From positions 558,001 to 622,000 of the forward strand of contig NZ_FNSY01000001.1 in assembly GCF_900105515.1 (NCBI RefSeq): a stretch of 64,000 bases of DNA, read 5' to 3'. This DNA comes from Streptomyces sp. 2131.1 (lineage in GTDB: Bacteria > Actinomycetota > Actinomycetes > Streptomycetales > Streptomycetaceae). The notes under the pieces were generated by a model that was not told the origin of the DNA, made no database searches, and saw only the letters and a list, made by a program, of their open reading frames with translations. The position numbers and the translations under genes were made by a program. This document shows, in pieces, positions 1 to 64,000 of the stretch; within the stretch, counting starts at the first letter, position 1, and each line of letters opens with the position of its first letter.

Positions 1-1
1 G

Positions 2-919
2 GCGTGCAAGGCCGCCCTGGCGGAGAGCGGCGCGACGTCGCTGTACAACTGGTTCGCCGTGCTCGACTCCAACGCGGGCGGCCGGGGCCAGGGTTACGTC
101 CCGGACGGCACGCTGTGCAGCGCAGGCGACCGTTCCCCGTACGACTTCACCGGCTACAACGCGCCGCGCGGCGACTGGCCCCGTACGCACCTGACCTCGG
201 GTGCCACGATCGAGGTCGACCACAGCAACTGGGCCGCGCACCCGGGTTCGTTCCGGGTGTACGTGTCCAAGCCGGGGTACTCCCCCACGTCCGAGCTGGG
301 CTGGGACGACCTGGAGTTGGTGCAGACGGTCACCAACCCGCCCGCCGTGGGTTCGCCGGGCACCGACGGCGGTCACTACTACTGGGACCTGACGCTGCCC
401 TCGGGCCGCTCGGGTGACGCGGTCATGTTCATCCAGTGGGTGCGCTCGGACAGCCAGGAGAACTTCTTCTCCTGCTCCGACATCGTCTTCGACGGCGGCC
501 ACGGCGAAGTGACCGGCATGCGCGGCTCCACCACCCCGACGCCGGACCCGACCGACCCGACCCCGGACCCCACGGACCCGACGCCCGATCCGACCGACCC
601 CACCGACCCGCACACCGGCTGCATGGCCGTCTACAGCGTGACCAACTCCTGGAGCGGCGGCTTCCAGGGCTCCGTCGAGGTCATGAACCACAACACGACG
701 GCGCTCGACGGCTGGTCCGTGAACTGGAAGCCCGGCGCGGGCACCACGGTCAGCAGCGTGTGGAGCGGGGTGCTGAGCACCGGGTCCGACGGCACGCTGA
801 CGGTCAAGAACGCCGACTACAACCGTACGATCCCGCCGGACGGCAGCGTGACCTTCGGGTTCACCGCGACCTCCACCGGCAACAACTTCCCCGTCGGTTC
901 GATCGGCTGCGTCCACTAG
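2..919 (+). CDS. Lytic polysaccharide monooxygenase (AA10) with C-terminal CBM2, 5' partial
   Basis: Secreted copper enzyme that oxidatively cleaves cellulose or chitin. The frame is open from base 2, so the signal peptide and first copper His lie outside the window; 305 residues are visible. Residues 1-170 are the AA10 catalytic domain, with an N-terminal RACKAA..GA-like motif, paired cysteines and a SNWAAHPGSFR motif whose His is expected to be the second copper ligand. A Pro-Thr-Asp linker of repeated PTPDPTD units follows, then a roughly 100-residue CBM2 with its end Cys residues and conserved Trp residues. The order AA10-linker-CBM2 is standard in Streptomyces. Substrate (cellulose versus chitin) cannot be told from this part alone. 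A hairpin terminator lies just downstream. Confidence 0.9.
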   Translation, partial: ACKAALAESGATSLYNWFAVLDSNAGGRGQGYVPDGTLCSAGDRSPYDFTGYNAPRGDWPRTHLTSGATIEVDHSNWAAHPGSFRVYVSKPGYSPTSELGWDDLELVQTVTNPPAVGSPGTDGGHYYWDLTLPSGRSGDAVMFIQWVRSDSQENFFSCSDIVFDGGHGEVTGMRGSTTPTPDPTDPTPDPTDPTPDPTDPTDPHTGCMAVYSVTNSWSGGFQGSVEVMNHNTTALDGWSVNWKPGAGTTVSSVWSGVLSTGSDGTLTVKNADYNRTIPPDGSVTFGFTATSTGNNFPVGSIGCVH

Positions 920-940
920 GGCGCGTCCGGCGGATCAGGT

Positions 941-977
941 CGGCGGCGGTTCCCGGGCGGTCCGGGAGCCGCCGCCG
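941..977 (+). terminator. Hairpin terminator after the LPMO gene
   Basis: CGGCGGCGG at 941-949 pairs with CCGCCGCCG at 969-977, and the inner CCCGG at 952-956 pairs with CCGGG at 962-966. It starts 22 nt after the LPMO stop. There is no U-tract, as is usual in Streptomyces. Confidence 0.6.
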
Positions 978-1068
978 TGCCGCTTGCGGCCGGGACCCGG
1001 AGAGCCGGGTACGGTGGAGTCCGTCCGATCATGATCCGCCGGACAGGCCCGCCGGGCCCGGAGGCTCC

Positions 1069-1809
1069 GTGGCACTCGACATCAACGAACCGTTCGGTCA
1101 GAACTGGACGCACGCCGCGCAGTTCGGCATCGCGTTCGTCCTGTCGTGCGCGATCGGGATCGAGCGCGAGATCCGCCAGAAGGCGGCCGGGCTGCGCACG
1201 TACACGATCGTCGGGCTCGGCGCCGCGCTCTTCACGCTGGTCAGCAAGTTCGGCTTCTCCGATGTCGTGGTCACCGGTCAGGTGGAGCTGGACCCGTCCC
1301 GGGTCGCGGCCCAGATCGTCTCCGGCCTCGGCTTCATCGGCGGCGGCGTCATTTTCGTCCACCGGGGCTCCGTGCGGGGCCTCACCACCGCCGCCTCGAT
1401 CTGGCTGACCGCCGCCGTGGGCTGCGCGGCCGGTGCGGGACTCCCCGTGCTCGCGACGCTGGCCACGCTCGCGTACTTCCTGGTGTCGTACGGGGTACGC
1501 CCCCTCGCCCACCGGCTCCCCACCCTGCGCAACGCCTCGATCGGCTACCGCATCACGTACACGGAGGGCGTCGGTGCGCTGCGGGAACTGGTCAACCACT
1601 GTACGGAGACCGGGTTCGCCGTCTCCGAGCTGACCACGCTCTCCGGCTCGGGCCGGTACCGGCGGCGGCGCGCGCCGGAGGACGCCGAGCGGACCGTCGA
1701 GGTCGCGCTGAGCGTGCAGGGCCGGGGCGATCCCGACGCGCTGACGGCACGGCTGGCGGGCACGGCGGGGGTGCTGGCGTGCAGCCGCAGCGACCTCGCC
1801 GACGAGTGA
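1069..1809 (+). CDS. MgtC/SapB family membrane protein
   Basis: Predicted inner-membrane protein of 246 residues. Residues 20-150 hold four or five hydrophobic helices with the MgtC/SapB signature: the IGIEREIRQKAAGLRTYT stretch (acidic/basic motif after helix 1) and the GLGFIGGGVIF motif. The C-terminal 90 residues form a soluble ACT-like domain, as in MgtC. The GTG start is chosen because GGAGG at 1060-1064 sits at correct spacing and the hydrophobic domain begins soon after. MgtC proteins are linked to magnesium limitation and modulation of ATP synthase; the role here is not known. It appears to be a single gene, 50 bp before the pucR-like gene. Confidence 0.85.
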   Translation: MALDINEPFGQNWTHAAQFGIAFVLSCAIGIEREIRQKAAGLRTYTIVGLGAALFTLVSKFGFSDVVVTGQVELDPSRVAAQIVSGLGFIGGGVIFVHRGSVRGLTTAASIWLTAAVGCAAGAGLPVLATLATLAYFLVSYGVRPLAHRLPTLRNASIGYRITYTEGVGALRELVNHCTETGFAVSELTTLSGSGRYRRRRAPEDAERTVEVALSVQGRGDPDALTARLAGTAGVLACSRSDLADE

Positions 1810-1858
1810 CGGGCGGATCCGGACACGCCTCCCCGGGGCGCTCGTATGCTCGGCTGCC

Positions 1859-3475
1859 ATGACAAGCCGTGCGTCCCTCCCGCCGGAGCCCTCCGTCGCG
1901 CTGCGCGAACTCCTCGCCTTCGACGACGGCGGGAGCCTGCGGCTGCTCCTCGCGCCCGCCGGCCGTGACGTCGGCGTACGCGGTGTGGCCGTGGGCGAGG
2001 AGGGCCCGGCCCGGCCGCTGGACGGCTGCCTGGTCCTGGTGACCGGGGCGCCCGCCTCGTCGCCCGAGGCCGCCGCCCCGGTCCGCGAAGCCGCGCGCCG
2101 GGGCGCGTCCGGCGTGGTGCTGCGCGCCGTGGAGGGGGTGGCCGCCGCGCCGCAGGTGACCGCCGCCGCGGAGGAGGCGGGCGTCGCCCTGCTCACCCGC
2201 GCGGAGTGGGCCGACTGGACGGACACCGCCGCGCTGCTGCGCTCCGCGCTGGCCTGCGCACGGGCCGGGGCCGAGGACGGGACGGCGGGGCGGATGGCTG
2301 CCGGGGGGCCGGAGAGCCTGAGCGCCCTCGCGGCGGCCGTCGCCGAGTACACCGGCGGTTCGATCACCATCGAGGACACCCGCCTGCGGGTCCTGGCCCA
2401 CTCCGCGACCGGCCCTGACGCCGACGTGCTGCGCCGCTCCACCATCCTGGGCGGCCGGGTCCCGGAGTGGCGGGTCGCCGAGCTGCGGCGCAGCGGGCTG
2501 CTCCGGGCGCTGTGGACTTCCCGGGACGTGATCCACCGCGCGGCCGACGCCGAGGGGCCCGAGCGCCTGATCATCGCGGTCCGCAGCGGCCCGGAGGTCC
2601 TCGGCTCGATCTGGGTGGCCGGCGACGGACGCCCCCTGCGCACGGACGCGCCGGACGCCCTGCGCCGGGCCGCCGAGGTCGCCGCTCCCCTCCTGGTGCG
2701 GCACCGGCTGCGCGAGAGCGGCGCCGCCCGCCGCAGCGAGGTCGCGCTGCGCGGACTGCTGTACGGGGACGGGGACGCCCGCACGCACGCCTGGTCGCTC
2801 GGCCTGTCCCCGGACGCGGCCTGCGCGGTGGTGGTGGCCGAGCCCCTCAGCTCCGCGTCCTCCCCGGGCGGCCGCTCCCTCGACGTACCGGCGCTCCAGG
2901 CGGCGACGTACCGCCCGTCCGCGCGGGTCCTGCGCGACGGGGACCGACTCCTGGTGCTGCTGCCCGTGGACTCCGGCGCGGAACACGGACCGGCGGCGCT
3001 GGCCCGGGAGCTGGCGGGCCAGGGCGGCGCCGCCGGGGTGCTGGCGGGCGCCGGTCCGGTGGTCGCCGGGGCGCAGGGGGTGCGGGAGTCGTACGACGAG
3101 GCCCAGCTCATCGTGCGGGTGCTGCGCGAGCGGGCGGGGGCGGGTGGCGCCCAGCGGTCGGCGGACGCGGCGGGCGTCGGCCCCTCGCTGGACGTCGCCC
3201 GGGTCCTGGACGCGGCCCGGCCGGTCTGGGAGTCGGGGAACGGGCCCGTGCACGAGCTGGTCCGCGTAGATCTGGCGGCGGGCGGGGAGCTGGTCAGGTC
3301 GCTGGCGGCCTACCTGGACGCGTCGGGCGATGTGGCGCGGGCGGCCGCCCGGCTGGTCGTCCACCCCAACACGCTGCGCTACCGGCTGCGGCGCGCCCGG
3401 GAGCGGTTCGGCGTGGATCTGGACGATCCCGACACCAGACTGCTGGTCACGCTCGCCGTCCGGCTCAGCGGGTAG
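1859..3475 (+). CDS. PucR family transcriptional regulator
   Basis: 538-residue regulator. The N-terminal third resembles the PucR sensory domain (PF07905). The middle is a GGDEF-like fold of the CdaR/PucR type. The C-terminus is an HTH_30 domain, with VVHPNTLRYRLRRARERFG as the recognition segment at about residues 500-518. PucR proteins commonly control purine, amine or amino-acid catabolism. The next gene, 120 bp downstream on the same strand, is a PLP-dependent decarboxylase-like enzyme and is its most likely target; this is inference from position. The ATG at 1859 gives a normal full-length family member. Confidence 0.88.
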   Translation: MTSRASLPPEPSVALRELLAFDDGGSLRLLLAPAGRDVGVRGVAVGEEGPARPLDGCLVLVTGAPASSPEAAAPVREAARRGASGVVLRAVEGVAAAPQVTAAAEEAGVALLTRAEWADWTDTAALLRSALACARAGAEDGTAGRMAAGGPESLSALAAAVAEYTGGSITIEDTRLRVLAHSATGPDADVLRRSTILGGRVPEWRVAELRRSGLLRALWTSRDVIHRAADAEGPERLIIAVRSGPEVLGSIWVAGDGRPLRTDAPDALRRAAEVAAPLLVRHRLRESGAARRSEVALRGLLYGDGDARTHAWSLGLSPDAACAVVVAEPLSSASSPGGRSLDVPALQAATYRPSARVLRDGDRLLVLLPVDSGAEHGPAALARELAGQGGAAGVLAGAGPVVAGAQGVRESYDEAQLIVRVLRERAGAGGAQRSADAAGVGPSLDVARVLDAARPVWESGNGPVHELVRVDLAAGGELVRSLAAYLDASGDVARAAARLVVHPNTLRYRLRRARERFGVDLDDPDTRLLVTLAVRLSG

Positions 3476-3595
3476 GTTGCCGTCTGTCCGTACGGTTCCG
3501 GGTCCGTCCAAGGCTTGGCCGGTCCGACAAGCGAGCGCACCGTCCTTGGCCGCCCGGACAGAGACCTGGGGGCACCCATCACCGAATCTGGCTCC

Positions 3596-4972
3596 ATGAG
3601 CCTCTCTTCGCCGTCCTCCGCCCTGTCCCCCTCCAGCCCGCCGGCCTCCGCGCGTGTCGCGGCGGTGGTCCGCCACGCCGTGGCCGCCGGCCTGCTGGGC
3701 GAGTCCAGCCCGGTCGCCGGTTTCATCGACACGGACGGCGTACGCGCCTCGGTCGCCGCCCTGCACGAGGCGTTCCCCGGGGTGCCGGCCGTGCTGCACA
3801 CGTTCGCCGCGAAGGCGTCCTCGCTCGTCCCCGTGCTGCGGCTGCTCGCCCGGTGCGGGATGGGCTGCGAGGTCGCGAGCCCCGGTGAGCTGCGGCTCGC
3901 GCTGGACGCCGGGTTCGCGCCCTCGAAGATCGTGCTCGACTCCCCCGCCAAGACGCGTGACGAGATCCGTCGTGCGCTGGCCGTGGGTGTGGCGATCAAC
4001 GCCGACAACCTCGACGAGGTGGACCGGATCGCCTCGCTGCGCCCGGCGGACGCGGTGTCCGCCATCGGGCTCCGGGTCAACCCGCAGGTCGGCGGCGGCT
4101 CCATCGGCGCGATGAGCACGGCCACCGCCACGTCGAAGTTCGGCGTGGCGCTGCGCGACCCCGGCGCGCGCGAACAGGTCGTGAAGACCTTCGCCGCGCA
4201 CCCCTGGCTGACCCGGCTGCACGCCCATGTCGGCTCGCAGGGCTGCTCGTTGGAGCTGATCGCGGCCGGGATCGCCGAAACGTACGCGCTGGCCGAGGAG
4301 ATCAACGAGACGCTGGGCCGCCGGCAGGTCACCGGGCTCGACATCGGCGGCGGCCTCCCGGTGAACTTCGACGACGACGAGGTGCGCCCCACCTTCGCCG
4401 CGTATGCCGAGGCGCTGCGGGCCGCTGTGCCCGGGCTCTTCGACGGGCGGTACGAGCTGGTCACCGAGTTCGGCCGGTCCCTGCTGGCGAAGAACGGCTT
4501 CATCGGCGCGCTGGTCGAGTACACGAAGGAGGCGGGCGGCCGCCGCATCGCGCTGACCCACGCGGGCGCGCAGACCGCCACCCGTACCGTCTTCATGCCC
4601 GACGCCTGGCCGCTGCGGGTCGGCGCCTTCGACGCGGAGGGGCGGCCGAAGGACGGGCCCGTGGTGGTCCAGGACGTCGCGGGCCCGTGCTGCTTCGCCG
4701 GTGACGTGGTCGCGCACGCCCGGGAACTGCCCGAGCTCCGGGCGGGCGACTACGTGGTGCTGTACGACACGGGGGCGTACTACTTCTCCACGCCGTGGTC
4801 GTACAACAGCCTGCCGCGCCCGGCGGTGTACGGCTTCGGCATCGCCGGTACGGGCGGGCGTGCGGAGCCCGTGGTGCGGTTCGCGCCGGTGCGCGACGCC
4901 CAGTCGCTGGATTCCGTCGCCGCCGAAAGCGGCCTCGCGCACGCCGATGCGCTGCTGAATCTGCGGGACTGA
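3596..4972 (+). CDS. Fold-type III PLP-dependent decarboxylase-like enzyme (DapDC/ODC superfamily)
   Basis: 458 residues. The alanine-racemase-like barrel carries the PLP lysine in HTFAAKASS, the HVGSQG motif, the phosphate-binding DIGGGLP loop and an EFGRS segment. The C-terminal beta-sandwich carries a GPCCFAGD motif (active-site Cys and Asp) and DTGAYYFS..YNS, as in diaminopimelate and ornithine decarboxylases. It is longer at the N-terminus than LysA and is probably not the housekeeping diaminopimelate decarboxylase; the substrate is unknown. The ATG at 3596 is preferred over an upstream in-frame start at 3515, because the extra 27 residues look non-coding. The adjacent PucR gene suggests induction by an amine or amino acid. 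Confidence 0.85.
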   Translation: MSLSSPSSALSPSSPPASARVAAVVRHAVAAGLLGESSPVAGFIDTDGVRASVAALHEAFPGVPAVLHTFAAKASSLVPVLRLLARCGMGCEVASPGELRLALDAGFAPSKIVLDSPAKTRDEIRRALAVGVAINADNLDEVDRIASLRPADAVSAIGLRVNPQVGGGSIGAMSTATATSKFGVALRDPGAREQVVKTFAAHPWLTRLHAHVGSQGCSLELIAAGIAETYALAEEINETLGRRQVTGLDIGGGLPVNFDDDEVRPTFAAYAEALRAAVPGLFDGRYELVTEFGRSLLAKNGFIGALVEYTKEAGGRRIALTHAGAQTATRTVFMPDAWPLRVGAFDAEGRPKDGPVVVQDVAGPCCFAGDVVAHARELPELRAGDYVVLYDTGAYYFSTPWSYNSLPRPAVYGFGIAGTGGRAEPVVRFAPVRDAQSLDSVAAESGLAHADALLNLRD

Positions 4973-5013
4973 GGCAGCCGGATACGAACCGCCCATTGGC
5001 TCCGGGAATTTAC

Positions 5014-5042
5014 TAGCCATGGACATAGTAGCCATGTACGGT
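5014..5042 (+). promoter_or_regulatory. Direct repeats and -10-like element before marR (possible leaderless promoter)
   Basis: TAGCCATG occurs at 5014-5021 and again at 5029-5036, a 15-bp spacing. It is followed by TACGGT at 5037-5042, a -10-like hexamer, and the marR ATG begins only 7 nt later at 5050. No Shine-Dalgarno sequence lies before the ATG, which fits a leaderless transcript. The repeats could be the MarR binding site. Confidence 0.4.
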
Positions 5043-5049
5043 ATTCGCC

Positions 5050-5526
5050 ATGAGCAACGCGATCGAGGGCGCGACCCCGGGTTTCCTGGTCTGGCGCCTG
5101 TCCATGAAATGGCGGGTGGCCATCGACAGGGCCCTGGCCCCGCTCGGCCTGACGCACGCGCAGTATTCGCTCGTCGCTTCCCTTCAGGGCATGGAGCATG
5201 CGGGGATGCGGCCGAGCCAGCGGGTGCTGGCCGACCACACCGGACTCGAAGCGCTCTACGTCTCGAAGCTGGCCCGCGCCCTGGAGACGGCGGGGCTCGT
5301 CGAACGGACCACCGACCCGGCGGACAGCAGGGCGGTCCTGCTGTCGCTGACCGGGGAGGGCCGCGCGGCGGCCGGCCGCGCGGTCGAGGTGGTCCGGGAA
5401 CTCATCGACGGGCTGCTCGCGCCGCTGGGCGGTATCGGCGGCGCCGGTACCGAGGCGTTCACCGAGGCACTGACGGCTCTGCTCGACGTGCCCGTTCCCC
5501 CCGTCACCGCATCCCGCGAGGAGTAA
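5050..5526 (+). CDS. MarR family transcriptional regulator
   Basis: 158-residue winged-helix protein. After an N-terminal dimerisation helix, residues 45-110 form the MarR wHTH: SQRVLADHTGLEALYVSKLARALETAGLVERTTDP-type recognition helix and wing with the D-x-R at the wing tip (DSRAVLL). MarR proteins usually repress a neighbouring gene in response to small phenolics or oxidants. The second winged-helix gene begins 2 nt after the stop, so the two are co-transcribed. Lack of a ribosome site and a -10-like TACGGT 8 nt upstream suggest leaderless translation. Confidence 0.88.
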   Translation: MSNAIEGATPGFLVWRLSMKWRVAIDRALAPLGLTHAQYSLVASLQGMEHAGMRPSQRVLADHTGLEALYVSKLARALETAGLVERTTDPADSRAVLLSLTGEGRAAAGRAVEVVRELIDGLLAPLGGIGGAGTEAFTEALTALLDVPVPPVTASREE

Positions 5527-5528
5527 TC

Positions 5529-5963
5529 ATGGCTACCGCCCCCGCTGTCAACGGCCAGGTCATCGGCATGGCCCACTACGCCACCCGCGCCGTGGCCGAA
5601 CGGCTCCTGCCCGAGGGCACCACCTTCCACCAGGCTCTGGCCCTCAACGCCGCCGAGGGCGCGGGCGGCACCGTCGGGCGCCGCGCGCTGATCGCGCGCC
5701 TGACCGGCGCGGTGAAGCTCGGCCTCGCGGCGGCGGAAGCCACCGTCGTGGCGCTGACCTCCGCCGGACTGCTGGAGGAGCGGCCCGGGGACCTGCTGGC
5801 GCTCACCCCTGCGGGCGACGCGCTGGTCCAGGCGTACAAGGCGGGCGTCGCCGACATAGCCGCCGAGCTGTACGGGGACCTGCCGGCCGAGGACCTGGCC
5901 GCGGCAGGGCGGGTGCTGACCGAGGTGACCGCTCGGGCCGACGCGATGCTGGCCGCCGGCTGA
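5529..5963 (+). CDS. Small MarR-like winged-helix protein
   Basis: 144-residue protein translated directly after the MarR gene (2-nt gap). It has the helical layout of a MarR-type DNA-binding domain: HQALALNAAEG near residue 35, a helix-turn-helix-like segment around residues 55-80, GLLEERPGDLLALTPAGDAL as a wing, and a C-terminal helix. The recognition helix is poorly conserved, so it may be a partner or effector-binding version of the first protein and not a regulator in its own right. The tight coupling suggests that the two proteins work together, perhaps as a heterodimer. Confidence 0.65.
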   Translation: MATAPAVNGQVIGMAHYATRAVAERLLPEGTTFHQALALNAAEGAGGTVGRRALIARLTGAVKLGLAAAEATVVALTSAGLLEERPGDLLALTPAGDALVQAYKAGVADIAAELYGDLPAEDLAAAGRVLTEVTARADAMLAAG

Positions 5964-5976
5964 CCGGCCGCCCGGG

Positions 5977-6189
5977 TCAGCCGACCGGCGACGGCTCGGG
6001 CTCCGGCGGCGGCACCGGGTCGGGGTTCGGGGACGGCGGCTGCGGAATCGGGTCGGGCGCGGGGCCCGGCGCCGGCGGCGTGGGTGCCGGCGGCGTGGGT
6101 GCCGGCGGGGTCGGCGCCGGGGGCGTCGGCTCCGGCAGCGGCCCCGGGGTGGGCGCCGGCGGGACGGGGTCGGGGAACGGATGAGTCAT
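5977..6189 (-). CDS. Short proline-rich repetitive protein
   Basis: 70-residue peptide made almost wholly of PAPTP, PPAPT and PDPVPPP repeats, with no signal peptide or membrane segment. The start at 6189 is chosen because GGAGG lies 6-10 nt upstream on the minus strand. The low-complexity sequence carries no domain. It could be a real Pro-rich protein of unknown role or a fortuitous open frame in GC-rich repeats; the good ribosome site is the main argument for a gene. Confidence 0.45.
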   Translation of the reverse strand: MTHPFPDPVPPAPTPGPLPEPTPPAPTPPAPTPPAPTPPAPGPAPDPIPQPPSPNPDPVPPPEPEPSPVG

Positions 6190-6321
6190 CTCGGGCCTCC
6201 GAACATTCGGGGTGGATCTCTCTTTCCACCGTCTCCCGGAGCGGCTGCCCGCGCCCGGCGAGCCCATACGTACGAATGCGGAAGAGTGCTGCGCACGGGC
6301 CACGGACCCGACCCGTCCGGC

Positions 6322-6960
6322 TCAGCCCTCCGAGGCCGCCACGGCGGCGGCCAGCCCGGGTCGCGGGCTGGACAGCACCGGGATGTCGGTGGTCGTACGG
6401 TCGGCCGCGCCCGCCATGGAGCCCTGGGCGAGCACGATGACGTCCGCGTCGGTCACCGCGTCGGCCGCGGCGGCGACGAGATCGAGGCTGCCGCCCTGGT
6501 CATCGGCGACGAAGCGCTCCCAGGCACCCTCCACCAGGACGGTGCGCACATCCGCCCCGGGCAGGCCCGCCGCGGCCGCCTCCTCGGTGAGCAGGGCGCG
6601 GGTCGGCGCCAGGGTGGAGGCGAGGGTGGCGAGGACCGTGACCCGTCCGGCGCGTACGGCCGCCGCCGCCATGGGCCGGTCGACGCGCAGGACCGGGACA
6701 CCGACCGCGACTCCGGCGGACTCGGCCACCGCCCCGATCGTCGAACAGGTGCAGAGCACGGCGCCCGCCCCTTCGGCGGCGAGCTCCGCGACCAGCGCCT
6801 CCACCTCGTCCGCCACCGCGTCGGGCCCGAGGGCCGCGGCCCCGGCCAGCAGTTCCTCGCGTACGACATGCCGCAGGACGGTCCCCGGGTGGTCGGCGTC
6901 GCGCAGGGCGTCGAAGACCGGGACGTGCACCGGCGAGGTGTGGAGCAGTGCGAGCGTCAC
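6322..6960 (-). CDS. Asp/Glu racemase superfamily protein
   Basis: 212 residues of the aspartate/glutamate racemase fold (PF01177). The VLCTCSTIG motif near residue 70 carries the first catalytic Cys region. A second half follows the usual pseudo-twofold layout, ending in DADVIVLAQGSMAG, where the normal second catalytic Cys is replaced by a QGSMA motif, as in hydantoin racemase/arylmalonate decarboxylase-like or Asp/Glu/hydantoin racemase relatives. The GTG at 6960 is the likely start; there is a purine-rich stretch upstream. The substrate is unknown, and a true Glu racemase for peptidoglycan is unlikely given the missing second Cys. Confidence 0.72.
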   Translation of the reverse strand: MTLALLHTSPVHVPVFDALRDADHPGTVLRHVVREELLAGAAALGPDAVADEVEALVAELAAEGAGAVLCTCSTIGAVAESAGVAVGVPVLRVDRPMAAAAVRAGRVTVLATLASTLAPTRALLTEEAAAAGLPGADVRTVLVEGAWERFVADDQGGSLDLVAAAADAVTDADVIVLAQGSMAGAADRTTTDIPVLSSPRPGLAAAVAASEG

Positions 6961-6979
6961 GGAGGCCCGTCCTTCCGGT

Positions 6980-7333
6980 TCAGTACAGCTCGGGGTGCGT
7001 GGCGAGCTGCGTCTTCGCGCGCTCCACCAGTTCGTCCGGCACCCCGGGGGCCTCGTCGGGGTGGCGCGAGGCCCACTTGGCGGCGTACGGGCACAACGGC
7101 ACGACGGGCACGCCCTCGCGCCCCGCCATGGCGTAGAACTCCCCGACCAGGGCGCCCCCGATGCCCTTGCCCTCGTGTCCGGGCTCGACGACGGTGTGGA
7201 CGGCGACGAGCCCGGCGGGCTCACCGTCCATCACGAAGTACGCGACGACGCCGACGGCCTCGCCGCCCTCGTACGCGGACAGCCTGCCCGCCGCCCGGTC
7301 GTCACGGATGTCGGGCCCGGTCTGCTCTGCCAT
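6980..7333 (-). CDS. GNAT family N-acetyltransferase (YjdJ-like)
   Basis: 117-residue one-domain acetyltransferase of the short YidJ/YjdJ type. The acetyl-CoA pyrophosphate loop is visible as VEPGHEGKGIGGALVG (residues 48-63), followed by a beta strand VPLCPYAAKW typical of this subfamily. The substrate is unknown. It ends 20 nt before the racemase-like start and begins 32 nt after panD, so panD, this gene and the racemase-like gene are likely one minus-strand operon. Confidence 0.85.
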   Translation of the reverse strand: MAEQTGPDIRDDRAAGRLSAYEGGEAVGVVAYFVMDGEPAGLVAVHTVVEPGHEGKGIGGALVGEFYAMAGREGVPVVPLCPYAAKWASRHPDEAPGVPDELVERAKTQLATHPELY

Positions 7334-7364
7334 GGCGTCTTGCTCCCTAGCTGGACGAGCCGCC

Positions 7365-7790
7365 TCAGCGCGCCGCGGGCACCGCGTGCGGGCTGCGCTC
7401 GGTGTCACTGCCCGGCACGGGCGCGGAGGCGTCGGCACCGAGTGCGACGATGCGGTTGTCCGCGTCGACGTGCACGATACGCGGCACGAGGGCCCGCGCC
7501 TCGGCATCCTCGACCTGGGCGTAGCTGATGAGGATGACCAGGTCACCCGGGTGCACGAGGTGGGCGGCGGCGCCGTTGATCCCGATCACCCCGGAACCGC
7601 GCTCGCCCTCGATGACGTACGTCTCCAGCCGGGACCCGTTGTCGATGTCCACGATGTGCACCAGCTCACCGGGCAGCAGGTCCGCGGCCTCCATGAGCTC
7701 GGCGTCGACGGTGACGGAACCCACGTAGTGCAGGTCGGCCTGGGTGACGGTGGCACGGTGAATCTTGGACTTGAACATGGTGCGCAGCAT
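7365..7790 (-). CDS. panD: Aspartate 1-decarboxylase precursor
   Basis: Makes beta-alanine from L-aspartate for pantothenate and coenzyme A. The 141-residue proenzyme cleaves itself between Gly24 and Ser25, visible in HYVGSVTVD; the new N-terminal Ser becomes the pyruvoyl cofactor. Lys9 (FKSKIHRA) and the INGAAAHLV motif, both conserved in PanD, are present. The ATG at 7790 places the cleavage site at exactly positions 24/25, as in E. coli. The C-terminal tail of about 25 residues is longer than in E. coli. It leads an apparent operon with the GNAT gene. Confidence 0.95.
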
Positions 7791-8069
7791 CGAGACACTC
7801 CTGGTTCTAGGCTCCCTGCCTGCGTTTTTGCAGGTCAAGGGCTGACTTTCCAGCCTACAGCGAGTCGCGTTTCCAGGTGGAGTTCCCCAGATTTTTCAGG
7901 ACTCGGGCTGATCGCTCATCGACTTTCCTCACGGGCCGTCAGGCACCGCCGGAGGGTCCGCCCACTCACCCGCAGCCCGCCACGACGCCCAGGCAATCTT
8001 ACGCAGCACCCGTTCGGGAACCTTCGTGACGGTCGTCACCCCGGAGGACAGGTGTCCGGGATCGGTCGG
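7791..8069. other. Intergenic stretch upstream of panD
   Basis: No coding signal in either strand. It should hold the panD promoter on the minus strand, but I see no convincing -10/-35 pair or operator palindrome. A short GCAGG...CCTGC pairing around 7816-7833 is the only structure. Confidence 0.4.
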
Positions 8070-8511
8070 CTACTCCGCGGGGTTCGCGATGAACGTGCGG
8101 ATTTCGGCGGCGAGGTTGCGCATGTCCTCCCCCGCCGCGTGCCACGTGGCGGCCTCGAACCGCCATTCCTCCGAGGGGGGCCCGGTCACGTATCCCCCAG
8201 GACAGTCGGACGTGACCGCTGGGGTGGTGTTCCGCCGAGAGAGTCAGGTCGTAGCAGAGGGAGTGCCACGTACGCGCTCCTTCCCAGCCCCGGAAGTCCT
8301 CGGCAATTGAGGCGAGGAAGGTGTCGAGACCGTCGCCGCCCCACGTCTCCACCGAGGTCTCGACGCTTCCCCAGGGCCCGCGGGCCCTGACGAGGAAGTC
8401 GAGTGCCGGCTCGTCCTCGTACCGCCGGGTCGGCTCCGAGAGCAGGAGTGGTGCGGGCTCGGAGTTCCCCACCAGGACCACGGGGCGGCCGCACTCGTCG
8501 TAGTCGATCAC
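8070..8511 (-). pseudogene. DUF6228-like small protein, frameshifted
   Basis: From the ATG at 8511 the protein reads as an ordinary alpha/beta domain (MIDYDECGRPVVLVG, later GWEGARTWHSLCYDLTLSAEHH) up to about residue 105. It then degenerates into Arg/Gly-rich shadow sequence. Removing one base in the C5 run at 8194-8198 or the G6 run at 8175-8180 restores a sensible end, SEEWRFEAATWHAAGE then MRNLAAEIRTFIAN, stopping at 8070. The repaired protein is about 146 residues and resembles the DUF6228 family, which often occurs as an immunity-like or stand-alone small protein. Either a recent mutation or a sequencing error. Confidence 0.65.
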
Positions 8512-8665
8512 GCCATCAGATCAGAAGACCGGTTGGGCTGTGCCGCCCTGCCTCGGCGTGAGCCCGGCCTCGGGGCCTGACCGGCGACGACTGTCCGCGT
8601 GTCAGCTCCTGCTGGGTGCGATGCTTCAATGAACCGTCATTCCTGATCGCGCAAGGAGATGTGCC

Positions 8666-9439
8666 GTGCCCCTGGTGTCCGTCGTGATGCCCGTTTACAA
8701 CTCGGCAGCCACCCTCGGCACAGCCGTCCGATCGGTGCTCACGCAGACGCACAGCGACGTAGAGCTGCTGGTCACCGACGACCAGTCCACCGACGGCTCG
8801 ATGGATCTGCTGCGCGAATTCGCCGAGCAGGACGAGCGCGTGCTGCCGCGGACGGCGCCCGAACGCGGTGGTGCGGGCCGGGCCCGCAATCTCGCGATCG
8901 AGCGCGCCCGCGGGGACTACGTGGCGTTCCTCGACTCCGACGACATGTGGCTGCCGGAGAAGACAGAGAAGCAGCTCGCCTTCGCCAAGGAGGGCACCGC
9001 CCCGCTGACGTTCACCAGCTACTTCAAGATGGACGCCGACCACGACGGCGAGAGCGCCGACTGGGTGCCCAACGGACGGGTGATCCGCGCGCGGGCACAT
9101 GTGGACTACCGCGCGATGCTCCGCCGGGACTACATCGGCGCCCTCACCGCCATGTACGACCGCACCGTCCTGGGCACCAGGCTCATGCCCGAGATGCGCA
9201 AGCGCCAGGACTACGCGCTGTGGCTGTCGATCATGCGCGACGGTGCGAACGCCCGCGGCCTGGCCGAGCCACTTGCGGTGTACCGGGCCGGGCAGGCGGC
9301 GTCGTTGTCCTCCAACAAGATGTCGCTGGTCAAGTACAACTGGTCCCTGTACCGCGAGCACGAGCACCTGTCCGTTCCGAGGGCGACGCGCGCACTGGCC
9401 GGCGCGGCGTGGCAGTCGTTGCGCAACTCACGCATCTGA
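8666..9439 (+). CDS. Glycosyltransferase family 2
   Basis: 257-residue GT-A fold transferase. MPLVSVVMPVYNS at the start is the nucleotide-sugar binding strand, DDQSTDGS follows the first helix, and FLDSDDMW at about residues 90-97 is the metal-binding DxD motif. The C-terminal half has the RKRQDYALWL segment matching the catalytic ED/QxxRW-like region. There are no membrane helices, so it is a soluble or peripheral enzyme, similar to the TuaG/WfgS group that acts on surface polysaccharide. The GTG start follows AAGGAG at 8653-8658. No glycan cluster surrounds it. Confidence 0.9.
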   Translation: MPLVSVVMPVYNSAATLGTAVRSVLTQTHSDVELLVTDDQSTDGSMDLLREFAEQDERVLPRTAPERGGAGRARNLAIERARGDYVAFLDSDDMWLPEKTEKQLAFAKEGTAPLTFTSYFKMDADHDGESADWVPNGRVIRARAHVDYRAMLRRDYIGALTAMYDRTVLGTRLMPEMRKRQDYALWLSIMRDGANARGLAEPLAVYRAGQAASLSSNKMSLVKYNWSLYREHEHLSVPRATRALAGAAWQSLRNSRI

Positions 9440-9653
9440 CGCGTACGGTCCCGAGGAGTCGTACGCCCGACCGTTCCGGACGGGCTTGGCCGAGCCCCAC
9501 CCCGGGTACGCCGCGGGGCCGTCGTCGGCCCCTGCGCGCAGAAGGTGCTGGAGTGAAGCCGGGCGCCGGTCGGCAACCGGGAGGATCTCCTGACCGCCGT
9601 GGAGCGTTTCCCGACCGTGTCAACTCCGAGGCAGCCCGGGCGGCAGGCCACGC

Positions 9654-11931
9654 CTACTTGATGTAGACGAGTCCGTCGGTGGTGATGGCCGGACGGCCGG
9701 TCGTGCCGACGACGACAACCTTCACTGTGTGCTTGGCACTCTTGCTCCAGGTTTTGGTCCAGAGGGCTTGACGGTACTTGGTGGTGGAGGACCTGAGGTC
9801 GATGGTGGCGGCCTTGGTGCCGTCGACGTGGACGTACGCCTGGCCGGAGGTGGCGGCGCGGGAGACGATCCACGCTGTTGAGCGGCCGGTGAAGGTCCAC
9901 GTCAGTGAGGCCTTCTTGGATGCGCTGGAGTACGACTTGCCGCCCAGGTAGCTGGAGGAGGACTTTGTCGTCCAGGCGCCGGACTTGGTGGCTGCGGTCT
10001 CCTGGAGGATCACCGGTGTGGCGGTGACCGACGCCGAGGCGGTGTTGCCCGCGTAGTCGTAGGCCGTCATGTTCCAGGCGCCGGCCTTGGCCGAGGGGGC
10101 GGTGTGCGAGGCACCGGTCGTGGCCGGCCCCGTACGTCCTGGCCACTGGTGCGGTCAGGCGGACCTCCCTCAGTGCCGCGCCGTCGACCGCCTTCCAGCT
10201 CAGCTTCACCGGCACTGCTGTGGTGCTGACCGTGCCCGTGCTCAAGGCCGGCGAAGGCTTGGTGGTGAAGGAGGGAGGGGTCTTCTCTGCGATCACGGTC
10301 GCGGCCGCGCTGGTCGTTGTCCTACCTGAGATGTGAGTGGCCCGGACGGCCACGGTGTGGGTCCCGATGCCGAGTTTCGCCTTCGCCGAGGTGGCTGTGC
10401 CGGCGGTGGTCGCGACGGGCTTGCCGTCGACGAGCAGTTCGTTCTGCTTGATGAGCGCGGCCGGCGTGCTGGTCGACCAGTTCACGGTGATGTCGGACTT
10501 GGTGTAGTACTTCGTCGCCGACAGACCGGCGCCGGTGACGGACTTGACCGTGAGCCCTGAAACGGGGCCCGCCGCCCAGGTCCGGATGGTGGCCAGCCGG
10601 CTGTGGAACGCGTCGCCGGGGCACTGGGTGTTGTAGCCGTCGCGGTGGCCGTGGATGACGGGGAAGGAGAGCTTCGCACCCTTGGCCCAGCTCTTGCGGA
10701 AGTAGTTGGTGCCGGCGTCTCCGGCGGTCAGCGTGGTGGTGCCCGACGGGTTCACACCGTACTGGCCGAGTTTCCATGCGGCGATCCGCGCGACAGAGGT
10801 CATCGCGGCTTCGGAGGGGGCGGCGTCGGTGTACGTGCCGAGGACCGAAATGCCCGTGGTCTCGGCGTTGAAGCCGTAGGCGTGGGCGCCCTGGACAGGC
10901 TTGTCCACGCCACCCTTGCGGCCTTCGTAGATGGTGCCGCACTTGTCGACGAGGAAGTTGTATCCGACGTCTTTCCAGCCCAGCTGTTTGACGTGGTAGG
11001 CGTAGATGCCCCGGACCACCGCCGGTGCCTGCGCGCAGGTGTAGGTGTTGGATTCCGCGGTGTGGTGCACCACTACCGCCTTGACCTTGCCTCCCGGGAG
11101 ATAGCCCGGCGCCTCGGGGCTGATCGACTCATCGGCTCCCCAGCCGGCGCGCGCAGTGATGGGAGGAGGACCGGGAACGGTGGGCGACGGAGTCGCCGGG
11201 GCGGTTGCGGTCGGGCTCGCGCTCGCCGTCACGGACGGGGCGGGAGAGGTGGTCGGCGCAGAGGGTGGCGTAGTGTATTCGGCCGGCGGTTCACTGGCGG
11301 ACGGCTGGACGGGCGGCTCCTGGCTCAAGGAAGCATCCGGCTCCGCCGTGGCGTCCTGTCCTTGGCCGGCGGAGTCCGAGGCGGAGGGCGTCGGCTCGCC
11401 ACTCTCCTCCACGGCGAACCCGGCGGGCTCCATGGCATTCACCTTGCCCGCACCGGGATCGACCATGTCCAGACGCAGCCCGGCGGGCAGTCCGGCCGAC
11501 GTCCGTCCACCCGCGTTCACCCGGGCCTCGACCGCGTCGGAGGGGCCGACCCATGCCGGCTCCGTGCCACCCCGGGCCGCGCCGCGCTCCCCCTGGCCGC
11601 TGTCGCCGTCCAGCCGCAGCCACGGTGACCACTGCCCGGTCCCGATGTCGCGGGTACGGACCTCGACCTTGCCCGTGACGCGCGCGCCCGGGTCCGTCCA
11701 CGTCATGCCCAGCATGCTGAACGGCTCCGCGTCATGACGGCCCAGTGACGCGGCGTTCCCGTCCTCGCTGGTCAGCAACTGCTGGGAGTACGCCTTGGCC
11801 TTGACCGGCTCCTGTTTCGCGTCGGCCCCGGGAGTCCCGTCAGCGCCACCTGTCGCCCCCTGGAGGATCAGCGCGCCGGTCAACCCGGTTACCACGGCCG
11901 CGGCCGTGCCCCATATCCGATGCCGCTTCAC
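9654..11931 (-). pseudogene. Secreted PGRP-type N-acetylmuramoyl-L-alanine amidase, frameshifted near the C-terminus
   Basis: A Sec signal peptide (MKRHRIWGTAAAVVTGLTGA) leads a Ser/Pro/Thr-rich spacer, then an amidase_2/PGRP domain at about residues 265-440: VVVHHTAESN, GYNFLVDKCGTIYEGR and HGHRDGYNTQCPGD supply the zinc His/His and Cys/His residues. Bacterial Ig-like segments follow. At CCCC 10128-10131 the frame is lost; dropping one C joins LTAPVARTYG to PATTGASHTAPSAKAGAW and gives an intact 758-residue protein ending YIK at 9654. The rest of both reading frames is well conserved, so a sequencing error or very recent mutation is likely. Expected role: cell-wall hydrolysis. Confidence 0.85.
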
Positions 11932-12104
11932 GCAGCCCCACCCCTAGTTCCGTCAACCGGCCGGTTACACCTGCACCGGCTTCACCGGGCACACAGGCTC
12001 ACCGGAAAGTACACGGAAAACCACCGACAACCACAACTTCCACACAAAGGCGTGCGGTCCGGCCGACCTTCCGGCCGGCCGGGGCCCGGCCCCGCTGAAG
12101 CCGA

Positions 12105-12944
12105 TCAGCCGATGATGGCGACTGGGGCGTCCCAGGCGCTGCGGTCGACCGTGATGGTGTAACCGCCCCGCGTTTCCTTGCTGTTCACCATGTACTGGTG
12201 GCCGCGGCTGTGGTCGGTGTACTGAGTGGGTTTCCACGGCCAGTCGGTGGTGGTCGTGTTCTTCTTGTCCCACAGCGCGTACCAGAGGTTGCCCGGCAGG
12301 TCCGTCCGGTTCGGGGCGGTGGCGACGGCCTTGGCACTGGAACTGCTGAAGCCGTACAGGCCGGCACGGTAGGTGGCGTTCCGCAGCGTTCTGGTGAAGG
12401 AGCGCACGTACGTCAGAGTGGCGTCGTTGCACGCCTTGTCGCTGATGTCGTACGACTCCATGTTCAGGTAGATCGGGCTCCCGGCCTTCATCCCGAGGGC
12501 TGACGCCTTGGCCACCGCGTCCTTCGCGTTGCTCGCACCGACGGAGGCGGCCGTGGACGCGGTGAACCTCTCCCGGTTCGCGCTCTTCTGGCACGGCGGC
12601 TGCGCGCCGACGTAGAGCGGTATGAGCTTCCAGCCCGTGGAACTAACCGACTTCACCCAGGACTTGGTCAGGTTGGGCTGGGCGCAGCCACGGTTCTTGC
12701 CGCCGATGTAGACGGCGGCGGCGCCGTAGAACTTCGTGTTCCACGCCTTCATCGCCGCGAGCGAGGGCGCGGTGCACGTATCGAACGCCCGACCGGTGTA
12801 GGTCTTCTGCGCAGGCCACGCGGTGGCCGCCATCGACGTCTGTGCTGCGATTCCGGCGCCCGCGGTGACGACGACACCCGTCGTCGCCCAGGCGATGTAG
12901 CGGCCCCTCTTGGACAGCCGATGACTGGACAATCCCCACCCCAT
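12105..12944 (-). CDS. Secreted DUF1906 (GH25-like) protein
   Basis: 279 residues. The N-terminal 40 residues are a signal peptide (basic RLSKRGRY then hydrophobic ATTGVVVTAGAGIA). The mature part is a DUF1906 glycoside-hydrolase-like TIM barrel: GRAFDTCTAPS at the start, VYIGGKNRGC, LIPLYVG, SPIYLNMESYD (acidic active-site-like cluster) and LYGFSSSSA. The family is thought to act on the cell wall, with no firmly shown activity. It lies 170 bp before the PGRP amidase gene on the same strand, so both may belong to a cell-wall turnover group. The ATG at 12944 has only a weak ribosome site. Confidence 0.82.
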   Translation of the reverse strand: MGWGLSSHRLSKRGRYIAWATTGVVVTAGAGIAAQTSMAATAWPAQKTYTGRAFDTCTAPSLAAMKAWNTKFYGAAAVYIGGKNRGCAQPNLTKSWVKSVSSTGWKLIPLYVGAQPPCQKSANRERFTASTAASVGASNAKDAVAKASALGMKAGSPIYLNMESYDISDKACNDATLTYVRSFTRTLRNATYRAGLYGFSSSSAKAVATAPNRTDLPGNLWYALWDKKNTTTTDWPWKPTQYTDHSRGHQYMVNSKETRGGYTITVDRSAWDAPVAIIG

Positions 12945-13057
12945 TCGTATGGCGGCCCACGGCCGCCGTGGATTCGACGCGCGTCCGAGGGGACAGCCCG
13001 CGCCAAGTCGCGACCGGACAGCGGTGCGGGTGCGGCGTCCGCGTCGTGGCGCGGCCT

Positions 13058-13079
13058 CCGCTTCGGATGCCCGAAGCGG
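13058..13079 (-). terminator. Hairpin between the RsbU-type gene and the DUF1906 gene
   Basis: CCGCTTCGG at 13058-13066 and CCGAAGCGG at 13071-13079 form a 9-bp perfect stem with a 4-nt loop. It is a plausible terminator for the minus-strand phosphatase gene ending at 13260. The rest of 12945-13259 shows no gene; it should also contain the DUF1906 promoter. Confidence 0.5.
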
Positions 13080-13259
13080 ATCGCAGAATAGCCGACGCCC
13101 GTGTCGCGGAAGTGAGCAGCTTCGGGTGCTCGGTCGGCGGCTGCACCGGCGCCGGCGCCGGTCTCCGTCGCCAACGGCGCCGCCCCCAGCCGTACCCGCC
13201 CGATGCGTCTGCGCCACTGAGTGAAACGGGGTGCCTGCGCGGACGCGTACCGACCGCGA

Positions 13260-15728
13260 TCACAGGGACAGATCGAACACGCCCGGCTCGGCGGTGAGGG
13301 GTTGTTCGGTCCAGAGGGTCTTGCCGCTCCGGGTGTAGCGGCTGCCCCAGCGGGTGGTGAGCTGAGCGATGAGGAACAGGCCCCGGCCGCCTTCGTCGGA
13401 CCATTGGGCGCGGCGCAGCCGTGGCTGGGTGTTGCTGGGGTCGCTGACCTCGCATACCAGCACGTCTCCGCGGATGAGGCGCAGGCCGATGGGACCGCCC
13501 GCGTACCGCACGGCGTTGGTGACGAGTTCGCTGACGACCAGCTCGGTGGTGAAGGACACCTCGTCCAGTCCCCACGCGGCCAGCTGCCCGGCGGCCGCCT
13601 CGCGGGCGGCGGCGACGACGGACACGTCCGCGGGGAATTCCCAGCTCGCGGTGGACTCCGGAGCGATGGCACGCGTACGCGCCAGAAGCAGGGCCATGTC
13701 GTCGCGGGCCGGCGCGTCGCCCAGGCTCTGGAGAAGCTCATGTCCCGCACCGTCGAGTTCGCAGTCGGTGCCGGTGAGCCGCGCGAGACGGTCGGTCAGC
13801 CGCCGCAGACCCGCGTCGAGATCGTGGTCGTCGCGGTAGATGACCCCCTTGGTGTACACCGCGACCGTACTGCCGGGCTCCAGGTCGAACGTGGTCGCCT
13901 CGAACGGCATCCCTCCCACCCCGAGCAACGGTCCGGGCGAGATCTCGACGGACTTGACGGTGCCGTCGGGCCGGATCACGACGGGCGGCGGGTGTCCCGC
14001 GCTGGCGAGGGTGCACTGGCGGGTGACGGGGTCGTAGACGGCGTACAGGCAGCTGGCACCGACGGTGTCCCCCTGGTGGGTGCCCTCCTCCTGGAACTGC
14101 TGGACGAGGTCGTCGAGGTGGGCGAGGAGTTCGTCCGGGCCCAGTTCCAGGTCGGCCAGGGTGTCGACGGCCGTGCGCAGCCGGCCCATGGTGGCGGTGG
14201 CGGGCAGACCGTGTCCGGTGACGTCGCCCGCGACGAGGGCGACGCGGAAGGACGGGAGGGCGATGACGTCGTACCAGTCGCCGCCGATCTCGGCCCCGTC
14301 CCCGGCGGGCACGTAGAACCCCGCGGTCTCCGCCGCGGGGGTGTCGGTGGTGGCCGCGGGGAGCAGGCGCTGCTGAAGGGCGACGGCTGCCCGGTGCTCG
14401 CGGGTGTAACGGCGGGCGTTGTCCACGCCGAGCGCGGCCCGGGACGCGATCTCCGTGAGCAGGTCGGCGTCCTCCTGGCGGAAGGGGACGGTCGTACGGG
14501 TGCGCCAGACGACCACGGTGCCGAGGACGAGGCCACGGGCGAACAGCGGAGCCGCGACTGCCGAGTGGCCGTGCTCGGGGACGAACAGGTGGGCCAGCTC
14601 CAGGTGCCCCTCGGCCGCGGCGATCACGCTGTCCCGGTCGGGCAGCAGGACGGTCTCGCCCTGCCCGATCCGCTGCAGAAGCGGGTGGTTCGGCAGCGTC
14701 GGCGAGACGGCGCCCGCGGCCGGGAGACCTGCGGGCCAGGCCTCACCCCGCGGGGCCACACCGGTGCGGCGCAGATTCCACTGTCCCGGGCCGGACATCT
14801 TCGGGGGCTCGTCCCCTTCGAGCACGGCCTCGGACAGTGCCACCCAGGCCACGTCACCGAGGTCCGGCATGAGGACGTCCGCCAGCTCCTGCGCGGTGCG
14901 TACCACGTCCAGCGTGGCACCGATGCCTTCTCCGGCCTTGGTCAGCAGTTCCATGCGCCGCTCGGCCCGGTGGCCCTCCGTGATGTCGGCGTACGTCTGG
15001 CACATGCCGAGGAGACGGCCGGCCGGGCCGGTCAGCCGGAACGTGGACAGCGACCACCACCGGTCGCGGTCCGGACCGGACGGAGGGCTGCCACGGACCG
15101 GGAGGCCGAGGACGGACTCACCGGTCTCCCTGACCTGCCGCAGAACCCGGTCGGTCGTTTCCGGGTCGACATGGGAGGTGTCCGTGCCGACGTGCCGGCC
15201 GACGAGGCGGTTCGCGGGGTGGCCGAGAACGCGCTCCGCCGCCGCGTTCAGCAACCGGTACCGCGACTCACCGTCCATGAGGGCGATGGGGGCGGGATTC
15301 TGCTCGAACAGCGCCCGCATCGTCTCCCGGTCGGCGACCTCCCGCTCGATTCGCCGGGCGTCCCCCGCGGAGACCGACCAGCCCGCCCGGCCCTCCCCGT
15401 CCGTGAGCGGGCGCACGTGCAGCGCGACCCTCACCTCCCGCCCGTCCCGGTGACGCAGGGCCCGCACTCCGGCCCAGCCCCGACCGGTCTCGGGCCGGTC
15501 GCGCGCCGCACGGGCGGCTCCGCGGTCCCCGTCGGCGGTCAGCAGCTCCACCGCCGGTGTGCCGCAGACTTCCTTCGCCGAGTATCCGAGGAGGGCTTCC
15601 GCCCCCGTGCTCCACAGCCGGACCGCGCCCATGCGGTCCAGCTGCGCAGTGGCGGGGCAGAGCTCCGGTGGCGGGCCGTGCTCGACCGCGCCGGTCCCCT
15701 CGGTATCCCCGGGTCCGCTCATCGGCAT
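13260..15728 (-). CDS. PAS-PAS-GAF-SpoIIE phosphatase-HATPase signalling protein (RsbU/RsbW type)
   Basis: 822-residue cytoplasmic regulator combining a PP2C phosphatase with an anti-sigma-factor kinase-like domain. Order: PAS at about 25-130, PAS at 140-260 (FEQNPAPIALMDGES), GAF at 280-450, SpoIIE/PP2C at 470-690 with AGDVTGHGLPA and metal-binding Asp residues (GDWYDV), then a HATPase_c domain at 700-815 with ELVTNAVRYAGG and SDEGGRGLFLI. Such proteins control sigma-B-like factors through anti-anti-sigma dephosphorylation and are abundant in Streptomyces. No partner sigma or STAS gene is adjacent, so it acts at a distance. The ATG at 15728 matches the family's usual start. Confidence 0.9.
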   Translation of the reverse strand: MPMSGPGDTEGTGAVEHGPPPELCPATAQLDRMGAVRLWSTGAEALLGYSAKEVCGTPAVELLTADGDRGAARAARDRPETGRGWAGVRALRHRDGREVRVALHVRPLTDGEGRAGWSVSAGDARRIEREVADRETMRALFEQNPAPIALMDGESRYRLLNAAAERVLGHPANRLVGRHVGTDTSHVDPETTDRVLRQVRETGESVLGLPVRGSPPSGPDRDRWWSLSTFRLTGPAGRLLGMCQTYADITEGHRAERRMELLTKAGEGIGATLDVVRTAQELADVLMPDLGDVAWVALSEAVLEGDEPPKMSGPGQWNLRRTGVAPRGEAWPAGLPAAGAVSPTLPNHPLLQRIGQGETVLLPDRDSVIAAAEGHLELAHLFVPEHGHSAVAAPLFARGLVLGTVVVWRTRTTVPFRQEDADLLTEIASRAALGVDNARRYTREHRAAVALQQRLLPAATTDTPAAETAGFYVPAGDGAEIGGDWYDVIALPSFRVALVAGDVTGHGLPATATMGRLRTAVDTLADLELGPDELLAHLDDLVQQFQEEGTHQGDTVGASCLYAVYDPVTRQCTLASAGHPPPVVIRPDGTVKSVEISPGPLLGVGGMPFEATTFDLEPGSTVAVYTKGVIYRDDHDLDAGLRRLTDRLARLTGTDCELDGAGHELLQSLGDAPARDDMALLLARTRAIAPESTASWEFPADVSVVAAAREAAAGQLAAWGLDEVSFTTELVVSELVTNAVRYAGGPIGLRLIRGDVLVCEVSDPSNTQPRLRRAQWSDEGGRGLFLIAQLTTRWGSRYTRSGKTLWTEQPLTAEPGVFDLSL

Positions 15729-15839
15729 CAGCCCATTTCTGGCCTCGCCCCCCGGCCATCATAAGAGAAACGGGCATCCGGGACGCCTCGAACGCCAAGA
15801 AGCAGGGGCTCGGACGAGTCGGGTAGGGGCCCCGGATGC

Positions 15840-16328
15840 CTACGAGAGGTCCTTGCGCATCAACGCGCACATCGTTTCGTAGCGGTACGACGACCCGTCC
15901 GGGGCCTGGGCGTCCCACGAGTCGGCTCGGCGGTCGAACGCGACGTAGCCGAGCCGTTCGTAGAGCGCCCGGGCGCGCGGGTTGTTCTCCTCCACGCCCA
16001 GCTCGGCCTGGAGCAGACCGCGCCGCCTGATGCGCTGCTCGGCGGCCTCCACCAGGAGCGTGCCGATCCCGCACGACTGCAACGCGGGATGCACCGCGAG
16101 CTGCCACAGCGTGCCGACCCCCTCCTTGACCCGGTAGTCGACCCCGCCCTTCGCCAGGGGAAGGTCCGTGGGAGGGCAGACCGCGAGGTAGTCCACCTCT
16201 CCGAGCCGGGCGCGTTCCAACTGCTTCGCGACACTGGCCAAGTGCTGTTCGGAACCCGACCACCCGCAGTGCGCCAGGTCCGCCGGCACCAGATCGCGCA
16301 CCGACAGCTTCAATACGACATCGACCAT
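15840..16328 (-). CDS. GNAT family N-acetyltransferase
   Basis: 162-residue acetyltransferase. The acetyl-CoA loop is VHPALQSCGIGTLLVEAAE (motif A, Q-x-x-G-x-G with Cys between), with VEENNPRARALYERLGY as motif B. The ATG at 16328 is preferred to an ATG 10 codons upstream because GGAGG sits 9 nt before it. The C-terminus (SSYRYETMCALMRKDL) is normal. The substrate is unknown; similar genes are often annotated as generic GNATs. An inverted repeat 15773-15782/15831-15840 overlaps its stop and could end transcription from both sides. Confidence 0.85.
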   Translation of the reverse strand: MVDVVLKLSVRDLVPADLAHCGWSGSEQHLASVAKQLERARLGEVDYLAVCPPTDLPLAKGGVDYRVKEGVGTLWQLAVHPALQSCGIGTLLVEAAEQRIRRRGLLQAELGVEENNPRARALYERLGYVAFDRRADSWDAQAPDGSSYRYETMCALMRKDLS

Positions 16329-16462
16329 CTTCACCGCCTCCGGTCGGCAAGCCTCCATGCCCGCCGCACGGGCCGCAACGGTTTATGCGCGCCCATGAAG
16401 GCGTCGGACGACGGACGAGCTGTGCGGGGGCGGGAGCGTGTCCGCCGAGCACAAGGGCCGTC

Positions 16463-16560
16463 ATGCCGGATCCGGCAGCAGCCGCACCGACGCGGGTCTT
16501 CACCCTCGACGATCACGAGGTCGTCCGCGGGGCGGCGACGGCGGAGCAGGCGGTGGCCCG
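16463..16560 (+). pseudogene. Remnant of a NarL/DevR-type response regulator
   Basis: An ATG at 16463 opens a frame that reads APTRVFTLDDHEVVR, the exact N-terminal phospho-acceptor-pocket motif of NarL/FixJ response regulators (two Asp plus HEVVR). It then jumps to AATAEQAVAR, which matches a stretch normally about 20 residues further on (VVGEAATAEQALAR), and then runs into non-homologous sequence. No receiver Asp, REC domain body or LuxR HTH follows. This looks like a gene that has suffered an internal deletion and lost its 3' part. Confidence 0.6.
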
Positions 16561-16609
16561 TCCCCCGCGCACCCCACCGATCCGCGCGTCCCGGGGGCGC
16601 CGGAAGGGC

Positions 16610-16635
16610 CGGAACCGAGTCCGTCATCGGTTCCG
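16610..16635 (-). terminator. Terminator of the xylanase gene
   Basis: CGGAACCGA at 16610-16618 pairs with TCGGTTCCG at 16627-16635 around an 8-nt loop, 23 nt past the xylanase stop on the minus strand. Confidence 0.65.
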
Positions 16636-16657
16636 ACCCCGTCTTTCGGGCAGTTCC

Positions 16658-18469
<1,812 letters not shown>

Positions 18470-18494
18470 TCATTACCGCGCCGTACGCCTTGAC

Positions 18495-18508
18495 TGTGAG
18501 CGTTAACA
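18495..18508. promoter_or_regulatory. LacI-type operator-like palindrome near abfB
   Basis: TGTGAGCGTTAACA at 18495-18508 is an imperfect palindrome, close to the TGTTAGCGCTAACA consensus of LacI-family operators seen before arabinosidase genes (12 of 14 bases). It lies 125 bp upstream of the abfB start. Confidence 0.5.
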
Positions 18509-18542
18509 TTTCTAGCTTGTGGCGACGCCCGTAGAAGGCATG

Positions 18543-18556
18543 TCGAAATGTTTCGA
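18543..18556. promoter_or_regulatory. Second CGAAA..TTTCG element, abfB side
   Basis: TCGAAATGTTTCGA has 6-bp perfect arms around a TG centre, the same half-sites as the xlnA-side element but with two central bases. It is 77 bp upstream of the abfB start, so both divergent genes may answer to one xylan-derived signal. Confidence 0.55.
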
Positions 18557-18632
18557 GCGACTTTGTCTGCCTGGCAACCCTTTCCGCAGCTCGTGGGGCA
18601 ACCCATCCCCATCCCTCTCAGGAGGTCCACCC

Positions 18633-20102
18633 ATGCGGTTTCGTCATACGTTCCTCGTTCGTCCAGGACGTCTGTTCACGCTCCTCGCGCCCTTGCTGCT
18701 CGTAGCCGCCTTCCTGGGCGCCCAGCCCGCCGAAGCGGCGACCGTCGACGGCAACGCCTCGTACGTGCTGGTCAACCGCAACAGCGGCAAGGCCCTGGAC
18801 GTCTACAACATGGCGACCTCGGACGGCGCGCGCATCACCCAGTGGTCCCGGAACGACCAGAGCCAGCAGCAGTGGCAGTTCGTCGACTCCGGGGACGGCT
18901 ACTACCGTCTGAAGTCCCGCCTCTCGGGCAAGGTGCTGGACGTCTACAACTGGTCCACGGCGAACGGCGGTTCGATCGTCCAGTGGACCGACCTGAACGC
19001 CACCAACCAGCAGTGGCGCCTGGCGGACAGCTCGGACGGCTACGTGAGGCTCATCTCGCGCCACAGTGGAAAGGCCCTCGAAGTGCAGGGCGCTTCCACC
19101 GCCGACGGCGGGAACATCGTCCAGTACGACGACTGGGGCGGCACCAACCAGCAGTGGAAGCTGGTCAAGACGACCGGCAGTGAGAACCCCGGCGCATGCG
19201 ACCTTCCGTCGTCCTACCGATGGACATCGACGGGTGCGCTCGCTCAGCCCAAGCCGGGGTGGGCCTCCCTCAAGGACTTCACGGTCGTTCCGTACAACGG
19301 CAAGCAGCTCGTCTACGCAACGACTCACGACAACGGCTCCAGCTGGGGCTCCATGAACTTCGGCCTGTTCACCAACTGGTCGGAGATGGCATCGGCCGGC
19401 CAGAACACGATGTCGTCCGCGACCGTCGCACCCACGCTGTTCTACTTCGCACCGAAGAACATCTGGGTCCTCACCTACCAGTGGGGGGCGACCGCGTTCT
19501 CCTACCGGACGTCGAACGATCCCACCAACCCCAACGGCTGGTCCTCCCCGCAGGTGCTCTTCTCCGGAAGCATCAGCGACTCCGGAACGGGGCCCATCGA
19601 CCAGACGCTCATCGGGGACGGTACGAACATGTACCTGTTCTTCGCCGGTGACAACGGCAAGATCTACCGGGCCAGCATGCCGATCGGGAACTTCCCGGGC
19701 AGCTTCGGATCGTCCTCGACCGTGGTCATGAGCGACACGACGAACAACCTGTTCGAGGCCCCGCAGGTCTACAAGCTGCAGGGCCAGAACCGCTATCTCA
19801 TGATCGTCGAAGCGATCGGCGGACAGGGCCGCTACTTCCGCTCGTTCACCGCCACCAGCCTGAACGGCTCGTGGACGCCCCAGGCCGCGACCGAGAGCAA
19901 CCCCTTCGCCGGCAAGGCGAACAGCGGCGCCACCTGGACGAACGACATCAGCCACGGCGAACTGCTCCGCACCGGCCCCGACCAGACCATGACCGTGGAC
20001 CCCTGCAACCTGCAGCTGCTCTACCAGGGCCGCAGCCCCAACTCCGGCGGTGACTACGGCCTGCTGCCCTACCGGCCGGGCCTGCTGACGCTACAGCGCT
20101 GA
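18633..20102 (+). CDS. abfB: Alpha-L-arabinofuranosidase B, GH62 with N-terminal CBM13
   Basis: Secreted 489-residue enzyme that removes arabinose side chains from arabinoxylan, working with XlnA. Signal peptide at residues 1-38 ([21 protein letters not shown]). A CBM13 at about 45-175 shows three QQW-type repeats (QQQWQF, NQQWRL, NQQWKL). The GH62 five-bladed propeller covers about 185-489; SLKDFTVV holds the conserved catalytic-base Asp and [11 protein letters not shown] the acid Glu. The ATG at 18633 is chosen because AGGAGG at 18620-18625 precedes it and the signal peptide follows at once. An upstream in-frame ATG at 18519 adds 38 atypical residues. Confidence 0.95.
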
Positions 20103-20121
20103 CGGCAGGAGGACGAAGGGA

Positions 20122-20153
20122 CCGGCCCCCCGCCCGTACGAGCGGGGGGCCGG
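20122..20153. terminator. Bidirectional terminator between abfB and catalase
   Basis: CCGGCCCCCCGC (20122-20133) and GCGGGGGGCCGG (20142-20153) form a 12-bp perfect stem with an 8-nt loop between the convergent abfB and catalase genes. Confidence 0.8.
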
Positions 20154-20158
20154 ACGCT

Positions 20159-21817
20159 TCAGCGGGTGACGACGTGCCGTTCGTCCGGGACGCAGTGGGT
20201 CATCGTCAGCCCGGCGACGTCGCGCGGCGGGTTGTCGCCGAGGCGGGAGAGCCGCTGCCGGTCCTCGTCGGTCAGGGTCTGACCGGCCAGGGGTTCCAGA
20301 CCCTTGACGTCCTGGGGGCTGATGCCCAGCCCTTCGCCGATCTTGAGGCCCAGCTCGTTCTCCACCAGGAGGAAGTGCCAGACCATCCGCTCCTGCACCG
20401 GCCGGTCGCACTGCGAGAGCAGGTCGACGAGGTTGTGCACCAGGTCGTCGCGCTCCCACTGCTCCATGAGCAGGTAGCGCTGCCCGGCCTGGAGGTAGTC
20501 GTTGGTGCGGGGGATGCGCTTGCGCGTGAGCCGGCCGCGCAGTTCCGGGCCGACCTCGTCGTGCGTGGGGTACTCCGCCTCGCGCAGGCCGCCGGTGATG
20601 GACGGCTCGTAGTTGACGATCGGGTTACCGCCGCCGCCGTCGACGTGGTACGTCATCAGGCCGTCGCGCTGGTTGGTGCGTACGGGGGCGTTCTTGGCCT
20701 GGTTGACGGGCAGTTGCAGGTAGTTGGGCCCGACCCGGTAGCGCTGTGTGTCGCTGTACGAGAAGGTGCGGCCCACCAGCATCTTGTCGTCGGAGAAGTC
20801 GAGCCCGTCGACCAGCACACCGGTGCCGAAGGAGATCTGGTCGTTCTCCGCGAAGTAGTTCTCGGGCATCCGGTCGAGCACCATCCGGCCGACCGCCCGG
20901 GGCGGGAAGTCCTGCTCCGGCCAGGTCTTGGTGTCGTCGAGCGGGTCGAAGTCCAGCTCGGCGTGCTCGTGGTCGTCCATCAGCTGGACGAGCAGCTCCC
21001 ACTCCGGGTGGTCACCGCGCGCCACCGCCTCGTACAGGTCCTTGGTGGCGTGGCCGAGGCCGGCCGCCTGGACGTTGGCGGCGTCCTCCTCGGTCATGCT
21101 CCGTACGCCCGCCTTGGGCATCCAGTGGTACTTCACGAGGAAGGACTCGCCCGCCTCGTTGACCCACTTGTAGGTGTTCACGCCGAAGCCCTGCATGTGG
21201 CGGTAGTCCGCCGGGATGCCGCGCGGGCTGAACAGGTTGACGAGCATGTGCATGGACTCGGGCGTCTGCGACATGAAGTCGAAGATGCGCCGCGGCTGCT
21301 GCTCGAACGTGACGGGGTCCGGCTTGAGCGCGTGGATGACGTCGGGGAACTTGATCGCGTCCCGGATGAAGAAGATCCCCAGGTTGTTGCCGACGAGGTC
21401 CCAGTTGCCGTCCTCGGTGTAGAACTTCACCGCGAAGCCGCGCGGGTCGCGGGCCGCCTCGGAGGAGTCCCGGCCACCGATGACGGTCGAGAACCGCACC
21501 GCCACGTCCGTACGCTTTCCGCGTTCCTGGAAGAGCTTGGCGCGGGTGAAGCGGGCGATGGGCTCGTCGCCGAAGGCGCCGTACGCCTCGAAGTAGCCGT
21601 ACGCGGTCACGCCCCGGGCGTGCACGACGCGCTCGGGGATGCGCTCGCGGTCGAAGTGGCTGATCTTCTCCAGGAACTGGTAGTTCTCCAGGGTGGCCGG
21701 GCCGCGCGCGCCCACGGTGCGCTGGTTCTGGTTGTCGTACACGGGGTGGCCCTGCCGGTTGGTGAGCGCCTCGCGCTCGTCACCGGCTGCGGGGCCCCTG
21801 CTCGATACGTCCGTCAC
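20159..21817 (-). CDS. katA: Monofunctional haem catalase
   Basis: 552 residues; decomposes hydrogen peroxide in the cytoplasm. The distal His is in ERVVHARGV (His66), the Asn in [15 protein letters not shown], and the haem-ligand Tyr in [12 protein letters not shown], matching the RxFxYxDTxxxR signature. Length and ending match clade-3 small-subunit catalases with a short C-terminal extension, like the major vegetative Streptomyces catalase. GTG start with AAGGAG upstream. A CatR/PerR-type regulator is usually adjacent in Streptomyces; none is present here. Confidence 0.95.
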
Positions 21818-21968
21818 GTGCGTCGACTCCTTCGAAACGTGTACCTATGCCCCCTTTCATCAAGTTATGCGAGGTTTGGGCACAGGGCAGGGTGAGCCGT
21901 CCGTGCGTGCGAGCGGCCCTCGGCCCGGACACTCCGAGGGGCTGGGCCGTTCGGGTCGTCCCTCCCCG

Positions 21969-22214
21969 TCAGAGCAGCAGGATGATCGCGTAGACCAGGA
22001 AGAACGCCGCGATGAGGATCGTCACGCCGATGATCAGCGCCATCGGGGCCTTAGCCCAGCCCTTGGGCGGGTTGTACGTGGTGTCCTGGGGGCCCGTCCC
22101 CGACAAGCCGCTCTCGGCGGGTGGGGTCTCACCGGGCGGCACTCCGCCGCCGGGCTCCAGTCCTGTCGTCTCGCGGGGTTCCGGGTCGGGGTTCGGGGTC
22201 TGCGAAGGAGTCAT
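21969..22214 (-). CDS. DUF6480-like small membrane protein
   Basis: 81 residues. The N-terminal half is Pro/Gly/Glu-rich (GLEPGGGVPPGETPPAE), typical of DUF6480. Residues 57-80 form a single hydrophobic helix that ends the protein, so it should be tail-anchored with its N-terminus in the cytoplasm. The function is unknown. Small proteins of this family are widespread in Streptomyces and often lie near general stress genes; the catalase next door fits that, but no operon link exists (150-bp gap). Confidence 0.75.
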   Translation of the reverse strand: MTPSQTPNPDPEPRETTGLEPGGGVPPGETPPAESGLSGTGPQDTTYNPPKGWAKAPMALIIGVTILIAAFFLVYAIILLL

Positions 22215-22441
22215 GTGATCCACGTTCCCCGAAGAGTGCCGGATGCGCAGGCCCACGGCACGCCCGCGTCCGTCCCGCGCGGGGAGGTGGCCTCTCGGAG
22301 CCTGCGGTGGAACGGGCGCGAGGCGTGCGGCCCGTGTCGAAAGCGGCGGAGCGGGTACCGGTTCCTGCCTGGGCAGGAGCGTCGGAGACGGCCGGCCCGC
22401 ACGATCAGTGCAGCGGCCGGCGTCCGGGAACGGAGCAGCAG

Positions 22442-23149
22442 GTGACGCGGAACGCGAAGGACCCCGCCCCCGACGGCGAGCCGGTGCGCAGGTTGCGGCC
22501 GACCGGTCCGCCGGACGGGCCTGTCGGCGGGTCGCCGCACCATGCGGCCCCCACGCAGGAGCTGCCACCCGACCTGAACCAGGCGATCCTGGAGGCGACC
22601 AAGCAGGTCGCCGTCCTCCTCAAGCGCGGCGGGCACGCCTTCGCGCTGGCCGGGAGCGTCGCCGTCTACGCGCACGGCGGGACCGGGAACCTCCAGCACG
22701 ACGCGGACTTCTGCGTACTGCCCGAGGAGGCGGAGGCGGTCGCGGCGACGCTCGCGGAGGCCGGGCTGCCGGTGTTCGCGCCGCCCGAGGACTGGCTTCT
22801 GAAGGCCAAGTGCCTGGGCCAGGACATCGACCTCATCCACGAGCTGGCCAACCGGCCGGTCGACGCGGAGCTGCTGGGCCGGGCCGTAGACCTCTCCGTG
22901 GACTCGGTCCACATGCCGGTGCTGGCGCCGACCGATCTGATGCGGTCGCTGCTGGCCGCGTTCTCCGCGCACCACTGCGACTTCGGCGCCGTGCTGCCGA
23001 TCGCCCGGCAACTGCGGGAGAAGGTCGACTGGCCGGCGCTGCGCCGCGAGTACGGGGACGAGCCGATGCCGGACGCCTTCCTCTACCTGCTGGAACGCCT
23101 CGGAGTGGTCGCCGCGCAAGAAACCCCCGCGCCAGGAGGAGAGCAATGA
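22442..23149 (+). CDS. Nucleotidyltransferase-fold protein
   Basis: 235 residues. After a disordered Pro-rich N-terminus, residues 50-150 have the minimal nucleotidyltransferase layout: HAFALAGSVAVYAHGG, then HDADFCVLP supplying the D-x-D-like metal pair, and CLGQDIDLIHELANR with a third Asp. This resembles MNT/aminoglycoside-nucleotidyltransferase-like proteins used in toxin-antitoxin or RNA-modifying systems, but the substrate is unknown. It overlaps the next gene by 4 nt, making a three-gene operon. The GTG at 22442 is the best of several starts and remains uncertain. Confidence 0.65.
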   Translation: MTRNAKDPAPDGEPVRRLRPTGPPDGPVGGSPHHAAPTQELPPDLNQAILEATKQVAVLLKRGGHAFALAGSVAVYAHGGTGNLQHDADFCVLPEEAEAVAATLAEAGLPVFAPPEDWLLKAKCLGQDIDLIHELANRPVDAELLGRAVDLSVDSVHMPVLAPTDLMRSLLAAFSAHHCDFGAVLPIARQLREKVDWPALRREYGDEPMPDAFLYLLERLGVVAAQETPAPGGEQ

Positions 23150-23400
23150 ACGCACCGCCCGATGTCGAGTACCGCATCGCCCATCTCAAGGAACGGCTCG
23201 CCGCGGAGGAGACGGGCGACCTCGGCATACGTATCGAGAACCGGGGATCGTCCGTCACGGTCATCGGTACGGTGCCCACCGCGCACTCCCGTGCGGCGCT
23301 GATGGACACCGTGAACGAGGAGCTGGCCGGTCTGACGGTCCACTTCGACGTCGTCGTGGCCGAGTGCGCGGCCCCGGACCACCCGGAGGAGGTCATATGA
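23146..23400 (+). CDS. Small protein of unknown function (BON-like)
   Basis: 84 residues, ATGA-coupled to both neighbours. Sequence such as LGIRIENRGSSVTVIGTVPTAHSRAALMDTVNEELAGL has the strand-helix pattern of a BON or BON-like domain (a beta strand ending in GTV, then an amphipathic helix). I see no catalytic motif. Its placement between a nucleotidyltransferase and a metallophosphoesterase suggests that it is a structural or binding partner. Confidence 0.6.
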   Translation: MNAPPDVEYRIAHLKERLAAEETGDLGIRIENRGSSVTVIGTVPTAHSRAALMDTVNEELAGLTVHFDVVVAECAAPDHPEEVI

Positions 23401-24161
23401 TCCGCGTCGCCGCCGTCGGGGACATCCATATGGGACCGGACAGTCAAGGGGTGCTCCGGCCCGCCTTCGAGACCCTGGGCGACTGCGCGGACCTGCTGCT
23501 GCTCGCCGGGGACCTCACCCGCCACGGCACACCGGACGAGGCCCGCGTGGTCGCCCGGGAGGTCGCCGGCCTCCCGGTCCCGGTCGTCGCCGTGCTCGGC
23601 AACCACGACCACCACGACGAACGGCCCGACGAGGTCACCGCCGTCCTGCGCGAGGCCGGCGTACAGGTGCTGGAGGGTGAGGGCACCGTCGTGGAGACGG
23701 GCGGGGGCCGCGTCGGGGTGGCGGGCACCAAGGGGTTCGGCGGCGGGTTCGCCGGGCGCAGCGGCGGGGAGTTCGGCGAGCCGCTGATGAAGGAGTTCAT
23801 CCGGTACACCCGGCGCTGCGCCGACGGGCTGCGGACCGCGCTGGAGGAGCTGGCCGGGCAGGAGTGCGCGGAGCGCGTCGCGCTGACGCACTTCGCGCCA
23901 GTCCCGGACACGCTCGCGGGGGAACCCCTGGAGATCTACCCGTTCCTCGGGAGCTATCTGCTGGCAGAGGCCATCGACGCGGCCGGGGCGGGCCTGGCCG
24001 TCCACGGTCACGCGCACGCGGGCACGGAGCACGGGATGACCAGCGGCGGCGTCCCCGTGCGCAACGTCGCGCAGCCCGTGATCCGCAAGGCGTTCAACAT
24101 CTACCACCTGCACGGCGACCGGAGCGGGAGCGGCGGGACCTCGGCGGTGGGCCGCCGGTAG
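23397..24161 (+). CDS. Metallophosphoesterase
   Basis: 254-residue calcineurin-like phosphoesterase. All signature motifs are present in order: GDIH at residues 8-11, GDLTRHG, GNHDHH, then HFAP and GHAHAG for the two-metal site. No signal peptide, so cytoplasmic. Its gene overlaps the previous one by 4 nt (ATGA). The substrate could be a nucleotide, a phosphodiester or RNA 3' end; the nucleotidyltransferase partner suggests nucleotide or RNA chemistry, which is inference. Confidence 0.85.
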   Translation: MIRVAAVGDIHMGPDSQGVLRPAFETLGDCADLLLLAGDLTRHGTPDEARVVAREVAGLPVPVVAVLGNHDHHDERPDEVTAVLREAGVQVLEGEGTVVETGGGRVGVAGTKGFGGGFAGRSGGEFGEPLMKEFIRYTRRCADGLRTALEELAGQECAERVALTHFAPVPDTLAGEPLEIYPFLGSYLLAEAIDAAGAGLAVHGHAHAGTEHGMTSGGVPVRNVAQPVIRKAFNIYHLHGDRSGSGGTSAVGRR

Positions 24162-24176
24162 CGGCCGGGTACGGCG

Positions 24177-24212
24177 GAGGGGCCGGCGCCCTGTCGGACG
24201 CGCCGGCCCCTC
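24177..24212. terminator. Bidirectional terminator
   Basis: GAGGGGCCGGCGC (24177-24189) pairs with GCGCCGGCCCCTC (24200-24212), a 13-bp stem between convergent operons. Confidence 0.8.
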
Positions 24213-24234
24213 TCCGTCTCCGTGTGCGCCTGGC

Positions 24235-24501
24235 TCAGCCCGGCCAGCGGCCCGTCAGGCGGCGGGCGGTCACGGCGCCGGAACGCTCTATCGCCGCCTT
24301 GACCACGGCGAAGATCGCGCCCTGGACGGCCGCCGCCAGCAGGATCTCCTTCCAGCGGCGGTCCTCGTCCATGGCGTCGGGAGCGTCGCCCTCGCCCTCG
24401 ATGACCTTCCAGACCTGCTTGAACGCCATGCCCGCGAGCATGCCGCCGGCGGCGCCGAGCACGAGCCCGACCGGCTTGTAGGCGATCTTGGCCGCGTTCA
24501 C
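24235..24501 (-). CDS. DUF4235 membrane protein
   Basis: 88 residues with an N-terminal glycine-rich hydrophobic helix (KPVGLVLGAAGGMLAGMAFKQVWK) and a second around ILLAAAVQGAIFAVVKAA, the layout of DUF4235. Its start overlaps the DUF3618 stop by 4 nt. Function unknown; members sit in envelope-associated operons of actinomycetes. Confidence 0.8.
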   Translation of the reverse strand: MNAAKIAYKPVGLVLGAAGGMLAGMAFKQVWKVIEGEGDAPDAMDEDRRWKEILLAAAVQGAIFAVVKAAIERSGAVTARRLTGRWPG

Positions 24502-24965
24502 CGACGGTGGCTCCGGCTGCGGCGGACCAGGAGGACTGCGGCGATCAGGGCGCCGGCCGCGAGCAGCGGGACGCGGTTGGCGCGTGCCGCGGTGGCGGCC
24601 TGGCCGGCCGACTCGCGCAGCGGCTCGGGGGCCTTGTCCGCGGCGTACTGGCCGGCCTTCGCCGCGCTCTCGCGTACCTGGGCGGCGGCCTGGGCCGTCT
24701 TCTCCAGCACGGGGTCGGGGGTGTGGTCCTTGAGCTTCTGGGCGACCTGGGCCGCCTTGTCGCGTACCTGACCGGTGGCCAGGGCTGCCTTCTCCGCGGT
24801 CTGCTGCTTCACAGCGGCCGTCCTCTCCTTCGCCTGCGCCTTGACGTCGGCCTTGGCGGCCAGCGCCTCGACGGTCATCCCGAGTTCGTCACGGGTGTGC
24901 TCGACCTGCCTGCGCAGGTCCTCGGGTGTGGGGTTCTCGTTGTCCGTCCGGTGTGTGTCGCTCAT
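24498..24965 (-). CDS. DUF3618 protein with C-terminal membrane helix
   Basis: 155 residues. Residues 12-60 carry the DUF3618 motif (PEDLRRQVEHTRDELGMTVEALAAKADVKA). A long Ala/Lys/Gln-rich amphipathic helix follows, probably coiled coil, and then a single C-terminal membrane helix near residues 130-148 (LLAAGALIAAVLLV). The sequence is apolipoprotein- or LEA-like, suggesting that it lies along a membrane. It overlaps neighbours on both sides by 4 nt, so it is translationally coupled. Confidence 0.82.
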   Translation of the reverse strand: MSDTHRTDNENPTPEDLRRQVEHTRDELGMTVEALAAKADVKAQAKERTAAVKQQTAEKAALATGQVRDKAAQVAQKLKDHTPDPVLEKTAQAAAQVRESAAKAGQYAADKAPEPLRESAGQAATAARANRVPLLAAGALIAAVLLVRRSRSHRR

Positions 24966-25375
24966 CGGTGTGCCTTTTCCTTGATCTCTGCGACGTCGGC
25001 CTTGACGCTGTCGATGGTCTGCTCGGGTGCGGGGGTCCCGGCCTCGGTGATCTGCCGCTTACCCGCCAGGGCGGCGACGGCGGCCACGACCGCCAGCACC
25101 GCCGTGACGACGAGAGCCGCCGCCCACACCGGCAGGACCGACGCGAGGGCGGCGATGCACGTCACCACCAGGGCCTGGGCCGTGAGGAAGCCCAGCAGTC
25201 CGGCGGCGCCGAAGAGGCCGCCGCCCTTGCCGTACCGCTTGCCCTTCTGGGTCATTTCCACCCGGGCGAGCTGCATCTCCTCCCGTACCAGCTCCGAGAT
25301 CTGCTGCGAGGCACGCGAGACCAGCACGTTCACCGACTCGTCGGTGGCGCGGGCCTGACGCTCCATCGTGCTCAT
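24962..25375 (-). CDS. Actinobacterial holin-X/phage-holin-like membrane protein
   Basis: 137 residues. An N-terminal amphipathic region (ISELVREEMQLARVEMTQKGK) leads into two hydrophobic helices at about 55-80 and 85-108, then a charged tail, matching the Holin-X/DUF1469 family. These are chromosomal envelope proteins, not phage lysis genes; no phage genes are nearby. It starts the tight three-gene block with DUF3618 and DUF4235. Confidence 0.82.
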   Translation of the reverse strand: MSTMERQARATDESVNVLVSRASQQISELVREEMQLARVEMTQKGKRYGKGGGLFGAAGLLGFLTAQALVVTCIAALASVLPVWAAALVVTAVLAVVAAVAALAGKRQITEAGTPAPEQTIDSVKADVAEIKEKAHR

Positions 25376-25495
25376 ACGAGGTCACCTGGCCTTCCTCGAT
25401 CGTCCGAATCATGCGCCGCGCCCATCCGTCCGGCGCAGCGGCGTGTATCCCGGTCCCGGCACGGCTACCCCGTGATCGTCCGGGTAGTGCCCGGC

Positions 25496-26545
25496 TCACT
25501 CCTCCATCCGGCGGCGGTCCTCCTCGCTCCAGGCGCGGGTGTCGCGCGGGGCGACGTACGGCTCCTCGTCCTCGGGCAGGCCGCCGGCGATGGCGCGGCG
25601 ACGAGCCATCTCGGCGTCGAATTCGAGGCCGAGCAGGATCGCGAGGTTGGTGATCCACAGCCATACGAGGAACACGACGACGCCCGCGAGGGTGCCGTAG
25701 GTCTTGCTGTACGAGGCGAAGTTCGCGACGTAGAGCGCGAAGCCGGCGGACGCGGCGAGCCAGACGAGCAGGGCCAGGAAGCTGCCGGGGGTGATCCACC
25801 GGAAGCCGCGGCCCTTGGCGTTCGGGGCGGCCCAGTACAGGAGGGCGATCATGAGGACGACCAGGAGGACCAGGACCGGCCACTTGGCGATCGACCACAC
25901 GGTCAGGGTGGTGTCTCCGATACCGAGGGCGGTGCCGGCCTGCCGGGCGAGGGCACCCGAGAAGACGACGATGAGCGCGCTGACGCACGCGAGGACCATC
26001 AGGACCACGGTCAGGGCCAGGCGCAGCGGCAGGATCTTCCAGACCGGGCGGCCCTCGGGCAGGTCGTAGACGGCGTTCGAGGTGCGGATGAACGCGGCGA
26101 TGTATCCGGAGGCCGACCAGACGGCGACGGCGAGGCCGACGACCGCCATGACGGATCCGACGCCGGCGTTCCCCTGGAGCTGGTGCACCGCGTCGGTGAT
26201 GACGTCGCGGGCGGAGCCGGGTGCCAGTTTCCGGAGGTTGTCCAGGACCCGCTGGGTGGCGGACTCCCCCGCGACGCCCAGCAGGGAGACCAGCACCAGC
26301 AGTGCGGGGAACAGCGACAGGACTCCGTAGTACGTGAGTGCCGCGGCCCGGTCGGCGAGCTCGTCGTCCTTGAACTCCCTCGCGGTGGAGCGCAGCACGG
26401 CGAGCCAGGACCGGCCGCTCAGGTCGCTGGGCTGGTCGGGTGCCCGTTCCTCGACCTCTTCCCCGGGTCCCGGGTCCGGTGCCGGGTCGTCGGTGTCGTA
26501 CCGGTGTTCTTCCCGGTCGGCGCCGGGGTGCGGTGTCCGTGTCAT
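25496..26545 (-). CDS. YihY/virulence factor BrkB family membrane protein
   Basis: 349 residues with six hydrophobic helices from about residue 75 to 315 and the family motifs DRAAALTYYGVLSLFPALLV and LYWAAPNAKGR..WITPG. The acidic N-terminus (DPAPDPGPGEEVEER) and Arg/Glu-rich C-terminus are cytoplasmic. YihY proteins were once misnamed ribonuclease BN; their true function is unknown but they are integral to the envelope. It lies 120 bp before the holin-like/DUF3618/DUF4235 block on the same strand, a conserved neighbourhood in Streptomyces. Confidence 0.9.
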   Translation of the reverse strand: MTRTPHPGADREEHRYDTDDPAPDPGPGEEVEERAPDQPSDLSGRSWLAVLRSTAREFKDDELADRAAALTYYGVLSLFPALLVLVSLLGVAGESATQRVLDNLRKLAPGSARDVITDAVHQLQGNAGVGSVMAVVGLAVAVWSASGYIAAFIRTSNAVYDLPEGRPVWKILPLRLALTVVLMVLACVSALIVVFSGALARQAGTALGIGDTTLTVWSIAKWPVLVLLVVLMIALLYWAAPNAKGRGFRWITPGSFLALLVWLAASAGFALYVANFASYSKTYGTLAGVVVFLVWLWITNLAILLGLEFDAEMARRRAIAGGLPEDEEPYVAPRDTRAWSEEDRRRMEE

Positions 26546-26583
26546 ACGGTGCGGTTTGCCCGCCCGGCGCGACTCATGTGTGC

Positions 26584-26627
26584 GGCGGCCCGGTCCGGGG
26601 AGGACGGTGCTCCCGGGCCGGGCCGCC
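26584..26627 (-). terminator. Terminator of the pectate lyase gene
   Basis: GGCGGCCCGG (26584-26593) pairs with CCGGGCCGCC (26618-26627), with a further inner CCGGGGAG/CTCCCGG stem; 18 nt after the lyase stop. Confidence 0.65.
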
Positions 26628-26645
26628 TGTCTGCGGTTTCCGCCG

Positions 26646-28205
26646 CTATCCGGCGTACGTCTCGAACTCCGCGACCCTCGGCGTGCCACTGGCGCCGGTG
26701 ATCTCGAAGGTGATCTTGCGCAGGGAGGTGGCCGGGAAGCTGATGCCGCCGGCGCCGCTGCCGGTCTTCAGGACCGCGCCGGTGTCCGCGTTCAGCAGCC
26801 GCCAGGAGCCGATCACGCCCTGGGCGCCCGCGGCCTCGCGGATGGTGACGGCGGAGACGCTGGTGGCGGAGGGCCACTTGACGGAGACGGAGCCGGTCGA
26901 GCCCGCCGGGGACCAGTAGGTGCCGAGGTCGCCGTCGCGCACGTTGCCGTAGCTGGTTCCGCTCGCCTTGCTTGAGCCGTCGGCGCCGGCGCCGAGGCTG
27001 AGGTTGGTGCCGCCGGGCGTGGTCGGGTCGGTCGGGTCCGGGGTGGGGTCGGTCGGGTCGGGGGTGGGGTCGGTCGGGTCGGGGGTGGGGGTGGTGGTGG
27101 AGCAGTCGCCGTCGGAGACCTTCAGCCCCTTGTTGGCTCCTGCCGTGCCGGTCACGATGGCGGGCACGCAGGAGGCCGCGTCGAGGGTGTAGGCGTAGGG
27201 GATGCTGACCGTGGTGTTGGACTTCGGGTCGGGTCCCGCCGGGTGGTTCTCGGTGCCGGGCGAGGACCATGTGACGTTGTCGAAGGTGTTGCCGCTGACC
27301 TGCCAGTATCCGGTGCTGTCGGTATAGAAGGTGCCGAGGACGTCCTTGGAGTCCTTGAAGTAGTTGTTGTCCACCTTGGCGTGGGCGCCGGCCCGGGAGT
27401 TGATCCCGGACTTGTTCAGCTTCACGTAGTAGTTGTTGTAGATGTGGGCGACGCCGCCGCGCAGCAAGGGTGTGCGGGAGTCGACGTTCTCGTACAGGTT
27501 GTGGTGGAACGTGACGTAGCCGTTGTCGAGCTGCGTCTCGCTGGAGCCGATGAGGCCGCCACGGCCGGAGTTGCGCAGGGTGCTGTAGGACAGCGTGACG
27601 TACTGGGTGTTGTCCTTCATGTCGAAGAGGCCGTCGAACCCGTCGTCCTCGCCGCCGGACGCCTCCAGGGTGGCGTGGTCGACCCAGACGTTGCGGACGT
27701 CGCTCTCCATGCCGATGGCGTCGCCGCCGTTGGAGGTGGGCGAGCCGGACTTCTTGACGTTCTTGACGGTCACGTTCTGGATGATGATGTTGCTGGACTG
27801 GCGGATGTGGATGCCCAGTTGGTCGAAGACGGCCCCGCTGCCGACGCCGACGAGGGTGACGTTGCTGATCTGCTTGAGCTCAATGACTCCGGCCGCCGTG
27901 TTGCAGCTGTCGCCGGACACCTTGGCGGTGTTGGCGTGGTTGATGGTGCCCTCGACCTCGATGGTGATCGGGGTGCTGCTGCTGGCCCGGCCGCACAGGG
28001 CCTGGTGGATCTGGGTGCCGGTGGTGGCCCGTACGGTCTGGCCGCCCGCGCCGCCGGTGGTACCGCCGTTCTGGCTCGCGAAGCCGGTGGCGCCGCCCGC
28101 CGCGGCGGCGGAGGCCTCGGGCATCGTCAGGACCGCCCCGGTCGCGGCCGCCAGGGCCATCGTGGACAGTGCCGCGGAGAGTCGCAGTGCGACTGGTCGC
28201 CTCAT
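26646..28205 (-). CDS. Secreted pectate lyase (PL1) with C-terminal discoidin-like domain
   Basis: 519 residues. A signal peptide of about 34 residues precedes the PL1 parallel beta-helix at about 40-355. Conserved features include GGDAIGMES, the calcium-site GGEDDGFDGLFD, YVTFHHNLYENVDSRTPLLR holding the catalytic Arg region, and a WVDHATL strand. A PTPDPTD-repeat linker (about 365-390) leads to a C-terminal F5/8 type C-like sugar-binding domain of about 115 residues. It cleaves pectin or pectate by beta-elimination outside the cell. An operator-like palindrome lies 26 bp upstream of the start. The ATG at 28205 is preferred; an in-frame ATG at 28217 is possible. Confidence 0.92.
   Translation of the reverse strand: MRRPVALRLSAALSTMALAAATGAVLTMPEASAAAAGGATGFASQNGGTTGGAGGQTVRATTGTQIHQALCGRASSSTPITIEVEGTINHANTAKVSGDSCNTAAGVIELKQISNVTLVGVGSGAVFDQLGIHIRQSSNIIIQNVTVKNVKKSGSPTSNGGDAIGMESDVRNVWVDHATLEASGGEDDGFDGLFDMKDNTQYVTLSYSTLRNSGRGGLIGSSETQLDNGYVTFHHNLYENVDSRTPLLRGGVAHIYNNYYVKLNKSGINSRAGAHAKVDNNYFKDSKDVLGTFYTDSTGYWQVSGNTFDNVTWSSPGTENHPAGPDPKSNTTVSIPYAYTLDAASCVPAIVTGTAGANKGLKVSDGDCSTTTPTPDPTDPTPDPTDPTPDPTDPTTPGGTNLSLGAGADGSSKASGTSYGNVRDGDLGTYWSPAGSTGSVSVKWPSATSVSAVTIREAAGAQGVIGSWRLLNADTGAVLKTGSGAGGISFPATSLRKITFEITGASGTPRVAEFETYAG
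27028..27090. repeat. Three 21-bp tandem repeats encoding the Pro-Thr-Asp linker
   Basis: Units beginning at 27028, 27049 and 27070 differ by one base or none. Each encodes one PTPDPTD block of the pectate lyase linker. The same linker type occurs in the LPMO at 0.5 kb. Such repeats are prone to unit-number change. Confidence 0.75.
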
Positions 28206-28231
28206 GTTCGTTCCCATTCGTCGAAGAGATG

Positions 28232-28243
28232 GAAAGCGCTTTC
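28232..28243. promoter_or_regulatory. LacI-type operator before pectate lyase
   Basis: GAAAGCGCTTTC is a 12-bp perfect palindrome with the central GC step of LacI-family operators, 27 bp upstream of the lyase ATG. A weaker copy with AGAAAG/CTTTCT arms lies at 28295-28312. Confidence 0.6.
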
Positions 28244-28434
28244 GGGATGGTGACGATAGAGGTGGCAAAGCTTGCAGTACAAGGATGTGAACAGAGAAAG
28301 ACGGCGCTTTCTTGATTTGGGCACGACAAATTTATGCCGTTCACGGCGCAACCGGGTCGTAACGACCGCGAGGCCCCCACCCGGCCGGACAGCCGGCTGG
28401 ATGGGGACCTCATCCACGGACGCGCGCGGGCGGG

Positions 28435-28858
28435 TCAGAGCACTGCGGCAAGGACGCCCGCCGTCACCGGAGCAAGGGCGCAGCCCGCCCCGGCCGCCGG
28501 CGGCCGGGGCGCACCGGAGCCCGAAGGAGGGCTCCCGGGCGGTCGCGGCCTCGGGTGCGTCCTGCGCGTAGTACACGGTGAAATCGCCCTCGGTCACGTC
28601 GAGTCGGCGCTGCCGCTCCTGGAAGGCAACGGTCCGGCCGGCCCCCGTACGGAACTCCAGGGTGGCGTGCGACACGGCGATGAGCACCCCCTCGGCGTCC
28701 TGCGCCTCCTCCGCGCGGACCCCCGTACACCGCGCCTCGGCTGTGCGACCGGCCCACGCGACCCGCAGCCGAGGGCCCTCCGTCTGCCGGTCGAGGCTCC
28801 GCGCGAGGATCACGGCCGCGGCCGCGGCGGTGACGAAGTAGACGGCGGCGACGACCAT
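28435..28858 (-). pseudogene. DUF3592 membrane protein, frameshifted
   Basis: From the ATG at 28858 (GGGAG upstream) the frame shows an N-terminal helix (VVAAVYFVTAAAAAVILA) and a DUF3592 domain, ATLEFRTGAGRTVAFQERQ and TVYYAQDAPEAATAR. It then reads into Arg/Gly-rich shadow. Dropping one base around 28534-28539 restores a proline-rich turn and a final hydrophobic helix, GCALAPVTAGVLAAVL, stopping at 28435. The repaired protein is 140 residues, the normal size for this family. Without repair the frame overruns into the pectate lyase gene. Sequence error or fresh mutation. Confidence 0.65.
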
Positions 28859-29049
28859 GACGCTCCCTGGGGCGGCGGGCCGGGGCGGCGCCACCTGGCC
28901 GCGGCGGACCGTCATGGCCCCCGGCTCCGATCGGCGGACAAGGCCCCTCGCGACCTCGGGCCAACGCCCCGCGCACCGCCGCACCGTGGAGAGAACGTGC
29001 GAATTTCGGCCCCGGGGGTGGTTCGCGCGCGCCTCTTGCTATACCTTCC

Positions 29050-29083
29050 GTCTAACAGCTTGCTAGACATCGCGTCTAACAAG
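29050..29083. promoter_or_regulatory. TCTAACA/TTGCTAGA repeats upstream of the diiron oxygenase gene
   Basis: GTCTAACAGCTTGCTAGAC at 29050-29068 is an imperfect palindrome (7 of 9 positions), followed at 29074 by another GTCTAACA half-site, 24 bp after the first. This looks like a TetR-type operator with an extra half-site, about 100 bp before the oxygenase start. Confidence 0.5.
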
Positions 29084-29178
29084 CGAGGGCGGCGCCCGTC
29101 GGCAGGCGGTCTCACCGGGTGACACGGGATGAGGGCCGGACGGCGCCGGGTCGATCTCTCGAGTCAAGGAGCCGCAGC

Positions 29179-30093
29179 ATGGCAAGCAGCACCGTTCGGC
29201 CGGAGGACCAGGACCGGGCCGCCGAGCAGGACGTCGCCCGGCGCCTGCTCGATTCGTCCGCGAAGCTCTCGTACGACCCGGCCACCGAGGTGGACTGGGA
29301 CACCCCCCTGGACACGGACCACCACGGGGCCAGCCCCGAGTGGAGCACGCTCTACGCCACCCCGTACTGGGGCGAGTTGACGGAGGCTCAGCGCAAGGCG
29401 CTGACTCGCCAGGAGGCCGCGTCCGTCGCCAGCACCGGCATCTGGTTCGAGATGATCCTCCAGCAGATGGTGCTGCGGGACATGTACGCCAAGGACCCGA
29501 CCGATCCGCGCTTCCAGTGGGCGCTGACCGAGGTCGCCGACGAGTGCCGGCACTCGATCATGTTCGCCCGGGGCGCGGCGAAGCTCGGCGCTCCCGCGTA
29601 CCGGCCGCGCCGCCCGGTGCTCGAACTGGGCCGCGCCTTCAAGACCCTCGCCTTCGGCGAGGCGGCGTACGCGGCGATCCTCGTGGCGGAGGAGGTGCTC
29701 GACGTGATGCAGCGCGACTGGATGCGCGACGAGCGCGTCGCGCCGTTCGTCCGCACGATCAACAACATCCATGTGGTGGAGGAGTCGCGCCACATGAAGT
29801 TCGCCCGCGACGAGACCCGCAAGCGCCTGCGCGGCGCCGGTCCGGTGCGCCGCCACCTGAACGCGCTCGTCGTCGCCATCGCCTCGTACTACATCGTCAC
29901 CAGCATGGTGAACCGGGACGTGTACGCGAACGCCGGCCTGGACGCCGCGCGGGCGCGGGCCGAGGCGAAGACCAACGAGCACCACAAGTCCCTGATGCGG
30001 TCGAGCTGTTCGGGGCTGATGGAGTTCCTGGCCTCGGCCCGTCTCCTGACGAAGCCGGCCCTGTTCTTCTACAAGCGCGCCGACCTGATCTGA
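29179..30093 (+). CDS. AurF-like diiron oxygenase
   Basis: 304 residues, ferritin-like four-helix bundle of the AurF/diiron oxygenase family. Metal ligands are visible as Glu/His sets: TGIWFEMILQ, EVADECRHSIMF (E..ExxRH), an EEV in ILVAEEVLD and VVEESRHMKFARDE. AurF proteins oxidise amines to nitro groups; relatives in actinomycetes have unknown substrates. The ATG at 29179 follows AAGGAG; an upstream start at 29119 adds 20 implausible residues. The next gene, 22 nt on, encodes a ferredoxin-reductase fusion that probably feeds it electrons. Confidence 0.86.
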   Translation: MASSTVRPEDQDRAAEQDVARRLLDSSAKLSYDPATEVDWDTPLDTDHHGASPEWSTLYATPYWGELTEAQRKALTRQEAASVASTGIWFEMILQQMVLRDMYAKDPTDPRFQWALTEVADECRHSIMFARGAAKLGAPAYRPRRPVLELGRAFKTLAFGEAAYAAILVAEEVLDVMQRDWMRDERVAPFVRTINNIHVVEESRHMKFARDETRKRLRGAGPVRRHLNALVVAIASYYIVTSMVNRDVYANAGLDAARARAEAKTNEHHKSLMRSSCSGLMEFLASARLLTKPALFFYKRADLI

Positions 30094-30114
30094 CCCGAGC
30101 CGAGAGCCCGAGCC

Positions 30115-31749
30115 ATGACCTACGCCATCACCCAGACCTGCTGCAGCGACGCCACCTGCGTCGCCGTGTGCCCCGTCAACTGCATCCACCCGACGCCGGA
30201 GGAGCGGGACTTCGGCAGCACGGAGATGCTGTACGTCGACCCGCGGACCTGCATCGACTGCGGGGCCTGCGCCGACGCCTGCCCGGTGGACGCGATCTTC
30301 CCGGTGGACAGCCTCTTCGGGGCGCGCAAGGAGTACGCCGCCATCAACGCGGCCTACTACGCGGACCGCGAGCCGGAGCCCGCCGCCGGGCCCAACTTCC
30401 ACACCTGGGGCGCCCCCTCCTTCGAGCGGAGCCTGCCGTCGGACTTCGCACCGATAAGGGTGGCGGTCGTGGGGACCGGTCCCGCCGGGATGTACGCCGC
30501 CGAGGACCTGCTGCTGCACACCAACGCCGAGGTGACCCTGATCGACCGGCTGCCGGTGGCGGGCGGTCTCGTCCGGTACGGCGTGGCGCCGGACCACCCG
30601 GGGACGAAGGGGGTGGGCGAGACCTTCGCACGGTTCCACTCCCATCCCCGGGTACGGATGCACCTCGGGGTCGAGGTGGGCCGGGACATATCCGCCGAGG
30701 AGCTGGCCGCGCACCACGACGCGGTGATCTACGCGGTCGGGGCGGGCGCCGACCGCAGGCTCTCCATCCCGGGCGAGGACCTGCCGTCCAGCATCGCGGC
30801 GACCTCGTTCGTCTCCTGGTACAACGCGCACCCCGAGGTGGCACCGGGGTCCGTGGACCTGTCCCGCGCCGAGCGGGTGGTCGTCGCGGGGAACGGCAAC
30901 GTGGCGCTCGACGTGGCGCGCATCCTCGTCGCGGACCCGGCCGGGCTCGCCGGCACCGACATCGCCGACCACGCGCTGGCCGCCCTGCGGGGCTCGGCGG
31001 TCCGCGAGGTCGTCCTGCTCGGCCGGCGCGGCCCCGAGGACGCGGCGTGCACCTCGTCCGAGCTGCTGGCGCTGAAGCATCTGCCGGGTGTGGAGCTGGT
31101 GGTGGACGACCACGATCCGCGCATCGGTCCCGCGATCGACGGCGCGACACCGGGCGGACCGGCCGCCGTACTGCGCGGGGTGCGCCGGGAGCGCGTGGAC
31201 TGGTCGAGCCCGCCGGCCGAGGGGCGGCGCATCGTGCTCCGCTTCCACTCGGCGCCCGTGGAGATCGGCGGCGGGAACGACGTGACGGGCGTGCGGGTCA
31301 CGGCGGACGGGGGCGAGACGGAGATACCGGCGCAGCTGTTCCTGCGCGCCATCGGGTACCGGGGCCTGGCGGTTCCCGGCCTGCCCTTCGACGAGGCGGC
31401 CGGCACGGTGCCTCACGAGGGCGGCCGGGTGGCCGGCCTGACCGGTACATATGTCGTCGGGTGGATCAAGCGGGGGCCCTCCGGGGGCATCGGCGCCAAC
31501 CGCACGTGCGCCGCGGAGACCGTGGGCACGCTCCTCGCGGACGCGGTCGCCGGTGCGCTCCCCTCCCCCGCCCACCCGGCCAAGGCGTTCGGCCGCCTGG
31601 TCCGGGGCCGCGCCCGCCAGGTGGTCGACGCCCGCGGCCTCGCCGCCATCGACCGGGCCGAGCGGGCACGCGGCCGGGACGGCGGACGCCCGAGGGTCAA
31701 GTTCGGCACGGTCCCGGAACTGGTCGCGGCCGCGAAGGGACGCCGCTGA
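30115..31749 (+). CDS. Ferredoxin-ferredoxin/NADP reductase fusion (FprB-like)
   Basis: 544 residues. Residues 1-75 are a bacterial 7Fe/4Fe-4S type ferredoxin: CCSDATCVAVCPVNC gives one cluster's ligands and CIDCGACADACP the other. Residues 110-540 form an adrenodoxin-reductase-like FAD/NADP protein: VAVVGTGPAGMYAAEDL for FAD, VVVAGNGNVALDVARIL for NADP, and GWIKRGPSGGIGANR near the end. It takes electrons from NADPH and hands them to its own ferredoxin domain. It follows the diiron oxygenase gene and is very likely its electron donor. Confidence 0.93.
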   Translation: MTYAITQTCCSDATCVAVCPVNCIHPTPEERDFGSTEMLYVDPRTCIDCGACADACPVDAIFPVDSLFGARKEYAAINAAYYADREPEPAAGPNFHTWGAPSFERSLPSDFAPIRVAVVGTGPAGMYAAEDLLLHTNAEVTLIDRLPVAGGLVRYGVAPDHPGTKGVGETFARFHSHPRVRMHLGVEVGRDISAEELAAHHDAVIYAVGAGADRRLSIPGEDLPSSIAATSFVSWYNAHPEVAPGSVDLSRAERVVVAGNGNVALDVARILVADPAGLAGTDIADHALAALRGSAVREVVLLGRRGPEDAACTSSELLALKHLPGVELVVDDHDPRIGPAIDGATPGGPAAVLRGVRRERVDWSSPPAEGRRIVLRFHSAPVEIGGGNDVTGVRVTADGGETEIPAQLFLRAIGYRGLAVPGLPFDEAAGTVPHEGGRVAGLTGTYVVGWIKRGPSGGIGANRTCAAETVGTLLADAVAGALPSPAHPAKAFGRLVRGRARQVVDARGLAAIDRAERARGRDGGRPRVKFGTVPELVAAAKGRR

Positions 31750-31765
31750 CCCGATGTCCCGCCCC

Positions 31766-31808
31766 GGTGTGGCCCGTGACTCCCTTGAGGCCGTCGCCGG
31801 GCCACACC
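31766..31808. terminator. Bidirectional terminator
   Basis: GGTGTGGCCCG (31766-31776) pairs with CGGGCCACACC (31798-31808), an 11-bp stem between the convergent reductase and DoxX genes. Confidence 0.7.
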
Positions 31809-31826
31809 CTTTGCGGCTGCGGGCCC

Positions 31827-32351
31827 TCAGAACTCCTCCGGCTCCGGCATCCGCGCCCGGGACCGCTTGCCGACCACCGCCGCGGCCGCCGCCGCGCTGC
31901 CCGCGAAGGCCAGGGCGACCATCCACGGCTGGTTGAACGCGTGCCCTGTCGCGTGGTCGACCGAGTAGCGGCCGGGGCCGGTCAGACCGATCGCGGCGGC
32001 GGTGAAGCCGAGGAACGCCGGGTACTCGTAGCCGCCGCCCTGTGCGAAGAAGCCCGCGGGGGCGTGAACCGCCACCGCTCCCGCCATCGCGCCGGCCGCC
32101 GCGGCCCCGGCCGCCGGGGTGGCGAGCCCCAGGGCGAGCAGCACGCCGCCGCCCGCCTCGCCGAGCCCCGCGGCGACCGCGCTGTGCTTCGGCGGATGGA
32201 AGCCCATCGCCTCCATGGCGGCGGTGGTCCCCTCGACTCCCCCGCCGCCGAACCATCCGAAGAGCTTCTGGGCGCCGTGCGCGGCGAGCACCGCGCCGGT
32301 GCCGGCGCGCAGGACGAGCAGACCGAGGTCGTGACGGTTGACGCAGCCCAT
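31827..32351 (-). CDS. DoxX family membrane protein
   Basis: 174 residues with four hydrophobic helices. Residues 8-30 include LVLRAGTGAVLAAHGAQKLFGWFGG, the DoxX signature with its GxxxxxHGxxKLF motif. A central AGLGEAGGGVLLALG helix and a fourth helix follow, then a basic tail. DoxX proteins may take part in quinone or thiosulfate oxidation, or in SodA/SseA-linked redox homeostasis in mycobacteria. Function here is unknown. It is divergent from the flavoenzyme gene and shares its palindrome-containing promoter region. Confidence 0.85.
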   Translation of the reverse strand: MGCVNRHDLGLLVLRAGTGAVLAAHGAQKLFGWFGGGGVEGTTAAMEAMGFHPPKHSAVAAGLGEAGGGVLLALGLATPAAGAAAAGAMAGAVAVHAPAGFFAQGGGYEYPAFLGFTAAAIGLTGPGRYSVDHATGHAFNQPWMVALAFAGSAAAAAAVVGKRSRARMPEPEEF

Positions 32352-32510
32352 GGGGGTCTCCGGTGGGTTGTTCCGGGCCCCGCCCGGACGACGCGGGCCC
32401 CTCGATTCCGTACGTCACCACTCTCCGCGCCCCGTGGAGTGCGGGGACCGTGGTGGTGCTCCATCCGGGTGACCCCGGCCCGGGGCGTGAGGCGTGACAC
32501 AGTGCGACGA

Positions 32511-32542
32511 ACGCCATTGTGCAACTTGTTGCACAATGGCGT
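32511..32542. promoter_or_regulatory. 32-bp perfect palindrome (operator) upstream of the flavoenzyme gene
   Basis: Two 15-bp arms (32511-32525 and 32528-32542) are exact reverse complements around a TT centre; core CCATTGTGCAAC/GTTGCACAATGG. A -35-like TTGCAC at 32529 lies in the right arm, and a -10-like TAGAAC at 32553 follows at 18-bp spacing, so a bound protein would block the promoter. The size suits a TetR or PadR dimer. Confidence 0.75.
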
Positions 32543-32555
32543 GGCGGTGGTCTAG

Positions 32556-34604
<2,049 letters not shown>

Positions 34605-34656
34605 CCCGGGTGGCCGGGCGGCCTTCCGCTGCCCGGCCGTCCCTAGGATGCACCCC

Positions 34657-35187
34657 ATGTCACTGCCGCACGCGATCCTCACCGCCCTGCTGGAGAAGCC
34701 GTCGTCGGGCCTCGAACTGACCCGTAGGTTCGACCGGTCGATCGGTTACTTCTGGTCGGCCACGCACCAGCAGATCTACCGCGAGCTGGGGAAGCTGGAG
34801 CAGGCGGGGCAGATCAGGGCGCTGGAGCCGGCCCAGCCGTCCCGGGGGCAGAAGAAGGAGTACGAGGTGCTGCCGGCGGGCCGCGAGGCGCTGTTCGCCT
34901 GGGTGGCCCGGCAGGAGGACCCGAAGCAGGTGCGCGATCCGCTGCTGCTGCGGATGCGGGCAGCGGCGGTCGTCGGGGCGCCGGGGCTCGACGCGGAGCT
35001 GCGCCGCCACCTGGAGCTGCACCGGCGGCAGCTGGCTGAGTACGAGGCGATCGAGATCCGGGACTTCCCGCCGGAGCGGGACGCGCCCGAGGACCGCCTG
35101 CGGCACCTGGTGCTGCGCGGCGGCATCGACCTGGAGAACTTCTGGATCGGCTGGATCACCCGCGCGCTCGCGGAGTACCCCGCGTGA
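34657..35187 (+). CDS. PadR family transcriptional regulator
   Basis: 176 residues. The winged helix at 1-75 reads LPHAILTALLEKPSSGLELTRRFD, then FWSATHQQIYRELGKLEQAGQI, the PadR motif; the C-terminal Vir-like helices mediate dimerisation. The start at 34657 has AGGA 8 nt upstream; an ATG three codons earlier is possible. It is 53 nt after the flavoenzyme and likely represses that operon, with the 32-bp palindrome as a candidate operator. PadR proteins respond to phenolic acids or related compounds. Confidence 0.9.
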   Translation: MSLPHAILTALLEKPSSGLELTRRFDRSIGYFWSATHQQIYRELGKLEQAGQIRALEPAQPSRGQKKEYEVLPAGREALFAWVARQEDPKQVRDPLLLRMRAAAVVGAPGLDAELRRHLELHRRQLAEYEAIEIRDFPPERDAPEDRLRHLVLRGGIDLENFWIGWITRALAEYPA

Positions 35188-35191
35188 CGCC

Positions 35192-35213
35192 TCTCGCGGC
35201 CTGTCCCGCGAGA
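35192..35213. terminator. Bidirectional terminator
   Basis: TCTCGCGG (35192-35199) pairs with CCGCGAGA (35206-35213) between the convergent padR and transporter genes. Confidence 0.6.
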
Positions 35214-35223
35214 CGCCCGCGCC

Positions 35224-36159
35224 TCAGTGGCGCCCCGCGCCGACCCGGCGCCGCTGTTCGCGGCGGACCGGGCGGGGGCTGCTGATGACCACGCGCGACG
35301 GGGTGGCCGGCGGGGCCCCGGCCACGGCGGGGGCGGTCTGCGCCTGGGCGCGGCTGAGCAGGACGACGCCCCTGACGGCCGCCGCCGTGCCGAGCAGCGC
35401 GGGGACGAGGCCGGCCGGGCCGCCTTGGAACCGCTCCCCGAGCAGGGCCAGGCCGATGGCCGCGGCGGCGACGGGGTTGGCGAGGGTGACGACGGCGAGC
35501 GGTGCCCCGAGGCCGCCCCGGTAGGCGGTCTGGGAGAGCAGCAGCCCGCCCATCGCGAAGGCGGACACCAGCACCGCGACGACCACCAGGCGCGCGCTGA
35601 GCAGCGGTCCGGTGTGGTCGGTGGCCGCGACGGTCAGGGTCTGGGTGAGCGCGGAGGCGACGCCGGAGGTGATGCCGGACGCCGCCGCGTGCCTGAGCCC
35701 GGGGCGGGCGCCGGGGCGGCTGAGGCCGGCGACGAGGGCCATGGTCCCGGCGCCGACGGCCAGCGCCTCGGGCAGGGTGAGCGTCTCGTGCGGGGCGGCT
35801 CCGCCCGCCGTGAGGAGCAGGGCGCCGAGGCCGAGCAGCGTGAGCAGGGTGCCGCGCCACTCGGTGAGGGTGACCCGGCGGCCCGCGGCCCGGGCGCCCA
35901 GCGGCACGGCCGCCACCAGGGTGAGCGCGCCGAGCGGCTGGACCAGGGTGAGCGGGCCGTACTTCAGCGCGGCCACGTGCAGCAGGGCACCGCCCGCGTT
36001 CATGCCGACCGCGCACCACCAGGCGCCGCGCCCGAGCATCCGGAGCGTTCCGGTGCCGGGTGCGGCGCGGCCGGCCAGCCGGGCCTGGGCCACCGCGGCG
36101 GCGGCGTACGCGGCGGCGGAGACGAGGGACAGCGCGACGGCTGCCAGGGTGGCGTTCAC
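35224..36159 (-). CDS. EamA/DMT-type transporter (DUF or DMT permease)
   Basis: 311 residues with about nine or ten hydrophobic helices, in two five-helix repeats typical of drug/metabolite transporters. Motifs include GPLTLVQPLGALTLVAAVPLGA and APLAVVTLANPVAAAAIGLALLGE, the paired DMT signature before the final helices. The GTG at 36159 overlaps the PAP2 stop (GTGA), so translation is coupled. A basic C-terminal tail (RREQRRR) is cytoplasmic. Substrate unknown. Shares an operon with the phosphatase. Confidence 0.85.
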   Translation of the reverse strand: MNATLAAVALSLVSAAAYAAAAVAQARLAGRAAPGTGTLRMLGRGAWWCAVGMNAGGALLHVAALKYGPLTLVQPLGALTLVAAVPLGARAAGRRVTLTEWRGTLLTLLGLGALLLTAGGAAPHETLTLPEALAVGAGTMALVAGLSRPGARPGLRHAAASGITSGVASALTQTLTVAATDHTGPLLSARLVVVAVLVSAFAMGGLLLSQTAYRGGLGAPLAVVTLANPVAAAAIGLALLGERFQGGPAGLVPALLGTAAAVRGVVLLSRAQAQTAPAVAGAPPATPSRVVISSPRPVRREQRRRVGAGRH

Positions 36160-36971
36160 CGGCGTGCCCCGGAGGCGGCGTACACCGTGGAGTGCTTCCG
36201 CTGGGGCACGACGGACGGCCACGGCTGCGGCGGGCGGACCGGTTCAGCGGGCCGGAGCGGCAGCGCGGCGAGGGCCAGCGAGAGCAGGGCGGCCACCACG
36301 ATCGAGTCGAGCCAGTAGTGGTTGGCGGTGCCGACGACGACGAACAGGGTGATCGCCGGGTGCAGCAGCCACAGCCACCGCCAGCGGGAGCGGGTGGCGA
36401 CGACGAGGCCGACGCCGACCATGACGGCCCAGCCGAAGTGCAGCGAGGGCATCGCGGCGAACTGGTTGGCCATCGAGTCGGTCGCGGGCCGGGCCCCGTA
36501 CACCGAAGGTCCGTAGACCCGGCCGGTGTCGACGAGGTGAGCGGCGGCGAGCAGTCGCGGCGGGGCGAGCGGGAAGAGCAGGTGAAGGGCGAGCGCTGCG
36601 CCGGTGAGCGCGGCGAGGACGCGGCGCGACCACACGTAGTGGCGGGGGCGGCGCCAGTACAGCCAGGCGAGGAAGAGCAGCGTGGCCGGGAAGTGCACGG
36701 TCGCGTAGTAGGTGTTCGCCAGGTGGATCAGCGTCTCGTCGTGCAGCAGCAGCCGCTGGACGACGCCTTCGCCCGGCAGGTGCACGGCGCGTTCGAGCTC
36801 CCAGACGCGGTCGCCGTTGTGGAACGCCTCGTCCACATGGCCGTTCGCGGCCTGACGGCCGAGCTTGTAGACCAGGAAGAGTCCGACGACGAGAAGAAGC
36901 TCGCGGACCAGGGGTGGACGGGCGACGGTGTCCGGCTTCCGATCCGCGGGCGTGTTGCCGGTGTACCTCAC
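36156..36971 (-). CDS. PAP2 superfamily membrane phosphatase (inositol phosphorylceramide synthase-like)
   Basis: 271 residues, about six membrane helices. The PAP2_3 motifs are visible: SMANQFAAMPSLHFGWAVMVGVG (catalytic His in PSLH) and ANHYWLDSIV (second His and Asp). Typical substrates are lipid phosphates or inositol-lipid intermediates. The GTG at 36971, with AAAGGGG upstream, gives a normal N-terminus; longer in-frame starts run into the operator. It is divergent from a TetR gene across nested palindromes, the expected target of that regulator. Confidence 0.88.
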   Translation of the reverse strand: MRYTGNTPADRKPDTVARPPLVRELLLVVGLFLVYKLGRQAANGHVDEAFHNGDRVWELERAVHLPGEGVVQRLLLHDETLIHLANTYYATVHFPATLLFLAWLYWRRPRHYVWSRRVLAALTGAALALHLLFPLAPPRLLAAAHLVDTGRVYGPSVYGARPATDSMANQFAAMPSLHFGWAVMVGVGLVVATRSRWRWLWLLHPAITLFVVVGTANHYWLDSIVVAALLSLALAALPLRPAEPVRPPQPWPSVVPQRKHSTVYAASGARR

Positions 36972-37014
36972 CCGGTGCCCCTTTGCTGATGCTCCTCGGC
37001 GGTCCTCCGCCCTT

Positions 37015-37084
37015 ATCGATACGCCAGTGTACCGATACGGAGCCGTATCGGTACACACGCGTATCGGTACACTGGCGTATCGAT
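37015..37084. promoter_or_regulatory. Nested palindromic TetR operator cluster
   Basis: Outer arms of 24 bp (37015-37038 and 37061-37084) are exact reverse complements. Inside, 14-bp arms at 37027-37040 and 37043-37056 form a second perfect palindrome with AG centre. The core GTATCGGTACAC appears three times (one inverted, two direct). The cluster sits between the PAP2 start (36971) and the TetR start (37120), so a bound repressor would control both. Confidence 0.85.
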
Positions 37085-37119
37085 GGACCTCGTCGCAGAG
37101 TCGCAGAGAGGGAAGGCAC

Positions 37120-37749
37120 ATGTCGCCGCAGCAGACCGAGCAGGAGCAGCCCCCCGCGCCGCGCCGCTCGAAGATCACGCCGGAGCGGGCCCAGGAGCTC
37201 TACACCGCCGTGCTCGACACGCTGAGGGAGAGCGGCTACGAGTCGCTGACCATGGAGGGGGTCGCCGCCCGGTCCCGCTGCGGAAAGTCCACGCTCTACC
37301 GCCAGTGGGGGTCGAAGCCCGAGCTGGTGGTGGCCGCCCTGAACGGCACCCGGCGCGGAGCACTGCGGAAGATCGACACCGGTTCGCTGGCGGGTGACCT
37401 GCTGGAGGCGGCGCGGGCCATCGGCGAGGGCTCGGGGCGCGACACCTCCCTGATGCTGGCGCTGAGCCACGCGGCGCTGCAGAGTCCGGAGCTGCTGTGC
37501 GCCCTGCGGGAGTCGCTGATCCTGCCGGAGCTGGCAGCGATCGACGCGCTCGTACGACGCGGGGTGGAGCGGGGCGAGGTGGCGGCCGACAACCCGGCGG
37601 CGGAGTTCGTCTCGGCGCAACTGCTCGGCGTGATGCGGGCCCGCCCGATGCTCGCCGGGGCGTACGCGGACGAGGGCTACCTCGTCCGTTTCGTGGCGGG
37701 CGCGGTCCTTCCCGCACTCGGCCTGGACGCTCCGGCGTCCGGGTCCTGA
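37120..37749 (+). CDS. TetR/AcrR family transcriptional regulator
   Basis: 209 residues. The HTH at about 20-65 reads TPERAQELYTAVLDTLRESGY, SLTMEGVAARSRCGKSTLYRQWGSKPEL. The C-terminal ligand domain is TetR_C-like and hydrophobic (AAEFVSAQLLGVMRARPMLA). GGGAAGG upstream supports the ATG at 37120. It should repress itself and the divergent PAP2/transporter operon through the nested palindromes. Confidence 0.93.
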   Translation: MSPQQTEQEQPPAPRRSKITPERAQELYTAVLDTLRESGYESLTMEGVAARSRCGKSTLYRQWGSKPELVVAALNGTRRGALRKIDTGSLAGDLLEAARAIGEGSGRDTSLMLALSHAALQSPELLCALRESLILPELAAIDALVRRGVERGEVAADNPAAEFVSAQLLGVMRARPMLAGAYADEGYLVRFVAGAVLPALGLDAPASGS

Positions 37750-37756
37750 CAGACGT

Positions 37757-37787
37757 GGGCCGTCGTCCCAGCGGATGACGACGGCCC
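37757..37787 (+). terminator. Terminator of the tetR gene
   Basis: GGGCCGTCGTC (37757-37767) and GACGACGGCCC (37777-37787), 11-bp stem, 9-nt loop, directly after the tetR stop. Confidence 0.75.
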
Positions 37788-37827
37788 GCGCGCGCCGCAC
37801 CGTGGGGACGGGGGCGACGCGCAACCC

Positions 37828-37864
37828 GAAAGGCCGGTGGCTTCTCCGAAGCCACCGGCCTTTC
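37828..37864. terminator. Strong second hairpin before the SPFH gene
   Basis: 17-bp perfect stem, 37828-37844 with 37848-37864, 3-nt loop TCC, T-run at its 3' end. Together with the previous hairpin it insulates the SPFH operon. Confidence 0.8.
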
Positions 37865-37934
37865 GCGTCCTCTTGACGATAATCGGTCACCCCCCTTATC
37901 GTCTCCATGACGAGAAAGATTCGAGGGGGTCCCC

Positions 37935-38942
37935 GTGGCCGACATCACCCGCCGCTTCGGCTGGCGCCATCTCCGCTCCGCGCCCACCGCGCACATCCGC
38001 CACCACAAGCGCGGCACGCTCGTCCACGACGGGACCGGGCTGAGCTTCTGGTACCGGTCGCTGAGCGCCGCGCTCTCCGAGGTGCCGGTCAACGACCGCG
38101 AGCTGGCCATGGCGTTCCACGCGCGCACCTCCGACTTCCAGGACGTCACGGTGCAGGCCACCGTGACGTACCGGATCAGCGACCCGGCCGAGGCCGCCGC
38201 CCGCCTCGACTTCTCCGTCGACCCGGACACCGGCGCCTGGCGCGGCGCACCCCTGGAGCAGATCGCCACCCTCCTCACCGAGACCGCCCAGCAGCACACC
38301 CTGGACGTGCTGGCCCGCACCCCGCTGGCCGCCGCCCTGGTCGACGGGGTCGCCGCCGTCCGCGAGCGGGTGGCGGCCGGTCTCGCCGCCGAGCCCAGGC
38401 TGCCCGCCACCGGCATCGACGTGGTGGCCGTCCGCGTCGTCGCCATCCGCCCCGAGGCCGAGGTGGAGCGCGCCCTGCGCACCCCCGCCCGCGAACAGAT
38501 CCAGCAGGAGGCCGACCGCGCCACGTACGAACGGCGCGCCGTGGCCGTCGAGCGCGAGCGGACGATCGCGGAGAACGAGCTGGCCAGCCGGATCGAGCTC
38601 GCCCGGCGCGAGGAACAGCTCGTCGAGCAGCGCGGCACCAACGCCCGCCGCGAGGCGGAGGAGAACGCCGCGGCCGACGGGGTGCGCGCCGAGGCGGAGG
38701 CCGCCCGCACGGTGCGGCTGGCCGGGGCCGAGGCCGAGGCGGCCCGCGCGGTGGGTGCGGCGCGTGCGGAGGCCCAGGCGGCCTGGCTGCGGGCGCACGG
38801 CGAGGTGGAGGCCGCGACCCTGCACGCGCTGGCGGCCACCCGGCTCGCGGAGAACCTGCCGCACATCGACAGCCTCACCCTGTCGCCGGATGTCCTCACC
38901 GGCCTGCTCAGCAAGCTCGGCCGGCCGGAGGCCGGGGCGTGA
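37935..38942 (+). CDS. SPFH/Band 7 domain protein
   Basis: 335 residues. Residues 20-180 hold a Band 7/prohibitin-like core ([25 protein letters not shown]). From about 180 to 270 there is a long Glu/Ala/Arg-rich coiled coil ([24 protein letters not shown] and on). There is no N-terminal membrane helix, unusual for flotillins, so it may attach to membranes through a partner. GTG start after GAGGGGG. Its stop overlaps the next gene's GTG (GTGA), so the two proteins are made together. Function unknown. Confidence 0.85.
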
Positions 38943-39838
38943 GCCTGGCCCCGCGGGCGGTCCTGGTCCACCGCACCACCGAGTACGAGGAGCTGCTCGC
39001 CCGGCACGGCACGCACGGCCAGGCCGCGTTCGTCCTCGGCGCGCGCGGCCGGTCCATCGACGAGGTGGCCCGCAGGCACGAGCGGACCCGGCAGGCGCTG
39101 GCCGATGTGGCGGCGGCCGTCCCGCTCCAGTGGCGCCACTGCCGGGTGGAGCGGGCGGACCTGGACCGGTTCCTGTTCGCGCCGGAGGACGTGGTGGTGG
39201 TCGTCGGACAGGACGGCCTGGTCGCCAACGCCGCGAAGTACCTTTCCGGCCAGCCGGTCGTCGGCATCGACACCGACCCGGGCCGCAACCCCGGCGTCCT
39301 GGTGCGCCACCGGCCCGCCGACGCGGGAGCGCTCATGCGGGCGGCCGTGACGCCCGGCGGGCGGGCCGACGCGCTGACGATGGTGGAGGCGGCGGCCGAC
39401 GACACGCAGCGGCTGCTCGCCCTCAACGAGATCTACCTCGGCCCGCCCGGCCACCAGACGGCCCGCTACCGGCTGGGCCCCGACGCCACGGACTCCCCCG
39501 CCGAGCCGCAGGCGTCCTCCGGCGTCCTGGTCGGCACCGGGACCGGGGCCACCGGCTGGCTGCGCTCGCTGTGGCAGGAGCGGCACAGCGCCCTTCCGCT
39601 GCCCGGGCCCGCCGATCCCCGGCTGCTCTGGTTCGTCCGGGAGGCGTGGCCCTCGCCGTCGACCGGCACCTCGTTCGTCTCGGGCGAGCTGGGGCCCGGG
39701 CAGGGGCTGCGGCTCACCGTGGAGTCGGACCGGGTGGTGGTGTTCGGCGACGGGATGGAGGCGGACGCGCTGGAGCTGACGTGGGGGCAGAGCGTACGGC
39801 TGGGCGTCTCGGAGACCTCGCTGCGGCTGGCCGTGTGA
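38939..39838 (+). CDS. NAD kinase-like protein coupled to SPFH
   Basis: 299 residues. The fold matches NAD+/NADH kinase (PF01513/20143): [17 protein letters not shown] has the GGDG-like loop changed to GQDG, followed by [16 protein letters not shown] and later [10 protein letters not shown], the GGTGxT-like nucleotide-binding site, and [10 protein letters not shown]-like end. The N-terminus carries extra sequence before the loop. Loss of the second Gly may change activity, so it could be a nucleotide-binding sensor. Coupled to the SPFH gene by a 4-nt overlap. Confidence 0.75.
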
Positions 39839-39908
39839 ACGCGGGAGCAGTTGCGGCATCCCCGTAGGCTCGGCGCCCGGACCCGACCGCCCCCGCCCGA
39901 GGAGCACC

Positions 39909-40412
39909 ATGGCCACCGAGAACGCCGCCCCCTCCCGCAACACCCAGCCGCCCAAGGCGCAGGCGGCGCTGGGTGTCGGGGTGATCGTGCACGACGCGCG
40001 GGGCCGGGTACTGCTCGGCCGGCACCACAGCGGCACCTGGGAGCTGCCCGGCGGCAAGGTGGACCCGCTGCCCGAGTCGGTGGCGGCGGCGGCCGTGCGC
40101 GAACTGCGTGAGGAGACCGGTCTGACGGTCCCCGAGGAGGCGGTCACCGTCTTCGCGATGCTGCACGACGCCGTCGGCGGGATCAACCGCGTGACGATGG
40201 CGGCCCTGGTGCGGGTGGACTCCGGCACCGCGCGGGTGACCGAGCCGCACCTGATCAGCACCTGGCAGTGGACCGCGCTCGACGCGCTCCCCTCGCCGCT
40301 ATTCGATCCCTCGGCGCAGATCCTCGCGGCCTGGCGCCCGGACCTCGGCATCACCCACCCGCCCGTGCACCGGCTCGCCCTCGTGGCCGATGAGCACCAG
40401 GTGAAGCCCTAA
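39909..40412 (+). CDS. Nudix hydrolase
   Basis: 167 residues. The Nudix box runs GGKVDPLPESVAAAAVREL then REETGL, with one extra residue between the first Gly and the Glu compared with the GX5E consensus. The MutT-like beta sheet before it (LGVGVIVHDARGRVLLGRHH) and the C-terminal WTALDALPSPLFDPS are typical of the streptomycete housecleaning type. Substrate unknown; likely oxidised or damaged nucleotides, or NDP-sugars. Confidence 0.9.
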   Translation: MATENAAPSRNTQPPKAQAALGVGVIVHDARGRVLLGRHHSGTWELPGGKVDPLPESVAAAAVRELREETGLTVPEEAVTVFAMLHDAVGGINRVTMAALVRVDSGTARVTEPHLISTWQWTALDALPSPLFDPSAQILAAWRPDLGITHPPVHRLALVADEHQVKP

Positions 40413-40425
40413 GGTAATTAATCGT

Positions 40426-40455
40426 TTGCCTAGGGCTCATAGGCAGAGTTAGCTT
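40426..40455 (+). promoter_or_regulatory. Promoter of the FBP-domain gene (possible leaderless)
   Basis: -35-like TTGCCT at 40426-40431, 18-bp spacer, -10-like TAGCTT at 40450-40455. Transcription would begin near the ATG at 40463, with no ribosome site between. TGCCTA/TAGGCA at 40427-40445 also forms an inverted repeat over the -35. Confidence 0.5.
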
Positions 40456-40462
40456 CGTGGGT

Positions 40463-40957
40463 ATGAAGGCCGTGACCGAGCAGGACATCCGCTCATCGTT
40501 CGTGAATTGCTCCAAGGGGGAGGCCAAGCGTCTGCCGCTGCCCAGGGACTTCGAGGAGCTGCCCTGGGAGGATCTCGACTTCCTGGGCTGGCGCGACCTG
40601 TCCGCGCCGGGACGCAGCTACATCGTCACCGAGCACGCGGGCGAGCTCGCCGGGATCTCGCTGCGCTTCCCGTCGCAGCAGCGCGGCTTCCTGCACCGGA
40701 GCATGTGCTCGCTCTGCCTGACCACCCACCCGGGCAGCGGAGTCTCCCTGATGACCGCCCGCAAGACCGGTCCCGCCGGGCGCGAGGGCAACTCGGTCGG
40801 GCTGTACATGTGCACCGACCTGGCCTGCTCGCTGTACGTGCGCGGGAAGAAGGCGGTGGCCTCCGGGGCCCGGTTCAAGGAGAGCCTGACCACCGAGGAG
40901 CAGATCGCCCGTACGGTGGCGAACCTCTCCGGGTTCGTGACGAAGCTGTTCAGCTGA
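40463..40957 (+). CDS. FBP-domain (EF-G-binding, FusB-like zinc finger) protein
   Basis: 164 residues. The C-terminal treble-clef zinc finger of the FBP family is clear: SMCSLCLTT, then a second Cys pair in LYMCTDLACSLYVRG. Proteins of this family resemble the FusB fusidic-acid resistance factor and bind EF-G. ATG at 40463 is chosen because a promoter-like pair puts the transcript start there; a GTG two codons earlier is possible. Function here is unproven, likely related to translation or antibiotic response. Confidence 0.82.
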   Translation: MKAVTEQDIRSSFVNCSKGEAKRLPLPRDFEELPWEDLDFLGWRDLSAPGRSYIVTEHAGELAGISLRFPSQQRGFLHRSMCSLCLTTHPGSGVSLMTARKTGPAGREGNSVGLYMCTDLACSLYVRGKKAVASGARFKESLTTEEQIARTVANLSGFVTKLFS

Positions 40958-41044
40958 GTGGCCGCGCCGGGCGATGTGGCACTCTTGCCGCGCACCGCCC
41001 GGCGCCGGACCCGGCGGACTCCACCACGACGAACGGACTTGCCC

Positions 41045-42007
41045 ATGAGCGCCTGCTGCGGACCGGGCCGCGAGAGTGCCACCGTCACCACCACTCCCCC
41101 GGCCGACTTCGCCGTGCCCGAGTGGAGCACCGCAGACCTGCTGCGCGGCACGGTCGCCGTGCCGGGCGGGCCGTTCCTGATGGGCGGCGCCGACGAGGAC
41201 GCGTTCCCCGCCGACGGCGAGGGGCCCGTCCGTGAGGTCGTGCTCGCACCGTTCCGCATCGACGCGGCCTGTGTGACGAACGCCGGGTTCGCCCGCTTCG
41301 TGAAGGCCACCGGCTACCGCACCGAGGCCGAACTCATCGGCTGGTCCTACGTGTTCGGCGCCTTCGTCACCCGCGAGGCCCGCCACGCCGTGCTGCCCGG
41401 AACGGTGCCCGGCGCACCCTGGTGGAGGGCGGTGACCGGGGCCTGCTGGCGGGCGCCCGAGGGGCCCGGCACCTCGATCGGCGACCGCCGGGACCACCCG
41501 GTCGTCCACGTGTCGTGGAACGACGCCACCGCCTACGCCCGCTGGGCCGGGAAGCGGCTGCCCACCGAGGCCGAGTGGGAGAAGGCGGCCCGGGGCGGAC
41601 TGGTCCGGGCCCGCTTCCCCTGGGGCGACGAGCTGACCCCGAAGGGCCGGCACCGCTGCAACATCTGGCAGGGCGACTTCCCGGTCCGCAATACCCGGGA
41701 GGACGGCTACGCGGGCACCGCGCCCGTGAAGGCGTACGCCCCCAACGGCTACGGCCTGTACAACGTCTCGGGCAACGTGTGGGAGTGGTGCGCCGACCGG
41801 TTCAGCGCCGACTGGCACGTGCCGGACCGTCCGGAGACGCGGATCGATCCGGCCGGGCCGCCCGAGGGCGGCAACCGGGTGCTGCGCGGCGGGTCGCACC
41901 TGTGCCACCGCTCGTACTGCAACCGCTACCGGGTGGCCGCCCGTACGTCCAACACTCCGGACAGCACCACAGGTCACGGCGGTTTCCGCTGCGCGCTTCC
42001 GCTCTGA
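41045..42007 (+). CDS. Formylglycine-generating enzyme (sulfatase-modifying factor, SUMF1 type)
   Basis: 320 residues; oxidises a Cys in the sulfatase CxPxR motif to formylglycine in an O2- and copper-dependent way. The true active-site pair is present: GGSHLCHRSYCNRYR, Cys287 and Cys292, the aerobic FGE motif. The preceding PPEGGNRVLRGGS and NTPDSTTGHGGFRCA at the end also match Streptomyces FGE. The N-terminus has CCGPGR, a CCxPxR-like string, that may be a self-derived artefact. No sulfatase is encoded in this window. The stop is followed by the riboswitch. Confidence 0.93.
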   Translation: MSACCGPGRESATVTTTPPADFAVPEWSTADLLRGTVAVPGGPFLMGGADEDAFPADGEGPVREVVLAPFRIDAACVTNAGFARFVKATGYRTEAELIGWSYVFGAFVTREARHAVLPGTVPGAPWWRAVTGACWRAPEGPGTSIGDRRDHPVVHVSWNDATAYARWAGKRLPTEAEWEKAARGGLVRARFPWGDELTPKGRHRCNIWQGDFPVRNTREDGYAGTAPVKAYAPNGYGLYNVSGNVWEWCADRFSADWHVPDRPETRIDPAGPPEGGNRVLRGGSHLCHRSYCNRYRVAARTSNTPDSTTGHGGFRCALPL

Positions 42008-42068
42008 GCACGCGGCGGACCCCCGGTCCGGCCCGCGCGTCCCTCCGGCTATCCTGGCCGCCACACCG

Positions 42069-42142
42069 GACACGGGGTGCCCCGCACAGGGGCTGAGATC
42101 ACACCCGTCGAACCTGAACCAGTTAGCACTGGCGGAGGGATG
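42069..42142 (+). promoter_or_regulatory. TPP riboswitch (THI element)
   Basis: The conserved blocks are in order: GGGGTGCCC near 42074, GGGGCTGAGATCACACCCG around 42089-42107, and CCTGAACCAGTTAGCACTGG then CGGAGGGA at 42113-42140. These are the thi box's P2/P4 and pyrimidine-sensing parts. It ends 6 nt before the transporter ATG, so it probably masks the ribosome site (GGAGGG) when TPP is bound. Confidence 0.95.
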
Positions 42143-42147
42143 TCTTC

Positions 42148-43530
42148 ATGTCCTTGTCGCATGCCCGGGACGAGCGCGCCGCTTTCGGCGGGCGCATGCC
42201 GACCGCGCCCGGCGATCTGCGCGTCGAGGCGCACGGGATAGCCCCGGTCCCGGAGTACCGGCGCTACGGCGGTCCCGGGCGGCTGTTCACCGTCTGGTTC
42301 GCGCCCAACCTGACCATGACCGGCGTCTTCACCGGCACCGTCGGCATCGCGCTGGGGCTGGACTTCGGCACCGCGCTCGCCGCCGTCGTGCTCGGCACCC
42401 TCGTCGGCGCCGCGCCCACCGCGTATCTCGGCACCTGGGGAAGCCGCACCGGATCGGGGCAACTGCCGCTCGCACGGCTGGCGTTCGGGCCGGGTGTGGT
42501 GCTGCCCGGCGCGCTCCAGTGGCTGTCGTCGATCGCCTGGGACGCGCTGATCGGGCTGTTCGGCGGGGACGCGCTGGCTCAGTTGTGCGGCTGGCCGTTC
42601 TGGCTCGGGGTCCTGGTCATGATGGCCGCTCAGGGCGCGCTCGGTGTTCTGGGCTACGAGGTGATCCACCGGCTCCAGACCGTGATGACGTTCGCGCTGG
42701 CCGCCGCCTTCACCGTCCTCGCGACGAAGCTCCTGAACGGTGTCGACCCCGTGACCAGCGGTTCCGTGCACGGCGCGGACCGGGCCGGGGCCTTCGTCCT
42801 GACCTGCACCATCGCCCTGAGCCTGGCGCTGTCCTGGGCCCCGTACGCCAGTGACTTCAGTCGCTACCTGCCGCGCGAGACGTCCCGGCCGCGCATGTTC
42901 TGGTGCACGCTGGGCGGGATCAGCGCCTCCTTCGTGGCGGTCCAGACGATCGGGCTGTGGGGTGCCTCGGTCTTCACGGACCAGACCGCGCGCGGCATCG
43001 ACATACTGCTGGGCGGGGGCGCGCTCGGCGCGTTCGGGCTGCTGGCGGTGGCGCTGGCGGCGCTGTGCAGCAACGCGATGAACGACTACAGCGGTTCGCT
43101 GGCGTTGCAGACCATGGGGGTACGCGTGCCCCGCCCGGCCGCCGCGGCGCTCGCCGCCGCCCTGGGCTTCCCGCTGGTGCTGTGGATGCACGCGGCGGAC
43201 ACCACGGCCCGCTTCCAGAACGTCCTGCTCCTCGTCGGCTACTGGATCCCCGGCTTCGTGGCGATCGTGTCGGTGGACTGGCTGGTCCGGGCCAGGGAGC
43301 GGCGCGGCGCCCCCGTCGACCTCGCCGCCGAGCACGCACGGCCGCGCCCGTGGTGGCCGGCGCTCGCCGCGTTCGCCGTGGCCTTCGCGGCTGCGGTGCC
43401 GTTCATGAGCACCGGCCTGTACGTGGGACCGGTGGCCGAGGCGCTGCACGGGGCGGACCTTGCGTACGGGGTGGCGTTCCTCGTGGCGCTCGCGGCCTAC
43501 GCCCCGCTGCGGATGCGCCGGGTCCGCTGA
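42148..43530 (+). CDS. cytX: NCS1-family transporter, probable hydroxymethylpyrimidine/thiamine-precursor permease
   Basis: 460 residues with about 12 hydrophobic helices, NCS1/purine-cytosine permease family: TVWFAPNLTMTGVFTG at the first helix and SWAPYASDFSRYLP, the family signature. The TPP riboswitch directly upstream shows control by thiamine status, so it is best read as a CytX-type importer of hydroxymethylpyrimidine rather than a cytosine permease. The ribosome site is inside the riboswitch. No other thiamine gene is adjacent. Confidence 0.88.
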   Translation: MSLSHARDERAAFGGRMPTAPGDLRVEAHGIAPVPEYRRYGGPGRLFTVWFAPNLTMTGVFTGTVGIALGLDFGTALAAVVLGTLVGAAPTAYLGTWGSRTGSGQLPLARLAFGPGVVLPGALQWLSSIAWDALIGLFGGDALAQLCGWPFWLGVLVMMAAQGALGVLGYEVIHRLQTVMTFALAAAFTVLATKLLNGVDPVTSGSVHGADRAGAFVLTCTIALSLALSWAPYASDFSRYLPRETSRPRMFWCTLGGISASFVAVQTIGLWGASVFTDQTARGIDILLGGGALGAFGLLAVALAALCSNAMNDYSGSLALQTMGVRVPRPAAAALAAALGFPLVLWMHAADTTARFQNVLLLVGYWIPGFVAIVSVDWLVRARERRGAPVDLAAEHARPRPWWPALAAFAVAFAAAVPFMSTGLYVGPVAEALHGADLAYGVAFLVALAAYAPLRMRRVR

Positions 43531-43536
43531 GCGGGC

Positions 43537-45129
43537 TCACTCCTCGCCGGTCCACGGCCAGTGCGCCCGGCGGCCGTTCTCGATGAGGCCGGCCATCCGG
43601 AACGCCGCGTCGGTGAGGCCGCCGAAGGTGTGCCGGTTCGGCCCGGCGGGAGCGTGGGCCGGCCGGTATCCGGCGAGGTTCCAGGTGTGGACCGGGACCC
43701 CGGCCGGCACCGGGTCGGATGTCCGGGGGCCGTACGGCAGGGCCTGTTCGTCGGTGACGAGGAGCACCCGGTCGTGGTCCAGGTAGTGGGGGCGCAGCGC
43801 CTTCACGGTGTCGGTGCCGCCGAGCCGGTGGAACCGCTTCAGCACGTCGAGGACCGGTTCGCCGGGCGCGTACGGGACGGGCGCGCTGCGCCAGCCGAAC
43901 TCCACCAGGTCCGCCTGCTCGGCGCGCAGGGCCAGCGCGGTGCCGAACACGGCGGCCGCGTCGGCCCGGCTGAGCGTGGACCGTGCGGAGACGGTGTCGC
44001 AGAACATCGAGTCGGACCGGTCGACCAGGACCAGCGTCCGGCCGGACAGGGCGGGCACGTGAGCCAGGCAGTGGCCGAGTGCCGCTTCCAGCGCGGCGGC
44101 CCAGCGCGGTGCGGCGTGCCGGTGGGCGGCGAGGTAGCGGAAGGGGAACTGCCGTGCGCGGGCCACCTCCGCGGGGTCCGCGATGCGTGCGGCGACGTGA
44201 TCAGCGACCGCGTCGGCGATTCCGGCCTCGTCGAAGTTGCGCAGGTTCCGCAGGAGCGCCATGGGCCCCATGCCGGGGATCAGCGCCTCCCAGACGGCCG
44301 CGTCCATCGGCCCGTGCAGCCAGCCCGCCACGGACTCCCAGGTCATGCCGGCCCCGGTGAGCCGTTCCGCGCCGCCGGGCCCGGTGACCAGGGCCCGCCG
44401 CTCGTCCGCCGGGGTGGCCAGGAGCGTCCGCCGGGCGGTGAGCGTCCGGTCGCCTTCCGGCGCCTCGGCCCGCTCCGGGTGGTGGCGGCGGTCGAGGGCG
44501 TACCGGAAGAGCGCGCCCTGCCAGGGCTTGGCCGGGTCCGGTGACGCGTGCACCAGGTTGAGCACGTCACCGAAGCGGAAGTCCCGGGACTCGGTGTCGT
44601 ACTTCAGCAGGGACCGGGAGGTGTAGAGCCTGCGTACGGCGTCGGCGACGCCCCGCTTCACGGGCTGCGGGACCTGGCGCCCGTACGTCGCGATCCAGTG
44701 CGCGAGCAGTTCGCCGGGCTCGTCGGCGCGTTGGAGCACCGAGTCGACTACGGACCGGTTGGAGGGCCCGTCGCTCGTCCCGGCGGCGAGCCGTGCGCGT
44801 ACGTACGCGGCGGCGCCGACCAGGGAGGCGGTGCGCATGTTGCCCTCGCCGCGCAGCCAGCGCAGCAGTCCGGCCGTCCAGGCGGGGTGCTCGACGGCGA
44901 GGCGGGCGACGAGGGCGGTGTACCGGTCGTCGCGATACGCGCCGCTCTCGTAGAAGGTCTCCTGGGAGACGAAGTTGGCGACGGCGAGGAGGAAGAGTTT
45001 CTCGCGGGGCTCCCGGATGTACGCCGTGCCGCCCTCGTAGGTGTGGAGGTTCCGTGCGGTCGAGCCGGGCACGGGCCGGGTGGCGGCGAGGTGGCGGGCG
45101 GCGGCCGAGACATGCGGGGCCACCAGCAT
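43537..45129 (-). CDS. TROVE domain protein (bacterial Ro60/Rsr ortholog)
   Basis: 530 residues. TROVE HEAT-like repeats cover about 25-360: REPREKLFLLAVANFVSQETFYESG, LLRWLRGEGNMRTASLVGAAAYV and MGPMALLRNLRNFDEAG. A vWA domain follows, with the MIDAS motif VDRSDSMF (DxSxS) and TNWLAGY-like end. Ro60 proteins bind Y RNAs and misfolded RNAs and guide RNA quality control or rRNA maturation in bacteria. The ATG at 45129 has no clear ribosome site, and the frame is closed by a stop 21 codons upstream. No PNPase or RtcB neighbour is present. Confidence 0.9.
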   Translation of the reverse strand: MLVAPHVSAAARHLAATRPVPGSTARNLHTYEGGTAYIREPREKLFLLAVANFVSQETFYESGAYRDDRYTALVARLAVEHPAWTAGLLRWLRGEGNMRTASLVGAAAYVRARLAAGTSDGPSNRSVVDSVLQRADEPGELLAHWIATYGRQVPQPVKRGVADAVRRLYTSRSLLKYDTESRDFRFGDVLNLVHASPDPAKPWQGALFRYALDRRHHPERAEAPEGDRTLTARRTLLATPADERRALVTGPGGAERLTGAGMTWESVAGWLHGPMDAAVWEALIPGMGPMALLRNLRNFDEAGIADAVADHVAARIADPAEVARARQFPFRYLAAHRHAAPRWAAALEAALGHCLAHVPALSGRTLVLVDRSDSMFCDTVSARSTLSRADAAAVFGTALALRAEQADLVEFGWRSAPVPYAPGEPVLDVLKRFHRLGGTDTVKALRPHYLDHDRVLLVTDEQALPYGPRTSDPVPAGVPVHTWNLAGYRPAHAPAGPNRHTFGGLTDAAFRMAGLIENGRRAHWPWTGEE

Positions 45130-45201
45130 CTCGGACCAGACCTTGGAGACGCGTCGGGAGTGACGAGGCAGGGAATCCCCCCGGATTCAAGGAGTGTTGA
45201 A

Positions 45202-45301
45202 CGCGCCCGCGCCCGGCGAGATCAAGTAAGTCGGCGGCGGCATCACTTGGAGTGTCAGAAGGAAGTAGCCGCAGCCGGGCGCATCGCCGGGCGCGGGCGC
45301 G
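45202..45301 (-). other. 100-nt hairpin upstream of the TROVE gene, candidate Y-like RNA
   Basis: 18-bp perfect arms at 45202-45219 and 45284-45301 enclose 64 nt that can fold further (near-perfect 9-bp arms GGCTGCGGC/GCCGCCGCC on the minus strand and a CACT/AGTG tip). Size and long terminal stem resemble bacterial Y RNAs, which are usually encoded next to the Ro gene. No protein gene is supported here. Direction (minus, same as TROVE) is inferred; an attenuator or a plain cruciform is possible. Confidence 0.4.
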
Positions 45302-45424
45302 ACGAAACCGTACAAGAGCCTCCGCCGGGCGCACCACCGAATTACGTCGCCCCTTGTTCTGCGCTTCAACTGCCGCCGTTCTCAGCGGTATTGACCCAGG
45401 TGAAACACTTCAATACTGCCAGCC

Positions 45425-45821
45425 GTGGCCCGCGCACGGGAGGCCCAGAAGACCTGGGCCGCACTGCCCGCCTCCCGGTGCCGCGACCATCTGCTGCGCT
45501 GGAAGAAGGCCCTGGCGACCGGTTTGGACGAGGTGGCCCGGACCGTTTCGGAGGAGACCGGGAAACCGGCCGGGGACGCGGCGTCGGAGGTGGCGCTCAC
45601 GCTGGAGCACCACGCCTGGGCCGCCCGCAACGCGGAACGGGTGCTGCGCCGGCGGAAGGTGGGCACGGGCCTCTTCACCGTCCACCAGCGGGCGTCCCTG
45701 GCGCACCGGCCGCTCGGCGCCGTCGGGTTCATCGGCCCCTGGAACTACCCCGTGTACACACCCATGGGCTCCATCGGATCGCCCTGGCGACCGGGAACGC
45801 GGCAAGACGTACGGGCTCTGA
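45425..45821 (+). pseudogene. Aldehyde dehydrogenase remnant, internal deletion and frameshift
   Basis: The frame from 45425 reads the N-terminal part of an NAD-dependent aldehyde dehydrogenase: ARAREAQKTWAALPASRCRDH, TVSEETGKPAGDAASEVALTLEHHAWAARNA and GFIGPWNYPVYTPMGSIG. After that a one-base loss shifts the frame; a second frame gives ALATGNA and then breaks. The final bases, in a third frame, encode GKTYGL followed by a stop, as at the C-terminus of such enzymes. So roughly 1 kb of the middle, including catalytic Cys and Glu, is missing, and the first 40 or so residues are also absent. Non-functional. Confidence 0.7.
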
Positions 45822-45866
45822 GACGGCCTGGGCGCGGCGGCCCCGTGCGACGGCCGCGCCCCCCGT

Positions 45867-47678
45867 TCAGTTCTCGTAGAGCCCGGACAGCGCGTCGGCG
45901 TACTTGTCCCGGATGACCCGGCGCCGCATCTTCAGCGACGGCGTCAGCTCACCGGTCGCCGGCCCCCACTCCTCGGCCAGCAGCTCGTACCGCTTGACCT
46001 GCTCGCTCCGGCTGAGGCGGGTGTTGGCGGCGGCGACCGCCCGGTCCACCTCGGCCAGGACGGCGGGGTGTGCGGCCAGCCCTGCCGGTCCCCCGTCCAC
46101 GGGGACGCCGTTGGCCTCCGCCCAGGCGGGGGCGGCCTCCGCGTCGAGTACGAGGAGGGCGACCAGGTAGGAGCGGTGGTCGCCGTGCACCATGGCCTGG
46201 CCGATCAGCGGGTGCTCCTTGAGCGCGTTCTCGACCAGGGCCGGCGAGACGTTCTTGCCGGTGGAGGTGATGATCATCTCCTTCTTGCGGTCGGTGAGCC
46301 AGAGGTAGCCTTCCTCGTCCAGCCGGCCGATGTCCCCCGTGGCCAGCCAGCCGTCCGCGTCCACGGCCGGCAGCACCGAGCCGTCGGGGCGCAGATATCC
46401 GGAGCAGACGGACGCGCCCCGGACCATGATCTCGCCGTCCTCGGCGACCCGGACCTCGACGGACTCCACCGGGCGGCCCACCGAGCCGAGCCGGAAACCG
46501 GCCCTCGGGCTGTTGCTGGTGGCGACCCCGGCGGTCTCGGTGAGCCCCCACGCGTCCATGACGACGATCCCGAATCCGGCCCAGAACCTCACCACCTCGA
46601 CCGGCATCGGTGCCGACGCGCTGGCCGTCCAGGTCACCCGGTCCAGACCGCCCGCCGCCAGCATCGGCAGCAGCACGTCCTCCCGCGCCCGCGTGTACCG
46701 CTTCTCCAGTCCGGCGGGCGGGGCCTCGCCGCGCTCCCGGTGACCGACGTGCTCGCGCCCCACCGCGAACGCCTCCTCGACGATCTCGCGCTGCCCGGCG
46801 GGCATCAGCGCGAGAATGCCGCGCACGGTGGCGGACAGCTTCTCCCAGATCCTCGGCACCCCGAAGAACTGCGCAGGCCGCACCTCGCGGACCACGGCGT
46901 CCACCCCCGCCGGGTCGGCGCAGAGGTGAACGTGCGAGGCGCGGTGACAGGGCAGGTAGATCCCGAGCATCCGCTCCGCGATGTGGGCGAGAGGCAGATA
47001 GCAGATGTGCTCGACATGCGGCGGCAGCTCCACGACCGCGTCCAGCGCCAGCGCGTTGGACAGTACTTGACGGTGTGTCAGGACAACGCCCTTGGGCTCG
47101 CCGCTCGTACCCGAGGTGTAGACGACGGTCAGCGTGTCCTCCGGGCGGGCCGTGTCCAGTTGCCAGGCGAACCCGTCCGGCACCGGCTCCCGGAGCAGTG
47201 CGCCGTACGGGAGGTGGCCGCCCTCCGTGCCCGGTTCGGCGACCACCAGGCGTTCCAGCGGTGTGCCCTCGTCGGTCAGCAGCGGTTCCCAGAGCGCCAC
47301 TTGGGGCGCCCCGTCCACCACTGCGATCCTGGCCCGGCAGTTGCGGGCGATGTGGGTGATCTGCTCGGGCGCGGCCGTGCCGTAGACGCTTACCGGGACC
47401 GCGCCGAGGCGGACCAGCGCCAGGTCGGACAGCCAGTGCTCGGGCCGGTTGGGCATCATCAGCAGCACCCGGTCGCCGCGCCCGGCCCCGAGCGCCCGGT
47501 ATCCGGCGGCGAGGACACGCGTGTGCGCCTCGACCTCGGCCCAGGTGTACGTCGACCAGCCGCCGTCCTCGCGGGTGCGCCGCCAGGACAGCGCGGGGAG
47601 TTCGCCGTACTCCCGGGCGTTGCGGGCCAGGAGCCGGGGCAGTGTGCGGTCGGGCAGGTCACCGGTGGTGCGGGGCAT
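45867..47678 (-). CDS. Long-chain acyl-CoA synthetase (AMP-forming, FadD-like)
   Basis: 603 residues. The AMP-binding P-loop motif VVYTSGTSGEPKGVVLTH is at about 175-195; later PLAHIAERM, FGVPRIWEKL, GLTETAGV and the DWLATGDIGRLDEEGYL-like motif with ITSTGKNVSPALVENAL near the C-terminus. This is the FadD15/long-chain ligase group of actinomycetes. It loads fatty acids onto CoA. ATG at 47678 with AAGGAGG. Monocistronic; the aldehyde dehydrogenase remnant ends 45 nt before its stop. Confidence 0.92.
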   Translation of the reverse strand: MPRTTGDLPDRTLPRLLARNAREYGELPALSWRRTREDGGWSTYTWAEVEAHTRVLAAGYRALGAGRGDRVLLMMPNRPEHWLSDLALVRLGAVPVSVYGTAAPEQITHIARNCRARIAVVDGAPQVALWEPLLTDEGTPLERLVVAEPGTEGGHLPYGALLREPVPDGFAWQLDTARPEDTLTVVYTSGTSGEPKGVVLTHRQVLSNALALDAVVELPPHVEHICYLPLAHIAERMLGIYLPCHRASHVHLCADPAGVDAVVREVRPAQFFGVPRIWEKLSATVRGILALMPAGQREIVEEAFAVGREHVGHRERGEAPPAGLEKRYTRAREDVLLPMLAAGGLDRVTWTASASAPMPVEVVRFWAGFGIVVMDAWGLTETAGVATSNSPRAGFRLGSVGRPVESVEVRVAEDGEIMVRGASVCSGYLRPDGSVLPAVDADGWLATGDIGRLDEEGYLWLTDRKKEMIITSTGKNVSPALVENALKEHPLIGQAMVHGDHRSYLVALLVLDAEAAPAWAEANGVPVDGGPAGLAAHPAVLAEVDRAVAAANTRLSRSEQVKRYELLAEEWGPATGELTPSLKMRRRVIRDKYADALSGLYEN

Positions 47679-48319
47679 CGGGGCCTCCTTGCGAAGTGGT
47701 GGACGGGATGCGGTGGTGTGCACCGCCGCGCGCGGTTGGCTCCTGACGCGTTCGACAGGCCATCTGACCCTGTGTGATTGACTGATCCGCATGGTCCCGG
47801 CCCCCCGTTCCGCGCGCCCGGCCGCGGCCGGGAAGCCCGGACGGGAAGCCCGAAAGGGGAGCATGCGCAGAGAAGGTGACTTATGCACCTTATGACGGCT
47901 TGGGGCGTCGCCGCTCTTCGCGCGTTCACCACGGCGTTGAGAATTTACGCGCCGAATGTCCGATATGCGGCTTCGGCTTAACCGTATCGCGACCTGACCA
48001 GCCTTGACGTGATCACGGGCAGTTGGAATCGTCAGCACAGGCGCTGCCGAATCGGGCAGCGCCCACGAATCGGCTCATTCCGACGCAAGGTTGTCGCTTC
48101 ATGCCCGGCGCACTGCTCACTCCCGCCCCACGCACCCGTGCAGCACCGTCAGCACACAGCAGACTCCCTCATCGGAGCGTCTTCGCACCAATCATTTTCT
48201 GACCCGAGAGTCCGCACGTCCTGTCCGAGCGCTCGCAACCCGGTGCCCGGTCAACGCGGCCAAGCGTCCAGTCACTCACCGGATCTGCGGGCCCAATTTT
48301 CAAGAAAGGCCGGCTCACA
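47679..48319. other. 640-bp non-coding region before the peptide transporter
   Basis: No convincing gene on either strand. It holds the promoters of fadD (minus) and of the transporter operon (plus). An inverted repeat AAGGTG/CACCTT at 47873-47891 (6-bp arms, 7-nt centre) is the best operator candidate. GC is lower than around it, and the 300 bp before 48320 look like a long 5' leader. Confidence 0.5.
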
Positions 48320-49303
48320 GTGCTGCGTTATATCGCCCGCAAAGCAGTCGGCTGGTTTTTGATGATCGCAGTCGCAACCAACCTGACGTACTTCCTCGCT
48401 AATGCATTCCTTAAGCCTGCGTCGAACTACACCGCGTTGCGACCGCCTCGAACTCCAGCCCAGATCAACCGATCACTGGCGCAATTCAATCTCAATCCAG
48501 ACAAACCGATCCTGGATCGCTGGTGGGACTGGATCTCCGGGATCGTGACCCATTTCGACTGGGGTCAGTCGCCGACCGGGGGCAGTGTCAACGAACAGGT
48601 CGCCTACCGGATCTTCGTCAGTGGTCAGCTGGTCATCGCCTCGACGATCCTCTCCATCGTCATCGGCGTCGGAGTGGGCGTGTACACCGCGTCGCGCCAG
48701 TACAAGGCCGGCGACCGGGTGTGGCAGGGAATCTCCGTGATCTCCTTCAACACGCCCTCCGCCGTGGCCTCGCTCGGCGTGGTCCTCGCGGCCATCTGGC
48801 TCAACCAGTCCGTCGGCGACACGCTGCTGCCCGTCGCCGGAGCGCAGAGCCCCGAAGTCTCCGGCTTCTGGCCGGTCCTGGGGTCGAGAGTGATGCACGC
48901 GATCCTGCCCACGATTTCGCTGACGTTCATCTCCTACGCCGGATACCACCTGTTGCAGCGTTCACTCCTGCTGGACAACATCAACTCCGATTACGTGCGC
49001 ACCGCACGGTCCAAGGGGCTGACCCGGCAGCAGGCCATCTACCGGCACGGACTGCGGACTTCGATCATTCCCGTCGCCACCCAGGTCGCCTTCGCGATGC
49101 CCGCCCTCTTCACCGGCGCGGTCATCACGGAAACGGTCTTCGCGTGGCACGGCATGGGTGAGTACTTCACCAAGACCATCAGCACGAACGACGTGCACGG
49201 TGCCGTCGCCGTCGCGGCCTTCGGCGCCCTCATGACGGCCATCGGCGCGATCCTGGCCGACCTCGTCGTCGTGGCCCTCGACCCCAGGATCAGGGTGAGC
49301 TGA
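48320..49303 (+). CDS. Peptide ABC transporter permease (DppB/OppB type)
   Basis: 327 residues with six helices; the EAA loop is around DYVRTARSKGLTRQQAIYRHGLRT, the site that contacts the ATPase. N-terminal half resembles DppB, with the large extracytoplasmic region between helices 1 and 2. GTG start, AAGAAAGG upstream. It is the first gene of a complete oligopeptide importer operon; the second permease starts 2 nt after its stop. Confidence 0.95.
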   Translation: MLRYIARKAVGWFLMIAVATNLTYFLANAFLKPASNYTALRPPRTPAQINRSLAQFNLNPDKPILDRWWDWISGIVTHFDWGQSPTGGSVNEQVAYRIFVSGQLVIASTILSIVIGVGVGVYTASRQYKAGDRVWQGISVISFNTPSAVASLGVVLAAIWLNQSVGDTLLPVAGAQSPEVSGFWPVLGSRVMHAILPTISLTFISYAGYHLLQRSLLLDNINSDYVRTARSKGLTRQQAIYRHGLRTSIIPVATQVAFAMPALFTGAVITETVFAWHGMGEYFTKTISTNDVHGAVAVAAFGALMTAIGAILADLVVVALDPRIRVS

Positions 49304-49304
49304 C

Positions 49305-50252
49305 GTGGCCATCAACATGCCCGGCGCCGGAACCGCCCCCGAAGAGGCCCCGGAGATCGCCGAAGTCCTGGAGCCCGGCGCGACCGGCGGCAAGCGCCTG
49401 TCCCCGACGAAGCTCTACGTGCGCCGCTTCGCGAGGAACAGGCCCGCGCTCGGCGGGATGATCCTTTTCGTGCTGCTGGTGCTCTTCTCCCTGTTCGGCC
49501 GGTACCTGACCCACTGGAACTACGAGGAGGCGGACTTCACCGCCCTCTCCGTGGCCCCCGGGGTCGGCGGCCACATCCTGGGCACCAACAGCGCGGGCAA
49601 CGACGTCTACGCCCAGCTCGTGCACGGCCTCGGCAGGTCGCTGATCATCGCCGTGGCGGTGTCGCTCATGACGACCGCCATCGCCGGCCTGTTCGGCACG
49701 ACCGCCGCCTACTTCGGCGGCAAGGTGGAACGGGCGATGCTCGGCTTCGTCCACTTCCTGCTCATCCTGCCCTCGTTCCTCATCATCGCGCTGGTCGGTA
49801 CGCACTACCGCGGTGAGTGGAAGATCCTGGTCGTGGTGCTCACGCTCTTCGGCTGGATGCTGACCGCCCGGGTGATCTGGTCCCTGGCCACGTCCCTGCG
49901 GGAACGCGAGTACGTGATGGCGGCCCGCTTCATGGGCGTCGGCGCGTTCCGGACCATCGTCCGCCACCTGGTGCCCAACATCGGCTCCCTGCTGATCGTG
50001 ACGTTCACCCTCGGTGTCGCCTCGACCGTGCAGTCCGAAACGGCGCTCTCCTTCATCGGGTTCGGCGTCAAGCAGCCCGACGTGTCCCTCGGTTCCATGC
50101 TGGCCGACGGGCAGAACACCCTGTCCACCGCTCCGTGGCTGTTCTACATGCCGGCGGCCCTGGTGGTCCTGCTCACCGTGGCCATGGCCCTCATCGGTGA
50201 CGGTCTGCGCGACGCCCTGGACCCCACATCGCAGTCTGGAGGCCGCGCATGA
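49305..50252 (+). CDS. Peptide ABC transporter permease (DppC/OppC type)
   Basis: 315 residues. A cytoplasmic N-terminal domain of about 50 residues, as in DppC, precedes six helices. The EAA motif reads REREYVMAARFMGVGAFRTIVRHLVPN. Oligopeptide permease signature GTNSAGNDVYAQLVHG is present. Its stop overlaps the ATPase start by 4 nt (ATGA). Confidence 0.95.
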   Translation: MAINMPGAGTAPEEAPEIAEVLEPGATGGKRLSPTKLYVRRFARNRPALGGMILFVLLVLFSLFGRYLTHWNYEEADFTALSVAPGVGGHILGTNSAGNDVYAQLVHGLGRSLIIAVAVSLMTTAIAGLFGTTAAYFGGKVERAMLGFVHFLLILPSFLIIALVGTHYRGEWKILVVVLTLFGWMLTARVIWSLATSLREREYVMAARFMGVGAFRTIVRHLVPNIGSLLIVTFTLGVASTVQSETALSFIGFGVKQPDVSLGSMLADGQNTLSTAPWLFYMPAALVVLLTVAMALIGDGLRDALDPTSQSGGRA

Positions 50253-52375
50253 TCGAGCAGCGCGCTGTCACTACCGAGCCCGGCACGCAGCGGGCCCTGC
50301 TGTCCGTACGTGACCTGAAGGTCGCCTTCCCTTCGGAGGCCGGCCGGGTGGACGCCGTACGCGGCGTCTCCTTCGACCTGCACCGCGGCAAGACCCTCGG
50401 CATCGTGGGCGAGTCGGGTTCCGGCAAGTCCGTCACGTCGATGGCCGTCATGGGGCTGCTCCCCGAGTACGCCTCGGTCACCGGCGAGATCCTGCTCGAC
50501 GGGAAGAACCTCCTCGACCTGGACGACCGCCGGATGTCCAAGGTCCGCGGACAGCAGATCGGCATGATCTTCCAGGACCCGCTCTCGTCGCTCACCCCGA
50601 TCTTCAGCATCGGCGCCCAGATCGTCGAGTCCCTCCAGATCCACCAGGACATCTCGTCCGCGGCCGCCTGGAAGCGGGCCGTCGAGCTGCTCGACCTGGT
50701 CGGCATCCCCAACCCGGACCGCCGGGCCAAGGGCTTCCCGCACGAGTTCTCGGGCGGTATGCGGCAGCGGGCCGTGATCGCCATGGCCATCGCGAACGAC
50801 CCCGACCTGATCATCGCCGACGAGCCGACGACCGCCCTGGACGTCACCGTGCAGGCGCAGATCCTGGAGGTCCTCAAGACGGCCCAGCGGGAGACCGGCG
50901 CCGCCGTCATCATGATCACCCACGACCTCGGGGTGGTGGCCGGCTCCGCCGACGACGTCATGGTGATGTACGCCGGACGCCCGGTCGAGCACGCCGGGGT
51001 GGACGAGCTGTTCGCGCAGCCCCGGATGCCGTACACCATCGGTCTGATGGGCGCGATCCCCCGCCTGGACGACCGCGACCGGGACGCCCTGACCCCGGTT
51101 CCGGGCACTCCCCCGCTGCTGGTGGACCTGCCCGACGCCTGCCCCTTCGCGGCGCGTTGCCCCGCGGTCGAGGACGCCTGCCGTGCGGCCGAGCCGCCGC
51201 TGCTGACCATCGGCGGGGCCGGCACCGGTGCCGCGCACTCCGCGGCCTGCCGGCGTGCCGAGGAGATCGAGGACGGCGCCATCGCCGGCAAGCCGATCTT
51301 CCCCGTTCCCGCCGCGCGGGAGGACCGTGTCGCGGACGTCCCGCGCGAGGAGCGGCCAAAGGTCCTGGAGCTCTCCGGGGTGACCAAGACCTTCCCGCTC
51401 ACCAAGGGCGGCCTGCTCAAGCGCAAGGTGGGCACGGTCTTCGCCGTCAACGGCATCGACCTCGACATCCGCGAGGGCGAGACGCTCGGGCTGGTCGGCG
51501 AGTCGGGGTGCGGGAAGACCACCACCCTGCTGGAGATCATGGGGCTGAAGCCGCCGGAGCAGGGCAGCATCGCCGTCTGCGGCCAGGACACGGCCGGGCT
51601 GAAGCGGAAGCAGGACATCAGAGCCGTACGCCGCGACATGCAGATGGTGTTCCAGGACCCCATGGGGGCGCTGGACCCCCGCATGACGGTCTTCGACATC
51701 CTCGCGGAGCCGCTGCGCGCGGCGGGCGAGCGCGACAAGAAGGTGCTCGGCACCAAGGTCGCGGAGCTCATGGAGCTGGTGGGGCTCGACCCCGAGCATC
51801 GCGACCGCTTCCCATCGGCCTTCTCCGGCGGGCAGCGGCAGCGCATCGGCATCGCGCGGGCGCTCTCCACCAAGCCCCGGCTGCTGGTGCTGGACGAGCC
51901 GGTCTCGGCCCTCGACGTGTCGGTGCAGGCCGGTGTCATCAACCTGCTCAACGACCTCAAGGCCGAGCTGGGTCTGTCCTACCTCTTCGTCGCCCACGAC
52001 CTGTCGGTGGTGTGCCACATCTCCGACCGGGTGGCGGTGATGTACCTGGGCCGGATCGTCGAGATCGGCGACACCGACGCCGTCTTCGACAACCCCAGGC
52101 ACCCGTACACCCAGGCGCTCCTCTCCGCGATCCCGCTGCCCGACCCGGTGGCGGAGCGCACCCGGGAGCGCGTCCTCCTGGCGGGCGACCTTCCCAGCCC
52201 CACCGACGAGACGCCGGGCTGCCGGTTCGTCTCCCGGTGCCCCCTTCACACCACGCTGTCGGATCCCCAGAAGGAGCGGTGTCGCGGGGTCACCCCCCTG
52301 CTCACCGATCGGGGCGACCCGGACCACCGCGACGCATGCCACTTCGCGGGCACGACCACGTCTGTCGACAACTAA
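50249..52375 (+). CDS. Fused dual ABC ATPase of the peptide transporter (DppD-DppF)
   Basis: 708 residues. Two complete ATPases in one chain. First half: Walker A GESGSGKS, signature SGGMRQR, Walker B DLIIADEPTTALD. Second half (from about 370): GESGCGKTT, SGGQRQR, LLVLDEPVSALD. Each is followed by an oligopeptide-type C-terminal zone with Cys residues (CPFAARCP and CRFVSRCPLH), thought to bind a 4Fe-4S cluster. In E. coli these are separate proteins; the fusion is common in actinomycetes. Confidence 0.95.
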   Translation: MIEQRAVTTEPGTQRALLSVRDLKVAFPSEAGRVDAVRGVSFDLHRGKTLGIVGESGSGKSVTSMAVMGLLPEYASVTGEILLDGKNLLDLDDRRMSKVRGQQIGMIFQDPLSSLTPIFSIGAQIVESLQIHQDISSAAAWKRAVELLDLVGIPNPDRRAKGFPHEFSGGMRQRAVIAMAIANDPDLIIADEPTTALDVTVQAQILEVLKTAQRETGAAVIMITHDLGVVAGSADDVMVMYAGRPVEHAGVDELFAQPRMPYTIGLMGAIPRLDDRDRDALTPVPGTPPLLVDLPDACPFAARCPAVEDACRAAEPPLLTIGGAGTGAAHSAACRRAEEIEDGAIAGKPIFPVPAAREDRVADVPREERPKVLELSGVTKTFPLTKGGLLKRKVGTVFAVNGIDLDIREGETLGLVGESGCGKTTTLLEIMGLKPPEQGSIAVCGQDTAGLKRKQDIRAVRRDMQMVFQDPMGALDPRMTVFDILAEPLRAAGERDKKVLGTKVAELMELVGLDPEHRDRFPSAFSGGQRQRIGIARALSTKPRLLVLDEPVSALDVSVQAGVINLLNDLKAELGLSYLFVAHDLSVVCHISDRVAVMYLGRIVEIGDTDAVFDNPRHPYTQALLSAIPLPDPVAERTRERVLLAGDLPSPTDETPGCRFVSRCPLHTTLSDPQKERCRGVTPLLTDRGDPDHRDACHFAGTTTSVDN

Positions 52376-52400
52376 CCAAGCCAGAAAGGCCAAGGCCGTC

Positions 52401-54098
52401 ATGAGAAAGATCTCTCTGAGCCTGGTGGTGCTCGCCGCCGCCTCGTCTCTCGTCCTCACCGGGTGCAGCAGCGACTCCAACGACTCCAAGGAGCCGAAGT
52501 CGAAGGGCGCCACCGCGGAGAAGGACGTCCTGACCTCGTACAACCCGCAGCCTGCGAGCAACCTGAAGCAGGGCGGCAAGCTGACGCTCCCCATCGTGGA
52601 GATCCCCGACCAGCTGAACCCGCTCAACGGTGACGGGTCGCTGTACACGTCGAAGCTGGCCTGGTTCTACATGCCGCAGCTGTCCTTCAACGACCCGAAG
52701 GGCAACATCACCTTCAACAAGGACTACCTGACCGACGTCAAGGAAGAGACGGTGGGTGGCAACACCCAGGTCACGTACACCATCAACCCGAAGGCCAAGT
52801 GGAACGACGGCCAGGACATCGACTGGACCGCGTTCCGTGACACCTGGAATGCGCAGAGCGGCAAGGACAAGACGTTCAACGTCAGTTCGACCGACGGTTA
52901 CTCCAGCATCACCGGTGTGAAGCAGGGCAAGGACGCCAAGCAGGCGGTCGTCACCTACAAGGGCAGCTTCGTCTACTGGAAGTCCCTCTTCTACCAGCTG
53001 GTCAACCCGCACATCGCCAAGGCCGCGGACTTCAACAAGGCGTACGTGAGCAAGCCGCACGCCGAGTGGGGCGCCGGTCCTTACACCATCGCCAAGTTCG
53101 ACGCCAAGGGTGGCACCGTCACCTACAAGCCCAACCCGAAGTGGTGGGGCGAGAAGGCGCACCTGGACGAGCTCACCTTCGTCCAGATGGAGTCGAGCGC
53201 CAGCATCAACGCGTTCAAGAACGGCCAGATCGACGGCGTCTCGGCGGCCAACGCCGAGGAGCTCAACCAGGTGAAGGGCGTGAAGGGCACCGAGCTGCGC
53301 CGCGGCACGACCACCTCGAACAACCTCCTGGTCTTCAACAGCACCTCGCCGCAGTTCAAGGACGTGGCGGTGCGCAAGGCCGTGATGGAGGGCATCGACC
53401 GCTCCCAGCTCGCGAAGATCACCTTCCAGGGTATGGGCTACACCGAGCCCCTGCCCGGCTCCTTCACCCTCTTCCCCTTCCAGAAGGGGTACCAGGACAC
53501 CTTCGGCGACCTGGTGAAGTTCAACGCCGACAACGCGAAGAAGGAGCTGGACGCCGCCGGCTGGAAGGCCGGCTCGGACGGCATCCGCGCCAAGGACGGC
53601 AAGAAGCTGGAACTGAGCTTCCCGACCATCGGTGACAGCTCCACCGTCAAGGCCCGTGCCACCGCGATCGCCCAGATGATGAAGAACATCGGCGTCAAGG
53701 TGAACATCGAGGCGCACCCGTCCGCCGACTTCAACAAGGTGTTCACCAAGCGCGCCTTCGACATCTTCGGCATGGGCTTCATCTCCAGCGACCCGAACGG
53801 CATGCTCTACATCTGCCAGATGTACTGCTCCGACTCGACGCTGAACGTCTCGCGCTCGGTCCCGATGAGCATGGACGAGGAGACCAAGGCCGTCACCAAC
53901 CTGCCGACCCTGGACGAGCAGATCAAGGCCGGCAACGCGGTCGAGAAGAAGGCCATGGAGACCTACGGCATCATGCCGCTCCACAACGGCCCCACCATCT
54001 GGGCCGTCAAGAAGGGCCTCGCCAACTTCGGCGCCGCCCAGTTCTACGGCAACTACGGCAACATGGGCGCCCCGGAGCTCATCGGCTGGCAGAAGTAA
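52401..54098 (+). CDS. Peptide-binding lipoprotein of the ABC transporter
   Basis: 565 residues, SBP_bac_5 family. Lipobox LTGC at residues 18-21 after a hydrophobic signal peptide; the mature protein is tethered outside. Features such as GGKLTLPIVEIPDQLNPL, AKWNDGQDIDWTAF and the C-terminal GIMPLHNGPTIWAVKKG match oligopeptide receptors of actinomycetes. Last gene of the operon, 25 nt after the ATPase stop. Confidence 0.94.
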   Translation: MRKISLSLVVLAAASSLVLTGCSSDSNDSKEPKSKGATAEKDVLTSYNPQPASNLKQGGKLTLPIVEIPDQLNPLNGDGSLYTSKLAWFYMPQLSFNDPKGNITFNKDYLTDVKEETVGGNTQVTYTINPKAKWNDGQDIDWTAFRDTWNAQSGKDKTFNVSSTDGYSSITGVKQGKDAKQAVVTYKGSFVYWKSLFYQLVNPHIAKAADFNKAYVSKPHAEWGAGPYTIAKFDAKGGTVTYKPNPKWWGEKAHLDELTFVQMESSASINAFKNGQIDGVSAANAEELNQVKGVKGTELRRGTTTSNNLLVFNSTSPQFKDVAVRKAVMEGIDRSQLAKITFQGMGYTEPLPGSFTLFPFQKGYQDTFGDLVKFNADNAKKELDAAGWKAGSDGIRAKDGKKLELSFPTIGDSSTVKARATAIAQMMKNIGVKVNIEAHPSADFNKVFTKRAFDIFGMGFISSDPNGMLYICQMYCSDSTLNVSRSVPMSMDEETKAVTNLPTLDEQIKAGNAVEKKAMETYGIMPLHNGPTIWAVKKGLANFGAAQFYGNYGNMGAPELIGWQK

Positions 54099-54104
54099 AC
54101 CCCT

Positions 54105-54137
54105 CCGGGGTTCTGCGGCACCGCCGCGGAACCCCGG
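54105..54137 (+). terminator. Terminator of the peptide transporter operon
   Basis: CCGGGGTTC (54105-54113) pairs with GAACCCCGG (54129-54137), with an inner GCGGC/GCCGC stem, 6 nt after the lipoprotein stop. Confidence 0.8.
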
Positions 54138-54139
54138 TC

Positions 54140-54184
54140 CACGACACCGCCCGGCAGGCCAGTGGCCTGCCGGGCGGTGTCGTG
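54140..54184. terminator. Long bidirectional hairpin between transporter and GH2 genes
   Basis: 21-bp perfect arms 54140-54160 and 54164-54184 with a 3-nt loop. It serves the convergent GH2 gene, whose stop is at 54199. Confidence 0.85.
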
Positions 54185-54198
54185 TCCGCACGGCGCTA

Positions 54199-58296
<4,098 letters not shown>

Positions 58297-58299
58297 TCA

Positions 58300-58333
58300 A
58301 GGGCCGGTTTCGGATGGCTCCGAAACCGGCCCT
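58300..58333 (-). terminator. Terminator of the tRNA-Pro gene
   Basis: 15-bp perfect stem (58300-58314 and 58319-58333), 4-nt loop, 19 nt downstream of the tRNA on the minus strand. Confidence 0.85.
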
Positions 58334-58352
58334 GAATCGCGACTTCGCAAAG

Positions 58353-58426
<74 letters not shown>

Positions 58427-58476
58427 CTGCCACTTCCCCGGTCTCGCCGGGTGGCGGCTGCAGGACAAACATTACC

Positions 58477-61109
58477 TCACTCGGTGGACCGGATCGACGC
58501 GCGTGCCTGCTGGGCGCGGGCGGCCAGTCCTTCGGCGCCGCAGGCCGCTGCCAGTTTGTGCGCACGGGCCAGTTCGCGGGGCGAGCGGGTGGCGATGCCG
58601 TAGTCGACGAGCGCCTGGGCGAACTCGTAGCCGGAGGGCGACGCCTCCAGGTGGCGGACCGCCTCGCCCAGCAGGTGCACGGCCTCCTCCGGGCGGGCGA
58701 AGAGGGCCACGCAGCGCAGGGCCTCGCCGATGGCGGTCTCCGTGCCGAACCGCTCCGCGTGGACCCGGGCCGTGTTGGCGAGCTGGGCGGCGCGGCCCGG
58801 GTCCTCGTCGGCCAGGGCGCGTGCCAGGTCGCCGGCCCAGGGGCCCCAGATGCCGTTGAACCGGCCGCGCGGCTCCAGCGAGCGCCCGGCGGCCTCCAGC
58901 TCGGTCACCGCTTCCTTCGTACGGCCTTCGGCCAGGAGCAGGCGGCCCCGGACGCACGGCGCGTCCGGCAGCACCATGGCGCTCGGGTACGGCAGGCCGA
59001 AGTCGTACTGGTCGGCGATCTTGCGGGCCTCGGGGACCCTGCCCCGGGCCAGCAGGGTGTCGATGAGCAGGCAGGCCGCGTCCCAGTGGACGGGGAGTCC
59101 GCTGCCGACGCGGTCCGCGAGGCGCAGCCCCTCGCGCAGGAAGCCCTCCGCCTCGGCGAGACGGCCCCGGCGGCGGTGGACCAGGCCGAGCAGGGTGTGC
59201 GCGAACGCCAGGTGGGCGCCGCTCCAGCCGGAGATCTCGAAGGCCCGGACCGCCTCGCCGAAGAGCTCCTCGGCACGGTCGAGCCGGTCCGTGAAGGCGT
59301 AGGTGATCCCGAGCAGGGTGGGGAGCTCGAAGCCCCACTCGGCGTCGGTCCAGCCGAGTCCGCGTGCGGGGTGACCGTCGACCAGGGCGCGCTCGCAGAG
59401 GTCCACGATGACTTCGGCGTTCTCGCCGCGCAGCATGGCGTCGAAGGCGCGCAGGGTGAGCAGGGCCCGTTCGGCGTTGTCCCGGCCGGTGAGGTGGTCG
59501 GCGTTGGCGGCGAGCCGGCGCGAGCGGCCCGGTCCGTCCTCCTCGGTGGCCTGCATGCCCTCCCAGAGGAAGTGGGCGGCCTGGAGGCGCATCAGGCCGG
59601 GTCCGGGAGCCGTGCGCTCGGCCTCGGCCGCGAGGGCCAGGGCCGCCTCCTTGAGCTGGTTGTTGTGGGACAGCGCGGCGGCGAGCCGGAAGGTGGCGTC
59701 GACCCGCAGGTCGTCGGCGAGTCCGGGCATGTCCAGGGCGGCCCGCAGGTGCTGCACGGTGGTGGCCGGGGAGCTGAGGAGCGTCGCGCAGCCCAGCTCG
59801 TACAGCAGGGTGGCGCGCACGTCGTGGCGCGGCGGCTCGTCGAGCGCGCGCTCCAGACAGCGCCGGGCGGCCTCGGGGCGCCGACGGCGAGGTGCTGCTT
59901 CGCGGCGGCCCGCAGTTGCGCGACGAGCTCCTGATCGTCGTCCGGGTGCACTTCGAGCAGGTGGCGGGAGGCCGCGGCGGGGCCGAGACCGGCGTCGGTG
60001 ATCGCCCAGGCTGCCCTTCCGTGCATGGCTGTCCGGGTGGCCGGCGGAATCGAGCGGTAGATGGCGGAGGCGATCAGCGGGTGCACGAATTCCAGCGGGT
60101 CGAACCCGGTGACGATGCGGGCCTCGCGCAGCCGGGCGGTGCAGTCCGCCGCCTCGGCCGGGCTCATCCCGGCCAGCCTCGCGGCGAGGTCCTGCGAGAT
60201 GTCGGTGCCGAGGACGGCGGCGGCCCAGGCGAAACGGTTGGCGTTGGTGCCGAGCCGTTCGAGGCGGGCGACGAGGCCGCTGCCCCGGGCGGACGCACCG
60301 AGTTCGCGCAGCAGCCCGGCGGACTCCTCCAGCGGGACCAGTTCCTTGTCCTGGACCTTGGCGACGAGCTCGACCGCCTCGTACGGGTTGCCGCCGGTGA
60401 CGGCCCAGACCTCGCGGCAGAACGGGTCGTCGGCGTGCTCGCCGAGGGTGGCGCGGACCAGCTCGGCGGTGGCGTCCGGGGTGAGGGCGCGCAGGGCGAC
60501 GCGGATCTGCGCGGGGTGGCCGCCGGCCGCGTTGCGCGCGGCCTCGCGGGCGGCGAGTTCCTCGGGGCGGTGCGCCTGGACGACGAGGACGCGCAGGTCG
60601 CCGAGGCGGGCGGTGAACGAGGAGAGCCAGGCCAGGGATTCGCCGTCCGCCCAGTGGGCGTCGTCGATGACGAGGAGCAGCGGGCGGTGGCTCAGCCGGG
60701 AGGCGAGCCGCTTCACGACGTAGTCGAGGCCGTCGCGCACACCCTGCGGATCGGTCTGCGGTCCGGACGGCTCGGCGAGGCCGAGTGCCGGGGCGGCGAT
60801 GTCGAACCAGGGGCCGAACAGGGCCCGCACGTCGTCCGGCGGGAACTGGTTCAGTGCGGGCTGGAGCAGCTGCCGTACGACGTGGAACGGCACCGAGGTG
60901 ACCGTCTCACCGCCGCGCGCCGACCAGATCGTGCACCGGTCGGCCGCCATGGCCTGGATCTCCTCCAGGAGCGCGGTCTTGCCGATGCCTGCCTCGCCGC
61001 TGTAGATCAGCAGCCCGCCGGTGGCCTGCGCCCCGCAGAGCGCGTCGATGGCTTGTGCGGCAGTGGCGAGTTCCGGTTCGCGCTCATAAAGCGGCCGGGA
61101 CGGCTTCAT
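58477..61109 (-). pseudogene. LAL-type (large ATP-binding LuxR) regulator, frameshifted and without HTH
   Basis: From 61109 the frame gives an AAA/STAND ATPase: YSGEAGIGKTALLEEI (Walker A), LLLVIDDAHWADGESL (Walker B), then TPR-like helices. At GGGG 59875-59878 (plus strand) the frame is lost; adding one base restores GAPEAARRCLERALDEP and a long TPR region that ends ARASIRSTE at 58477. The joined protein is 877 residues. The C-terminal LuxR HTH of about 60 residues, normal in this family, is absent, and there is no room for it before the tRNA gene. ATG at 61109. Confidence 0.8.
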
Positions 61110-61219
61110 GCCTACCCTCCCCCAAAGTGGTGACCATGGTGGCCGAGCCTAGTCGCGCGCGGGGTCGCACCGACAGGGGTTCGGACAGTTCGCCGCAGGT
61201 GCGGGGCACAATCGGGGGT

Positions 61220-61708
61220 GTGAACGAGACACGCAGGGACCGGGATGCCGAGGGCAGGGCGCACAACGCGCGCCCCCGCGACGGGCTGGGGCGCCCGCTG
61301 CCGTACGGGGCCCCGGGGGTGGAACGGCAGCCGGAGGGTGTCGAACGCACCGCCGGTGAGACCGTGCGCGAGGCGCAGCGCCTGCTGGACGCGGGCATGC
61401 CCTTCCACGCGCACGAGGTCTTCGAGGACGCCTGGAAGTCGGGCCCGGACGGGGAACGGGAGTTGTGGCGGGGGCTCGCCCAGCTGGCCGTGGGTCTGAC
61501 CCATGCCGCCCGGGGCAACGCGACGGGCGGGGCGCGGCTGCTGCGGCGGGGTGCGGCGGCGCTGGAGGCGTACGGGGCGGGCGAGGCGCACGGGATGGGG
61601 ATCGGGGAGCTGACCGGCTGGGCGCGTGGGCTGGCGGCGCGGGTGGAGCGTGCGGGCGCGGGCCCGGTCGACGCGGCGGCCGAGGCGCCGAGGCTCCGGA
61701 CGGGCTGA
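61220..61708 (+). CDS. DUF309 family protein
   Basis: 162 residues. The DUF309 core is visible at about 45-125: QRLLDAGMPFHAHEVFEDAWKSG, then ELWRGLAQLAVGLTHAARGN, with conserved His/Glu/Trp positions that could bind metal. The family has a helical fold with unknown function and is widely distributed in actinomycetes. GTG at 61220 is the best start. It is divergent from the LAL regulator with a 110-bp gap. Confidence 0.85.
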   Translation: MNETRRDRDAEGRAHNARPRDGLGRPLPYGAPGVERQPEGVERTAGETVREAQRLLDAGMPFHAHEVFEDAWKSGPDGERELWRGLAQLAVGLTHAARGNATGGARLLRRGAAALEAYGAGEAHGMGIGELTGWARGLAARVERAGAGPVDAAAEAPRLRTG

Positions 61709-61795
61709 TTCCGGCGCCGCGAACTCGGCCTGGTTTCGACGGCGTTGGTTGACAACGGCGAACAGGCCGGGGTGGACGCATTACGATCCGGCGTC

Positions 61796-62194
61796 ATGAG
61801 CACTTCTGACCAGGACCGGGCCGTGGACGCACCGATAGCCGAGGAGACCGCCGACGACGCGGCGGAGGCGAAGACCGAGGACGTCGTGACGGACGACCTC
61901 GCCGACGACTTCGCGGAGGGTGAGGACACCGGCGAGCGCCGGCTGACCCCGCGCCAGGCCAGACGGCTGCGCATCGTGCTCTCCTCGGTCGGGATGGTGG
62001 CGATGGCGGTGGTGCTCGGGCTGCGGCTGGCGAGCCGCGCCTCCGTCCTGGTGGTGGGGGTGTACGGGCTGGCGCTGGTCCTCTGCGGGATCGTGATCGA
62101 GCTGAGCCGCAACGGACGTACCCGGCTGGGGAGTTGGCTGCTGGCGGTCGGGCTGGTCGCGGCGATCGGTTCGGACTGGCTGCTGATTCCCTGA
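61796..62194 (+). CDS. Small membrane protein (DUF3017-like)
   Basis: 132 residues. An acidic N-terminus of about 45 residues is followed by three hydrophobic helices around 57-75, 80-98 and 112-130, the DUF3017 pattern: LRIVLSSVGMVAMAVVLGLRL, then SVLVVGVYGLALVLCGIVIE and LGSWLLAVGLVAAIGSDWL. In many Streptomyces this family is next to folate or nucleotide genes; here it is not. Confidence 0.7.
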   Translation: MSTSDQDRAVDAPIAEETADDAAEAKTEDVVTDDLADDFAEGEDTGERRLTPRQARRLRIVLSSVGMVAMAVVLGLRLASRASVLVVGVYGLALVLCGIVIELSRNGRTRLGSWLLAVGLVAAIGSDWLLIP

Positions 62195-62206
62195 GCGGTA
62201 CGGGGG

Positions 62207-63421
62207 TCAGGCGATCCGGAGGCACACCGCGCCGCCGTCCGGGGCGACGCGTTCCAGCCAGGCGGCGGTGAGGGCGAAGGAGCTGCCGGGCGGGACCGAC
62301 CGTGCCAGGCGCCGGCGGTGCAGCGGTGTCCCGTCCTGGCTGACGACGAGCAGTGGCGCGGTCAGCCGCCGGCCGGTCCGCAGCAGGAAACGGCCGCCGC
62401 CGGGCCCGGCGAGGTTCGGCGCGATCCATTCCAGCGGCGGCGTGACGGTGAGCGGCGGTCCGCCCGCCGGCCAGGCGCCGGTGGCGAGGTGGCGCAGCAC
62501 GGGTCCGGTGACGGCCCGGCCCTCGCGCGCGGCGGTCGCCGCGCTCTCCCCGCCGTGCAGGAGGTTCCCGACGGCGAAGACTCCGGGCTCCCGGGTGCGG
62601 TACGCGGGGTCGTGGGCGGGACCCTTGGTACCGGGGTCCAGCGGCAGGCCGCCGCGCCGGGCGAGTTCGTGGTCCGGGATCCAGTCGGCGGTGAACACCA
62701 CGGTGTCGCAGGCCAGCGTGGTGGTGCGGCCGTACTCGTGGCGCACCCGGACGCCTGTGAGGCGCGGGCGGCCGGTGAGTGCGGTGACGGTGGTACGGGT
62801 GAGAAGGGGTGCGCCCCCCGCTTGTCGTACGGCGGCGAAGGGGCGGGGCGGGTGCTCGGTGACGCGGGCGACGAGGTGGACTCCGGCGGTGCGCAGGGTG
62901 TCGGCCGCGGCGAGGGCGACCGGCTCGTCACCGACGACCACCGCGCGGGTGCCGACGTGCTGGTGGTGGAGATGGACCGCCTGCTGGAGTTCGCCGGTGG
63001 TGTAGACGCCGGTGGGCCGGGTGCCGGGGACGAGCCGGGCGGCGCGGGGGCGTTCGCGGGCGCCGGTGGCGAGGACGACGGCCCGGGCGGTGATGCGTTC
63101 GAGGCCGCCGGGGCCGGTGGCGTCGAGGGTGCGCGGCCCCGCCCAGCCGGTGACGGTGACGCCGGTACGGAGGGTGGCGCCGGCCATCGTGGCCTCGGCC
63201 GCGCAGTGCAGGGCGTACGCGGGTCCGCCGAGGTCGCCGGTGCGGCGTGTACCGAATCCGCCGTGGGCGCAGTGCCGCGGGATGCCGCCCGCCTGCTGCT
63301 CGCGCTCCAGGACCTCCACGTCCGGCACTCCCGCTGCGGCGAGGCCGGCGGCCGCGGCGAGTCCGGCCGGTCCGGCGCCGACGACCAGGACGTCGACGCG
63401 GCGTTCGCGGCGGGTGGTCAT
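62207..63421 (-). CDS. FAD/NAD(P)-dependent oxidoreductase, small flavoprotein subunit
   Basis: 404 residues. FAD-binding [17 protein letters not shown] at residues 15-31, a CGGIPRHC-like region and ATG-type ATGARERP follow; a second Rossmann motif is VVVGDEPVALAAADTL. The GIF-like end GVFAVGNLLHGGES has the FAD-pyrophosphate site. The layout resembles the HcnB/opine oxidase A or GlpB-like partner found with a larger FAD subunit. Overlaps the next gene upstream by 4 nt (TCAT), so both proteins should form a complex. Confidence 0.85.
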   Translation of the reverse strand: MTTRRERRVDVLVVGAGPAGLAAAAGLAAAGVPDVEVLEREQQAGGIPRHCAHGGFGTRRTGDLGGPAYALHCAAEATMAGATLRTGVTVTGWAGPRTLDATGPGGLERITARAVVLATGARERPRAARLVPGTRPTGVYTTGELQQAVHLHHQHVGTRAVVVGDEPVALAAADTLRTAGVHLVARVTEHPPRPFAAVRQAGGAPLLTRTTVTALTGRPRLTGVRVRHEYGRTTTLACDTVVFTADWIPDHELARRGGLPLDPGTKGPAHDPAYRTREPGVFAVGNLLHGGESAATAAREGRAVTGPVLRHLATGAWPAGGPPLTVTPPLEWIAPNLAGPGGGRFLLRTGRRLTAPLLVVSQDGTPLHRRRLARSVPPGSSFALTAAWLERVAPDGGAVCLRIA

Positions 63422-64000
63422 GGGCGGGCCTCCTCGATGCGGGCGCGGAGCGCGGCCCCGCAGTGGAAGCCCTGGCAGCGGCCGTTGCCGGCCCGGGTCC
63501 TGCGGGCGAGCCCTTCGGCCGAGCGGGGCGGGAGCGTCGAGGCGAAGGCGTCGCGGATCTCGCCCTCCGTGACGCGTTCGCAGTGGCAGACCACGGTGCC
63601 GTGGGCGGGGTCGCGGGCGATGAGTGCGGCGTCGAGATACGGGCGCCCGCCGGCCTCGCCGAGGTTCGGCATCGTGAGCGGGGCGAGTTCACCGGGTTCG
63701 CCGGGGTCGAGTCCGGCCTCGGGGAGGAGGGAGACGACGTACGCGGCGATAGCCATGGAGGCGGTGAGCCCGGTGGAGCGGATGCCGCCGACGGTGATGA
63801 GGCCCCGGTCCGGATGGGCCGTGATCCGGTAGTCCTCCTGCCCGGTGGCCGCCCGCAGACCGGCGTAGACGGCGGTGACCTCCTCGTCGAGCAGCCGGGG
63901 CAGGACGCGGCGTCCCTTCTCGCGGAGCAGGGCGAGTCCTTCGGCGGTGGACTCGGTGGCCGTCTTGTCGTCGATGTCCTCGGCGGTGGGGCCGAGCAGG
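63418..64000 (-). CDS. FAD-dependent oxidoreductase with C-terminal [2Fe-2S] domain (GlpA-like), 3' end of gene only
   Basis: The minus-strand gene starts beyond the right edge; 193 residues of its C-terminal part are visible, running from LLGPTAEDIDDKT. This matches the end of a DAO-type FAD domain (RGLITVGGIRSTGLTASMAIAAYV holds the GGxRStGLT motif of GlpA/GlpD). A BFD-like [2Fe-2S] domain follows: VCHCERVTEGEI and GRCQGFHC give the four Cys. Together with the smaller flavoprotein it forms a GlpA/GlpB-like or amino-alcohol oxidase pair. The substrate is unknown. Confidence 0.85.
   Translation of the reverse strand, partial: LLGPTAEDIDDKTATESTAEGLALLREKGRRVLPRLLDEEVTAVYAGLRAATGQEDYRITAHPDRGLITVGGIRSTGLTASMAIAAYVVSLLPEAGLDPGEPGELAPLTMPNLGEAGGRPYLDAALIARDPAHGTVVCHCERVTEGEIRDAFASTLPPRSAEGLARRTRAGNGRCQGFHCGAALRARIEEARP

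Follow-up and report, generated by a model that had tools for sequence, protein, structure and literature searches.

A long hairpin that precedes a gene for a Ro60-like protein in Streptomyces sp. 2131.1 raises the question of whether it encodes a Y RNA and, if so, of what kind. Bacterial Y RNAs and their placement near rsr are already known. The role of the tRNA-like part of these RNAs is, to our knowledge, not settled, and Chen et al. (2014) reportedly found one or more tRNA-like Y RNAs in every species that they examined. The locus was analyzed within a stretch of 64,000 nt (GCF_900105515.1, NZ_FNSY01000001.1, positions 558,001-622,000 of the forward strand), which is referred to here as the window and whose coordinates are used throughout.

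Passages of two papers (PMC4726728, PMC8394870) describe Y RNAs as Rsr-bound RNAs that are held by Rsr through their lower or terminal stem, and the Y RNA of D. radiodurans as tethering Rsr to PNPase, an assembly named RYPER. According to a passage of the latter (PMC8394870), it is through its tRNA-like domain that the Y RNA contacts PNPase. Among the titles and abstract openings returned by our literature searches, none evidently concerned Streptomyces Y RNAs.

The rsr gene and its product

43537..45171, minus strand: rsr (Ro60/TROVE-vWA) coding sequence, 544 amino acids, with the conserved CTG at 45171-45169 taken as the start

The original prediction held that a complete TROVE/vWA protein is encoded at this locus. 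This was borne out by a Pfam TROVE match (58 bits against a cut-off of 23, covering residues 275-336 only), by an AlphaFold model with a mean pLDDT of 82.4 and by the Foldseek matches of that model. All 13 matches at E<=0.001 were TROVE-domain, Ro60 or Rsr structures; these included 9kop and 9l5y (Thermus phage Ro60), 1yvp (Ro autoantigen) and 2nvo (D. radiodurans Rsr), with alignments of about 500 columns and TM-scores of about 0.65. The model predicts a full-length Ro60/Rsr fold, in which a helical-repeat ring is closed by a vWA domain. This fold is like that of 2nvo and 1yvp, with the putative MIDAS residues kept, although sequence identity in the structural alignments is 15-18%. In the window protein, residues D370, S372, S374, T439 and D460, which we take to be the vWA MIDAS site, are invariant in 36 protein rows.

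A genome-wide search found a single copy of the TROVE gene in the window's genome. In a genus sample of 199 genomes, which was searched with the window's Rsr, 96 genomes carried a TROVE gene (called at E<=1e-30). Two G081 fragments and a partial G172 match were left out of the protein-search matches that were fetched, and a truncated match (L100, genome G005) was omitted from the tree and assigned no start codon. Twelve loci, including the window, are referred to below as the clade; their proteins are 74-84% identical to the window protein with matches from residue 1, and they form one side of a branch (SH-aLRT 99, length 0.23) in a rapidly built tree of 99 proteins. A collection from named genomes, S. 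lavendulae and S. echinatus among them, comprised 80 rsr loci, the best 34 of which were scanned with a covariance model, R1. Of these, 31 were assigned to the clade; the criteria were sequence identity, a match over the full length and the start region, with the tree not being used, and L176, L177 and L179 were excluded as outside the clade. L178 (72% identity) was retained on the strength of its start region and of a match that is full-length, and its CTG start is thus partly by choice. The 12 and 31 clade rows (43 rows) have six contigs in common, as judged by equal lengths, and represent 37 distinct loci and leaders.

Outside the rsr region, no ORF family was common to at least 4 of the 12 clade loci in the 5 kb scanned (the flanks of L013 and L102 being shorter), and of the clade loci only L102, the window's closest relative, has flanks in common with it. 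Upstream of the candidate Y RNA, a fragment of an aldehyde dehydrogenase gene stands alone (45425-45913, plus strand; Pfam positions 36-148 of 461) and is probably a remnant. On the other side, a TPP riboswitch (42063-42157, plus strand; 72.4 bits) precedes a cytosine/purine/thiamine-type permease gene that converges on rsr.

A conserved hairpin upstream of rsr

45202..45301, minus strand: candidate minimal Y RNA of about 100 nt, judged by fold, clade conservation, covariation and covariance models
45284-45301 / 45202-45219, minus strand: outer stem of the candidate RNA, 18 bp, perfect
45263-45277 / 45232-45248, minus strand: inner stem of the candidate RNA, inside the outer stem

The long hairpin that had been described at 45202-45301, with 18-bp perfect ends and an inner stem-loop, was confirmed. 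Its inverted repeat is the only perfect one of 18 bp with a spacer of 40-120 nt in the 64-kb window, and the minus-strand fold of 45195-45310 has an MFE of -62.4 kcal/mol (z -5.1), with none of 200 dinucleotide shuffles as low. The plus strand of the region folds too (z -5.3), and folding alone therefore leaves the strand of the RNA undecided. Placement of the RNA on the minus strand, the strand of the TROVE gene, had been an assumption; covariance models built from relatives now support it, as do promoter-like elements in the same orientation. Model R1 scored the window RNA at 107.8 bits and model R2 at 66.8 bits, both on the minus strand, with the window being one of the 12 training rows of R1 and one of the 57 training rows of R2. 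Both models were trained on loci from the same genomes or contigs that were then searched, so that positive matches are partly by construction, while negatives are not.

An Rfam scan of the window returned a TPP riboswitch and tRNA only, with no family at the hairpin. A covariance search with the Rfam Y RNA-like family, which had been proposed as a check, did not detect the window RNA in the 351 bases scanned, even with the cut-off relaxed to E<=10. Two other families, isrG (14.9 bits) and VA (14.5 bits), were dropped as candidates for the hairpin, their scores being far under the thresholds. At 10 related rsr loci, Rfam also gave 0 matches at gathering score, and the models built here thus detect Streptomyces Y RNAs that are missed by Rfam at that score.

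The RNA was found 5' of rsr at 12/12 clade loci in the genus search and at 31/31 clade rows from the named genomes (R1 scores of 75.7-131.3 bits), and hence at all 37 distinct clade loci, window included, in the same place and orientation. Across the 100 rsr loci collected, each had at least one related RNA upstream. In the 7.49-Mb genome of the window, R1 gave one match (E<=1).

For the analysis of covariation, removal of near-identical RNAs left 57 rows (alignment A3); a duplicate L089 row was taken out of the wider alignment. Compensatory changes in the stems among relatives, to which the original prediction had looked for confirmation, are present. In the structure-blind alignment of these 57 non-redundant minimal RNAs, 97.5% of cells pair, as compared to 41-54% in slid controls. 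Changes on both sides were seen for 8 of 15 pairs (33 cells) and, in the outer helix, for 5 of 7 pairs, and none of 500 shuffles matched any of five measures. Three unpaired elements show little or no variation in the 57 RNAs: TGCG, a TACTTC-type box (A or C in second position) and most of GATCTCG. In the 12-member clade alone, 28 pairs give 335 cells, of which 96.7% are paired; covariation there is modest, since most of these pairs are invariant (3 of 28 pairs with both-side change, a value reached by 13 of 500 shuffles).

Distribution of the RNA and the TROVE gene

Model R2 found the RNA in 98 of the 199 genomes of the genus sample (E<=0.01). As with the covariation and the conserved boxes, the outcome does not refute the original prediction: the RNA co-occurs with the TROVE gene, both being found in 93 genomes, neither in 98, the TROVE gene only in 3 and the RNA only in 5. 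The TROVE-only genomes are G044, G059 and G081; at the rsr loci of the first two (L085 and L075), tRNA-like Y RNAs are present. Weak or short R2 matches at rsr were seen in G140, G141 and G189 (42-43 bits over 46-47 bases) and in G091 (35 bits).

Degraded TROVE/rsr pieces were identified beside the RNA (L114-L117) in four of the five RNA-only genomes (G066, G125, G170, G186 and G196), in the case of L117 by one weak piece (E 4e-4). At these four loci, the Y RNA seems to outlast the protein gene. G196 has two weak RNA matches, of 45 and 42 bits; the one that was fetched (L118) is tRNA-like, and no TROVE piece was found near it in 7 kb.

Minimal and tRNA-like Y RNAs

Like YrlA (RF02553), the type found in Salmonella and Mycobacterium smegmatis, the window RNA is adjacent to rsr and has a long terminal stem, the part that holds Rsr in YrlA according to passages of PMC4726728 and PMC8394870. 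The inner stem of YrlA is framed by boxes similar in kind to those of the window RNA, as judged from the alignment of a relative. Unlike YrlA, the window RNA is without the T arm, acceptor and D arm module, has a length of about 100 nt and is missed by the Rfam model. The proposal that the hairpin is a Y RNA stands in substance, being supported by the covariation, the boxes and the co-occurrence with the TROVE gene, with the refinement that the RNA is a minimal variant that lacks the tRNA-like domain.

Further analysis of tRNA-like RNAs used model R3, which was built on 19 tRNA-like RNAs with class I modules, with a cut-off of 55 bits set by ourselves; class II type modules score at least 75 bits with R3, and a strongly divergent tRNA-like Y RNA could escape it. 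The window RNA scores 25.9 bits, compared to 58-149 bits for RNAs counted as tRNA-like, and the tRNA-like domain (T, acceptor and D arms) is absent from it by sequence, fold and R3 score. R3 also matches minimal RNAs, and the boxes of the minimal RNA also frame tRNA-like Y RNAs at other Streptomyces rsr loci, where the minimal RNA aligns with the window RNA. Among the 100 rsr loci, 87 have the minimal RNA (by motif), 83 have a tRNA-like RNA (R3, at least 55 bits) and 17 have the minimal RNA only; by comparison, a tRNA-like Y RNA was found at 0 of the 12 clade loci with the same cut-off. Most of the other loci combine a minimal RNA with one or two tRNA-like ones, and many carry a tandem of a tRNA-like, a minimal and a second tRNA-like RNA (seen by eye and as double R3 matches). 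At L022, the one locus scanned in this way, the tRNA-like RNAs scored 44.7 and 32.5 bits with Rfam YrlA on the rsr strand, the gathering score being 69.

Five clade genomes (G164, G101, G016, G039 and G134) also carry the other rsr type, with tRNA-like Y RNAs of 84-148 bits. In the seven genomes with the clade type only (G000, G147, G038, G041, G143, G167 and G162), no tRNA-like Y RNA was detected with R3. Weaker matches were rejected: all five R3 matches in the window's genome (21-37 bits) overlap tRNA or tmRNA genes, those of 36.9-47.5 bits in clade-only genomes (for the other six, E<=0.001 only) are tandem tRNA-Asn genes, and an RF02553 match of 38.4 bits in the window's genome is a tandem tRNA-Asn pair. 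On the protein tree, the minimal-only label requires 3 changes (0 of 500 shuffles as low), and the minimal-only form thus also occurs outside the clade (L054, L079, L081, L089 and L090). Copies of tRNA-like RNAs elsewhere in the genome were found in G123, which holds L054, and in G030, G110 and G013. What sets this variant apart is that a minimal RNA is the sole Y RNA detected in the genome, together with an rsr that appears to start at CTG. The presence of the minimal-only form in 7 of 12 clade genomes makes the role of the tRNA-like part directly testable in streptomycetes.

At 14 loci (L020, L029, L034, L045, L048, L051, L053, L059, L063, L070, L073, L074, L084 and L088), the RNA nearest to rsr is tRNA-like, with a module that resembles, by eye, a permuted class II tRNA; these modules have a tRNA-Leu-like D arm (GTGGCGGAA) and, in several cases, a long hairpin like a variable arm. 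The modules at other loci are of the class I type, with L118 and L128 representing another D-arm type.

Ro-like proteins of Streptomyces and Gordonia phages are also related to the window protein, with 44 phage records matching it and identities of 39-47% among the 20 records listed. Y RNA-like matches were found upstream at 5 of 5 phage Ro loci examined; unlike in the window, these are tRNA-like matches, with the best per locus at 49-87 bits. In Gordonia phage VanLee, an annotated tRNA-Arg (L135:2126-2197) lies inside an 86.8-bit tRNA-like Y RNA match (2126-2269) and may be a misannotated Y RNA.

Start codon, leader hairpin and promoter-like elements

45173..45188, minus strand: 6-bp hairpin GAATCC-GGGG-GGATTC with a Shine-Dalgarno-like G-run in and beside the loop, immediately before the CTG
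45307..45312, minus strand: -10-like TACGGT
45332..45337, minus strand: -35-like GTGGTG, 19 bp from the -10
45340-45344, minus strand: AT-rich element preceding the -35-like box

Judged by sequence, the rsr frame most likely starts at CTG 45171 and not at ATG 45129, from which the ORF list reads 530 amino acids. A CTG located 42 nt before the listed ATG and behind a G-run is present in 37/37 distinct clade leaders; over the 13 codons between CTG and ATG, these leaders have 49, 23 and 56 minority letters at the three codon positions. In the window, the first in-frame stop upstream of the CTG is 5 codons away, and ATG, GTG and TTG are all absent between that stop and ATG 45129. The starts of the other 88 rsr loci, by a motif rule, were ATG (81), ATC (2), GTG (1) and TTG (1), with 3 not assigned. 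At L079 and L081, which have the minimal Y RNA only, rsr apparently begins at ATC after the same Shine-Dalgarno hairpin.

A leader hairpin of at least 6 bp around the G-run was found in 35 of the 37 clade leaders. Under a slightly different rule, 81 of the 99 loci in the wider set had it, versus 49 of 810 GGG-containing control 26-mers from the same loci. The hairpin at 45173-45188 could alternatively represent a palindromic DNA operator.

The promoter-like patterns were picked after viewing the sequences and without a shuffled control; TANNNT is present at the -10 position in 10/12 clade loci (absent from L105 and L108), and nTGGnn (in the same place within 2 bases) and the AT-rich element each in 12/12. 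If these patterns are real, the RNA would begin at or close to 45301, where the outer stem has its first base.

Proposed function and alternative explanations

We consider it likely that 45202-45301 on the minus strand is a Y RNA and the partner of the Rsr/Ro60 encoded downstream of it. One promoter, at approximately 45307-45337, probably serves both the RNA and rsr, with the RNA being the 5' part of a transcript from which it would later be freed by processing or termination. Rsr would bind the outer stem and the unpaired boxes UGCG (5' side) and UUGAUCU (3' side), and the bound RNA could, by analogy with known RoRNPs, stabilize the particle and gate the entry of misfolded RNA into the Rsr ring. 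Beyond the UACUUC box, a short loop caps the inner stem, in place of a tRNA-like effector module. Since it has no such module, the RNA should gate without the reported PNPase-holding module, or tether PNPase in another way; tethering as described for D. radiodurans would not be expected. A minimal Y RNA without the tRNA-like part suggests that the clade has a simpler RNA quality-control particle.

A more specific proposal, which we hold to be evenly balanced, is that the clade does without tRNA mimicry: its sole Y RNA would be a bare Rsr-binding hairpin, the particle would work without a PNPase-tether module, and rsr output would be set by a CUG start that follows a hairpin presenting the Shine-Dalgarno sequence. 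If this is true, the gating and tethering functions of Y RNAs would become separable through comparison with the tRNA-like version, which is also present in 5 of the 12 clade genomes.

As the hairpin sits downstream of the promoter-like elements and ahead of the start codon, it could instead be a cis-acting leader of the rsr mRNA, such as an autoregulatory Rsr-binding site or an attenuator, that never becomes a free RNA. No separate rsr promoter was identified between hairpin and start, a region that lay outside any promoter scan, and the adjoining Shine-Dalgarno region is itself in a conserved hairpin. However, other Streptomyces rsr genes are preceded by related RNAs in tandem, and further copies lie away from rsr, for example before priA, which argues for a trans-acting RNA, and bacterial Y RNAs are reported as Rsr-bound in passages of PMC4726728 and PMC8394870. 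A leader that acts only in cis is hence distinctly improbable in our judgment, even if the roles of cis-acting leader and Y RNA do not exclude each other. The absence of a tRNA-like module at 12/12 clade loci, and the failure to detect one in the 7 of 12 clade genomes with this rsr type only, would also fit a relic, in which the tRNA-like Y RNAs were lost and the remaining hairpin is a mere stability partner without effector role. This appears unlikely, considering that the structure has been kept in 12 species along a long branch, which argues that the RNA is under selection.

A long, GC-rich, intergenic inverted repeat could in principle also be an intrinsic terminator or a mobile element (MITE- or REP-like) that is there by chance. 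On the minus strand, however, no T-run follows the stem, and the fixed place and orientation before rsr in all distinct clade loci and the conserved unpaired boxes are at odds with either origin. The single R1 match in the genome, together with the covariation, appears to contradict this explanation already, and we regard it as hardly credible.

RNA copies away from rsr

Y RNA-like RNAs located off rsr were seen at seven loci (L120-L126; for example, L120:3437-3546 and L123:3339-3606), where they lie directly upstream of priA, a replication restart gene. The identity of priA was indicated by a PriA_3primeBD Pfam match in 6/6 ORFs scanned (L123 excluded). A literature search on both terms returned no publication evidently on a link between Y RNAs and priA. 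Among the best 30 priA loci, from 57 genomes with a match, 4 had clear RNA matches (42-53 bits) and 1 had a weak match (24 bits); 3 of the genomes with the 4 clear matches were already represented among L120-L126.
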